The position numbers and the translations under genes are program-made. Positions 1 to 45,390 of a stretch of 45,390 nt of DNA are shown piece by piece. Each line of letters opens with the position of its first letter. Positions within the stretch are counted from its first letter, which is position 1. This DNA is from Gammaproteobacteria bacterium (GTDB taxonomy: Bacteria; Pseudomonadota; Gammaproteobacteria; SZUA-229): assembly GCA_024277705.1 (NCBI GenBank), contig JAJRUQ010000100.1, positions 1 to 45,390 on the forward strand, read 5' to 3'. The notes below the pieces were generated by a model, which saw only the letters and a program-made list of their open reading frames with translations, did no database searches and had not been told where the DNA came from.

Positions 1-19
1 AGCTCATCAGTGTCTGCTA

Positions 20-173
20 TTGAGCCAAAGGAGAAGTTGTAAGTTACAAGTTGTAAGTTTAAAAACGTAAATCAAAAGAAGCTTGTTAAACAGAAGGTTA
101 TTCAGCTTTTAACTTGCTACTTGTAACTTAAAACTTTTAACTTACAACGTCTCTTTCTGGCCGTTCACGGACC
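20..173. repeat. Hairpin repeat family 1, copy A
   Basis: The left arm (about 31-60, built from GAGAAGTTGTAAGTT-type words) is complementary to the right arm (about 111-155, ACTTAAAACTTTTAACTTAC). Between them lies a core of about 60 nt containing AAGAAGCTTGTTAAACA. The same core recurs at 20911-20970 and 33271-33330. This copy lies just downstream of the ruvC stop codon. It looks like an intergenic palindromic repeat; no coding potential is seen. Confidence 0.8.
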
Positions 174-185
174 TTGCAAGCTATT

Positions 186-710
186 CTATCGCCAGCGCCC
201 GGCGCGTACTTTTGTGGCGATACCCAGTGATTTAACACGCATGTGGTTCGCATGACAAACCGCTATCGCCAGCCCGTCAGCTTCATCACTTTGCGGCACA
301 AAATCCAGTTTCAGTAACAGCTTCATCATCTGCTGTATTTGTTCTTTATCGGCCGCACCGTTACCAACCACGGCTTTTTTTATTGCGCGCGGTGTATATT
401 CACCAACATCAAGCTGTGCATGGGTTCCGGCACAGATGGCGGCGCCGCGCGCCTGCCCCAGTTTTAGTGCCGAATCAACATTTTTGTTAACAAAGACCTG
501 TTCAATACCCATACTCTGTGGCTGCCATTGCGCAATGAGAGTACTGAGCTGCTTAAAAATATAACCCAGGCGCTGGGGTAATTCGTCACCCTGTATTTTA
601 ATAAAACCACTCGCCACATACTGGTGTCTGAAGCCATCGCTATCAACAATACCGTAGCCGGTACAGCGTGATCCGGGGTCAATACCTAAAATACGTATTC
701 TGTCAGCCAC
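186..710 (-). CDS. ruvC: Crossover junction endodeoxyribonuclease RuvC
   Basis: RuvC is the Holliday-junction resolvase that cuts four-way DNA intermediates during recombinational repair, working with the RuvAB motor. The 174-residue length equals the family norm. The four acidic metal ligands of the RNase H-like fold are visible: D11 in LGIDPGS, E70 in GIEQVF, and D142 and D145 in SDEADGLA. They match E. coli D7, E66, D138 and D141 with a constant offset of four, which supports the ATG chosen. The gene is last on the minus strand after fmdB, aspS, nadA and the hydrolase. In many gammaproteobacteria yebC lies upstream and ruvAB downstream. Neither is seen here, and a repeat follows the stop codon. 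Confidence 0.97.
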   Translation of the reverse strand: MADRIRILGIDPGSRCTGYGIVDSDGFRHQYVASGFIKIQGDELPQRLGYIFKQLSTLIAQWQPQSMGIEQVFVNKNVDSALKLGQARGAAICAGTHAQLDVGEYTPRAIKKAVVGNGAADKEQIQQMMKLLLKLDFVPQSDEADGLAIAVCHANHMRVKSLGIATKVRAGRWR

Positions 711-820
711 TTGAAATAACTACCGATTTATTATGATTATGCTTTGAACTGCAGTCTACCATTGTGAACAGAAAGTTGGCAGCGGGCCTTTGCTAAAACC
801 GGATAAATGCCCGTTTTTCA

Positions 821-1483
821 TCAAGCCAGCTCGGCTTCAAACAGTGGTGTTGTTGTTTCCTGATCAAATTTTCCGGTTTGCAGAAAGATGATAACCTGTG
901 ATGCCACCTGTGAAGACATCAACATGCTCAGGTGGCTTTCACGCACAATAATAGAATCTGTGGCCCCTTTAAGCTGCGCCTCTTCCACCGAAACCGTACC
1001 ATCATGCGGTAGTTCCGGGCCACCGGTAACCAGTCCAAGGCCGATAGGAATATTGCCTGCAATCACCCCGATATCGCGCCAGCCTTTCCATTCAGGCACA
1101 TCACCGGACAAGCCATTGACATGACTTTGACCCAGCATCCACCGGGTCATCGGATTGGCATTGATCCGTTTACCCACAGCACTGCCATTAACCGGCGAGG
1201 CCAGTAACACCACCCGGCCCTTTCTGACAAAAGGAAACTGGTCAAACATATGCAGGGTAACGATGCCACCAAAACTGTGTGCCACAATATGCACCACGGG
1301 TGCATCAATTTTTTCTATGAACTGGTGGAGCTTGACCGCTATTTTTGCCGGCGGTTTACCCCAGACATGGTAATTAAATGAATGGCATTCATAACCGGCG
1401 CTATTCAGGCGGTTACGTAACTTTAACAGGTCAACACCGGCGACGCTCCACAAGCCATGTACTAATACAACAGCTTCACGCAT
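821..1483 (-). CDS. Alpha/beta-hydrolase (lipase/esterase-like)
   Basis: This 220-residue protein has an alpha/beta-hydrolase fold. It opens with a beta strand and oxyanion HG (VVLVHG, residues 5-10). The nucleophile elbow is AHSFGG with S70. The likely acid is D161 in HDGTV and the likely base H184 in ESHLSM, so the triad is complete. There is no signal peptide or membrane segment, so it is probably cytoplasmic. It begins 17 bp after the nadA stop and is probably co-transcribed with it. The sequence resembles small carboxylesterases or triacylglycerol-lipase-like proteins. The substrate cannot be read from the sequence. Confidence 0.85.
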   Translation of the reverse strand: MREAVVLVHGLWSVAGVDLLKLRNRLNSAGYECHSFNYHVWGKPPAKIAVKLHQFIEKIDAPVVHIVAHSFGGIVTLHMFDQFPFVRKGRVVLLASPVNGSAVGKRINANPMTRWMLGQSHVNGLSGDVPEWKGWRDIGVIAGNIPIGLGLVTGGPELPHDGTVSVEEAQLKGATDSIIVRESHLSMLMSSQVASQVIIFLQTGKFDQETTTPLFEAELA

Positions 1484-1500
1484 GGTAATAAATAACCGGG

Positions 1501-2592
1501 CTAGGGAGAAACGTCAAGCATACGATCAAGCGCAAGCTTTGCCGATGTCGCCGTGGTAGACGGCACACTAACCTGGTTGACCACATGACCGTCGACAAGA
1601 TTCTCCAGCACCCAGGCAAGGTGCTGCGGGTCGATTCTAAACATGGTTGAACACATGCACACATTTGGCGACATGAAATGGACATTTTTACCCTCATGTT
1701 TAAATTGTTCATGCAATCGATTGACCAGATTTAATTCAGTTGCTACCAGCCAGCGTGTATCAGCTTCCGCCTCGGCAATGGTATTGATTATATATTCGGT
1801 AGAACCAATATAATCAGATTTCTGACAGACTTCAAATGGACTTTCCGGGTGTGCAATTATTTTTGTTTGCGGATATTTTTCTTTAAAATTATCGATCTGC
1901 TCCGGCTGAAACATCTGGTGCACCGAACAGAAACCTTTCCACAAGATAATTCTGGCCTGTTCAATCTGCTGTCTGCTTAAGCCGCCCATCGGTTTATCGA
2001 AATCCCAGACCACCATTTCCTGCAGTGGAATATCCATGGTAAAGCCGGTATTTCGGCCCAGGTGCTGGTCCGGAAAAAACAGTACTTTCTGCTTTTGCTG
2101 AAAGCTCCATTCCAGCACATGCCGGGCATTGGTAGAAGTACAGACGATGCCACCATGATCACCACAGAAAGCTTTCAGATCGGCCGCAGAATTGATATAG
2201 GTCACCGGTGTAATATTTTCTTCCGGGTCCAGTATTTCAGACAGCTCCTGCCAGGCTCGCTCTACATTTTGCAGATTCGCCATATCAGCCATCGAACAAC
2301 CTGCTGACAGGTCAGGCAATATGGCCACCTGCTCGGGACGTGACAGAATATCAGCCACTTCCGCCATAAAGTGAACACCGCAAAAAATAATGTAATCGGC
2401 TTTCGAGGCGGCCGCCTGACGGGACAGCTTTAAGGAGTCACCGGTAAAATCAGCATGATGGAAGACTTCGTCACGCTGATAATGATGCCCCAGAATAACC
2501 ACCCGTTCACCCAGAATTTCACGCGCCCGCAGTATGCGTGATTCACAGTCCTCGTCATCAAGCAAGGTATAGGGTTGTATGGCTGCGCTCAT
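1501..2592 (-). CDS. nadA: Quinolinate synthase A
   Basis: NadA condenses iminoaspartate with dihydroxyacetone phosphate to give quinolinate in de novo NAD synthesis, using an oxygen-sensitive [4Fe-4S] cluster. The 363-residue protein carries family signatures: ILGHHYQRDEV near the N-terminus, CGVHFMAE, and LPDLSAGCSMAD. Likely cluster ligands are C99 (AGCSMAD), C222 (GFCSVHQ) and C312 or C314 (NVCMCST). The gene lies 60 bp after aspS and 17 bp before the hydrolase, probably in one transcript. No nadB or nadC lies in the window, but nadE, the last step of the pathway, is at 13835-15529. Confidence 0.96.
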   Translation of the reverse strand: MSAAIQPYTLLDDEDCESRILRAREILGERVVILGHHYQRDEVFHHADFTGDSLKLSRQAAASKADYIIFCGVHFMAEVADILSRPEQVAILPDLSAGCSMADMANLQNVERAWQELSEILDPEENITPVTYINSAADLKAFCGDHGGIVCTSTNARHVLEWSFQQKQKVLFFPDQHLGRNTGFTMDIPLQEMVVWDFDKPMGGLSRQQIEQARIILWKGFCSVHQMFQPEQIDNFKEKYPQTKIIAHPESPFEVCQKSDYIGSTEYIINTIAEAEADTRWLVATELNLVNRLHEQFKHEGKNVHFMSPNVCMCSTMFRIDPQHLAWVLENLVDGHVVNQVSVPSTTATSAKLALDRMLDVSP

Positions 2593-2652
2593 TAATTATT
2601 CTCTTATCGAATGTTCAACGTTACAAAAAATCAACAGTGGTTTCATCCCGGA

Positions 2653-4443
2653 CTAAGCGTTTTCTGCTGTTTCCGGTTTTTCAACTTTACGTAATTTAAG
2701 GTTTAACTCACGCAACTGCTTGCCCGAAACCTCAGCCGGTGCAGATGTTAACGGGCAGGCGGCAGTTTGTGTTTTAGGGAATGCCATCACATCACGGATC
2801 GTTTTGGCACCCGCCATTAACATCACCAGCCGATCCAGTCCGAAAGCGATACCGGCATGTGGTGGACAGCCATATTTAAGGGCGGTTAACAGAAAACCGA
2901 ATTTTTCCTCGGCTTCCTCTTTTGAAATGCCGAGAATATCAAACACCGCATTTTGCATGTCTGTTTTGTAAATACGCTCAGAACCACCGCCGGTTTCGGT
3001 ACCGTTAAGCACCAGGTCATAGGCACGAGACAGTACACTACCCGGGTCGGCCTTGAAGGCATCCACAGAATCAACATCCGGCGCAGTAAACGGATGATGC
3101 AATGGTGTCCATTCACCCTCTGAATTTTTCTCAAACATGGGGAAATTTATCACCCATAACGGGCGCCAGCCATCCTCAAGCAGATCATTATCTTTGCCCA
3201 GTTTGACTCGCAAGGCACCGATGGATTCATTAACAGTGTGACGGTCTCCCGCACCGAAAAACAGAATGTCGCCGGACTGGGTCGCGGTTTTTTCAATAAT
3301 GGCGGCCAGCGTTTCATCGGGCAGGAATTTAACGATGGGAGACTGCAAGCCTTCCCGACCGGCAGCCACATCATTAACCTTGATCCATGCCAACCCTTTG
3401 GCACCGTAGCGTCCCACATACTCGGTATACTGATCGATCTGTTTACGGGATAAAGCAGCACCACCCGGCATACGCAAAACCACCACGCGGCCATTCGGAT
3501 CCTGTGCCGGACCGGAGAATACCTTGAACTCCACATCCTGCATAACTTGAGCAAGATCAACCAGTTCCAGTGGAATACGCAGATCGGGCTTGTCTGAACC
3601 GTAACGCAGCATGGCTTCACTGTAATCCATACGCGGGAACGGCTTCGGTAAATCCACATTCATTACTGACTTAAACATGCCGCGAATCATTTCCTCCATG
3701 ATCTCCATCACTGCATTTTCGTCCATAAACGTGGTTTCAATATCCACCTGGGTAAATTCAGGCTGACGGTCGGCACGCAAATCTTCATCGCGGAAACAAC
3801 GTGTAATCTGATAATAACGGTCCATCCCGGACATCATTAACAGTTGTTTAAATAACTGTGGTGACTGCGGCAAGGCAAAGAAACTGCCCTGATGGGTGCG
3901 CGATGGCACCAGATAATCACGTGCACCTTCCGGTGTGGCTTTGGTCAGCATCGGTGTTTCGATGTCCCAGAAATTATTATCATCGAGGAAATCACGCATA
4001 TAACGTGTCACCCGGTTACGCAGACGCATACGCTGCTGCATTTCATCCCGGCGCAAATCGATGTAACGGTAACGCAGGCGCAGGTCATCATGCACATCAT
4101 TATCATCCAGCTGAAACGGCGGTGTTTCAGCGGCATTGAGCACTTCCAGATCCAGCCCGAGTATTTCAATTTTTCCGGATGTCAGTTCGGGATTAGTGGT
4201 GCCATCCGGACGGGCGCGAACCCGGCCGGTAACCCGTAATACATATTCATTACGTACATGTTCAGCGATTTCAAAGATTTCAGCACGGTCAGGATCGAAC
4301 ACCACCTGCACCAGCCCTTCACGATCGCGTAAATCAATAAAAATAACACCTCCGTGATCACGGCGACGATTGACCCAGCCACATAAAATGACTTCCTGAT
4401 CAAGGAGTTCTTCGGTTACTGCTCCGCAATAATGACTGCGCAT
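2653..4443 (-). CDS. aspS: Aspartyl-tRNA synthetase
   Basis: AspRS charges tRNA(Asp). The 596-residue length is typical of the bacterial type, which carries a GAD insertion. An N-terminal OB-fold anticodon-binding domain ([22 protein letters not shown]) precedes a class II core. Motif 2 is visible as [16 protein letters not shown] and motif 3 as [11 protein letters not shown] near the C-terminus. AGGAAC lies about six bases before the ATG and supports this start. It lies downstream of fmdB in the common gammaproteobacterial order, separated by a region holding an inverted repeat. Whether it is discriminating or also charges tRNA(Asn) cannot be decided by eye. Confidence 0.98.
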
Positions 4444-4530
4444 GTTTGTTCCTGATATGTTGAGTGAAACAGCCTCTAGCGACTGTTCCAGTTAGTTAAA
4501 CGATTGATTTTACCGTATTTGGAGAATAGT

Positions 4531-4646
4531 TATAAGTTATATGTTTTAAGAGCAGTGCTATTACCAGAACCCTTAACGCCAGGACGAGCGATTTCGTGAG
4601 TGAGATAATTATGCATGAATAAATAGAAGTGCCCATATAACTTATA
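4531..4646. repeat. Intergenic inverted repeat between fmdB and aspS
   Basis: A perfect 13-bp inverted repeat, TATAAGTTATATG at 4531-4543 and CATATAACTTATA at 4634-4646, encloses about 90 bp. The AAGTTATA-type words recall the arms of repeat family 1, but the core is different. Inside the right arm, 4613-4634 (CATGAATAAATAGAAGTGCCC) closely matches 27743-27763, the right end of another candidate element. It may be a composite or decayed mobile element. Confidence 0.55.
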
Positions 4647-4654
4647 GTTTCGTA

Positions 4655-4951
4655 TTACTTTACCTTTTTGTGTTTACTGCTGCTGCCAGTAGTCTTTTTA
4701 GCCGCCGGTTTGTTCACATCAGCCGACTTTTTCTCCGTTTTGGCATCACCGGCAACATTCTTTTTATTGCCTGATTTAAAATCCGTTTCATACCAGCCGC
4801 CACCCTTCAAACGAAAGGCTGCTGCAGAAACTTTTTTCTGCATGCTGGATTTGCCGCACTCCGGACATTTTTTTAAAGGTTTATCGCTGATTTTCTGTAA
4901 AACCTCTTCTTCGTGACCACATTTTGCGCACTGGTATTCATAAAATGGCAT
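4655..4951 (-). CDS. FmdB-family zinc-ribbon protein
   Basis: A small 98-residue protein beginning MPFYEYQCAKCGHEEE, the hallmark of the FmdB/CxxC-CxxC-SSSS putative regulatory family. The zinc ribbon uses C8, C11, C29 and C32. The C-terminal third is Lys/Ala/Ser-rich and low in complexity (KKTTGSSSKHKK), probably disordered. FmdB-like genes commonly precede aspS in gammaproteobacteria, as here. The molecular function of the family is not established. It is divergent from the dehydrogenase at 5067. Confidence 0.88.
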   Translation of the reverse strand: MPFYEYQCAKCGHEEEVLQKISDKPLKKCPECGKSSMQKKVSAAAFRLKGGGWYETDFKSGNKKNVAGDAKTEKKSADVNKPAAKKTTGSSSKHKKVK

Positions 4952-5066
4952 AACTTACCTTTTAAAACTGTAAATCTAAACGCCTGATTATATATGCCGA
5001 CACACGGCGGTATCAACACCCAAAAGGAATAAGCTTTATTTAACCATAGCGATTACAATACCTGTT

Positions 5067-5930
5067 ATGACCGAGCAGATCGACAACCATGAAAAATTTG
5101 TATTAATTACCGGATGTTCAAGTGGCATCGGTTATTGTACTGCCAAAAGCCTGCGACAACACGGCTATCGTGTTATTGCCACCGCCCGGCGTCAGGAAAG
5201 CGTGGCGCAACTGAAAAAAGAGGGCTTTGACAGCCTGCAGCTTGATTTATCCGACAGTGCCTCAATACAGCAGGCTTTTTCACGGACAATGACTATAACC
5301 GGTGGCAGCCTGTACGCTCTTTTTAATAACGGCGCTTTCGGACTGCCCGGCGCGGTGGAGGACTTAACCCGTGAGAACCTGAAATTTCAGTTTGAAACCA
5401 ATGTATTTGGCTGGCTGGAATTAACCAACCTGGTAATTCCGGTTATGCGGAAACAGGGTTATGGCCGTATTATTCAAAACAGCTCGGTACTCGGTTTTGT
5501 GGCGATGCCCTTTCGTGGTGCCTACAATGCCAGTAAATTTGCCATCGAAGGTTTAACCGATACATTACGTCTGGAATTAAAAAACACCGGAATTCATATC
5601 AGCCTGATCGAACCCGGCCCCATTATCAGCCAGTTCCGCAGCAATGCAATGTCTGCATTGCAACAACACATTGATATCGACAACAGTGTTCATCGTGAAA
5701 AATATCTTGGAGTCATTGCGCGACTCAATAAAAAAGGCCCGGTGGCACCGTTTACACTGCCGCCGGAAGCCGTGGTCAAGCGGGTATTGCATGCCCTGCA
5801 GTCAAAAAACCCGAAGCCACGCTATTACGTCACTTTTCCAACCTACCTGTTTGCCTTACTCAAGCGCCTGCTCAGTCACCGGCAACTTGATGCTATTCTT
5901 GCCAAAGCGGGTAATGACGGTAAACAATAA
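5067..5930 (+). CDS. ybbO: SDR-family NAD(P)-dependent oxidoreductase, YbbO-like
   Basis: A classical short-chain dehydrogenase of 287 residues. It has the cofactor loop TGCSSGIG (15-22), the NNGA motif (87-90), catalytic S140 and the Y153-x3-K157 pair, and the IEPGPI segment (181-186) after the active site. The C-terminal stretch PKPRYYVTFPTYLFALLKRLL resembles the tail of E. coli YbbO, an NADP-dependent aldehyde or retinal-type reductase, so the symbol is given by resemblance. No clear Shine-Dalgarno sequence precedes the ATG. It is a single gene, divergent from fmdB. Substrate unknown. Confidence 0.85.
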   Translation: MTEQIDNHEKFVLITGCSSGIGYCTAKSLRQHGYRVIATARRQESVAQLKKEGFDSLQLDLSDSASIQQAFSRTMTITGGSLYALFNNGAFGLPGAVEDLTRENLKFQFETNVFGWLELTNLVIPVMRKQGYGRIIQNSSVLGFVAMPFRGAYNASKFAIEGLTDTLRLELKNTGIHISLIEPGPIISQFRSNAMSALQQHIDIDNSVHREKYLGVIARLNKKGPVAPFTLPPEAVVKRVLHALQSKNPKPRYYVTFPTYLFALLKRLLSHRQLDAILAKAGNDGKQ

Positions 5931-5975
5931 GCCGTCTCACACATAAAATACCAGCAAAGTAATTAAGGGTATTTT

Positions 5976-6003
5976 TATAGAATATACCTCGATTTATTCT
6001 ATA
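5976..6003. promoter_or_regulatory. Perfect palindrome upstream of the GGDEF/EAL gene
   Basis: TATAGAATA (5976-5984) and TATTCTATA (5995-6003) form a perfect 9-bp inverted repeat with a 10-nt spacer, about 60 bp before the ATG at 6064. The geometry suits a dimeric regulator's operator. It is followed by no T-run that would suggest a terminator for the preceding gene. No regulator can be named. Confidence 0.4.
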
Positions 6004-6063
6004 GTTACAGAAGCGTTGTTTTAAAATTGTGCCCGCAGATCTTTTAAGGAAACCAGCTTCACG

Positions 6064-8046
6064 ATGAGAAAAGACCCCATAAAACTAACCACCGGTCTCG
6101 GTTTCGCCGGTGTCCTGGCGCTTATGGGTTTGATCAGTTTCATTTCCTTATCACAAATGAGCATGATTACTGAACAGATGAGTCAGTTAATCAATGAAAC
6201 CAACACTAAAATATCTGCCGCCAATGCTATGCGTGACAGTATTCGCCTGCGCGGTGAATCACTGTATAACATGTCATTAACCGATGATTATATCGAACGT
6301 GATGAATATCGCTCGAAATTCTATAAATACGCACTGCAATATAAAGTCGCTAGAGACACACTTTATTCCTATCGCATGAGCTCGCGAGAAGCTAAATTAC
6401 TCGACCAGTTAATGACACAAACACGCGCAGCCAAAAAACTGAATGATATCGCCGCCGAAAATTTGTTATCCGACCTCCCGGAAAAAACAGTAAAAGATTC
6501 AATACGACTGGCCAATAATGCCCGACATGGAATATTAAAGAAGCTTGATGAACTGGTACAACTGCAGGAAGATATTTCTAAATCAGTGGTCGATGATGCC
6601 AAACAATATCAGGAAACCATCAGTACCATTATTTCATTTCTGTCATTAGCAGCTTTTTTTATTGCCATCTATATCGCACAACTGGTAATCAGGGAAACTA
6701 CCCGAAAAAACTATGAAATTCGCTTTCAGGCAACTCACGATGAATTAACCAAACTGGTCAATCGCAAAGAATTTAATCATCGTTTACAGGACGCCCTGAA
6801 AACCGCTGTGGATAATCATGAAGTCCATGCTTTATGCTTTATGGATCTGGATAAATTTAAAATCATCAATGATACCTGCGGCCATAAAGCAGGAGACCAG
6901 CTACTTATTCAACTAACCAGAATTATTAAAGAGAAAATTCGCAGTCATGACACACTGGCCCGACTGGGTGGTGATGAGTTCGGTCTGTTACTTGAAGGTT
7001 GCACCCTGGAAAAAGCTACCGAAATAGCCGAAGGCATTGTCAGCCTGGTGAAGAATCACGAATTCAAATGGCAGGATAAAACGTTTCATGTTGGTGTCAG
7101 CATCGGCCTTATTATGATGACACACGAAACCAGAAGTATCGACAAAGCTTTATCTCAGGCTGACATTGCCTGCTATGCCGCAAAAGACATGGGCCGGAAC
7201 CAGGTACACATTCATGGCTTTGGCGACAAATACGCTAAAAAAATTCACAAGGAGTTAGGCTGGGTTGCACAGATAAACAACAGTAACTGCGAGCAGCGTT
7301 TTGCTTTACATCTGCAGGCGGTCACTAACCTGCAAGAGCAGCAGTCGACAATGATATATGAAGTACTGTTACGACTGAAAGATGATACGGGTAACTGGGT
7401 ATCTCCAGAAAGTTACATACCGGCGGCCGAACGCTTTAACCTGATGCAGGATGTTGATTACTGGGTTATAAAAAACAGCTTTAAATATCTTTCAGAATTG
7501 TATAAAAAATTCCCAGAATGCAACATTCAGCTGTCTATTAATATTTCAGCTAATTCACTTGGCCGGTATCATTTCACTGAATTTGTTATCGAACAACTAC
7601 AAAAATACAATATTACCCCGGGGGTAATTTGTTTTGAAATAGCAGAAGCCAATGCTGTAAAAAACATTAGCCAGAGCGCAGATATTATTACCCGTTTACG
7701 AAAACACAATATAAAATTTGCCCTGGATAACTTTGGCAGCAGTATGACATCTATTTCATATTTAAAAGATTTACAGGTGGATTATTTAAAAATCGATGGC
7801 AACATCATTAAAAATATTTCACAGAACACCACTGACAAAGCCATGGTAGCCGCTATTAATCAGGCAGGCAAAGTCATGAATATAGAAATTGTGGCGAAAC
7901 ATGTTGAAAACATATTTACCTACAATCAATTAAAAGAGATGGGCATTGACTACGTACAGGGGTTTTATATTGAAAAGCCTTTTCCACTCAGTCAACAAAT
8001 GGAGACACTAAAAAAACACCTGCCACCATTATCTAAGCGACATTAG
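6064..8046 (+). CDS. Membrane GGDEF/EAL protein with intact GGDEF and degenerate EAL
   Basis: The 660-residue protein has a membrane segment at about 11-32, a helical presumably periplasmic sensor region (33-185) and a second membrane segment (about 187-209). A GGDEF domain follows (about 220-385) and then an EAL domain (about 410-645). The GGDEF site is intact (302-306), and an inhibitory I-site RSHD (293-296) sits at the normal distance, so diguanylate cyclase activity is plausible. The EAL domain looks inactive: EAL is EVL (433-435), the catalytic DD pair is D555-N556, and the AEGVE motif is AKHVE with K612. It may bind c-di-GMP rather than cleave it. AAGGA lies rather far upstream of the ATG. 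Input signal unknown. Confidence 0.9.
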   Translation: MRKDPIKLTTGLGFAGVLALMGLISFISLSQMSMITEQMSQLINETNTKISAANAMRDSIRLRGESLYNMSLTDDYIERDEYRSKFYKYALQYKVARDTLYSYRMSSREAKLLDQLMTQTRAAKKLNDIAAENLLSDLPEKTVKDSIRLANNARHGILKKLDELVQLQEDISKSVVDDAKQYQETISTIISFLSLAAFFIAIYIAQLVIRETTRKNYEIRFQATHDELTKLVNRKEFNHRLQDALKTAVDNHEVHALCFMDLDKFKIINDTCGHKAGDQLLIQLTRIIKEKIRSHDTLARLGGDEFGLLLEGCTLEKATEIAEGIVSLVKNHEFKWQDKTFHVGVSIGLIMMTHETRSIDKALSQADIACYAAKDMGRNQVHIHGFGDKYAKKIHKELGWVAQINNSNCEQRFALHLQAVTNLQEQQSTMIYEVLLRLKDDTGNWVSPESYIPAAERFNLMQDVDYWVIKNSFKYLSELYKKFPECNIQLSINISANSLGRYHFTEFVIEQLQKYNITPGVICFEIAEANAVKNISQSADIITRLRKHNIKFALDNFGSSMTSISYLKDLQVDYLKIDGNIIKNISQNTTDKAMVAAINQAGKVMNIEIVAKHVENIFTYNQLKEMGIDYVQGFYIEKPFPLSQQMETLKKHLPPLSKRH

Positions 8047-8082
8047 CGAAACCGCTTGCGGCCAAATAGGGGTCGTGCCACA

Positions 8083-8150
8083 GGGGTCGGAGTCAATTTA
8101 ACCGGCTCACGCCACAACACACTATCTTTGTTAAAATTGACTCCGGCCCC
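8083..8150. repeat. REP-like hairpin, repeat family 2, copy 1
   Basis: GGGGTCGGAGTCAATTTAA at 8083-8101 pairs with TTAAAATTGACTCCGGCCCC at 8131-8150, leaving a loop of about 30 nt. A second copy lies at 18878-18946. It sits between the convergent 3' ends of the GGDEF/EAL gene and clpB. Such hairpins often accompany REP-associated tyrosine transposases encoded elsewhere in a genome; no such gene is in this window. Confidence 0.8.
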
Positions 8151-8173
8151 GGTAATTCACTGCAATTGACAGA

Positions 8174-10780
8174 TTAACCTGCCAGCTGTTCCCTTTGTAC
8201 AGGAACAAACCTCAGTTCCGTACCATTGGCTGTAATTTCAATGGTATCACCCGGCAGATACTCGCCTTTTAACAGCATCTGAGATAATGGATTTTCCAGA
8301 TATTGCTGGATCGCCCGTTTCAGTGGCCGCGCACCATACACCGGATCAAAACCTGCATCACCGAGAATATCAATCGCTTCATCAGAAATCTGCAAGGTGT
8401 AATCCAGATCATGCAATCGCTGTTCCAGATGTTGTAACTGGATGGTTGCAATACCGCGAATCTGCGCCTTGCCCAGCGGATGGAAGACCACCGTTTCGTC
8501 AACCCTGTTGATAAATTCCGGCCTGAAATGCTGAGATACGATATCCATCACCACCTGTTTCATGCCATCATAATCGTTACTGGATGCCATTTCCTGAATC
8601 TGCTGTGAACCGAGATTCGAGGTCATAATAATAACCGTGTTTCTAAAATCAACCGTGCGACCCTGGCTGTCAGTCAGGCGACCGTCATCAAGCACTTGCA
8701 ATAATATATTAAACACATCAGGGTGTGCTTTTTCAATTTCATCCAGCAAAATAACAGAATAAGGTTTACGTCGGACCGCCTCGGTCAGATGCCCGCCTTC
8801 TTCATAACCCACATACCCCGGTGGCGCACCAATGAGGCGTGACACCGCATGTTTTTCCATATATTCAGACATATCCAGCCGGATCATGGCATCTTCTGTA
8901 TCAAACATGAATTTTGCCAGCGCCTTGGTCAGTTCGGTTTTACCCACCCCGGTAGGGCCGAAAAACATGAAGGAACCGTTAGGTTTACTCGGATCAGACA
9001 AGCCCGCACGTGAACGGCGAATCGCATTGGCAACCGCGGTTACCGCTTCTTCCTGACCAACAACCTGGGCACCGATTTCCTGTTCCATGCGCAACAGTTT
9101 TTCCTGTTCACCTTCCAGCATCTTGCTCACAGGTATACCGGTCCAGCGCGAAACAATTTCTGCCACTTCATCACTGTTCACTTTATTACGTAACAGCTGT
9201 GACTTATTGTCGCGTGCCAGTTCAGCTTCTGCCACCTGCGAAATCTGCGACTCCAGCTCAGGAATCAGGCCGTACTGCAATTCTGACATACGCGCCAGAT
9301 TACCGGCACGATGAGCAACTTCCAGTTCAAGCTTTGCTCTTTCCAGCTCTTCTTTCAAATTCGATGAACCCTGGACAACTAATTTCTCAGCGGTCCACTG
9401 CTCTTCATAATCACCGTATTCTTTTTCCAGCGTTGCCAGTTCCTGCTCAAGATTTTCCAGCCGTTGCAGGGTAGCTTTATCTTTATCTTTTTTCAGCGCT
9501 TCACGTTCAATTTTTAACTGTACGATACGCCGGTCCAGACGATCCATCACTTCCGGTTTGGAATCGATTTCCATACGGATACGACTGGCGGCTTCATCAA
9601 TCAAATCAATCGCCTTGTCCGGTAACTGCCGGTCACTGATATAACGGTGCGACAGGGTGGCCGCTGCCACAATAGCCGGATCGGTTATTTCTACACCATG
9701 ATGAATTTCATAACGCTCTTTCAGGCCGCGTAATATTGCTACCGTGTCTTCAACACTGGGTTCATCAACCTGCACTTTATGGAAACGGCGCTCTAAAGCT
9801 GCATCTTTTTCAATGTACTGGCGATATTCATCCAGCGTGGTAGCCCCGACACAATGTAACTCACCACGAGCCAGTGCCGGCTTTAACATGTTACCGGCAT
9901 CCATGGCTCCTTCCGCTTTACCCGCACCCACCATGGTATGCAGTTCATCAATAAACAGAATAACCTGGCCTTCCTGATGAGACAGATCCTTGAGTACGGC
10001 TTTTAAACGTTCTTCAAATTCACCACGGAATTTAGCACCGGCAATTAATGTCCCCATATCCAGCGAAAGAATACGTTTACTCTTTAATCCCTCAGGAACC
10101 TCGCCATTTAAAATACGTTGTGCCAGGCCTTCAATAATGGCGGTTTTACCCACACCGGGTTCACCGATCAACACCGGATTATTTTTTGTACGGCGCTGCA
10201 ATACCTGAATGGTACGGCGTATTTCTTCATCACGTCCGATCACCGGATCAAGCTTGCCTTCAGCGGCACGTGCACTTAAATCTATGGTGTATTTTTCCAG
10301 TGCCTGTCGATTATCCTCGGCATTAGCATCGCTGACCGTTTCACCACCACGGACACTTTCAATGGCCTGTTCCAGTTTATTTCTGTCGCTGCCGGCGGTT
10401 TTTAATATCTCGCTGACCACCGTTTTAGAATCAGCCAGTGCCAGTAAAAACAGCTCACTGGAAATAAACTGATCATTACGCTGCTGCGCCAGTTTGTCGG
10501 TTTGATTTAATAAACGAATAAGCTCATTGGATAATTGCACATCCCCCTGATGCCCCTGCACCTGCGGCAGGCGGTTGATGGCTTCATTCAGTTTGCTGCT
10601 GATCTCGACCACGTTCGCACCGGTGCTGGAAAGTACCTGCTTTACCGTACTGGTATCCTGATCCAGCAAAGCTTTCAGTACATGGACAGCTTCAATAAAC
10701 TGGTTATCCCTGCCCACTGCCAGTGACTGTGCATCGGATAATGCGGTTTGAAATCGTGTTGTTAATTTATCTGTTCTCAT
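8174..10780 (-). CDS. clpB: ATP-dependent disaggregase ClpB
   Basis: ClpB is the hexameric Hsp100 disaggregase that works with DnaK to rescue aggregated proteins. From the chosen start ([11 protein letters not shown]) it is 868 residues, close to E. coli ClpB. Order: N domain, NBD1 with Walker A GEPGVGKT (206-213, the E. coli position), coiled-coil M domain (about 400-530), and NBD2 with GPTGVGKTE. The frame stays open to an upstream ATG at 10828. That ATG would lie before the predicted transcription start of the sigma-32 promoter at 10830-10857, so the inner ATG is preferred. The neighbouring pgeF-rluD-bamD order is conserved in Pseudomonas. Confidence 0.98.
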
Positions 10781-10829
10781 GGTTAACCCGTATAAATAAT
10801 TGTTTTGCCTTATGGCGTCTATGAACAAT

Positions 10830-10857
10830 ATATGAGGGCGGTCATGGTGCTTTCAAG
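10830..10857 (-). promoter_or_regulatory. Predicted sigma-32 (RpoH) promoter of clpB
   Basis: On the minus strand, CTTGAAA (10857-10851) is followed after exactly 13 nt by CCTCATAT (10837-10830). This matches the heat-shock consensus CTTGAAA-N11-16-CCCCATNT with one mismatch. Transcription would start near 10822, about 40 nt upstream of the clpB ATG at 10780. RpoH control of clpB is well established in proteobacteria. Confidence 0.8.
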
Positions 10858-10910
10858 TATTTAGCCCGTTGATATGGCTATCCATTGATATACATCAACA
10901 AAACGAGTCA

Positions 10911-11708
10911 TCACTGCATCCAGATTAAACTGGCCATGCGGCCGGTACGGGCGGAACGTCGATAAGAATAAAACCGCGAAGTATCACTATAGGTACAGTA
11001 TTCGCCACCACTGACATTATTGATGCCCAGCATTGACAGTTCATTTCGTGCCAGTTGGTAAATGTCACACAAATAGCGCTGCTCTCTACCCGCCACAAAA
11101 GCATTTTTATTGACTGCGTTTTTTTTGACAAAAGCAGCATACACCTCATCGCCCACTTCAAAAGCTGCCGGTCCGATGGCGGGGCCCAGGCTCACCAGTA
11201 TGTCTTCTGCGCTGGAATGCATGGCCTGTACAGTATTACCGATAATCCCCTGGTGTAATCCACGCCAGCCGGCATGTGCCACCGCAACTTCCGTCATCGC
11301 ACGGTTACAGAAAAAAACCGGTAAACAGTCCGCCGTAAGCACTGTACAGACAATGCCTGGCTCATCGCTGGTACAGGCATCCGCTTTTATCATTGAGCCG
11401 GGGTTATTACTGAATGCAGCCTTTGCGCGATACACTTTATTACTGTGCACCTGTTCAAGCCAGACCGGTGCAGACGGCAGTGCCAGTTGCTGACAGAGTT
11501 GCTCACGATTATCCTGCACGGCTTTTTCCTCATCAGCCACATGTGTCGCCAGATTAAAACAGGCAAAATCGCCACGGCTATAGCCACCGGTTTTCAATGT
11601 GGTTAAGGCATGTACCTGAAAGTGATGGCTGTCGACACTTGCTACCGTGCCGTCTGGCTGCGGCCAGTGTACCTGCAGATAGTCCGGCAGGTGGCTGATG
11701 TCATTCAT
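10911..11708 (-). CDS. pgeF: Peptidoglycan editing factor PgeF (YfiH/LACC1 family)
   Basis: A 265-residue protein of the YfiH/DUF152 family. The E. coli member is reported to prevent misincorporation of amino acids into peptidoglycan stems, and related proteins act as purine nucleoside phosphorylases. The zinc-site residues are present: H88 in WLEQVHSNK, C128 in TADCLPV and H145 in VAHAGWRG. The start overlaps the end of rluD by 8 bp, which indicates translational coupling. The clpB-pgeF-rluD order is the usual gammaproteobacterial one. Confidence 0.95.
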   Translation of the reverse strand: MNDISHLPDYLQVHWPQPDGTVASVDSHHFQVHALTTLKTGGYSRGDFACFNLATHVADEEKAVQDNREQLCQQLALPSAPVWLEQVHSNKVYRAKAAFSNNPGSMIKADACTSDEPGIVCTVLTADCLPVFFCNRAMTEVAVAHAGWRGLHQGIIGNTVQAMHSSAEDILVSLGPAIGPAAFEVGDEVYAAFVKKNAVNKNAFVAGREQRYLCDIYQLARNELSMLGINNVSGGEYCTYSDTSRFYSYRRSARTGRMASLIWMQ

Positions 11709-12660
11709 TTGCTTCCAGGTCGTCCTGCAATAAAGTAATCAGATGTGACATATCTTCAGGCAAAGGGGCTTCAAAACTGACTTCATCACCATGCGAAGGA
11801 TGGGCAAAAGATAATTTCCAGGCATGCAGTGCCTGTCGCTTGAATTTCTGCAGATATTCAAGCAGTTCTTTTGATGCCCCGGCGGGATTCCGGTGCCGCC
11901 CGGCATAAACCTGGTCACCAACAATCGGATGACGTAAATAACTCATATGTACACGAATCTGGTGGGTACGGCCGGTTTCCAGCTGCACTTTGACATGGCT
12001 ATGCTCTCGAAAACGCTGCAATAACCGGTAATGCGTTACCGCTGCACGACCATTTTCTCTGACCGCCATTTTAATTCTGTCGCGTGGATGCCGCCCCACA
12101 GGTTGGTCAACCATTCCACCACCGGTCATCACACCGAAAACCAGTGCCTGATATTGCCGCAATACATCATGTTGTTGAATTTGTGCGACCAGATTTTTAT
12201 GTGCCGCAAGGTTACGTGCTACCACCATTAATCCCGTGGTGTCTTTATCCAGACGGTGCACAATACCGGCACGTGGCACCTCTGACAGTGACTCATCAAA
12301 ATACAGCAACGCATTCTGCAGCGTGCCGGAATAATGACCTGCAGCCGGATGCACCACTAAATCAGCCGGTTTGTTAACCACAATAATATCTTCGTCCTGA
12401 AAAATAATATTCAGCGGAATATCTTCAGCTTCACAGTCTAGTGCTGATTCAATATTTTGTGCGGTGAGCTGTAACTGCTCATCACCAATCAGTTTATTTT
12501 TTGGTTTCGCTGTTTTTCCGTTCACCAGCACCTGACCCTGCTCTATCCAGAGCTTCAGCCGGCTACGTGAATATTCAGGAAATAGTTCCGCCAACGCCAC
12601 ATCAAGGCGTTTACCGGCCACTTCTTCGGTTAAATTTTTAATTATTGGTGTTTCAGACAT
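11701..12660 (-). CDS. rluD: 23S rRNA pseudouridine synthase RluD
   Basis: RluD makes pseudouridines 1911, 1915 and 1917 in helix 69 of 23S rRNA. The 319-residue protein has an N-terminal S4 RNA-binding domain (KRLDVALAELFPEYSRSRLK) and a catalytic domain with GIVHRLDKDTTGLMVVAR. The catalytic Asp is D138. Its position next to bamD and pgeF is the standard context that separates RluD from RluA and RluC. It is divergent from bamD with an 80-bp shared upstream region, and overlaps pgeF by 8 bp. Confidence 0.95.
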   Translation of the reverse strand: MSETPIIKNLTEEVAGKRLDVALAELFPEYSRSRLKLWIEQGQVLVNGKTAKPKNKLIGDEQLQLTAQNIESALDCEAEDIPLNIIFQDEDIIVVNKPADLVVHPAAGHYSGTLQNALLYFDESLSEVPRAGIVHRLDKDTTGLMVVARNLAAHKNLVAQIQQHDVLRQYQALVFGVMTGGGMVDQPVGRHPRDRIKMAVRENGRAAVTHYRLLQRFREHSHVKVQLETGRTHQIRVHMSYLRHPIVGDQVYAGRHRNPAGASKELLEYLQKFKRQALHAWKLSFAHPSHGDEVSFEAPLPEDMSHLITLLQDDLEANE

Positions 12661-12743
12661 ACGCCCTCAGTGCGAACCTGGTTATAATACATATTCTGTT
12701 TCACATTCTAACGAATTATTGACAATAATCTGAATTATCTTTG

Positions 12744-13568
12744 ATGCGCTATCTACTCCTTATACTTATTTCTTCTGTTTTATTCGCCTGTGCAGGTTCT
12801 GACAAAGACGAAACGGCAGGTTTTTCAGCTAAAGAACTCTATGATGAAGCCCAGTTTGCCATTGAGGCCGCCGAATTTGAAACGGCGGTAAAGCACCTGG
12901 AAACACTGGAGGCACGTTATCCGTTTGATCCCTACGCAAAACAGGCCCAGCTGGAGATTGCCTATGCGTATTACAAGTTTGATGAGCTGGATCAGGCCAC
13001 CAGTGCGGTAGAACGTTTTGCCCGCCTTCATCCGCGTGACTCACACATGGATTATGTGTATTACCTGAAAGGTTTAATTAACTTTAACCGTGGCCAGGGT
13101 TTGCTCGATGACTGGTTTCCACGTACACCTTCACGACACGACCCGGCTGTACTGGAACAGGCCTTTAATGATTTTTCTACCCTGGTTCGCCGGTACCCGA
13201 ACAGCATTTATGCCGGTGACGCTCATCAACGAATGATTTATTTACGCAACCAGCTGGCGGAAAAAGAAATTTTAATTGCCGAGTTTTATATTGAGCGAAA
13301 ATCATGGTTATCGGCAGCAAAACGTGCCAAAGCAGTTATTGTCCGTTTTCCCAACACTATCTGGACCAAACGGGCGCTGGAAATAATGCTGTTATCGTAT
13401 CAGCAACTGGAACTCACTGATCTGGCAGCGGATACCCGGCGTATTATTGAATATAATGATTTCTCGGAAATCTCCAATACGATAGAACCGGAAAAATACG
13501 GCAAAACACCTGCGTCAGCCTTGCCAGCACATGAACATGAGCAGCTCAACACTGGTCCCCATCCTTAA
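12744..13568 (+). CDS. bamD: Outer-membrane assembly lipoprotein BamD
   Basis: BamD is the essential lipoprotein partner of BamA in outer-membrane protein insertion. From ATG 12744 the protein has 274 residues. A short signal peptide ends in the lipobox LFAC, so C16 would be acylated. TPR repeats follow (ELYDEAQFAIEAAEFETAVKHLE and onward) with the BamD/ComL-typical YYLKGLINFNRGQ. A TTG directly before the ATG would add one residue and is less likely. No strong Shine-Dalgarno sequence is seen. TATAAT at 12683-12688 in the gap to rluD could be its -10 element, without a good -35. Confidence 0.95.
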   Translation: MRYLLLILISSVLFACAGSDKDETAGFSAKELYDEAQFAIEAAEFETAVKHLETLEARYPFDPYAKQAQLEIAYAYYKFDELDQATSAVERFARLHPRDSHMDYVYYLKGLINFNRGQGLLDDWFPRTPSRHDPAVLEQAFNDFSTLVRRYPNSIYAGDAHQRMIYLRNQLAEKEILIAEFYIERKSWLSAAKRAKAVIVRFPNTIWTKRALEIMLLSYQQLELTDLAADTRRIIEYNDFSEISNTIEPEKYGKTPASALPAHEHEQLNTGPHP

Positions 13569-13616
13569 ACAAGGCGAAGTACGCAAAATGCCGTGTCACA
13601 AAAATATAACTTAATT

Positions 13617-13828
13617 CACTACTATCCCGTTAACTATGAGAGACATGGGTTACAGGTTTTTGCTGAGACTGTATGCCGCATGAACGCGGCATTCGAGCCC
13701 ACATGGATGTGTTTACAGCGTGTCTCAGCAAAAGTCTGGCATTCATGTCGGACTCAGTGGGTAACTCAAACCATTACATATGAGCCATCTCAGAGCAGTT
13801 GCATGTAAAGTTAACGGGATAGTAATGA
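13617..13828. mobile_element. MITE-like element with 8-bp target duplication
   Basis: A 212-bp non-coding element. Its ends are inverted: CACTACTATCCCGTTAACT at the left (13617-13635) and the complement AGTTAACGGGATAGT at the right (13809-13823) plus a few bases. It is flanked exactly by the direct repeat ACTTAATT at 13609-13616 and 13829-13836. Inside is a second perfect inverted pair, TTTTGCTGAGAC (from about 13658) and GTCTCAGCAAAA (from about 13723), and a small hairpin GCCGC...GCGGC near 13674-13690. No transposase is encoded. The right target copy runs into the nadE stop codon. Confidence 0.8.
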
Positions 13829-13834
13829 ACTTAA

Positions 13835-15529
13835 TTATTTTCTGCGATAAGCCGAAGTAATCGGATAACGCCGGTCACGGCCGAAGGCACGGCGTGTTAT
13901 TCGAATACCCGGTGCCGACTGCCGACGTTTGTGTTCATTACGCTGCACCATAGCGATAACCTGTAATACGGTTTCACGATCGATGCCTTCCGCTGCAATG
14001 TCATCAATGGTTTTATCCTGTTCCACTGACAATTCAAGAATTCTGTCCAGCACCGCATAATCAGGCAATGAGTCCTGGTCACATTGATCCTCTCTGAGTT
14101 CAGCCGTGGGCGCCCGTGTTAACACACGTTCCGGAATAACCGGTGACAGACGGTTCCGGTAGTGACACAGCTGATAGACCCGTGTTTTGCAGACGTCTTT
14201 TATCGGCGCAAAACCACCGCACATATCACCGTACAACGTGGCATAGCCAACTGCCATTTCACTTTTATTGCCGGTAGTTAATACCATGCGCCCGGTTTTG
14301 TTTGATATTGCCATCAGCAGCAAGCCACGGCAGCGAGCCTGAATATTTTCTTCAGTAGTATCGGCATCAGCACCGTCAAACACCGGCGCAAGTGCATTGA
14401 GAAAACCGGTAAACAGCTCTTCAATCGCAATCACATCATATTTGACTGCCAGACATTCTGCCTGTTCCCGTGCATCATGAAGGCTCATGTCCGCAGTATA
14501 ACGAGAAGGCATCATTACTGCATGCACCTGCTCAGAACCCAGAGCGTCTACAGCAATCGCCAGTGTTAAAGCCGAATCCACCCCGCCGGACAAACCGATA
14601 ACAACACCGCTGAATCCATTTTGCTTAACAAAGTCACGAACACCGGTCACCAGTGCTTTATATATGGCGGCATCACCATCTATATTTTCATTATTGTTAT
14701 GGCTTATGTTTACCTCACGGGCAGCCAGCGTCAATCGGATGATATCAGTTTCAAATAACTTCGCCCGCTGTATTAATTGTCCGCACCGGTCTATCAGCAA
14801 AGAATCCCCGTCAAAGATCAGCTCATCCTGGCCACCGGTCATATTGAGATACATAATGGGCAGATCAAACTGCTGCGCATAGCGCTGCAATACTGCCAGG
14901 CGTTCTTCGTGTTTATTGACATGAAAAGGAGAAGCATTCAGTACCAGAACTGCATTCGCTCCGTCTGCCAGTGTTTTTGCCACCACGGCTTCCTGCCAGA
15001 CATCTTCACAGATAAGCAAAGCTATTTTTTGTCCTTTAATTTCAAGCAGTGTGTTGTTACTTCCACTGATAAAGTAACGCTGCTCGTCAAAAACGGAGTA
15101 ATTGGGCAGTGACTGTTTGAAATACGTTTGTTTTATCTCACCATTAACCAGATATATCGCCGCATTATACAATTCAACATGGTGAGGTTCAGTCCTGCCG
15201 GCAGCCATAATGTTGTTATTACTGCCGTTTGAGTGTTTCTCCACCGGCAGACCAAAAACCACTCTGGTTGCTATCTCGCTTTGTGCCAGCACCTGCTGGA
15301 TTCGCCGGCATTCACTTTTCGCCTGCGATAAAAAACCTTCCCTGTATAACAGATCTTCGGGCGGATAACCAACCAGCGCCAGTTCGGGAAACACCACAAG
15401 ATCGGCTCCCTGCGAACAGTGACTCAGACATGTTTTGATAATGCTATCGGCATTATTTTTTATATCTCCAACCTGAAAACGGTCCTGTACCAATACGATG
15501 TTTATCGGTGAAAACGATTGAGTATTCAT
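13835..15529 (-). CDS. nadE: Glutamine-dependent NAD+ synthetase
   Basis: NadE amidates deamido-NAD to NAD using glutamine. The 564-residue protein fuses an N-terminal nitrilase-type glutaminase with triad E49 (FPELALVG), K138 (FKQSLPNY) and C174 (LLICEDVW) to a C-terminal ATP-pyrophosphatase domain. The P-loop is SGGVDS (314-319), and GNKSEMAVGYATLYGD follows. The TAA stop lies at the junction with the MITE-like element. Convergent with bamD and divergent from pilS. Confidence 0.97.
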   Translation of the reverse strand: MNTQSFSPINIVLVQDRFQVGDIKNNADSIIKTCLSHCSQGADLVVFPELALVGYPPEDLLYREGFLSQAKSECRRIQQVLAQSEIATRVVFGLPVEKHSNGSNNNIMAAGRTEPHHVELYNAAIYLVNGEIKQTYFKQSLPNYSVFDEQRYFISGSNNTLLEIKGQKIALLICEDVWQEAVVAKTLADGANAVLVLNASPFHVNKHEERLAVLQRYAQQFDLPIMYLNMTGGQDELIFDGDSLLIDRCGQLIQRAKLFETDIIRLTLAAREVNISHNNNENIDGDAAIYKALVTGVRDFVKQNGFSGVVIGLSGGVDSALTLAIAVDALGSEQVHAVMMPSRYTADMSLHDAREQAECLAVKYDVIAIEELFTGFLNALAPVFDGADADTTEENIQARCRGLLLMAISNKTGRMVLTTGNKSEMAVGYATLYGDMCGGFAPIKDVCKTRVYQLCHYRNRLSPVIPERVLTRAPTAELREDQCDQDSLPDYAVLDRILELSVEQDKTIDDIAAEGIDRETVLQVIAMVQRNEHKRRQSAPGIRITRRAFGRDRRYPITSAYRRK

Positions 15530-15755
15530 AAAAGCCTGTATAAATAGAGATGATTACTGATGACTAACCGGGTCCGGAACGCTCCTGATTAACAATCTCT
15601 CGTATTTTAACATGTTGCCTTTACATATTTTCAGCATTGCACTTAATGATAAAAAAATACAAAGCAGTAGAAGTATTCATGAGAAACAACGATATTCATA
15701 AAATACCCCGTCAAACAGCTATACTGTAGGTCAGTAAAAAAACAAGCATAAACAC

Positions 15756-17393
15756 GTGCCAAAATACCCGTCCAACAATTTACAAAGCGACACTTTCCAC
15801 AGCACACCGGATGACTGGTATCGCCTGCGTCTGTTTAATTATTTCCGTGGCTCTCTGGCACTTTTTTTTATTGCCCTGTATTTAAACGGCTGGCTGGTGC
15901 AACTGATACCGGCCAGCCGGTTTCACACTGAATTATTTATTACCACGTCAATCCTTTATTTAATTGCCAGTATTTTTTTTATCACGGGTATTATCCGGCA
16001 AAAGCCGGGATTGCATACTCAGGTTATTGTACAGACCCTGATTGATATCTCCTGCATCATCATTTTAATGCACGCCACTGGTGGCATTAGAAGTGGCCTT
16101 GGCATGTTGTTAATTATAACAACCTCTATGACCAGTCTGTTTTTACATAAACGTGTCACCATTTTTTTTGCCGCAGTTGCCGCCATTGCGGTCATCGTGG
16201 AACAAATTTATTCACAGTTCCTGGACGTAAAATATTCACCTGCATTTACCCAGGCAGGTCTGCTGGGTATTTTAATTTTCATTTCTGCATTATTAACGAT
16301 ATACACAACAAGAAAGCTGAAAGAGTCTGAAAAACTTGCCGAACAGGCCAGTGCAGAACTGGAAAATATTATACAGATGAATGAACACATCATTCGCAGT
16401 ATGCGCACAGGTATCATCGTAATAAAAAATAACGGTGATATTATTATGGCAAATAACGCCGCCCTGGAATTACTGGGTAACATTAAAGTTGATACACAAA
16501 CAAACATCAAAGACATATCCATAAACCTTTATAAGCGCTTCATTGACTGGAATAATTTTTCTGTACAAAACCATCGGCCGATCGCTCAGCCACAAGGTCT
16601 GCCTGACCTGCAAACAGGTTTCAGCCATATTGAAAAAAGCGCACTGAGCAACAATAAAAACCAGGGGCGAACACTCATTTTCCTGGAAGATGCAACACAG
16701 TTAGCACAACGTTTTCAGCAGGTAAAACTGGCTTCACTGGGTCGACTGACAGCAAGTATTGCACATGAAATCCGTAATCCCCTGGCAGCCATCAATCATG
16801 CTGGACAACTGCTTGGCGAAACATCAACCGATGCTGCTGATAAAAAACTAACCTCCATCATCAATACCCAGGCTCTGCGTTTAAACCAGATTGTTGAAAA
16901 CGTACTGCAACTGTCCAGACAGCAGCGTGGCACACCTGAAGCAATAGATATTCAAGCCTGGCTTATACAGTTTTCCAAAGAGTTTTTATCTACCAATAAA
17001 CTTCAGGAACAACAGATGATTCTGCAAATCAAACCGGCAACGATAAAAATTTTATTTGACTCGGGTCAGCTACACCAGGTGATGTGGAATTTATGCATGA
17101 ACGCAGTCAACCATTCCGAACAGGAACTTACAGCCTTGAAAATCCAGATTACCGGCGCTATTGATAATAGTAGCAAACAACCCTATATCGATATTGCCGA
17201 CAATGGAATCGGCATAAACGAAGAAACACAGTCACATATTTTTGACCCGTTTTTCACTACCAGCGCTGAAGGTACCGGACTGGGTTTATATATCACCAAG
17301 GAAGTAATTGAAAGCAACCGTGCTAAGATACAGTATATATCACCGTCTGCAGGCGGTACCTGTTTCAGAATTTATTTCCAGCAGGCTCAATAA
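15756..17393 (+). CDS. pilS: Sensor histidine kinase PilS
   Basis: PilS is the membrane kinase that controls PilR and so pilin transcription. The 545-residue protein starts with GTG. About six hydrophobic segments span residues 28-185, a PAS-like region lies at about 205-315, and the kinase core follows. The phospho-acceptor is H337 in SIAHEIRNPLAAI, the N-box is near N449, and the ATP-lid glycines are DNGIGI (482-487) and GTGLGL (506-511). pilR starts 14 bp after the stop, so the two form an operon. Three runs of eight T lie in the membrane-coding part (from 15862, 15973 and 16162). Confidence 0.95.
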   Translation: MPKYPSNNLQSDTFHSTPDDWYRLRLFNYFRGSLALFFIALYLNGWLVQLIPASRFHTELFITTSILYLIASIFFITGIIRQKPGLHTQVIVQTLIDISCIIILMHATGGIRSGLGMLLIITTSMTSLFLHKRVTIFFAAVAAIAVIVEQIYSQFLDVKYSPAFTQAGLLGILIFISALLTIYTTRKLKESEKLAEQASAELENIIQMNEHIIRSMRTGIIVIKNNGDIIMANNAALELLGNIKVDTQTNIKDISINLYKRFIDWNNFSVQNHRPIAQPQGLPDLQTGFSHIEKSALSNNKNQGRTLIFLEDATQLAQRFQQVKLASLGRLTASIAHEIRNPLAAINHAGQLLGETSTDAADKKLTSIINTQALRLNQIVENVLQLSRQQRGTPEAIDIQAWLIQFSKEFLSTNKLQEQQMILQIKPATIKILFDSGQLHQVMWNLCMNAVNHSEQELTALKIQITGAIDNSSKQPYIDIADNGIGINEETQSHIFDPFFTTSAEGTGLGLYITKEVIESNRAKIQYISPSAGGTCFRIYFQQAQ

Positions 17394-17407
17394 AAAAACG
17401 CTAAAAT

Positions 17408-18772
17408 ATGGCTATAACAACGAAAAAAGTACTCATTGTTGATGATGAAGCCGACATCTGCGAACTCATCGAAATTACGCTGATGCGTATGGACATCACC
17501 TCACAGTCAGCGCAAAACATCACTGATGCAAAAATCCTGCTTGATACAGAAAGTTTTGATCTGTGTTTAACGGATATGCGATTACCTGATGGTAACGGTA
17601 TAGAACTGGTGGAATATATTCAGGAAAATTTTGCAAGCCTGCCGGTTGCTGTCATCACTGCTCACGGTAATATGGAATCGGCGGTTAAATCATTAAAAGC
17701 CGGCGCCTTTGACTTTGTTTCCAAACCTGTCGACCTTCAAATTTTACGCAATCTGGTTGCCTCGGCAACAGCATTACCCAGTAACACAGACAGCAAAACA
17801 GAAAGCAAAACACCTGACAGTAACCTCATCAGTATTACCGGCAATTCACCTGCGGTACAGTTATTACTGAAAAACATAACAAAACTGGCACGCAATCAGG
17901 CACCTGTTTTTATTCATGGCGAGTCGGGTTCCGGAAAAGAACGCGTGGCACGCATGATACATCAGAGGGGACCGCGCGGTAATGGTCCTTTTGTACCGGT
18001 TAACTGTGGTGCGATACCTGCAGAACTGATGGAAAGTGAATTTTTTGGTCACTTAAAAGGTAGTTTTACCGGTGCACAAACAGACAAAGAAGGTTTATTC
18101 CAGGCCGCCAGTGGCGGCACCCTGTTTCTTGATGAGATAGCTGAACTACCCTTGAATATGCAGGTAAAACTGTTACGAGCTATTCAGGAAAAAGCGATAC
18201 GTACTGTTGGCGGATCACATGAAAAACCAGTAGATGTCAGAATATTAAGTGCCAGCCATAAAAACCTGGTACAACTGGTAGCCGACGGCATTTTTCGTGA
18301 AGATCTCTATTACCGGATCAATGTTATCGAGCTGAGCATTCCCAGCCTGCGTGAAAGAAAAGAAGATATTCCGCTGTTTGTCGAACAGCTGCTCGACAGC
18401 CTGGCAAAAAAAATGGGCATGGATGTACCGGATATTGATGATGACTCCATGACCGCATTACAGGATTATCACTTCCCCGGCAATGTTAGAGAACTTGAAA
18501 ATATACTGGAACGGGCTATCGCCCTCTCCGATGAAAGCACTATTCACAAACAGGATTTACATTTAAAACCAGCAGCTGACAGTTACCAGGCAATTGATAA
18601 TGACGCGCCTGCAGAAACCACTGTAGACCCGATGGATCTAGCCGGTCAGGAACGAAACAGTATTATACAGGCACTGGAACAGACCCGCTGGAACAAAACG
18701 GCAGCAGCAAAACTGCTGGGATTAAGTTTAAGACAACTGCGTTACCGCCTGCAAAAACTTGATATCGAATAG
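17408..18772 (+). CDS. pilR: Sigma-54-dependent response regulator PilR
   Basis: PilR activates pilA from a sigma-54 promoter. The 454-residue protein has a receiver domain with acidic D12/D13, phospho-acceptor D56 and K106. An AAA+ domain carries Walker A GESGSGKE (171-178), the sigma-54 contact loop GSFTGA (218-223) and Walker B LFLDE (239-243). A Fis-type helix-turn-helix ends the protein (KTAAAKLLGLSLRQLRYRL). Two sigma-54 promoters ahead of pilin genes at 25026 and 25955 are the obvious targets. The sulfatase-fold genes in between could be further targets, but no -24/-12 site was recognised there. Confidence 0.96.
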   Translation: MAITTKKVLIVDDEADICELIEITLMRMDITSQSAQNITDAKILLDTESFDLCLTDMRLPDGNGIELVEYIQENFASLPVAVITAHGNMESAVKSLKAGAFDFVSKPVDLQILRNLVASATALPSNTDSKTESKTPDSNLISITGNSPAVQLLLKNITKLARNQAPVFIHGESGSGKERVARMIHQRGPRGNGPFVPVNCGAIPAELMESEFFGHLKGSFTGAQTDKEGLFQAASGGTLFLDEIAELPLNMQVKLLRAIQEKAIRTVGGSHEKPVDVRILSASHKNLVQLVADGIFREDLYYRINVIELSIPSLRERKEDIPLFVEQLLDSLAKKMGMDVPDIDDDSMTALQDYHFPGNVRELENILERAIALSDESTIHKQDLHLKPAADSYQAIDNDAPAETTVDPMDLAGQERNSIIQALEQTRWNKTAAAKLLGLSLRQLRYRLQKLDIE

Positions 18773-18830
18773 TTGCTAACAAAACTCTGAACAAGTCATA
18801 AGCAACAAAGTCACCATGGCGTCTATGACC

Positions 18831-18876
18831 ACCATTGAGCCTTAAGAGAAGTTGTAAGTTGTAAGTTTAAATATTC
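18831..18876. repeat. Truncated copy of hairpin repeat family 1 (copy B)
   Basis: The sequence ATTGAGCCTTAAGAGAAGTT followed by GTAAGTTGTAAGTTTAAA is one outer end of the family 1 repeat; compare the complement of 20990-21018. The core and the other arm are missing. The break falls where the family 2 hairpin begins at 18878, so this looks like a half-repeat cut off by that element. Confidence 0.7.
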
Positions 18877-18877
18877 A

Positions 18878-18946
18878 GGGGTCGGAGTCATTTTTAAACG
18901 CTTACTAACGGTCATGCTGTGTTAGTTATTAAAATGACTCCGACCC
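18878..18946. repeat. REP-like hairpin, repeat family 2, copy 2
   Basis: GGGGTCGGAGTCATTTTTAA (18878-18897) pairs with ATTAAAATGACTCCGACCCC (18927-18946). Relative to copy 1 at 8083-8150 the stem changes from CAATTT/AAATTG to CATTTT/AAAATG, so both strands changed together and pairing is kept. It sits between pilR and the first sulfatase-fold gene. Confidence 0.8.
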
Positions 18947-19060
18947 CGGTGGCTAATAATCCTGATCTTTTTCATTACCTTTTTTTATTTTTAAAAACAG
19001 CTGAATTTTAGCATCGCTTCGCTACACTTCAGATATACCTGTCTGTAATTATATTTATAT

Positions 19061-20821
19061 ATGAATAAACTCAATAAGCTGTTTGTCTGGCATATCGCTA
19101 TCGCATTTATCATCATCAGCGTGTTTGTTTATCATTATGCAAAGCCTTTCAACATTATCGTATTGCATACGATGTTGATCAGCAGTTTGTACACTCTGGC
19201 ATTTTACACAGCACGGCTTATTTCTCGCCTACACAGGCCCGCCTTCAAATTTGTTGCGCCGCTGCTGTTTACCTTGCTAACAACCATTCTGCTGTTTATT
19301 TATACCACAAATTTTTTATCCAATGCCTTCTGGAACAATAATGTTTCACTGGCGTTTATCATCACTTATCTTTCCGATATAGACAACGTATTAGAGGAGG
19401 TTCCCTTTGCCGTTGAAACCCTGCTTGTTCTTACTGCTTTAATCGTTATCGTCATCTACCGGCTGTATAAAAAACATGCTCTCTACCTGCAGACATTTGA
19501 TGACCGGCTAAAACGTAAAGATTCAAAAATATTCTTTTTCATTACCACCATAACACCGGTCTATTTATATTTTAGTTTTTCACCCACCTATCCCGGTATC
19601 TGGGATGGTGAACCATTAACCAGTCTCGCCCTTAAAACTAATATCATCAGTTATCTCATTAATACCAATGAAGACTTCAGCTTTAACGATAACGCCTCAG
19701 ACACGCTTAATCCTGAATTAAAAAACATTATCCTGATCCATGCCGATGCACTACGGGCAGATCATATGTCCAGCTATGGCTATACCAGAGACACCACACC
19801 GTTTATCTCCTCACTGCTTGGTCAAGGAGCGACACAGATAGAGATGGGATTATCAATCTGCTCCGAATCACTCTGCGGCATGATGGCAGCACTCGGTTCG
19901 CGGCATATTGATGCTATCGGCGCTGACACGCTACTGATCAACGGTTACCTGAAACGCGAGGGTTACCGAACATTTTTTGCCGGTTCAGGAAATTTTTCCT
20001 GGGGTCCGATGGACAGTATCTTTGCCCATGACATCGATTATTTTGCCAGAGCCGACCTTGATGAAAACTTTACTATCCACGATGACAGCATCATCTTATC
20101 AGCCATTTCAAAGATGCCGGCTTATGAAGGCGTACCGACTTTTTTCTTTTTGCGTTATATGTCTTCGCACCCTATTGGCCGCCACTTTTCACAGTTCCAG
20201 CAATACACACCCGCAGAAAAAAACCTGCTTACCTACGTTTTTCCGGCGTTTGCCGACCCGGACATCCTGCTTAATGCTTATGACAACTATGTACTTCAGC
20301 TGGATGATTTTGTCCACAGAACAGTAAATCTGCTGGCGCAAAAAGGTTACCTGGAAAACAGTATACTGGTTATCTATGGTGACCATGGTGATGCCTTGAA
20401 TGAACACGGCTATTACGGGCATTACCATAACCTGCACCAGGAAGAAATTCACGTACCCATTATTTTTGTAAGTAATAACAGTGATGTGATTCAGGAAAAA
20501 TTTTACGCAACCCTGAATGATATTTTACCAACCATCTTTGAAATGAATGGCCTGCTGGTACCTGCAGGTATTGAAGGGATATCACTGCTCAATAAAACGG
20601 CTGACAGGATTACTTATCATGACAGCCGCACCGGTGTATACGCTGCGGTGCAGAAAAAAGATAAATTAATTTATAAATTTATTTATAACAGTAACAACAA
20701 TGAAAAATCGCTGTATAACCTGAGCAATGATCCACTGGAGATTAACAATCGCTACAACGAAGAAAAACAACGCGCTGAATTATTGCTGCATAAAATAAAA
20801 CACCAGTTCAAACTTGACTGA
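19061..20821 (+). CDS. Membrane sulfatase-fold transferase/hydrolase, paralogue 1
   Basis: The 586-residue protein has about five N-terminal membrane segments (approximately 8-26, 31-54, 63-84, 118-136, 156-173), then an alkaline-phosphatase/sulfatase-type domain on the far side of the membrane. Metal-site motifs are visible: HADALRADH with D229, and YGDHGDALNEHG with D441 and H442. The nucleophile region reads GLSICSESLCG (263-273), with a Ser or Cys where LtaS and EptA have Thr. The closest well-known relatives by architecture are phosphoethanolamine and phosphoglycerol transferases. It is a close paralogue of 23122-24885, with the same MNKLNKL start and PGIWDGEP motif. The location between pilR and pilA suggests surface or pilin modification; the substrate is unknown. 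Confidence 0.85.
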   Translation: MNKLNKLFVWHIAIAFIIISVFVYHYAKPFNIIVLHTMLISSLYTLAFYTARLISRLHRPAFKFVAPLLFTLLTTILLFIYTTNFLSNAFWNNNVSLAFIITYLSDIDNVLEEVPFAVETLLVLTALIVIVIYRLYKKHALYLQTFDDRLKRKDSKIFFFITTITPVYLYFSFSPTYPGIWDGEPLTSLALKTNIISYLINTNEDFSFNDNASDTLNPELKNIILIHADALRADHMSSYGYTRDTTPFISSLLGQGATQIEMGLSICSESLCGMMAALGSRHIDAIGADTLLINGYLKREGYRTFFAGSGNFSWGPMDSIFAHDIDYFARADLDENFTIHDDSIILSAISKMPAYEGVPTFFFLRYMSSHPIGRHFSQFQQYTPAEKNLLTYVFPAFADPDILLNAYDNYVLQLDDFVHRTVNLLAQKGYLENSILVIYGDHGDALNEHGYYGHYHNLHQEEIHVPIIFVSNNSDVIQEKFYATLNDILPTIFEMNGLLVPAGIEGISLLNKTADRITYHDSRTGVYAAVQKKDKLIYKFIYNSNNNEKSLYNLSNDPLEINNRYNEEKQRAELLLHKIKHQFKLD

Positions 20822-20873
20822 TCTCCACTGTACAGTGTACACAGCCACCGGCTTGTTAGTAGATTAATGACTC

Positions 20874-21028
20874 AAACCGGCCATTAAGAGAAGTTTTAAG
20901 TTGTAAGTTTAAAAACATAAACCAAAAGAAGCTTGTTAAACATAAGGTTATCCAGTTTTTGACTTGCTACTTACAACTTAAAACTTACAACTTCTCTTAA
21001 GGCTCAACAACGGTCGTTAAACCGGTTT
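20874..21028. repeat. Hairpin repeat family 1, copy C
   Basis: The most complete copy. The outer inverted ends are AAACCGG (20874-20880) and CCGGTTT (21022-21028). Inside them TTAAGAGAAGTTTTAAGTTG (from 20884) pairs with CTTACAACTTCTCTTAA (to 21000). The conserved core lies at about 20911-20970. It separates the convergent sulfatase-fold genes at 19061-20821 and 21047-22735. Confidence 0.85.
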
Positions 21029-21046
21029 TGTTTGAACAACTACATC

Positions 21047-22735
21047 CTATTGCTGCGATAAGCCCTGCTTCATTATGCGAATGTAGTCTTCGTTAACTGC
21101 CGCCTGAACTAGCGTGTTGTGTTGGGTATTTTCATGCATATAACGACATTCATTTTGCTCACAAAACTTACCCTTATATAAGGCATTGAGAACAACCTGA
21201 AATATATCATGGTGCTTTATTTCTGGAAGAGGCATCAGCTGCTGATTATTGATCACGAAAACCATGGTTTCATGATATTTTTCTGAGCGATTACTTTCTG
21301 TAACTGCCGAATACCCCAGTGATTCATACATTAACTCACCGGTGGTTAATGGCGGCAGGTGATCGCCTACCACAACTATCAATCCCTCTGGATCAATCTC
21401 CTGCAACGTTTTGATGTGTTTTTTAAGTGCCTCAACGCGATAATATACCTGGTTCAGCAAACGATTAGCCTCATCATCAATATTCTCGATGTGAATAACA
21501 TCTGGCCTTGCTGTTTCGTTGCGGGCAAAGGGATAATGTCCATAGGTAGTTAATACATAATTTAATACCGGCTTACCCTTGCGCATTTGTTGTTTTAGCA
21601 TGGCAATATTCTGTTCATACAACGACTGATCGTATAACCAGCCACCGGGAGCATCATCAAGCTTCAGGCCGCCATAACTGAGACTGTATTCATCTGCAAA
21701 TTTTATTTCAGAAAAACCCAGTGTTTTATAGGCCTTGATACGATTATAATAATTTGGCTTGTAGGGGTGCGATGCTATGGTTGTATAACCGTAGTCATTC
21801 AGTATTTTTGGCAGACAGTCAACAGGTCGTTCACCACTGAATACATTAAATTCAATGGCCCCCAGTAACTGCAGCGATGGCAAACCACACAGAATTTCAA
21901 ACTCCGACCTTGCCGTACCATTACCAAATCCCGGTGCCAGGGAAACACTGCTTTGCTTGAATATCGGGCTGTCAAAAGCCTTTAAATAGGCACCACTCAA
22001 ATTAATATTCTGAAAGTTTCTGACATCAATAAAACTCTCGAAAATAATAACATGGATATTCTGGCGCACTTGTATTTTATCGGGCAGTACCAGATGTCGA
22101 CCGGATGCAGTACCGTCATTGACCACATTATACTGTTGAATTTTCTCCAGTTGTTTTTTTCGCTCATTTTCAAAAATAAAGGCCGTAGACAGAGGACCAT
22201 ACTCGGCAACAACATGTTCATGCGAAAAATCCTGCAAATACAGATTGCTATAGACCCGATTACTTACCACATTAATGCTTGTTATTAAAATCAGACACAG
22301 TAAGAACACTGCAGGATAAATAACATGTCGATACCGCCACTTTCTACGGATATTGCTGGCAATCAAAATAAATGGTGACAACGCCACAAGCACAAGTCCT
22401 GATGCCTTGGCTGGTGGTAGAACATCCAGAAACTCGGGAAATAGCAAAATATCCTGGAACTTTATAACACTGCCAAACTGCAGCAGGTTAACTTCATAAA
22501 CAGCATAATAAGCCAGCAATGGCAGCAGGGCGTAAATTTTGGCGCGGAGATTATCCTGCTGTATCTGTTTGAAAAAACCGTAAAAGGTAATCAATAAGAA
22601 TGTTTCTACCAGTGAATAACCAGACTGTCCATACAACAGTGTTTCCTGATAGTTTTTTGATGAAACATAAACAACCAGTGCAAACAACAGAATCAACAAC
22701 CCGCTGCCGCGAGTCATCATATAGGTTTTTAACAT
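21047..22735 (-). CDS. LtaS/MdoB-type membrane phosphoglycerol transferase family protein
   Basis: This enzyme belongs to the sulfatase-fold group that includes lipoteichoic acid synthase and the glucan phosphoglycerol transferase MdoB. Hydrophobic segments fill about residues 12-160, and an extracytoplasmic catalytic domain follows. In numbering from the upstream ATG at 22741, the LtaS-type active site is complete: metal ligand E235 (VIIFESF), nucleophile T276 in GNGTARSEFE, YGHYPF with H402, and D460-H461 in VVGDHLPPL. The inner ATG at 22735 is chosen because AAGGAAG lies at a proper distance from it and too close to the outer ATG. It is inverted between the two paralogous sulfatase genes. 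Acceptor unknown; a glycan or a pilin is possible. Confidence 0.87.
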   Translation of the reverse strand: MLKTYMMTRGSGLLILLFALVVYVSSKNYQETLLYGQSGYSLVETFLLITFYGFFKQIQQDNLRAKIYALLPLLAYYAVYEVNLLQFGSVIKFQDILLFPEFLDVLPPAKASGLVLVALSPFILIASNIRRKWRYRHVIYPAVFLLCLILITSINVVSNRVYSNLYLQDFSHEHVVAEYGPLSTAFIFENERKKQLEKIQQYNVVNDGTASGRHLVLPDKIQVRQNIHVIIFESFIDVRNFQNINLSGAYLKAFDSPIFKQSSVSLAPGFGNGTARSEFEILCGLPSLQLLGAIEFNVFSGERPVDCLPKILNDYGYTTIASHPYKPNYYNRIKAYKTLGFSEIKFADEYSLSYGGLKLDDAPGGWLYDQSLYEQNIAMLKQQMRKGKPVLNYVLTTYGHYPFARNETARPDVIHIENIDDEANRLLNQVYYRVEALKKHIKTLQEIDPEGLIVVVGDHLPPLTTGELMYESLGYSAVTESNRSEKYHETMVFVINNQQLMPLPEIKHHDIFQVVLNALYKGKFCEQNECRYMHENTQHNTLVQAAVNEDYIRIMKQGLSQQ

Positions 22736-22741
22736 GCTCAT

Positions 22742-23121
22742 ACTTCCTTATATAACGAAGAAATTAAATATTTACGGGAAAAAGCTACTTTATTCTTAGT
22801 AAACATTTTTTCAATTAGCAAGTAAATAACCATCTTTAGGATATCTGTCATCTCGACCAGCGTGAGAGATCTTTAAAACGCCTGCGCAAATACAGGCTCA
22901 GGATTACTCGTCATATTGCTGCAATAACACAGCAATACTCTGTCGCCATGACACTAACATCTTGCACTGAAGGACATGGTTTTTACTGGCGTACTGCTAA
23001 TAATCGACAAAATTGCTGGCTAACTGTATTAGATGGCGGTTTTTTACAGAATGAAAATAGTCCTATACTCTATTGACTGAAAACAGTACAGCTCCAGGCA
23101 ATACAGAATATCACTCCCTAT
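22742..23121. other. 380-bp intergenic region with no recognised gene
   Basis: This gap carries the upstream regions of the LtaS-type gene (minus) and of paralogue 2 (plus). The segment 22848-22877 (GTCATCTCGACCAGCGTGAG then AGATCTTTAA) resembles a scattered palindromic repeat seen in other bacteria, but only one copy is here. A frame stays open from about 22842 to 23076, with one ATG at 22948 giving 42 codons. It has no ribosome binding site and no recognisable family. Promoters must lie here, but none is convincing. Confidence 0.5.
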
Positions 23122-24885
23122 ATGAATAAACTAAATAAGCTTTTACTGCCGCATATTTTTATAGCATTTCTTATAATCAGCTTGTTTACCACCGTCTATT
23201 TCAGGTCTTTGTATATTATTACCTTGCATGTTGGCATCATTACCAGCCTGTATATTACTGCTTTTTTTATTTCCCGAATATGGAAAAAACAGTTTAAGCA
23301 TATATCCATTCTGATCTTCAGCAGTTTAAGTACACTGTTAATCCTGCTGTACATTATCAATTTTTTATCCAATTATTTCTGGAATGACAATGTATCACTG
23401 CAGTTTATTCTTGTTTTTCTGCATGACCTGTCTGCTGTACTTGAAGACATACCTTACGGTACAGCTATTCTTGCCTCACTGACTATCTTTATTTTTATTG
23501 CTAATTTCTACCTGTATAAAAAATATTGCCCTTATTTACAGGTATATGACAATACCCTGGGCATACAGCATACTCGGATATATATACTGGTTACGGTAGC
23601 AACACTGATATTTTTCTCACAGACCTTCACTCCGGACAACCCGGGGATCTGGGACGGTGAACCGGTAACCAGCCTCGCCATAAAATCCAATACAATCAGC
23701 CACATGGTTGATGAGCATAAAGAAATAATCTTTGATAAAAGTAGCGCTAAAACAAACCGGCAACTGCAAAATGTTATCCTGATACACGCCGATTCCATAC
23801 GTGCCAGCCACATGTCCAGTTACGGTTATAAACGAAACACCACACCATTTATTGATTCTTTAATAAAAGAGAATGCAGTTCAGATAAAAACAGGTTTGTC
23901 TATATGTTCACAGTCGGTCTGTGGTATTTACTCCGCGCTGACCTCAAAACATGTTGATTCAGTCAACGTTGATACACCATTGATACACAGCTATTTGAAA
24001 CAGGCCGGATACAGAGTGGTCGTTTCCGGTTCCGGCCACTTGTCCTGGGACAATATTGATACCGTCATCCTGAAAGATACGGATCATGTTGACAGAGCTG
24101 ATCATATTAAAAACATTCCATTAACCGATGACAGTATTATTTTATCTACCCTGTCAAGAATGCCACACTATGATGGCGTACCTACCTTTTTCTTTTTACG
24201 CTACATGTCATCACATGTTGCCGGCAGACATTATTCTCAGTACATGAAGTACACCCCTGCTATCAAAAACATACTGACTTACCTGTTCCCGGCACTGGAT
24301 GATCCTATGATTACTGTCAATGCCTATGACAATTTCACTGTGCAACTGGATGACATGGTTCGCAAGTCGATAGAGCTACTTGAAGATAAAGGTTATATAG
24401 AAAACAGCATTATTATTATTTACGGTGACCACGGCGAAGCCTTGAACGAGCACGGTTATTATGGCCACAACCACAAGCTTTATCAGGAGGAAATTCATGT
24501 GCCTATCATCTTTGCTGGTAACCGGCTACCAGCCTTTAAAGAAACAGAATTTGCCACGCTGGACGATATCCTGCCGACGATTCTCGACATACTTTCTCTG
24601 CCACTACCTGACGATATTGATGGTGTCTCCCTACTCAAAAAATATAAAAAACGATACACCTATCATGACAGCCGAACCTCTTCGGTATATGCCATTGTAG
24701 AAAAAAATGAGTCTACCCTCTACAAACTGATGATTAATACCCAGTTGAAACAAGTCTGGCTGTTTAACCTGACGCAGGATCCAGAAGAAAAACACAACCT
24801 GGTCAACAGCAACCCTGAAAAGGTTAATGAACTGATAAAACGATTAAACACACGCTTTAAGCTGTCCTGGCATCAGGAAAAATAA
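23122..24885 (+). CDS. Membrane sulfatase-fold transferase/hydrolase, paralogue 2
   Basis: A 587-residue protein collinear with the one at 19061-20821. It has the same MNKLNKL start, the same number of membrane segments and the shared NPGIWDGEP motif. Metal-site motifs are HADSIRASH with D224 and YGDHGEALNEHG with D436-H437. The nucleophile block GLSICSQSVCG (258-268) keeps the Ser, both Cys and the CG of paralogue 1. Differences are spread evenly through the protein, so the duplication is not recent. Its stop lies about 140 bp before the pilA sigma-54 promoter. The same modification role is proposed; no biochemical function can be assigned from sequence alone. Confidence 0.85.
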   Translation: MNKLNKLLLPHIFIAFLIISLFTTVYFRSLYIITLHVGIITSLYITAFFISRIWKKQFKHISILIFSSLSTLLILLYIINFLSNYFWNDNVSLQFILVFLHDLSAVLEDIPYGTAILASLTIFIFIANFYLYKKYCPYLQVYDNTLGIQHTRIYILVTVATLIFFSQTFTPDNPGIWDGEPVTSLAIKSNTISHMVDEHKEIIFDKSSAKTNRQLQNVILIHADSIRASHMSSYGYKRNTTPFIDSLIKENAVQIKTGLSICSQSVCGIYSALTSKHVDSVNVDTPLIHSYLKQAGYRVVVSGSGHLSWDNIDTVILKDTDHVDRADHIKNIPLTDDSIILSTLSRMPHYDGVPTFFFLRYMSSHVAGRHYSQYMKYTPAIKNILTYLFPALDDPMITVNAYDNFTVQLDDMVRKSIELLEDKGYIENSIIIIYGDHGEALNEHGYYGHNHKLYQEEIHVPIIFAGNRLPAFKETEFATLDDILPTILDILSLPLPDDIDGVSLLKKYKKRYTYHDSRTSSVYAIVEKNESTLYKLMINTQLKQVWLFNLTQDPEEKHNLVNSNPEKVNELIKRLNTRFKLSWHQEK

Positions 24886-24918
24886 TATTCTTCCAAAAAA
24901 CACCGGACACTGTCTTAC

Positions 24919-24943
24919 AAAATTGTCAGATGCTGACAATTTT
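24919..24943. promoter_or_regulatory. Perfect dyad upstream of pilA1, candidate PilR site
   Basis: AAAATTGTCAG (24919-24929) and CTGACAATTTT (24933-24943) are perfect inverted repeats with a 3-nt spacer. The centre lies about 97 bp upstream of the -24 GG. An extra TGTC lies at 24911-24914. TGTC half-sites are typical of PilR binding regions, and ATTGTC...GACAAT half-sites recur upstream of pilA2. It could instead act as a weak terminator for the gene ending at 24885. Confidence 0.5.
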
Positions 24944-25025
24944 GAACTTGTTCCAGAACTGACAGCTACCCGACAATACACTCTAACTTGTTGAATTATA
25001 TATTTTTTATACGACTATCAAAAAA

Positions 25026-25042
25026 CTGGCACGGTCACTGCA
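25026..25042 (+). promoter_or_regulatory. Sigma-54 promoter of pilA1
   Basis: CTGGCACGGTCACTGCA matches the -24/-12 consensus TGGCACG-N4-TTGCA. GG is at 25028-25029 and GC at 25040-25041, separated by exactly 10 nt. Transcription would start near 25053, leaving a leader of about 77 nt. PilR, encoded upstream, is the expected activator. Confidence 0.92.
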
Positions 25043-25129
25043 TTAGCTAAGACAGTCTGCAACAAAAGAGACCAAATTCACAAAATAAAAAAAACACATT
25101 ATTTTATTTTCTATATTTCGGAGAGACTC

Positions 25130-25567
25130 ATGAAACAAACACAACAAGGTTTTACATTAATCGAATTAATGATCGTAATCGCTATTATCGGTATTCTGGC
25201 ATCAGTGGCATTACCTGCCTACCAGACCTATACCAAAAAAGCTAAATTTACAGAAGTTATTCTGGCTACCAGCCCGGTCAAAACTGCTATTGATATCTGT
25301 ATTCAACGTGGTGATTCTATCTCTGCCTGTGCTGATGGTGGTACCACTTCTGCTGGTAAAGCTGTTAAAGGTTCACTGACCGGTGCCGCTGATGCAACTA
25401 ACGTTAGTTCAATTTCTGTGGCAACAAGTTCAGGCAACATTACTGCTACCGGTACTTCTGCAGTTGACGGCAAAACTTATGTTTTAGAACCTTCAGTAAC
25501 AAGCAATAATTCTGTTACCTGGGTTGTTGGTACAAGCAGTACATGTTTAAGTGCTGGTTTATGTTAA
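25130..25567 (+). CDS. pilA: Type IV major pilin PilA (first copy)
   Basis: A type IVa pilin of 145 residues. The leader MKQTQQG is cut by PilD before F8, and E5 of the mature protein is present (FTLIE). The hydrophobic assembly helix spans about 8-34. Four cysteines, C57, C67, C139 and C145, allow a C-terminal disulfide loop with C145 as last residue. GGAGAG precedes the ATG. Codons are biased to T-ending forms (GGT, GCT), as expected of a very highly expressed gene, unlike the second pilin. A strong terminator follows, so it is probably monocistronic. Confidence 0.96.
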
Positions 25568-25628
25568 TCATCAGCCGGACAATAACATCGCTAGTTAACG
25601 TTACATGTTAAAACGATAAGTTATTAAA

Positions 25629-25661
25629 AAAAAGGCCTTGTCAGATGACAGGGCCTTTTTT
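25629..25661 (+). terminator. Rho-independent terminator after pilA1
   Basis: GGCCTTGTC (25634-25642) pairs with GACAGGGCC (25647-25655) around a four-base AGAT loop, with one G-T pair. The stem is preceded by an A-run and followed by TTTTTT. It lies about 65 bp after the pilA1 stop. Confidence 0.92.
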
Positions 25662-25856
25662 ATGGCAAAGAATTAAATCAATAATGCCTGTAAACTATAT
25701 CCGGGCAGAGCACCGCCAGCCATAAACACCCGCCTGATAAACACTTTTCTGTAACGCAATTAGAGAACAAAGTTTCACCTCTGTGATTTTTTCCTCACAG
25801 ATAAACCCCTACACTATAGGCGTTTCCATACTCTGTTTTGTTGTTTGTTTAACAAA

Positions 25857-25886
25857 ATTGTCACACTCTAACATTACACCGACAAT
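25857..25886. promoter_or_regulatory. ATTGTC / GACAAT half-sites upstream of pilA2
   Basis: ATTGTC (25857-25862) and its complement GACAAT (25881-25886) lie about 85 bp before the second sigma-54 promoter. They echo the dyad at 24919-24943. They are candidate PilR-binding half-sites. The rest of the gap between the first terminator and this point (25662-25856) shows nothing recognisable. Confidence 0.4.
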
Positions 25887-25954
25887 CTACCGACCACCAG
25901 CAGAAAATACAATATAACCTTATGTTTTTACATGGTTTTTCAATACAAAGACTG

Positions 25955-25971
25955 TTGGCACAAAACCTGCT
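25955..25971 (+). promoter_or_regulatory. Sigma-54 promoter of pilA2
   Basis: TTGGCACAAAACCTGCT has GG at 25957-25958 and GC at 25969-25970 with exactly 10 nt between, and keeps the TGGCAC core. Transcription would start near 25982, about 60 nt before the ATG at 26042. The second pilin therefore has its own PilR-type promoter. Confidence 0.87.
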
Positions 25972-26041
25972 AGTTAATCTTTTAAAGAAACAGATTTTAT
26001 GCCTTCAGTAGCAGCATGAAAGCAAGCAACAGGGTAAACAC

Positions 26042-26479
26042 ATGAAAAAACAGCAGACAGGTTTTACACTCATCGAATTAATGATTGTTATCGCTATCAT
26101 TGGTATTCTGGCTTCCGTGGCCTTACCCGCGTATCAAACCTATACCAAAAAAGCCAGATTTTCTGAAGTTGTCCTGGCCACCGATACTGTCAAAAGAGCC
26201 ATAGAGCTTTGTGTGCTGTACAATGCTTCATTACCTGATTGTGCCGATGGTGGCACCACCGCCGGTGGCAAAACAGTGGCAGCATCCATCACCGGCGCGG
26301 CTGATGGTAATAATGTCAACAGCGTCAGCGTTGCCACAACCAGCGGCAAAATAACCGCACTGGGTACCGCTACTGTTGATTCCAAAAATTATATATTGGT
26401 ACCAAGTGTGACAGCGAATAACGCCATCACCTGGAGCCTGGATCCTAACAGCACCTGTTTAACCGCCGGTTTATGCTAA
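26042..26479 (+). CDS. pilA: Type IV pilin PilA-like (second copy)
   Basis: A second 145-residue type IVa pilin. Its first 38 residues are almost the same as in the first copy, and the four cysteines are in the same places (C57, C67, C139, C145). The middle differs (residues 40-70 and 100-140), where exposed loops are expected. PilD would cut between G7 and F8. CAGGG precedes the ATG. Codons are less biased, with more GGC and GCC than in the first copy, which suggests lower or conditional expression. It may be an alternative or minor pilin. Confidence 0.93.
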
Positions 26480-26508
26480 ACGTTCGTTGCGGAATGGATG
26501 CCCCACAT

Positions 26509-26647
26509 CGGCCATTAAGAAAAGTTGGCAGTAAAAAGCAAAACCATGGCTTACGCCACAAAGCACGTGGGTTTTTAGCTTTTATGTTTTTAACTGCCTA
26601 CTGCAAACTGATAACTGCCAACTTCTCTTAAGGCTCAATGACGGTCG
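26509..26647. repeat. Hairpin repeat family 1, variant copy D
   Basis: The outer ends match copy C: CGGCCATTAAGA at the left and TTCTCTTAAGGCTCAATGAC at the right. The inside is different. TTAAGAAAAGTTGGCAGT (26515-26532) pairs with ACTGCCAACTTCTCTTAA (26614-26631), and an inner stem AAAAGCAAAACC pairs loosely with GGGTTTTTAGCTTTT. It lies between the convergent pilA2 and tfpZ genes. Confidence 0.75.
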
Positions 26648-26672
26648 TTTAACCTCGGTGCCGTGTCCGTGA

Positions 26673-27404
26673 CTACAGGGCTTGCATTGCAAGAATGCTG
26701 CCACTCTCATCCATCAATAATACTGCCTTTTTATATTTTGCGGTCAGCAGTATGGCATAAACCTTTCGTCCGGCAGAGTTGTTTTCAAGTTGTCTCTGTT
26801 TTTCCCTGATAGCGCTATTGAGCGAATCATCTGCCAACTTATATGAAAAAATATCCTGCAAATACTGATGATAATTTCTAAACAGAGGATACTGGGCATA
26901 AGGCGGAATGCTTTTATAAACCAGTTCAGTCATGGCGGCTAATTCCAGTTGATTCTCCGGCTTGTGCGCATAAATAATGAGCGGCTGGTTTGAATCAAAC
27001 ATCTGTAACTGTTGTTTTGAAATATTCTGTTGATCAAAATAATCCTGGGTAACCGTGTAAAAGGTGTTTTCCCAGAAAACCAGTGCTACCGGACGTTCGG
27101 AATAGACCTGCACCCCCCCCCAGACTAATGCTCCGATTTGCATGATGGCGATCAGTGATAAATCAAAAATTATTTCTTTTTTTGTCTTCAAATGATTAAA
27201 AATAATAAAGGTTAAACTTGGCCCCAATACCAGGTCAACCGCTGCCATCAGTTTAATCCCGTCCCAACCGCCTTCGATTTCAAAAAAAATCCCCGGATAC
27301 CATTGCTCCAGGATTAAGTACAAAACCCCCAGAAATATAATGACACTGATAGAAAAGTGTATCCCGGATGCTTTCAGTTTTTCTTTTATTAATTCAGCTG
27401 ACAT
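26673..27404 (-). CDS. tfpZ: Type IV pilin accessory protein, TfpZ/FimB-like
   Basis: A 243-residue membrane protein resembling the TfpZ-type pilin accessory family, known next to pilin genes in Moraxella, Pseudomonas and Acinetobacter. Family features include an early GIHFSISVIIF helix, WYPGIFF, the signature AAVDLVLGPSLTFIIF (54-69) and a third helix near 80-98, followed by a soluble C-terminal part. CAGGT precedes the ATG. Relatives have been linked to assembly or stability of particular pilin types. The gene is inverted between pilA2 and pilB. It contains a run of nine G in the coding strand (27113-27121), which encodes part of W95-G-G-V98. Confidence 0.82.
   Translation of the reverse strand: MSAELIKEKLKASGIHFSISVIIFLGVLYLILEQWYPGIFFEIEGGWDGIKLMAAVDLVLGPSLTFIIFNHLKTKKEIIFDLSLIAIMQIGALVWGGVQVYSERPVALVFWENTFYTVTQDYFDQQNISKQQLQMFDSNQPLIIYAHKPENQLELAAMTELVYKSIPPYAQYPLFRNYHQYLQDIFSYKLADDSLNSAIREKQRQLENNSAGRKVYAILLTAKYKKAVLLMDESGSILAMQAL
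27113..27121 (-). repeat. Nine-G homopolymer tract inside tfpZ
   Basis: On the coding strand TGG GGG GGG GTG forms a run of nine G. No other G or C run of this length was noticed in the window. Gain or loss of one base by slippage would shift the frame at residue 95-98 and remove the soluble C-terminal part. Tracts of this kind drive phase variation of pilin-modification genes in Neisseria. Confidence 0.7.
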
Positions 27405-27604
27405 TTTTTACCTGTTTATTGTTTTTTATAGGATTTATTTAAAGTATTATAAACCGATTATTCATAGCTATTAAGGCGTTACTGTTATTGCTTCTTTTTA
27501 TTCTCCAATGTGTTTTCAGTTAACGCCAATTTCAGGCATTTTTCAGGAATTCGTCTATGATATGGGAAGGATTCTATAATTAATAACAACCAGTCTCAAA
27601 CGAA

Positions 27605-27764
27605 AGGGCACCTCTTTTATTATAGATAAATCAGATTACATACAAAACCGTCCATATCAAGGCAGGGGTCGCGCGTAATAGCATAGCTGTTGCGAAGATT
27701 CTTAACGTCGAGATTGGCGATTCCGGATGTAAAATGATTGTTCATGAATAAATAGAGGCACCCT
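27605..27764. mobile_element. Possible small MITE-like element upstream of pilB
   Basis: The left end AGGGCACCTCTTTTATTATA and the complement of the right end, AGGGTGCCTCTATTTATTCA, are imperfect inverted repeats enclosing 160 bp. The right-end motif CATGAATAAATAGA is shared with 4613-4626. It lies in the 387-bp gap between the divergent tfpZ and pilB genes, so it may carry or displace the pilB promoter. The rest of that gap (27405-27604) shows no recognisable site. A target duplication was not found. Confidence 0.4.
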
Positions 27765-27791
27765 GAATATACAAGAAAATCAGGACTATCC

Positions 27792-29507
27792 ATGGCGGCA
27801 GAAATAAAACTCAACGGTCTACCACGCAGGCTGGTACTTGATGGTTTACTGGAAGAAGAAACAACCATCAATGCACTTAAGGCCTCCATCAAGGAAAAAG
27901 TTTCGTTTACCCGTTATCTGGTCAATAATAAAATTCTACCGGCAATAACCATTGCCATCGAGGCATCAAAAGAATTCGGCCTGCCGGTTTTCGATCTTAA
28001 TGCGATTGATCTTGAAACAGTACCACGTGATATTGTTGACGACAAACTCATCCAGAAACACCATGCCTTACCCCTGTACAAACGCGGTAACCGTTTATAC
28101 ATCGGCATATCTGACCCGACAAATCTTGCCGCCACCGATGATATCAAATTTCAAACCGGGGTTAATACCGAAGCCGTACTGGTAGAAGAAGACAAGTTGA
28201 GCGCCATGGTTGAAAAACTGCTGGAAGAGCAGGAAAGCGCCATGGATGAAATGATGGGCGATGACATGGAGGATCTGGATGATCTGGATTTTTCCGACCC
28301 GGATGCCGAACAAAAAGAAGATGAAAGCAGTTCCGAGGTGGATGATACTCCTGTTGTACGTTTCATCAACAAGATTTTACTGGATGCTATCAAAAAAGGC
28401 GCTTCCGATATTCACTTTGAACCTTATGAAAAAATCTACCGGGTACGCTTACGCATCGACGGAGTCTTGCGTGAGGTCGCCAGACCACCGGTCACCATGA
28501 GTCCTAAACTGTCTGCGCGTATCAAGGTTATGTCGCGCATGGACACGGCCGAAAAACGAGTTCCACAGGACGGACGCATTAAATTAAAAATATCCAAAAC
28601 CAAAGCCATTGATTTTCGTGTCAATACCTGCCCCACTCTGTTTGGTGAAAAAATTGTATTACGTATTCTTGACCCGTCAAGTGCCTCACTGGGCATTGAT
28701 GCCCTGGGTTATGAGGCCGACCAGAAAGAACTGTATCTCAAAGCACTGGCCAACCCGTACGGCATGATTCTGGTAACAGGCCCTACCGGCAGCGGTAAAA
28801 CGGTATCCTTATATACCGGACTGAATATCTTAAATACAGTTGACACCAACATTTCAACCGCAGAAGATCCGGTCGAGATAAATCTCGAAGGCATCAATCA
28901 GGTGAATGTTAATGAAAAAGTCGGTTTAACTTTTGAATCAGCTTTACGCGCTTTTTTACGTCAGGATCCGGATATCATCATGGTCGGTGAGATTCGAGAT
29001 CTGCAAACTGCCGAGATTGCTATAAAAGCAGCGCAAACCGGACACATGGTAATGTCAACCCTGCATACCAACGATGCACCACTGACACTGGCTCGACTGG
29101 TCAATATGGGCGTACCTCCTTTTAATATTTCATCGGCAGTCTCTTTAATCATTGCACAACGACTGGCCCGCCGCTTATGTAACAACTGTAAAATGAAAGT
29201 TGACATCCCTCGTCCGGCGCTGGAAGAAGAAGGCTTTACTGCAGAACAAATCAATGAAAATCCGGATCTGTACAAAGCAGTTGGCTGCGATCAATGCAGC
29301 GATGGTTACAAAGGGCGTGTTGGCATTTACCAGGTGATGCCAATATCCGATGAAATCGGCCGGATTATCATGAATAACGGCACAGCAATTGATGTTGCTG
29401 ACCAGTCTCAAAAAGAAGGTATCGCTAATCTGCGGCAATCAGCAATTAAAAAAGTGGTTGCCGGATTAACCAGTCTCGAAGAAATTAATCGCGTTACCAA
29501 AGATTAA
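27792..29507 (+). CDS. pilB: Type IV pilus assembly ATPase PilB
   Basis: PilB powers pilus extension. The 571-residue protein has an N-terminal MshEN/N1 domain, which in related ATPases can bind c-di-GMP. A very acidic linker follows (about 145-185), then the ATPase core with Walker A GPTGSGKT (330-337), Walker B-type IIMVGEIRD (395-403) and STLHTND (422-428). A zinc site is formed by C463, C466, C499 and C502. AGGA lies six bases before the ATG. It starts the pilB-pilC-pilD-coaE-zapD run. Confidence 0.97.
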   Translation: MAAEIKLNGLPRRLVLDGLLEEETTINALKASIKEKVSFTRYLVNNKILPAITIAIEASKEFGLPVFDLNAIDLETVPRDIVDDKLIQKHHALPLYKRGNRLYIGISDPTNLAATDDIKFQTGVNTEAVLVEEDKLSAMVEKLLEEQESAMDEMMGDDMEDLDDLDFSDPDAEQKEDESSSEVDDTPVVRFINKILLDAIKKGASDIHFEPYEKIYRVRLRIDGVLREVARPPVTMSPKLSARIKVMSRMDTAEKRVPQDGRIKLKISKTKAIDFRVNTCPTLFGEKIVLRILDPSSASLGIDALGYEADQKELYLKALANPYGMILVTGPTGSGKTVSLYTGLNILNTVDTNISTAEDPVEINLEGINQVNVNEKVGLTFESALRAFLRQDPDIIMVGEIRDLQTAEIAIKAAQTGHMVMSTLHTNDAPLTLARLVNMGVPPFNISSAVSLIIAQRLARRLCNNCKMKVDIPRPALEEEGFTAEQINENPDLYKAVGCDQCSDGYKGRVGIYQVMPISDEIGRIIMNNGTAIDVADQSQKEGIANLRQSAIKKVVAGLTSLEEINRVTKD

Positions 29508-29533
29508 GCAAATATAAACTAGGACACAGAGTA

Positions 29534-30769
29534 ATGGCAAAGGCAAACAAAAAAGCAAAAAACGCATCCTATAGCTATGAATATACCAACAGCAAAGGGG
29601 CGACCATAAAAGGTGAAATGACAGCTGCCAGTGCCGATGTCGTCAAAGCGGCTTTGCGTAAGCAGGATGCAAAGCTTAAAAAAGTTAAAGTCAGGAAAAA
29701 AGGCAGCAGTCTTTTTTCCCCCAGACAACAACCGATAACAACCAAAGATATTGCCGTCTTCAGTCGCCAGTTAGCAACCATGATGAAAGCCGGAGTTCCC
29801 ATGGTACAGGCATTTGATATTGTCGGTCAGGGACATTCCAACCCGTCGATGGGCAAACTGATTATGCAGATCAAGATTGACGTTGAAGCCGGCGGCACGC
29901 TGGCACAGGCACTGAGCAAACACCCGGCTTACTTTGATGAATTATTTGTCAGTCTGGTCGATGCCGGCGAGCAGTCAGGTGCACTGGAAACACTGCTGGA
30001 TAAGGTGGCCACCTATAAGGAAAAATCGGAAGCCCTGAAAAACAAAATCAAAAAAGCCATGACCTATCCGATAACGGTATTGATTGTTGCGGTGGTTGTT
30101 TCTGCCATTCTGTTAATTTTCGTGGTGCCGACATTTGCAGAAATGTTTGCCGGTTTCGGTGCAGAATTACCGGCGTTTACCTTATTTGTGGTGGGCCTGT
30201 CGGATACTCTGGTTGATAATGTCTGGTTGTTCATTGCTGTTATTGTCGGTGTCATCTACGGCTTCAAACAGGCGAAAATAAGATCAAAAGCATTCAGAGA
30301 TTCACTGGACAGACTTGCCCTTAAACTGCCTGCCGTTGGACTGTTAACCACCAATGCTGCCATTGCACGATTTTCACGCACACTCGCCACCATGTTCGCT
30401 GCTGGTGTTCCTCTGGTGGAAGCCATGGACTCTGTCGCCGGCGCAGCGGGTAACAGCGTTTATCAGAAAGCCATCTTACAGGTGCGTGACGATATCTCTT
30501 CCGGCACCACCTTGCAGGCCAGTCTGTCACAAAACAAGGCTTTATTTCCCAACATGCTTATTCAGATGGTCGGTATCGGTGAGGAATCCGGTGCACTTGA
30601 TGAAATGCTCGATAAGGTTGCAGAATATTATGAAGAAGCGGTTGATGACGCTGTGGATAATTTAACCGCCATGCTGGAGCCCATGATTATGTCATTCCTA
30701 GCGGTGGTTATTGGTGGCCTGGTAATTGCGATGTATCTGCCAATTTTCAAAATGGGCGAAGTGGTTTAA
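29534..30769 (+). CDS. pilC: Type IV pilus inner-membrane platform protein PilC
   Basis: PilC is the polytopic platform that couples the PilB motor to pilin subunits. The 411-residue protein has two tandem T2SSF domains, each opening alike: FSRQLATMMKAGVPMVQAFD near residue 76 and FSRTLATMFAAGVPLVEAMD near 279. Membrane segments lie at about 180-200, 215-240 and at the C-terminus (MIMSFLAVVIGGLVIAMYLP). It begins 26 bp after pilB. Confidence 0.96.
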   Translation: MAKANKKAKNASYSYEYTNSKGATIKGEMTAASADVVKAALRKQDAKLKKVKVRKKGSSLFSPRQQPITTKDIAVFSRQLATMMKAGVPMVQAFDIVGQGHSNPSMGKLIMQIKIDVEAGGTLAQALSKHPAYFDELFVSLVDAGEQSGALETLLDKVATYKEKSEALKNKIKKAMTYPITVLIVAVVVSAILLIFVVPTFAEMFAGFGAELPAFTLFVVGLSDTLVDNVWLFIAVIVGVIYGFKQAKIRSKAFRDSLDRLALKLPAVGLLTTNAAIARFSRTLATMFAAGVPLVEAMDSVAGAAGNSVYQKAILQVRDDISSGTTLQASLSQNKALFPNMLIQMVGIGEESGALDEMLDKVAEYYEEAVDDAVDNLTAMLEPMIMSFLAVVIGGLVIAMYLPIFKMGEVV

Positions 30770-30847
30770 TTTACCGGCAGACAGCCTGTATCCTGAACCA
30801 CTCAATAAGCTGAATCGTTTCCAGCACTATCCCTGAAGATTGATATT

Positions 30848-31726
30848 ATGACAGAAAATTTGATTACTGTTTTTCAAACCTCGCCCTGGTTATTTTATAC
30901 CACGGTTTTATTGACCGGGTTATGCGTGGGCAGCTTTCTGAATGTGGTCGCCTACCGCTTGCCGTTGATGATGGAACGTGAATGGAAACACGACTGTCAG
31001 GAATTTCTTCAGCTAAAGCCCGACAACAGCAGGAAAGAATTAAGCAAATTCAATCTGGCAATACCCGGCTCTGCCTGCCCGAACTGCGGCCATCAACTAC
31101 GTGCCTGGGAAAATATTCCCGTATTAAGCTATATCTTTTTAAAAGCAAAATGCTCTTCCTGCAAAATCCATATATCAGCACAGTATCCAGTTATAGAAGC
31201 ACTCACCGGTGTTGTTTCTATTATTGTAGCTATCCGCTTCGGGGTTAGCTTACAAACGCTGGCCGCATTATTTTTCAGCTGGACATTAATAACACTGACA
31301 TTAATTGATATAAAAACACAGTTGCTGCCGGACAATATCACTCTGCCACTATTATGGGCAGGAATATGTTTAAGTTTTTTTAATGTATTTACCGATTTAC
31401 AGGCCAGCGTCATGGGTGCGATAGCGGGTTATATGGTGCTGTGGGTGGTATATCAACTGTTTAAGATAATCACCAGAAAAGAAGGTATGGGCTTCGGTGA
31501 TTTCAAATTACTTGCCGCCCTTGGCGCCTGGACAGGTATCAATGACATTCCTCAAATCATTTTATTATCATCAGTCGTTGGCTCTGTTGTCGGTATCAGT
31601 ATGCTGGCACTGGGAAAAACAAAATCTCAGCAAACGATTCCTTTTGGCCCGTATTTAGCCATTGCCGGCTGGATAGCGCTGTTATGGGGAGAGATAATCA
31701 GTGAGAAATACCTTTCCTTTTTATAA
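30848..31726 (+). CDS. pilD: Prepilin leader peptidase/N-methyltransferase PilD
   Basis: PilD removes the short leader of type IV pilins and methylates the new N-terminal Phe. The 292-residue membrane protein has the zinc-binding tetracysteine loop (C77, C80, C102, C105) and the two aspartates of the GxGD protease class: D154 in LIDIKTQLLPD and D218 in GMGFGDFK. Both pilins at 25130 and 26042 carry cleavable leaders that fit it. It lies 78 bp after pilC. Confidence 0.97.
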   Translation: MTENLITVFQTSPWLFYTTVLLTGLCVGSFLNVVAYRLPLMMEREWKHDCQEFLQLKPDNSRKELSKFNLAIPGSACPNCGHQLRAWENIPVLSYIFLKAKCSSCKIHISAQYPVIEALTGVVSIIVAIRFGVSLQTLAALFFSWTLITLTLIDIKTQLLPDNITLPLLWAGICLSFFNVFTDLQASVMGAIAGYMVLWVVYQLFKIITRKEGMGFGDFKLLAALGAWTGINDIPQIILLSSVVGSVVGISMLALGKTKSQQTIPFGPYLAIAGWIALLWGEIISEKYLSFL

Positions 31727-31741
31727 ACAATACTGCCTGTC

Positions 31742-32371
31742 ATGTTAAAAATTGGACTCACCGGTGGCATCGGTAGCGGTAAAACGACTGTTTCAGATCT
31801 ATTTGAAAAACTGGAAATACCGGTTATTGATACCGATATTATTGCCCGTGAGCTGGTCCGCAAAAATACACAGGTATTAAAAAACATCGCTGAGCATTTT
31901 GGTGACACCGTAATAAGCAATAACGGTGAACTCAAGCGGCAGCATCTGGCCAGTATTGTGTTTAAGCATCCTGAAAAAAAACAACAGCTGGAAAATATTC
32001 TGCATCCGGAAATACGTGAGCAGATAAAACATAAAATCCAGATAATAGAGAATAACCGGCAGCAGTCATCGAAACCTGAAGGTTACTGTATTGTAGTCAT
32101 CCCGCTATTGTTTGAAACCGGATTTGATGACCTGATCGACAGAACCCTTGTACTCATTGCAGATGAACAGACTCGAGTTCAACGCATCAAAAAACGTGAT
32201 AACAGAAATCCGGATGAAATATACTCAATTATCAGGTCACAGGTCAGTGATGAGATACGCCTGAAGAAGTCAGACGATATAATAAAAAACAACAGCAATA
32301 TCAGCAATTTAGAAGAACAGGTGTTACAGCTACATGAAAAATACAGTCACCTGGCCAGGCTGGCTTTATAA
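31742..32371 (+). CDS. coaE: Dephospho-CoA kinase
   Basis: CoaE phosphorylates dephospho-CoA, the last step of coenzyme A synthesis. The 209-residue protein has the P-loop GGIGSGKT (8-15) and typical DTDIIAREL and VVIPLLFETGF segments. It starts 15 bp after pilD, in the same order as in Pseudomonas, so it is probably transcribed with the pilus genes. Confidence 0.96.
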   Translation: MLKIGLTGGIGSGKTTVSDLFEKLEIPVIDTDIIARELVRKNTQVLKNIAEHFGDTVISNNGELKRQHLASIVFKHPEKKQQLENILHPEIREQIKHKIQIIENNRQQSSKPEGYCIVVIPLLFETGFDDLIDRTLVLIADEQTRVQRIKKRDNRNPDEIYSIIRSQVSDEIRLKKSDDIIKNNSNISNLEEQVLQLHEKYSHLARLAL

Positions 32372-32457
32372 AATGCTGTCATCTAAACAAAAAAAAAGTG
32401 TAAAATCCACAAAACATAAATTAATCAAAAATCCACTGACAAAACAAAAAATCTATA

Positions 32458-33228
32458 GTGTCCGAATATCACGTTTACGAACAACCGCTGAACGAAAAAG
32501 TACGTGCGTTTTTACGCCTGGAAAAACTGTTCCATCAATATTCCTTTCACTTAAAACACGGTTCAGACTGGAACAACCGGATTGCGATTGACTCTATTCT
32601 GGAAATATTGGCCTTTACCACTCGCAGTGATATCAAACTGGAAGTACTAAAAGAGCTGGAACGGCAGTATACACGCCTGGAACGCCTGTCAAAACGTCCA
32701 CAAATAGACCAGTCTCAACTCAGCTCGATATTAAAAAATATTCAAAAACGAATGGGGGAATTACAGGCTATTTCCGGACAGCTGGGCCAGGATACAAAAA
32801 ATATAGAATTACTTAATGCTATTGCACAAAAAAATTCTGTCCCTGGAAGTATCTGTGACTTCGATCTGCCAGCCTTTAAACGCTGGTTAATGCAAGCCAA
32901 AGAGCTGAGACAGTCACACATCGAAAAATGGTTTCAACCTTTTGGCCATTTAGACCGCGCGGTTCAGTTAATATTAGACATTCTGAGACATAGTGCTGAA
33001 GATACAGATGAAATTGCTGAAAACGGTTTTTTTCAGAAACCACTTGATACCAACCAGGCAATACAATTACTGCGTATATCCGTTCACCAGGACAGTGACT
33101 GCTACCCTGAAATAAGCGCAGGCAAACACCGGTTTTCTGTTCGTTTTATGAAAAATGAAGACCCGGCAACACGCCCGGAACAATGCCAGGAAGATGTCAA
33201 TTTTAAATTAAAGATGTGTACGATTTAA
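32458..33228 (+). CDS. zapD: Cell division protein ZapD
   Basis: ZapD binds the FtsZ C-terminal tail and bundles FtsZ filaments. The 256-residue protein matches the YacF/ZapD family in length and in features such as the N-terminal YEQPLNEKVRAFLRLEKLF and a mainly alpha-helical first part. The start is GTG, with no good Shine-Dalgarno in the AT-rich 86-bp gap after coaE. In many relatives yacG follows; here it is absent and a hairpin repeat follows instead. Confidence 0.95.
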   Translation: MSEYHVYEQPLNEKVRAFLRLEKLFHQYSFHLKHGSDWNNRIAIDSILEILAFTTRSDIKLEVLKELERQYTRLERLSKRPQIDQSQLSSILKNIQKRMGELQAISGQLGQDTKNIELLNAIAQKNSVPGSICDFDLPAFKRWLMQAKELRQSHIEKWFQPFGHLDRAVQLILDILRHSAEDTDEIAENGFFQKPLDTNQAIQLLRISVHQDSDCYPEISAGKHRFSVRFMKNEDPATRPEQCQEDVNFKLKMCTI

Positions 33229-33248
33229 AATCTGTCAACAGTTGTTTA

Positions 33249-33376
33249 AACTTAAGAATATTGTAAATTTAAAAACATAAACCAAAAAAATCTTGTTAAA
33301 AATAAGGTTATCCAGTTTTTTACTTGCTACATACAACTTAAAACTTTTAACTTACAACTTCTCTTTCTAGCCGGTT
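33249..33376. repeat. Hairpin repeat family 1, copy E
   Basis: The core (about 33271-33330, with ATAAGGTTATCCAG) is nearly the same as in copy C. The right arm, ACTTAAAACTTTTAACTTAC and onward to TCTCTTTCTAGCCGG, matches copy A. The left arm is eroded (CTTAAGAATATTGTAAATTT). It lies between the convergent zapD and GGDEF/EAL genes. Confidence 0.8.
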
Positions 33377-33419
33377 TAAGTCATTCATCCTGGTGATGGC
33401 TACGGTCTCAAACACGCAG

Positions 33420-35654
33420 CTATTTCATATCCACCTGAAACTCAACTTCATTCGCTGGCACAGGTTTACTAAAATAATATCCCTGTACTTCATCACAACC
33501 CTCAGCTCTAAGAAATTCAAGCTGTTCTATGTTTTCCACACCTTCAGCGATTACTTTTAAGCCAAAACTTTTTGCCAGGGCAATTGTGGCACGGATGATA
33601 GCCTCATCATCGCTGTCACGATTAACATCTCGAACAAAAGTCTGATCAATTTTTAATCTTGCTAGTGGAAAACTTTTTAAGTTTTCCAGGGAAGAATAAC
33701 CCGTACCAAAATCATCTATTGCCAGACGGATACCCATAGCATCAATTTTTTTCAGATTTTCTATCGCGACATATTCTTTATCCATAATTGCGCTTTCTGT
33801 TATTTCAAATTCCAGGCGTACATCCTCAACATTATGCTTTTTTAATAATCCGGCCACACGTGTAGCAAATTCCGGGTCTACCAGTTGTTTACGTGAAATA
33901 TTTAATGCCAGCAGAAAGTCATCTTTACCCTGAACGTCCCATAGCTTCAATTGCTGACAGCATTGCTGCATTACATAATCTCCAATTTCATGGATCACAT
34001 TGCTTGCCTCGGCAATATGAATAAACATTGAAGGCAGAACGATTCCTAAATCCGGGTGCTGCCAGCGTATTAATGCTTCAACGCCGATTAATTTCCCTGA
34101 AATAATCTCATATTGCGGCTGGAATAAAACAAAAAACTGATCCTCAACAATAGCTTTTTTTAAGGCAACTTCTATCGAGAAAAACTCAAAAGCGGTGGTT
34201 GAAAGCTCACGTGTATAAAAACAATAATGGCTGGCTCCATTATCTTTCGCTGAATACATCGCTGTATCAGAAAATTTAATCAGTTCATTTGCGTCCGCAC
34301 TGTCATCAGGAAACACGCTAATACCAATACTTACATGAACTTCGAGATCATATTCCGCCAGGGAGAATGTATCTTTAAAGCTCTGTATGATTTTCTCAGC
34401 GATACCTGCGGCTTCATTAACATCACGTAAACCTTCGACAATCAGGGTAAATTCATCACCGCCAAGACGTGACAGGGTGTCGGTATCACGGCACAGTTTT
34501 TTCAGGCGGAAAGCCACCTGTCGCAGCAGTTCATCACCAACATGATGACCGAGATTATCATTAATGATTTTAAACCGGTTCAAATCAAGAAACAGTAAGG
34601 CACCGGGCTTGCTAGAACGCTGCGAACGGACAACCGCCTGTTCCAGTCGGTCCTGAAATAAAACCCGGTTTGGCAGTGATGTTAAAAAATCGTGCGTCGC
34701 AACATATTCCAGCTCTTTTTGTGATTTTTTAATCGCTGAAACATCGGTCAGAATAGCAACATAATTACTGACAACGTCATGTTTATCTTCAACTGTATTT
34801 ATCGTTAACCAGATGGGATACGCTTTACCTGCTTCATCATGGCCAGTTATTTCACCCACCCAGTGGTGATGTTTTTTCAGTTCGTTATCAATTGATGTTG
34901 ATGATGAATGCAGGGATTGATCAGTAATAAACACAGGTTGTTTACCCACAATTTCAGCGACATCCTGCTGCATGAACTTTCCATATACAGAATTAGCCGA
35001 AACAATCTGTAATTTATCATCAAGAATAACCATGCCTTCCTGGCCATTTTCAAACATGGTTGAGATCAGTTTCTGTTGAATTTGCGCCTGCCTGACGTCA
35101 CTGACATCGACAGCGACAAAAACAACCGTCCGCTTGTTATTGATTATTAGTTCCGTCGATAACGCCCGCCCCTGAAAGTACCGCTTACCTGACACCACAT
35201 CAAGTTCATAGTCGATAAGCACCAGTGAATCTGTCGCTAATGCCTGTTGAATAACGGACAGGAAGCTATCTGCCTGTGTTGCCGGCAGAACATCGTGCAG
35301 TAAATTACCCAGCAATGCCTCCTTTTCCGTGAATAAACGATTTTCCCTGCCTGACATTATTTCCAGGTACCGGCCGTCTTCATCTATCAGGAAAATAATG
35401 TCCGGAATAGCATCTAGAATAGCAAACAGTCGTGCCTCGTATGATGCTTTCTTCTGTTCGTATAAAGCAAGCGTTTCTACCGGAGAAATACTTAGTGATT
35501 GTTCAAGCGCCAATCGTTTCTGCTCAGCTTTTTTATATGCAAGCTCGACCATATTAACGAACTGTTGCCACTGCTGCTGGTCCGGCAGTTCTCCCGTCTG
35601 CAGATTAAGCTTTTCAAGTTGTTGTTGTAGCTGGCTGTTCATAATAATGACCAA
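33420..35654 (-). CDS. PAS-PAS-GGDEF-EAL c-di-GMP protein
   Basis: A 744-residue protein with no membrane segment. Order: N-terminal coiled coil (about 5-75), two PAS-like domains (about 75-190 and 200-310), GGDEF (about 315-480), EAL (about 495-740). Both catalytic motifs look intact: RLGGDEF with I-site RDTD just before it, EALIRW, DDFGTG and AEGVE. It could make or break down c-di-GMP. The start at 35654 is TTG, preceded by AGGGG at a proper distance; an ATG at 35642 would remove four residues but lacks such a site. It lies between zapD and mutT, where relatives usually have yacG. The 260-bp upstream gap shows no clear promoter. Confidence 0.93.
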   Translation of the reverse strand: MVIIMNSQLQQQLEKLNLQTGELPDQQQWQQFVNMVELAYKKAEQKRLALEQSLSISPVETLALYEQKKASYEARLFAILDAIPDIIFLIDEDGRYLEIMSGRENRLFTEKEALLGNLLHDVLPATQADSFLSVIQQALATDSLVLIDYELDVVSGKRYFQGRALSTELIINNKRTVVFVAVDVSDVRQAQIQQKLISTMFENGQEGMVILDDKLQIVSANSVYGKFMQQDVAEIVGKQPVFITDQSLHSSSTSIDNELKKHHHWVGEITGHDEAGKAYPIWLTINTVEDKHDVVSNYVAILTDVSAIKKSQKELEYVATHDFLTSLPNRVLFQDRLEQAVVRSQRSSKPGALLFLDLNRFKIINDNLGHHVGDELLRQVAFRLKKLCRDTDTLSRLGGDEFTLIVEGLRDVNEAAGIAEKIIQSFKDTFSLAEYDLEVHVSIGISVFPDDSADANELIKFSDTAMYSAKDNGASHYCFYTRELSTTAFEFFSIEVALKKAIVEDQFFVLFQPQYEIISGKLIGVEALIRWQHPDLGIVLPSMFIHIAEASNVIHEIGDYVMQQCCQQLKLWDVQGKDDFLLALNISRKQLVDPEFATRVAGLLKKHNVEDVRLEFEITESAIMDKEYVAIENLKKIDAMGIRLAIDDFGTGYSSLENLKSFPLARLKIDQTFVRDVNRDSDDEAIIRATIALAKSFGLKVIAEGVENIEQLEFLRAEGCDEVQGYYFSKPVPANEVEFQVDMK

Positions 35655-35914
35655 TGATTAAACGCCCCTGTTATTTTCATAATCACTCGCCAGTGCATTA
35701 TCAGTACACACAGAGCACTCTGAAATCACAACTTAATAAAAAAATCAGAACATAATGACGTGATTAATACATTATTTAACTATAGTTGAAAATTTGATAA
35801 AACATGGATATACAGGTGGATGAGCGGTTCTCCCTGATCCAGCTGAATATGTCCGATCTGTTTATCCACGCGCAATAACACCGACGTCAACTATGACTCA
35901 ACAGAAAAAATTTT

Positions 35915-36904
35915 TTATTCCCAGAAAGCGCTTATTGCGGCAATGCCCTGTGCACCTGTGAGTTTGGCCGTATCAAGATCATCCTCAGCAACGCCACCCA
36001 GTGCATACACCGGTATCGATAAATTTTCTGTCAATTGTGCAAATTGTTTCCAGCCCATTACTTCCATTTCAGGATGACTTGCGGTCTTTTGTACCGGCGA
36101 TAACACTACAAAATCAGCTTTTAACTGTAAAGCCAGGATTAACTCCTCACTATTATGGCAGGAAGCCGATAATAAATATCTGCCATTTGACTGTACCGTC
36201 GGTGCTACTTCAGATACATCTGAAAATGATGGAGTGTTAAGTGAACGGCTGTCCAGATGAAAACCGGCAAAAGAAATGCTTGTTAGATCCATTTCCTTAT
36301 ACAGCCTTGCTGGCAGATTAAGCATCAGCATGGCTTTCTTCCTGCCACACAAATTTGCGGCCGATTCAATAATACCCTGCGCCTGCTGACTATCCTGCAC
36401 ACTGTTTTCCTTGAGTCGTAACTGCACCAGTTTAATGCCCTTATTTAAAGCATTTGAAAGTCTATCCGTAAAGTCATCCGGTCCGGTAAATTTTCCGGTG
36501 ATTAAATACTTATCCGGTAATAACAGCGAATTGATAATAGCCCGGTTAGCCACAGGGAAAACATGTGAGCTTAATTCCGCTATTGGCAACCATTTTACCT
36601 GCTGCCCTTCCATCCCTTTAGCAGTACCATGAAATGACAGAACCTTATGAACATGCAAGCATACCCGTTTGTCATCGTAATCATGAGTTATTTTGATCAG
36701 CGCCCGGGTATGAACAATTTCAAGTGCAAGTTCCTCTTTGAGCTCGCGCACCAGGGCCTGCTCAGCAGACTCCCCCGCTTCTATCTTGCCTCCGGGAAAT
36801 TCCCAGAGTCCGCCCTGGTGTGCATTTTTATGGCGAAGACTTATGCAAACTTCATCTTTATGATTGATAATGACCGCAACGGCCACGTGTACAGTTTTTG
36901 CCAT
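35915..36904 (-). CDS. mutT: Nudix hydrolase MutT fused to a ThiE/TenI-like domain
   Basis: The N-terminal domain is a MutT-type Nudix hydrolase that removes oxidised dGTP. Its Nudix box spans residues 39-61 (GGKIEAGE through REL-EEL). From about residue 133 the protein continues as a thiamine-phosphate-synthase-like barrel (LVQLRLKE, then FVVLSPVQKTASHP and YALGGV). This fusion is common in Pseudomonas-type bacteria; whether the second domain is active in thiamine synthesis is uncertain. The inner ATG at 36904 (MAKTVHVAVAVI) is preferred over 36946, which would overlap argJ and add a non-conserved stretch. It lies 22 bp after argJ. Confidence 0.92.
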   Translation of the reverse strand: MAKTVHVAVAVIINHKDEVCISLRHKNAHQGGLWEFPGGKIEAGESAEQALVRELKEELALEIVHTRALIKITHDYDDKRVCLHVHKVLSFHGTAKGMEGQQVKWLPIAELSSHVFPVANRAIINSLLLPDKYLITGKFTGPDDFTDRLSNALNKGIKLVQLRLKENSVQDSQQAQGIIESAANLCGRKKAMLMLNLPARLYKEMDLTSISFAGFHLDSRSLNTPSFSDVSEVAPTVQSNGRYLLSASCHNSEELILALQLKADFVVLSPVQKTASHPEMEVMGWKQFAQLTENLSIPVYALGGVAEDDLDTAKLTGAQGIAAISAFWE

Positions 36905-36926
36905 AGTGCGCTGACAGGAAAATAAA

Positions 36927-38132
36927 TCAGGTCCGGTATTCTGCATTTATACGAACATAATCATGGGATAAGTCTGAAGTCCATATAGAAACATTCTCAT
37001 TGCCACGAGATAATTCGATAGTGATGCTTATCTCTTTTTTACTCATGACCGCCTGTCCCTGTTCTTCAGTATAAGCACTGTCAACCCCACCCTTACTGAC
37101 AATACAGACATCATCCAGATACAGATTTACACCACTGATATCCAGTTGTTTTATATCTGCACGCCCCACGGCGGCAAGTATTCTTCCCCAGTTTGCATCA
37201 CTGGCAAATAATGCTGTTTTAACCAATGGGGAATGAGCAACCGTATAAGCGACATTTCTGGCTTCGTTTTTAGACAAGGCCTGCTTCACTGTCACCGTAA
37301 CAAATTTAGTGGCACCTTCAGCATCACGGACAATCGCCTGAGCCAGATGCTGGCAAACCTCATGTAAGGCTTGTACAAACACAGAGGCATCTTCAACCGT
37401 TGCCATCAGTTGTTGATTAGCTGCCTTAGCGGTTGCTATCAGCACACAGGCATCATTTGTCGAGGTATCACCATCGACGGTGATAGCATTAAAACTGTCA
37501 GCTACCGCCTCACTGAGACACTGTTGTAGAAATGATGACTCCACATTGGCATCCGTGGCAATAAAAGACAGCATGGTTGCCATGTTCGGACATATCATAC
37601 CCGAGCCTTTTGCTATGCCATTGATAGTTACAGTTTCACCCTGGATAACAATACGTCTGGATATGGTTTTAGTAACCGTATCAGTTGTCATAATAGCTTC
37701 TGCCGCAGGCAACCAGTTATCTTCTGCTAACGCCTGTGTTATCTGGCTGATACCAGCCTGCATTTTATCCATTGGTAACTGCTGGCCGATAACACCGGTA
37801 GAAAATGGCAGTATTTGTCCGGCAGTACAGGACAGTTTCTGAGCCAGCCATGAACAGCTTTGTTGTGCGTTCTGCATGCCGGTGTCACCGGTACCGGCAT
37901 TAGCATTTCCCGAGTTAATTAATAAAGCCCGGGGGCTGTTTTGTGACAGGTTGTTTTTTGCCAGAATAACGGGCGCTGCGCAAAAGGCATTCTGTGTAAA
38001 GGTTGCAGCACAGTTTGCGGGTTCATCGATACTGATGACCAGCAGGTCGGCAAGGCCGTTATTTTTAATGCCGGCGGCTATCGTCGCAAGACGGATGCCG
38101 GCAACGGGTAACATCTTCTCTACATTTGACAT
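36927..38132 (-). CDS. argJ: Bifunctional ornithine acetyltransferase/N-acetylglutamate synthase
   Basis: ArgJ recycles the acetyl group from N-acetylornithine to glutamate in arginine synthesis. The 401-residue precursor cleaves itself before the Thr of the ATM motif; here the site is MICPNMATMLSF with T186. LLINSGNANAGTG and DGDTSTND are other family signatures. It lies downstream of secA and upstream of mutT, the usual gammaproteobacterial order. Confidence 0.97.
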   Translation of the reverse strand: MSNVEKMLPVAGIRLATIAAGIKNNGLADLLVISIDEPANCAATFTQNAFCAAPVILAKNNLSQNSPRALLINSGNANAGTGDTGMQNAQQSCSWLAQKLSCTAGQILPFSTGVIGQQLPMDKMQAGISQITQALAEDNWLPAAEAIMTTDTVTKTISRRIVIQGETVTINGIAKGSGMICPNMATMLSFIATDANVESSFLQQCLSEAVADSFNAITVDGDTSTNDACVLIATAKAANQQLMATVEDASVFVQALHEVCQHLAQAIVRDAEGATKFVTVTVKQALSKNEARNVAYTVAHSPLVKTALFASDANWGRILAAVGRADIKQLDISGVNLYLDDVCIVSKGGVDSAYTEEQGQAVMSKKEISITIELSRGNENVSIWTSDLSHDYVRINAEYRT

Positions 38133-38188
38133 CAGCTGAATTTTTTATCTTGAGGTGCTTTAAATTTTTTGTTTTCGCTCTGCTGAGT

Positions 38189-40948
38189 TTACGTCAGCTT
38201 GCCATGACACTGTTTGTATTTTTTCCCGGAACCACAGTAACATGGATCGTTACGACCTATTTTTTTATGATCACGCTGATACGGCTGCTGTGTTGCCGCC
38301 TGGGCCTGCTCAGGTGTTTGTTCCGCCTGTCCGCCATCTGCTTCTGCAGACGGCATGCCGCCAGCTTCAGCATGCTGATAGTTTACATTCTCAACTTTCG
38401 GGTTTTGATTGGCGTCAAGTTGTTCGACCTGCTCGTTTGATTGAATTTTAACTTTCGAAAGAATGGTCACAACTTCATATTTCATCCGTTCGAGTAACTC
38501 AGAAAACATTTCAAACGATTCACGTTTATATTCCTGCTTGGGATTTTTCTGTGCATAACCACGCAAACCAATACTCTGTCGCAAATAATCCATGGCAGCC
38601 AGATGCTCTTTCCATAACTTGTCCAGAACATTTAACATCACATGTTTTTCATAATTACGCATGCCTTCAGCGCCAACCATCTGCTCTTTTTCTTCATACT
38701 CAGCAACTATTGCTGCCAGCACTTTTTTACGAACGCCGGCTTCATCCAGCATATTGTCATCTTCCAGCCATTGCGCAACAGGCAGGCTGTGTCCAAACTC
38801 TTCCGCAAGTGCTTGCTCAAGACCGGCAATATCCCACTGCTCGTCAAGACTGCCGTGTGGGATATAAGTAGTAATCAACTTATTAATTACTTCAACGCGA
38901 ATATCTTTGATGGTTTCAGACAAATCAGTCTCTGCCATCATATCGTTACGTTGTGAGTAAATCACCCGGCGTTGATCGTTCGCTACATCGTCATACTCTA
39001 ATAACTGTTTACGAATATCATAGTTATGTCCTTCCACTTTTCGCTGCGCGTTTTCAATGGCCCGGTTCACCCAGGGATGCTCAATAGCCTCACCCTCTTC
39101 CATACCCAGCTTTTTCATTAAACCACTGACTTTATCTGAGGCAAAAATACGCATCAGATCATCTTTTAATGACAGATAAAAACGACTGGATCCAGGATCA
39201 CCCTGGCGTCCCGAGCGACCACGTAACTGATTATCAATACGACGGGATTCATGTCGTTCACTACCGATCACATGCAGGCCGCCAGCCTCCAGTACCAGCT
39301 GGTGCTGTTGCTCCCAGTCCTGCTTTATTTTTTCATGCTGCTCACTGTCAGCATCATCATGCTTTTTCAGTTCCGCATCGAGATTACCACCAAGAACAAT
39401 ATCGGTACCACGACCGGCCATGTTTGTGGCAATGGTTACTGCCCCCGGACAACCTGCATTTTCAATAATATGTGCTTCATTTTCATGCTGTTTTGCATTG
39501 AGCACATTATGTGGAATATTATCTTTTTTCAGCAAGCCGGATATATGTTCAGAAACTTCTATTGAAGCGGTACCAACCAGTACCGGTTGCTTGCGTTCAA
39601 TACAACCTTTGATGTCTTCTACAATGGCCTTAAACTTTTCTTCAGGTGTCAGATAAACCAGATCCGTATTATCAATACGTGCCATAGGTTTATTGGTGGG
39701 AATAATCACCACTTCAAGACCATAAATTTGCAATAATTCTTCCGCTTCAGTATCAGCGGTGCCGGTCATACCGGAAAGTTTGTTATAGAGTCTGAAGTAA
39801 TTCTGGAAAGTAATAGAGGCCAGCGTCTGGTTTTCATTCTGCACCGGCACACCTTCTTTTGCCTCAACAGCCTGATGTAAACCTTCAGACCAGCGCCGAC
39901 CCTCCATGGTACGACCGGTAAACTCATCAACAATGATAACTTCATTATTGCGCACAATATAATGCACATCCTTTTCGAATAATACCTTTGCCCGCAATGC
40001 CGCATTTAAATAATGAACCAGGTTGATATTATTGGCACTGTATAGCGAATCATTGGCATCAAGAATATTTTCCTCAACCAGTATTTCTTCTATACGCTGG
40101 TGTCCCTGCTCCGTTATATGCACGCTGCGGCTTTTTTCATCAACAGAAAAGTCACCTTCTTCAGGTTCATCTTTTTCTGTCTTACGGCCCTGCTCAAGGT
40201 GCTTTACAATCTCCTTGAACTTAATATGCAAATCATTGTTTTCGCCCACAGACCCGGAAATGATTAATGGTGTTCTGGCTTCATCAATTAAAATAGAGTC
40301 AACTTCATCAACAATGGCAAAGTTAGGCACACGCTGAACTTTTTCCTGGGCGGTAAAAGCCATGTTATCGCGCAAATAATCAAAACCGAATTCATTGTTA
40401 GTACCGTAGGTTATATCGGCAGCATAAGCCTGTTTTTTGGCTTCGGCATCCATTCCGGAAATACTGATGCCTGTGGTCAAACCAAGAAAGTTATACAAGC
40501 GCCCCATCCACTCTGCATCACGTGATGCCAGATAGTCATTAACCGTTACCACATGCACGCCTTTACCGGGCAATGCATTCAAATAAGCCGCCAGTGTTGC
40601 TACCATGGTTTTACCCTCACCGGTACGCATTTCGGCAATTTTGCCCTCATTCAGCACCATGCCGCCAATCAGCTGGACATCAAAGTGACGCATACCGAGA
40701 ACACGCTTGCCGGCCTCTCTTACCGTGGCAAAAGCTTCTGGCAGCAATTGTTCAAGCGTTTCAGCCGGCTTGCCATCAGCGCCCTGTAACCGCTCACGAA
40801 ATTCAACCGTTTTGGCTGCCAGCTGTTCATCACTTAAGGCTTCTATTTCAGCTTCAAGTGCATTTATTTTGTTAACGGTTTTACGATGTTTTTTAACAAG
40901 CCGTTCATTACGACTGCCAAACACTTTTTTAACAGCATTTAAAATCAT
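38189..40948 (-). CDS. secA: Preprotein translocase ATPase SecA
   Basis: SecA drives protein export through SecYEG. The 919-residue protein has Walker A MRTGEGKT (107-114), [19 protein letters not shown], the helicase-like NMAGRGTDI and [10 protein letters not shown] motifs, and a C-terminal zinc tail with C903, C905, C914 and H915 ([14 protein letters not shown]). The stretch before the tail is low in complexity and Gln/Ala-rich. A candidate sigma-70 promoter lies at 40976-41004. No secM-like gene lies upstream. Confidence 0.98.
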
Positions 40949-40975
40949 TTTTAACTATTTAACCTGTAAAATAAA

Positions 40976-41004
40976 TATATATCGGGATACTGTAGAGAGT
41001 GTAA
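40976..41004 (-). promoter_or_regulatory. Candidate sigma-70 promoter of secA
   Basis: On the minus strand TTACAC (41004-40999) and TATATA (40981-40976) are separated by exactly 17 bp, an acceptable housekeeping promoter about 30 bp before the secA ATG. AT-rich sequence makes chance matches likely, so confidence is modest. Confidence 0.45.
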
Positions 41005-41117
41005 CTATCTTCAGAAATTAATAGTGCGTATTATGCCTGAGAACCGCTGACGGGTCATGTATCAAGGCAACAAATACAGTGAAAGATAAGTCTGGAAAGA
41101 CAATCTTGTCTTTGAAT

Positions 41118-42029
41118 CTATTTATCCTGCATGGCAACAAACTTTGCCGGGTTTATCTGTCTATCCTTCTTTAAAACTTCAAAATGTACATGAGGTCCGG
41201 TGGAACGCCCGGTTGACCCCATATATGAAATCACCTGACCTTTTTCCACGCTGTCACCAACTTCAACCAGTATTTCAGCATTATGCCCGTAACGCGTGCT
41301 ATAGCCGTTACCATGGTTAATTTCAATTAACTGGCCGTAACCATAACGATCACCCGCCCAGGTAACGACACCACTGGCAACAGAAATAATGCCGCTGCCT
41401 TCTTTACCGGCAAAATCCATACCTTTATGCATGGCCAGTTTTCCGGAAAACGGGTCGGTACGTTTGCCATAATAAGAAGAGGTCCAGCCTTTAATAATCG
41501 GTCGACCTCGCGGGGTTGAGGCATTTCGCAGCTGACGATTCATAATCACATTTTCTAATACAGTCAGCTGTTGCTCACGGCTGGATAGCTGCTCATCAAG
41601 TTTTGCAATCATGCCATCAAAATCAATACTGACAACATTATCAATCTCTTTAGGACCGCCATACGCTGGCGCATTCCTGAAGTCGAATTCTTTAGCATCC
41701 AGTTTGGCAACTTTAATCAGGCGCTGTCCCAGGGCATTCAGGCGAATAACATTTGCCTGCATTTTCCCCATCCGTGAAGCCAGGGCATCCAGCTCGGACT
41801 CAGCCGATTGTCGCGCTTCAACAATAAGATCTTTCTGCTTGCTTATATCATGCTGTAGCGCAACCAGTTCAGTAACCGTAGCATGCGAATTACCATACCA
41901 GTATCCACTAGCCAGCAACATGACACCAAAAAAGCTTATAATAAACGCACAAACAAACAGCTGACGAGGACCATCAAGCTGACAACGAAGGGGCTTTCCC
42001 CTGAATTTTCCAACAAAAATAATATTCAT
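41118..42029 (-). CDS. M23-family membrane-anchored metallopeptidase
   Basis: The 303-residue protein has one N-terminal membrane anchor (about 24-46), a coiled coil (about 55-110 and 140-165) and a LytM/M23 domain. All zinc and catalytic residues are present: H201 and D205 in HKGMDFAG, H249 in YGHN, H280 and H282 in GPHVHFEV. It is therefore probably an active peptidoglycan cross-link endopeptidase and not an EnvC-type activator. It faces the periplasm next to secA, lpxC and ftsZ, as in Pseudomonas. Confidence 0.93.
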   Translation of the reverse strand: MNIIFVGKFRGKPLRCQLDGPRQLFVCAFIISFFGVMLLASGYWYGNSHATVTELVALQHDISKQKDLIVEARQSAESELDALASRMGKMQANVIRLNALGQRLIKVAKLDAKEFDFRNAPAYGGPKEIDNVVSIDFDGMIAKLDEQLSSREQQLTVLENVIMNRQLRNASTPRGRPIIKGWTSSYYGKRTDPFSGKLAMHKGMDFAGKEGSGIISVASGVVTWAGDRYGYGQLIEINHGNGYSTRYGHNAEILVEVGDSVEKGQVISYMGSTGRSTGPHVHFEVLKKDRQINPAKFVAMQDK

Positions 42030-42090
42030 ATTTTCACGATATATATTAAAGTTCTTTCAGTATAGACAATTTGTCGGTATTTTTTGCACA

Positions 42091-42627
42091 ATGAAGCTAA
42101 TTAATGAACAAATAAACCCCAGATTTCTACAGCAAGCTAAAATGCTGTCGAAGTATACCGCACTACTGCGTGAAATTTTACCGCCGGAATGTCTTGCTCA
42201 TGTCGAAGTGGCAAATATCCGTAATCAAAGTCTAATGTTAATTGCGGACTCTCCGGTATGGGCCACCAGACTCCGCCAGCTAAGCCCGCAGATACTTCAG
42301 GCACTGACAAAACCCGATAGTTCCAAATTATTCTCCCACTCTGAAGCCGCCGCCAGAATACATCACGTTCAGGTAAGCACCCGCTACAAACATTCCCGGC
42401 ATTCTGCTGCAGACCAGAATACCACAGGGGCTGGTGCGAACCAGGTTCCAGACAGGCAAGCGCCTGAAATAAGCAAAAGAACAGCTGAATTATTATCACA
42501 ATCAGCGAGCAGTATTAACTACCAGCCGCTCAAAACAGCGCTTCTTAAGCTTGCCAGTCATGCACCTGGGCGTGTAGCCAGCAAACCGGCCTGTGCGGAT
42601 GACATTACCGGAAAAAACAAAACATAA
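42091..42627 (+). CDS. dciA: DUF721-family protein, probable DciA helicase operator
   Basis: The 178-residue protein has a DUF721 (KH-like) N-terminal half: FLQQAKMLSKYTALLREILPP, then VANIRNQSLMLIADSPVWATRLRQ. The trailing part is Ser/Ala-rich, probably disordered. DciA-type proteins act on the replicative helicase DnaB in bacteria lacking DnaC. Their gene commonly lies beside secA and lpxC, as here. It is divergent from the M23 gene and convergent with lpxC. Confidence 0.86.
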   Translation: MKLINEQINPRFLQQAKMLSKYTALLREILPPECLAHVEVANIRNQSLMLIADSPVWATRLRQLSPQILQALTKPDSSKLFSHSEAAARIHHVQVSTRYKHSRHSAADQNTTGAGANQVPDRQAPEISKRTAELLSQSASSINYQPLKTALLKLASHAPGRVASKPACADDITGKNKT

Positions 42628-42707
42628 GCTGCAAACCTGATGCCGCTTTCATCAAAATCAAAGTGATCCCGGCCCGTTTGTTTGCTGATCTGACTGAATA
42701 GAGAGAT

Positions 42708-43637
42708 CTATATCGTCTGTAATGGCTGTGCGTATGATATCGGTGAAGATGCTTTTTCATCTTCAAAAGTCACCTCTTCCCAGGCATCTTTGTCGGCACA
42801 CAGTGCTTTTAACAATTTGTTATTTAATGCATGACCGGAGCGATAACCGGAAAAAGCCCCGATAGAGCTATGACCTAATAAATATAAATCACCAATCGCA
42901 TCCAGAATTTTATGTTTTACGAATTCATCTTCATAACGTAAACCATCTTCATTAAGTACACGGTATTCATCAACAACAATAGCATTATCAATACTGCCGC
43001 CTAATGCCAGGTTGTTTTTCCTTAAGGCTTCGATGTCGCTCATAAAACCAAAAGTACGGGCGCGGCTGACCTCTTTTACAAAAGAGGTCGTTGAAAAATC
43101 AATTTCAGCTGTACATGGGGCATCTTTGAAAGCCGGATGATCAAAATCAATAGCAAAGCTGACCTTGAAACCATCGAACGGATCAAATCGTGCCCACTTA
43201 CCCTCTTCCTCAACCACCACCGATTTTTTAATTCGAACAAAACGTTTAGGTGCTTCCTGTTCGACGATACCGGCAGACTGAATTAAAAACACAAACGGTC
43301 CCGAACTACCATCCATAATAGGGACTTCAGCAGCACTGACATCAACGTAAGCATTATCAATACCCAGACCGGCCATGGCAGAAAGCAAATGCTCAACCGT
43401 AGAAACGGTCACACCATCCTGTTCAAGTGTGGTCGACAGCATGGTGGCTCCAACATTCATGGCATTCGCCTTAATTTCTATCGATTCATTTAAATCGACA
43501 CGACGAAATATAACCCCCGTATCGGGCAGAGCCGGACGCAAGGTTAAATATACTTTTTCACCAGAATGTAAACCAACACCGGTGGCTCGTATTACATTTT
43601 TTAATGTTCTTTGCTTAATCAAAAACTCTAATCCCAT
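42708..43637 (-). CDS. lpxC: UDP-3-O-acyl-N-acetylglucosamine deacetylase LpxC
   Basis: LpxC commits the cell to lipid A synthesis. From ATG 43637 it has 309 residues. Zinc ligands are H83 ([13 protein letters not shown]), H242 and D246 ([12 protein letters not shown]); catalytic E82 and H269 (SGHALNN) are also present. The start is uncertain: a TTG at 43622 would give MIKQRTLK, exactly where E. coli LpxC begins, and 304 residues; a TTG at 43649 is also open. No start has a strong Shine-Dalgarno. The gene proves an outer membrane with lipid A. It lies downstream of ftsZ in the conserved order. Confidence 0.96.
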
Positions 43638-43827
43638 GCCTAACGCCAAAATTCAGGCAGCAATTTTGACAAAATTACCGCATTATCACATATTTAGCGA
43701 CCTAATTGGAAGCCGTCATTAAATACAGCCTTAATAGCATACATTTATACCGCCAACCGCTTTAATTCGCCAATCAAAAATAACAATAAAATCAATACCT
43801 TAATAAAACCAACAGGCGTAACAGCGG

Positions 43828-44994
43828 TTAATCCGCCTGACGCCGCAAAAAAGCCGGAATATCAAGTATTTCCTCATTATAACTGCCGTCAGGTGTTACC
43901 GCTGGCTCAGTTGCTGGACTTGCGCGTCCCACGGCAGGCTTATCAAAATCCTTATAATCAGGAACCTCATCACTGTGAACCGGCTTCACCACTTTTATTT
44001 CAGCAGGAGCAGGAACCGGTGCGGGCGCTTTTATAGAATTACCCAGGCCGGTAGCGACCACAGTGACACGAATTTCACCATCCAGCGACTCATCGATAGC
44101 CGTACCCATTACAACAGTGGCATCTTCCGAAGCAAAGCCATTAATCACCGCACCAATGTCCTGGAATTCACCCAGTGTCATATTGGCACCGGTTACATTG
44201 ACCAGTATGCCGCGGGCGCCGGATAAATTAACATCTTCCAGCAAAGGACTGGCAATCGCCGCTTCTGCTGCTTCTTTGGCTCTTTCATCACCAACAGCAC
44301 GACCGGACCCGATCATCCCCATACCCATCTTGGACATAACAGTGCGCACATCAGCAAAGTCGACATTAATCACGCCCGGATTGGTGATCAACTCAGTAAT
44401 CCCCTGTACCGCACCGCACAGCACATCATTGGCACCGCTGAAGGCATTCATTAAATCAAAGTCACGACCATAAACATCCAGCAACTTGTCATTAGGAATG
44501 GTAATCAAAGAATCAACATGGGAGGTTAATTCTTTAATACCCTGCATCGCAATTTTCATCCGCGCAGAACCTTCAAAGGCAAATGGTTTTGTCACCACAC
44601 CAACCACCAGAATGCCCATTTCCCTGGCAATCTGCGCTACCACCGGCGCTGCTCCGGTACCGGTACCACCACCCATGCCGGCCGTTACAAATAACATATC
44701 GGTTTCTGAAATGGCTTCCTGAATCAATTCACGATCTTCAAGCGCCGCCTGCTGACCGATTTCAGGGGTCGCACCCGCGCCCAGACCTTTGGTTATATTG
44801 CTGCCAATCTGCAGTGACTTGGCACCATCAAAACGGGCCAGCGCCTGGGCATCGGTATTGGTGCAAATAAAATCGACACCATTGATACCGCTGTTCACCA
44901 TATGCTGAACAGCATTACTACCACCGCCACCAACACCGATAACTTTTATGACCGCGGCTTGCGCACCGGAATCCATCAATTCGAACATAGGCAT
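43828..44994 (-). CDS. ftsZ: Cell division GTPase FtsZ
   Basis: FtsZ polymerises into the division ring. The 388-residue protein has the GTP-binding signature GGGTGTG (108-114), the T7 loop NVDFADV (210-216) that completes the neighbour's GTPase site, a proline-rich linker and the C-terminal partner-binding peptide [16 protein letters not shown] precedes the ATG at a good distance. It lies downstream of ftsA. Its tail is the expected target of ZapD (32458-33228) and FtsA. A small dyad (CAGGCG...CGCCTG) overlaps its stop codon and could be a weak terminator. Confidence 0.99.
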
Positions 44995-45158
44995 GATATT
45001 TCTCCTCTTTTAATTTTATGTTTTATATATTTCAAGTTATGTTTATTCAGTTTTTGCCTTTTTTAAAAGCCTGCCTTTTTAAAAGCCTTATTTTTTCAGC
45101 CAACCATTTGTTACTCTAAAGTCTGTTACTTTTGCTACTTCTACTTACTGTTAATGGG

Positions 45159-45390
45159 TTAAAAATTTCCCTGAAACCAGTTTTTCATCCGCTCAAAAAT
45201 ACCTTTAATACCGCCATCCATCATAATATGACTGGTGCCATTATTTCTGTTCTGCTGACCGAACAGTAACAAACCGACACCGGTTGCATAAATCGGGTTA
45301 CTCACCACATCCGACAAACCGGCCACATATTGTGGTGTACCTAAACGTACGGGGGCATGAAATATTTCTTCTGCCAGATCAATCACCCCT
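45159..45390 (-). CDS. ftsA: Cell division protein FtsA (3' end only)
   Basis: The reading frame enters from beyond the window edge and ends at 45159. The visible 75 or so residues match the FtsA C-terminus: IDLAEEIFHAPVRLG, then LSDVVSNPIYATGVGLLLFG. An amphipathic membrane-targeting helix (IKGIFERMKNWFQGNF) ends the protein. The gene is truncated by the window, not broken. A tandem 16-17-bp repeat (GCCTTTTTAAAAGCCT) lies at 45056-45088 in the gap to ftsZ. Confidence 0.95.
   Translation of the reverse strand, partial: GVIDLAEEIFHAPVRLGTPQYVAGLSDVVSNPIYATGVGLLLFGQQNRNNGTSHIMMDGGIKGIFERMKNWFQGNF

Follow-up and report, generated by a model that had tools for sequence, protein, structure and literature searches.

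This study concerns a window of 45,390 nucleotides, the whole of the DNA that was analysed (positions 1 to 45,390 of contig JAJRUQ010000100.1, assembly GCA_024277705.1, from a gammaproteobacterium), which includes a set of type IV pilus genes. The gap between pilR and the first pilin gene, pilA1, measures 6.4 kb and holds three complete membrane-protein ORFs of the sulfatase/alkaline phosphatase fold, here named SulA, SulB and SulC, and nothing else. A preliminary description of the locus had reported as much and was borne out, as all three ORFs are intact and match the Pfam Sulfatase family (PF00884) far above its cut-off. The region is laid out as follows:

pilS, 15756–17393, + strand: two-component regulator of the pilin genes (6TM_PilS, HisKA), conserved in genus mates.
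pilR, 17408–18772, + strand: two-component regulator of the pilin genes (Sigma54_activat, HTH_8), conserved in genus mates.
SulA, 19061–20821, + strand: 586 aa; membrane domain and sulfatase-fold catalytic domain, with C267 at the nucleophile position (ORF, PF00884 E 7e-34, motif alignment, structure model).
SulB, 21047–22741, − strand: 564 aa; probable GacH/LtaS-like phosphoglycerol-transferase type with a Thr motif, its membership of the pilus system doubtful (ORF, PF00884 E 3e-18, GacH E 9e-9, neighbours of its relatives).
SulC, 23122–24885, + strand: 587 aa; paralogue of SulA with the motif CSQSVCG (ORF, PF00884 E 2e-35, 51% identity to SulA).
Sigma-54-like site, 25027–25042, + strand: one mismatch, 88 bases upstream of pilA1.
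pilA1, 25130–25567, + strand: type IV pilin and proposed acceptor (N_methyl and Pilin matches).
Sigma-54-like site, 25956–25971, + strand: two mismatches, 71 bases upstream of pilA2.
pilA2, 26042–26479, + strand: type IV pilin and proposed acceptor (N_methyl match, Pilin just below cut-off).
tfpZ-like gene, 26673–27404, − strand: type IV pilin accessory protein (NCBIfam NF041437, E 3e-36, under the family cut-off).
pilB, 27792–29507, + strand: pilus assembly ATPase, assigned from sequence and gene order.

The three enzymes had initially been taken as one unit, and this did not hold. SulB lies on the opposite strand, strand and spacing together rule out a single operon, and the pilin genes have sigma-54-like sites of their own. 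Scans upstream of SulA and SulC found no such site, and, as far as can be read from the sequence, there is no sign that either is co-transcribed with the pilins. The sigma-54-like pattern is not above chance in the window (16 found against 20 expected), so it is position alone that argues for the sites upstream of pilA1 and pilA2. The two pilins are 68% identical over their mature part; the Ser/Thr content of PilA1 is high (0.30) but that of PilA2 is ordinary (0.23; other pilins have a mean of 0.20, sd 0.05), so this content supports no conclusion. Repeats occur on both sides of SulA. The downstream border of the variable stretch is pilB, which is 84–92% identical to the genus-mate gene where that is complete. 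Between pilR and pilB the genus mates differ in pilin number, pilin orientation and TfpZ, and those with a readable locus have no Sul gene there. Third-position G+C of SulA, SulB and SulC (0.41–0.46) is the same as that of the flanking genes, so that recent acquisition from a compositionally different donor is unsupported; given that the genus mates lack these genes, a donor of similar composition is possible.

SulA and SulC are paralogues, being 51% identical along their full length, and SulB, with no detectable closeness to them, belongs to a different subfamily. SulA and SulC keep all the EptA metal-site positions; in SulA, D229, D441, H442, H370 and H454 align with E240, D452, H453, H383 and H465 of EptA (positions from PMC10525099), with Asp replacing Glu at the first. 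In SulB the E, T and D-H residues are all present (ESF, GNGTARSEF and VVGDH, as aligned with GacH). The Thr that had been supposed to occupy the nucleophile position is, however, absent from SulA and SulC. When SulA is aligned with its EptA-type and sulfatase relatives, C267 falls in register both with the EptA Thr and with the formylglycine Cys of sulfatases, and the motifs at this position are CSESLCG in SulA, CSQSVCG in SulC and CAESTCG in the only other member found, a protein of the genome G400. None of the three has the Thr motif of EptA/PptA-type enzymes (CGT-S/A-TA), which rules SulA and SulC out of that family. Formylglycine formation requires CxPxR, and this too is missing in all three members (CSESL, CSQSV and CAEST), so that the two enzymes are likewise ruled out as formylglycine sulfatases.

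The structure of SulA was modelled from 22 sequences with a mean pLDDT of 72; the catalytic domain is mostly at about 90, falling below 50 at residues 268–273 directly after C267, where a helix is predicted to begin at the usual nucleophile position. The best solved-structure matches of this medium-confidence model are S1 sulfatases, including choline-sulfatases, over about 470 columns (Foldseek E 2.5e-16), with MCR-1 close behind. Membrane helices are present in the model at low confidence, and the count of hydrophobic helices is five for SulC and for the G400 protein, matching EptA, with four over threshold in SulA. A weak SGSH_C match occurs in the C-terminal part and is over the cut-off in SulC only. 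In the tree, SulA, SulC and the G400 protein form a separate clade of three (100/98), which lies outside the EptA clade and adjoins the sulfatases with moderate support. SulA and SulC join an EptA-like membrane domain to a sulfatase-like catalytic domain whose likeness to sulfatases is no less than its likeness to EptA, and the residue at their nucleophile position is unusual.

The main rival to a transferase function for SulA and SulC is suggested by these same features, namely that both are membrane-anchored hydrolases (sulfatases or phosphodiesterases) that trim a glycan on the surface or attached to the pilus, or else a compound derived from a phospholipid, with no transfer taking place. 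The choline-sulfatases and other S1 sulfatases that head the structural matches over some 470 columns, the weak SGSH_C match, the moderately supported place of the clade beside the sulfatases, and a Cys where sulfatases have theirs are all consistent with hydrolysis; opposed to it are the lack of CxPxR in 3/3 members and the multi-helix membrane domain, which is typical of the transferases of this superfamily and not of its sulfatases. We regard hydrolysis as somewhat unlikely.

The family of SulA and SulC is extremely rare. The survey covered about 870 different proteobacterial genomes, its large searches scoring a handful of top candidates in each genome, so that a few members may be missed, and the sole other carrier was G400, which belongs to a different family of the same class and whose protein is 25–26% identical to SulA and SulC over the full length. 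Among relatives of the source organism, a SulA query gave no second genome at E 1e-20, and in 369 genomes of the class its matches, among the top candidates scored for each genome, were confined to G400 (E 7.5e-45) and G359 (E 1.1e-22); the G359 protein has the Thr motif and was ruled out as a member. When a three-sequence profile (SulA, SulC, G400 protein) was run against 398 genomes of the phylum, 97 genomes from the family of G400 and eight from its genus, the best candidates per genome gave matches in the source genome and G400 only. A phage or plasmid origin is unsupported, as the matches from phages and plasmids were all weak, of sulfatase or MCR/EptB type, and fell short of 80% coverage of the query, and viral contigs gave no matches. 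A contig scan with just two N-terminal peptide patterns, which says little, recovered one distant sulfatase.

The gene order in G400 is pilS, pilR, pilin, pilin, methyltransferase, Sul, pilB, pilC, pilD, with an overlap of 8 bases between the stop of the methyltransferase gene and the start of Sul. The chance of one gene landing in the 5.3 kb pilR–pilB stretch of this 5.7 Mb genome is about 1 in 1,000, for what is a single independent case. The nearest NCBIfam model to the methyltransferase is PmtA (NF045882, E 8.5e-36; next best model, E 9e-17), although at 124 bits it misses the curated cut-off of 390 of this model, which was built on Legionella sequences. Among solved structures it matches the phosphatidylethanolamine N-methyltransferase 8ys9 at E 6.7e-33 (next match, 2.5e-11), and it probably makes phosphatidylcholine. 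Its best match in the source genome (C94:9060-9647, E 3.3e-20) is common to most genus mates, has a weak PmtA score and lies away from the pilus locus; it does not show phosphatidylcholine synthesis in the source organism.

The control consisted of 109 pilR loci: 60 spread over the class, 40 belonging to G400's family, and nine more comprising G400 and eight genus mates. A pilin was recognised in 62 of them and pilB in 38. Apart from G400, no sulfatase-fold gene was found near a pilin in these 109 loci (62 with a pilin); in most loci of G400's family the 16 kb that were read contained neither a pilin nor pilB, and about these the control says nothing. One locus, L149, where no pilin was found, has a sulfatase-fold match at a distance of about 9 kb from pilR. 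A PmtA-like match at L190 was weak and was dismissed as an ordinary methyltransferase.

SulA and SulC might instead modify lipid A or some other envelope component, and owe their position at the pilus locus to chance or to a stretch that is prone to gene uptake. This would fit with the variability of the pilR–pilB stretch within the genus, the RHS gene and transposase-like gene found in that stretch in one genus mate, and the repeats that flank SulA in the source genome. It is at odds with the sole other family member, in G400, also adjoining pilins, and with the EptA-type gene that the source genome already has elsewhere (on C121). An envelope role of this kind is judged unlikely.

SulB has as its closest solved relative the phosphoglycerol transferase GacH (E 9e-9) and scores a distant 41 bits against the NCBIfam LtaS model (cut-off 970); it is probably a phosphoglycerol transferase of the GacH/LtaS/OpgB type. 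Relatives at E 1e-30 or better were found in 16 other genomes of the class. Within about 8–10 kb on each side, less at contig ends, pilR, pilA and pilB were near none of these, and in six an NdvB-like glucan synthase gene lay within about 1.5 kb. Two of the glucan synthase-like neighbours were tested, both with a clear GT2 domain and one with a GH17 match. The NdvB of P. aeruginosa (GH17 plus GT2) makes glycerol-phosphorylated beta-glucans, for which the transferase is only suggested (PMC10237404). Since no SulB relative is near pilus genes and 6/16 adjoin a glucan synthase, SulB more likely acts on a glucan or polymer than on pilin, and with so weak a link it is not clearly part of the pilus system.

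All three enzymes could still be imagined as one pilin-modifying set, in which SulA and SulC add phosphoethanolamine or phosphocholine and SulB adds phosphoglycerol, much like PptA and PptB of Neisseria. The pilin of N. meningitidis receives both kinds of modification through PptA and PptB (PMC10434233, PMC8445170), SulB is placed between SulA and SulC, and its closest solved relative transfers phosphoglycerol; but SulB is on the opposite strand, its relatives adjoin glucan synthase-like genes (6/16) and not pilus genes (0/16), and the G400 locus has no SulB match. We consider such a set very unlikely, and the dedicated trio of pilin-acting transferases first envisaged finds no support. What survives of that proposal is a phospho-group transfer linked to the pilus for SulA and SulC, which the recurrence in G400 supports fairly well, and which is poorly supported for SulB. 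The genome survey divided in the same way: the SulA/SulC family occurs in one other genome of about 870, between pilins and pilB, and homologues away from pilus genes, part of what the preliminary description had held to count against it, were found for SulB and not for SulA and SulC.

Because the family turns up again beside pilin genes in G400, a distant genome, the reading preferred here is that SulA and SulC are pilin-directed phospho-group transferases that act like Neisseria PptA while standing outside its family, a tentative proposal whose chances we put a little short of even. Set against it are the single independent recurrence, a catalytic domain that both tree and fold place nearer to S1 sulfatases, the lack of a Thr nucleophile, the weak and genus-wide character of the source genome's own PmtA-like gene, and the lack of any sign of co-transcription with the pilins. 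Both proteins would sit in the inner membrane with the catalytic domain towards the periplasm and strip a phospholipid of its phosphate-linked head group, which would most likely be phosphoethanolamine or, in methylated form, phosphocholine. The head group would be held on an active-site residue at the metal site, with C267 of SulA as the putative acting nucleophile, and be passed to Ser or Thr residues of the adjacent-gene pilins waiting in the inner membrane. In this scheme we infer that the reaction is a transfer and not a hydrolysis, which head group is moved, that Cys is the nucleophile and that pilin is the acceptor.

It is rather unlikely, but would be of some consequence, that SulA and SulC represent a separate pilin-modifying family with an unmodified Cys nucleophile, and that in G400 the phosphatidylcholine-making enzyme and the transferase form one unit in the pilus cluster. 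If so, phosphatidylcholine would be the direct donor of pilin phosphocholine. According to a 2014 study, the phosphatidylcholine head group has no established case as a precursor for such protein or LPS modification (PMC4010543), and the phosphocholine donor pathway for pilin modification was still called unidentified in a 2023 survey (PMC10434233). For the lipid source of pilin phosphocholine, the PmtA-like gene and sulfatase-fold enzyme beside the pilins of G400 offer a direct genetic test. A nucleophile-position Cys that lacks the formylglycine motif would, moreover, mean an unusual chemistry for the superfamily.

PptA of Neisseria is a pilin phosphoethanolamine/phosphocholine transferase, assigned to class XI of the phosphoethanolamine transferases. 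The phospho-forms of Neisseria pilin are a known precedent for what is proposed here (PMC10434233, PMC4010543). Compared with PptA as described, SulA and SulC are alike in proposed reaction, membrane topology, metal-site positions and pilin as the proposed acceptor, and differ in having Cys for Thr, a sulfatase-like catalytic domain with a C-terminal part, and genes that lie inside the pilus cluster. They share with the EptA/MCR lipid A transferases the EptA-like N-terminal helices and the metal-site residues (D/E, D-H and another two His), but fall outside the EptA clade in the tree and lack the EptA Thr motif. From the S1 formylglycine sulfatases, such as choline-sulfatase, which they resemble in catalytic-domain fold, C-terminal part and a Cys at the same position, they are set apart by the absence of CxPxR and the presence of a membrane domain. 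SulB resembles GacH, LtaS and OpgB in its Thr motif and membrane helices, with GacH as the nearest solved relative, whereas it is distant from them in sequence and the gene context of its relatives points to glucans.

In the genus mate G012, the gap between pilR and pilA (L051:2617-10791) has, in place of the genes for the sulfatase-fold membrane proteins SulA, SulB and SulC, a transposase-like gene and a gene for an RHS-repeat protein of 1696 aa. In several other genomes the pilin gene is adjoined by one encoding a protein of 610-670 aa, in the pilR-pilB intervals of loci L120, L124, L137, L142, L146 and L190; Pfam gives these proteins no match, or at most a weak TPR match, and they are possibly a family of pilin glycosyltransferases.

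A repeat containing AACTTCTCTTAAGGCTCAA occurs in exactly three copies in the window, all flanking the Sul and pilin genes, and was absent from the pilus loci of the genus mates, where it was searched for:

18827-18868, copy before SulA
20867-21023, copy between SulA and SulB
26498-26654, copy between pilA2 and tfpZ

Hairpin-like pairs are formed by GGGTCGGAGTCA at 18879-18946 and 8084-8149; they recur elsewhere in the same genome (L201, L204) and look like REP elements.

The neighbour survey found a gene resembling the GT2/GH17 glucan synthase NdvB beside the SulB relative in six of the 16 class genomes that carry one (L059:6053-10371, with further pairings at L082, L085, L087, L089 and L091). 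These NdvB-adjoining SulB relatives are candidates for the phosphoglycerol transferase of NdvB-type beta-glucans.
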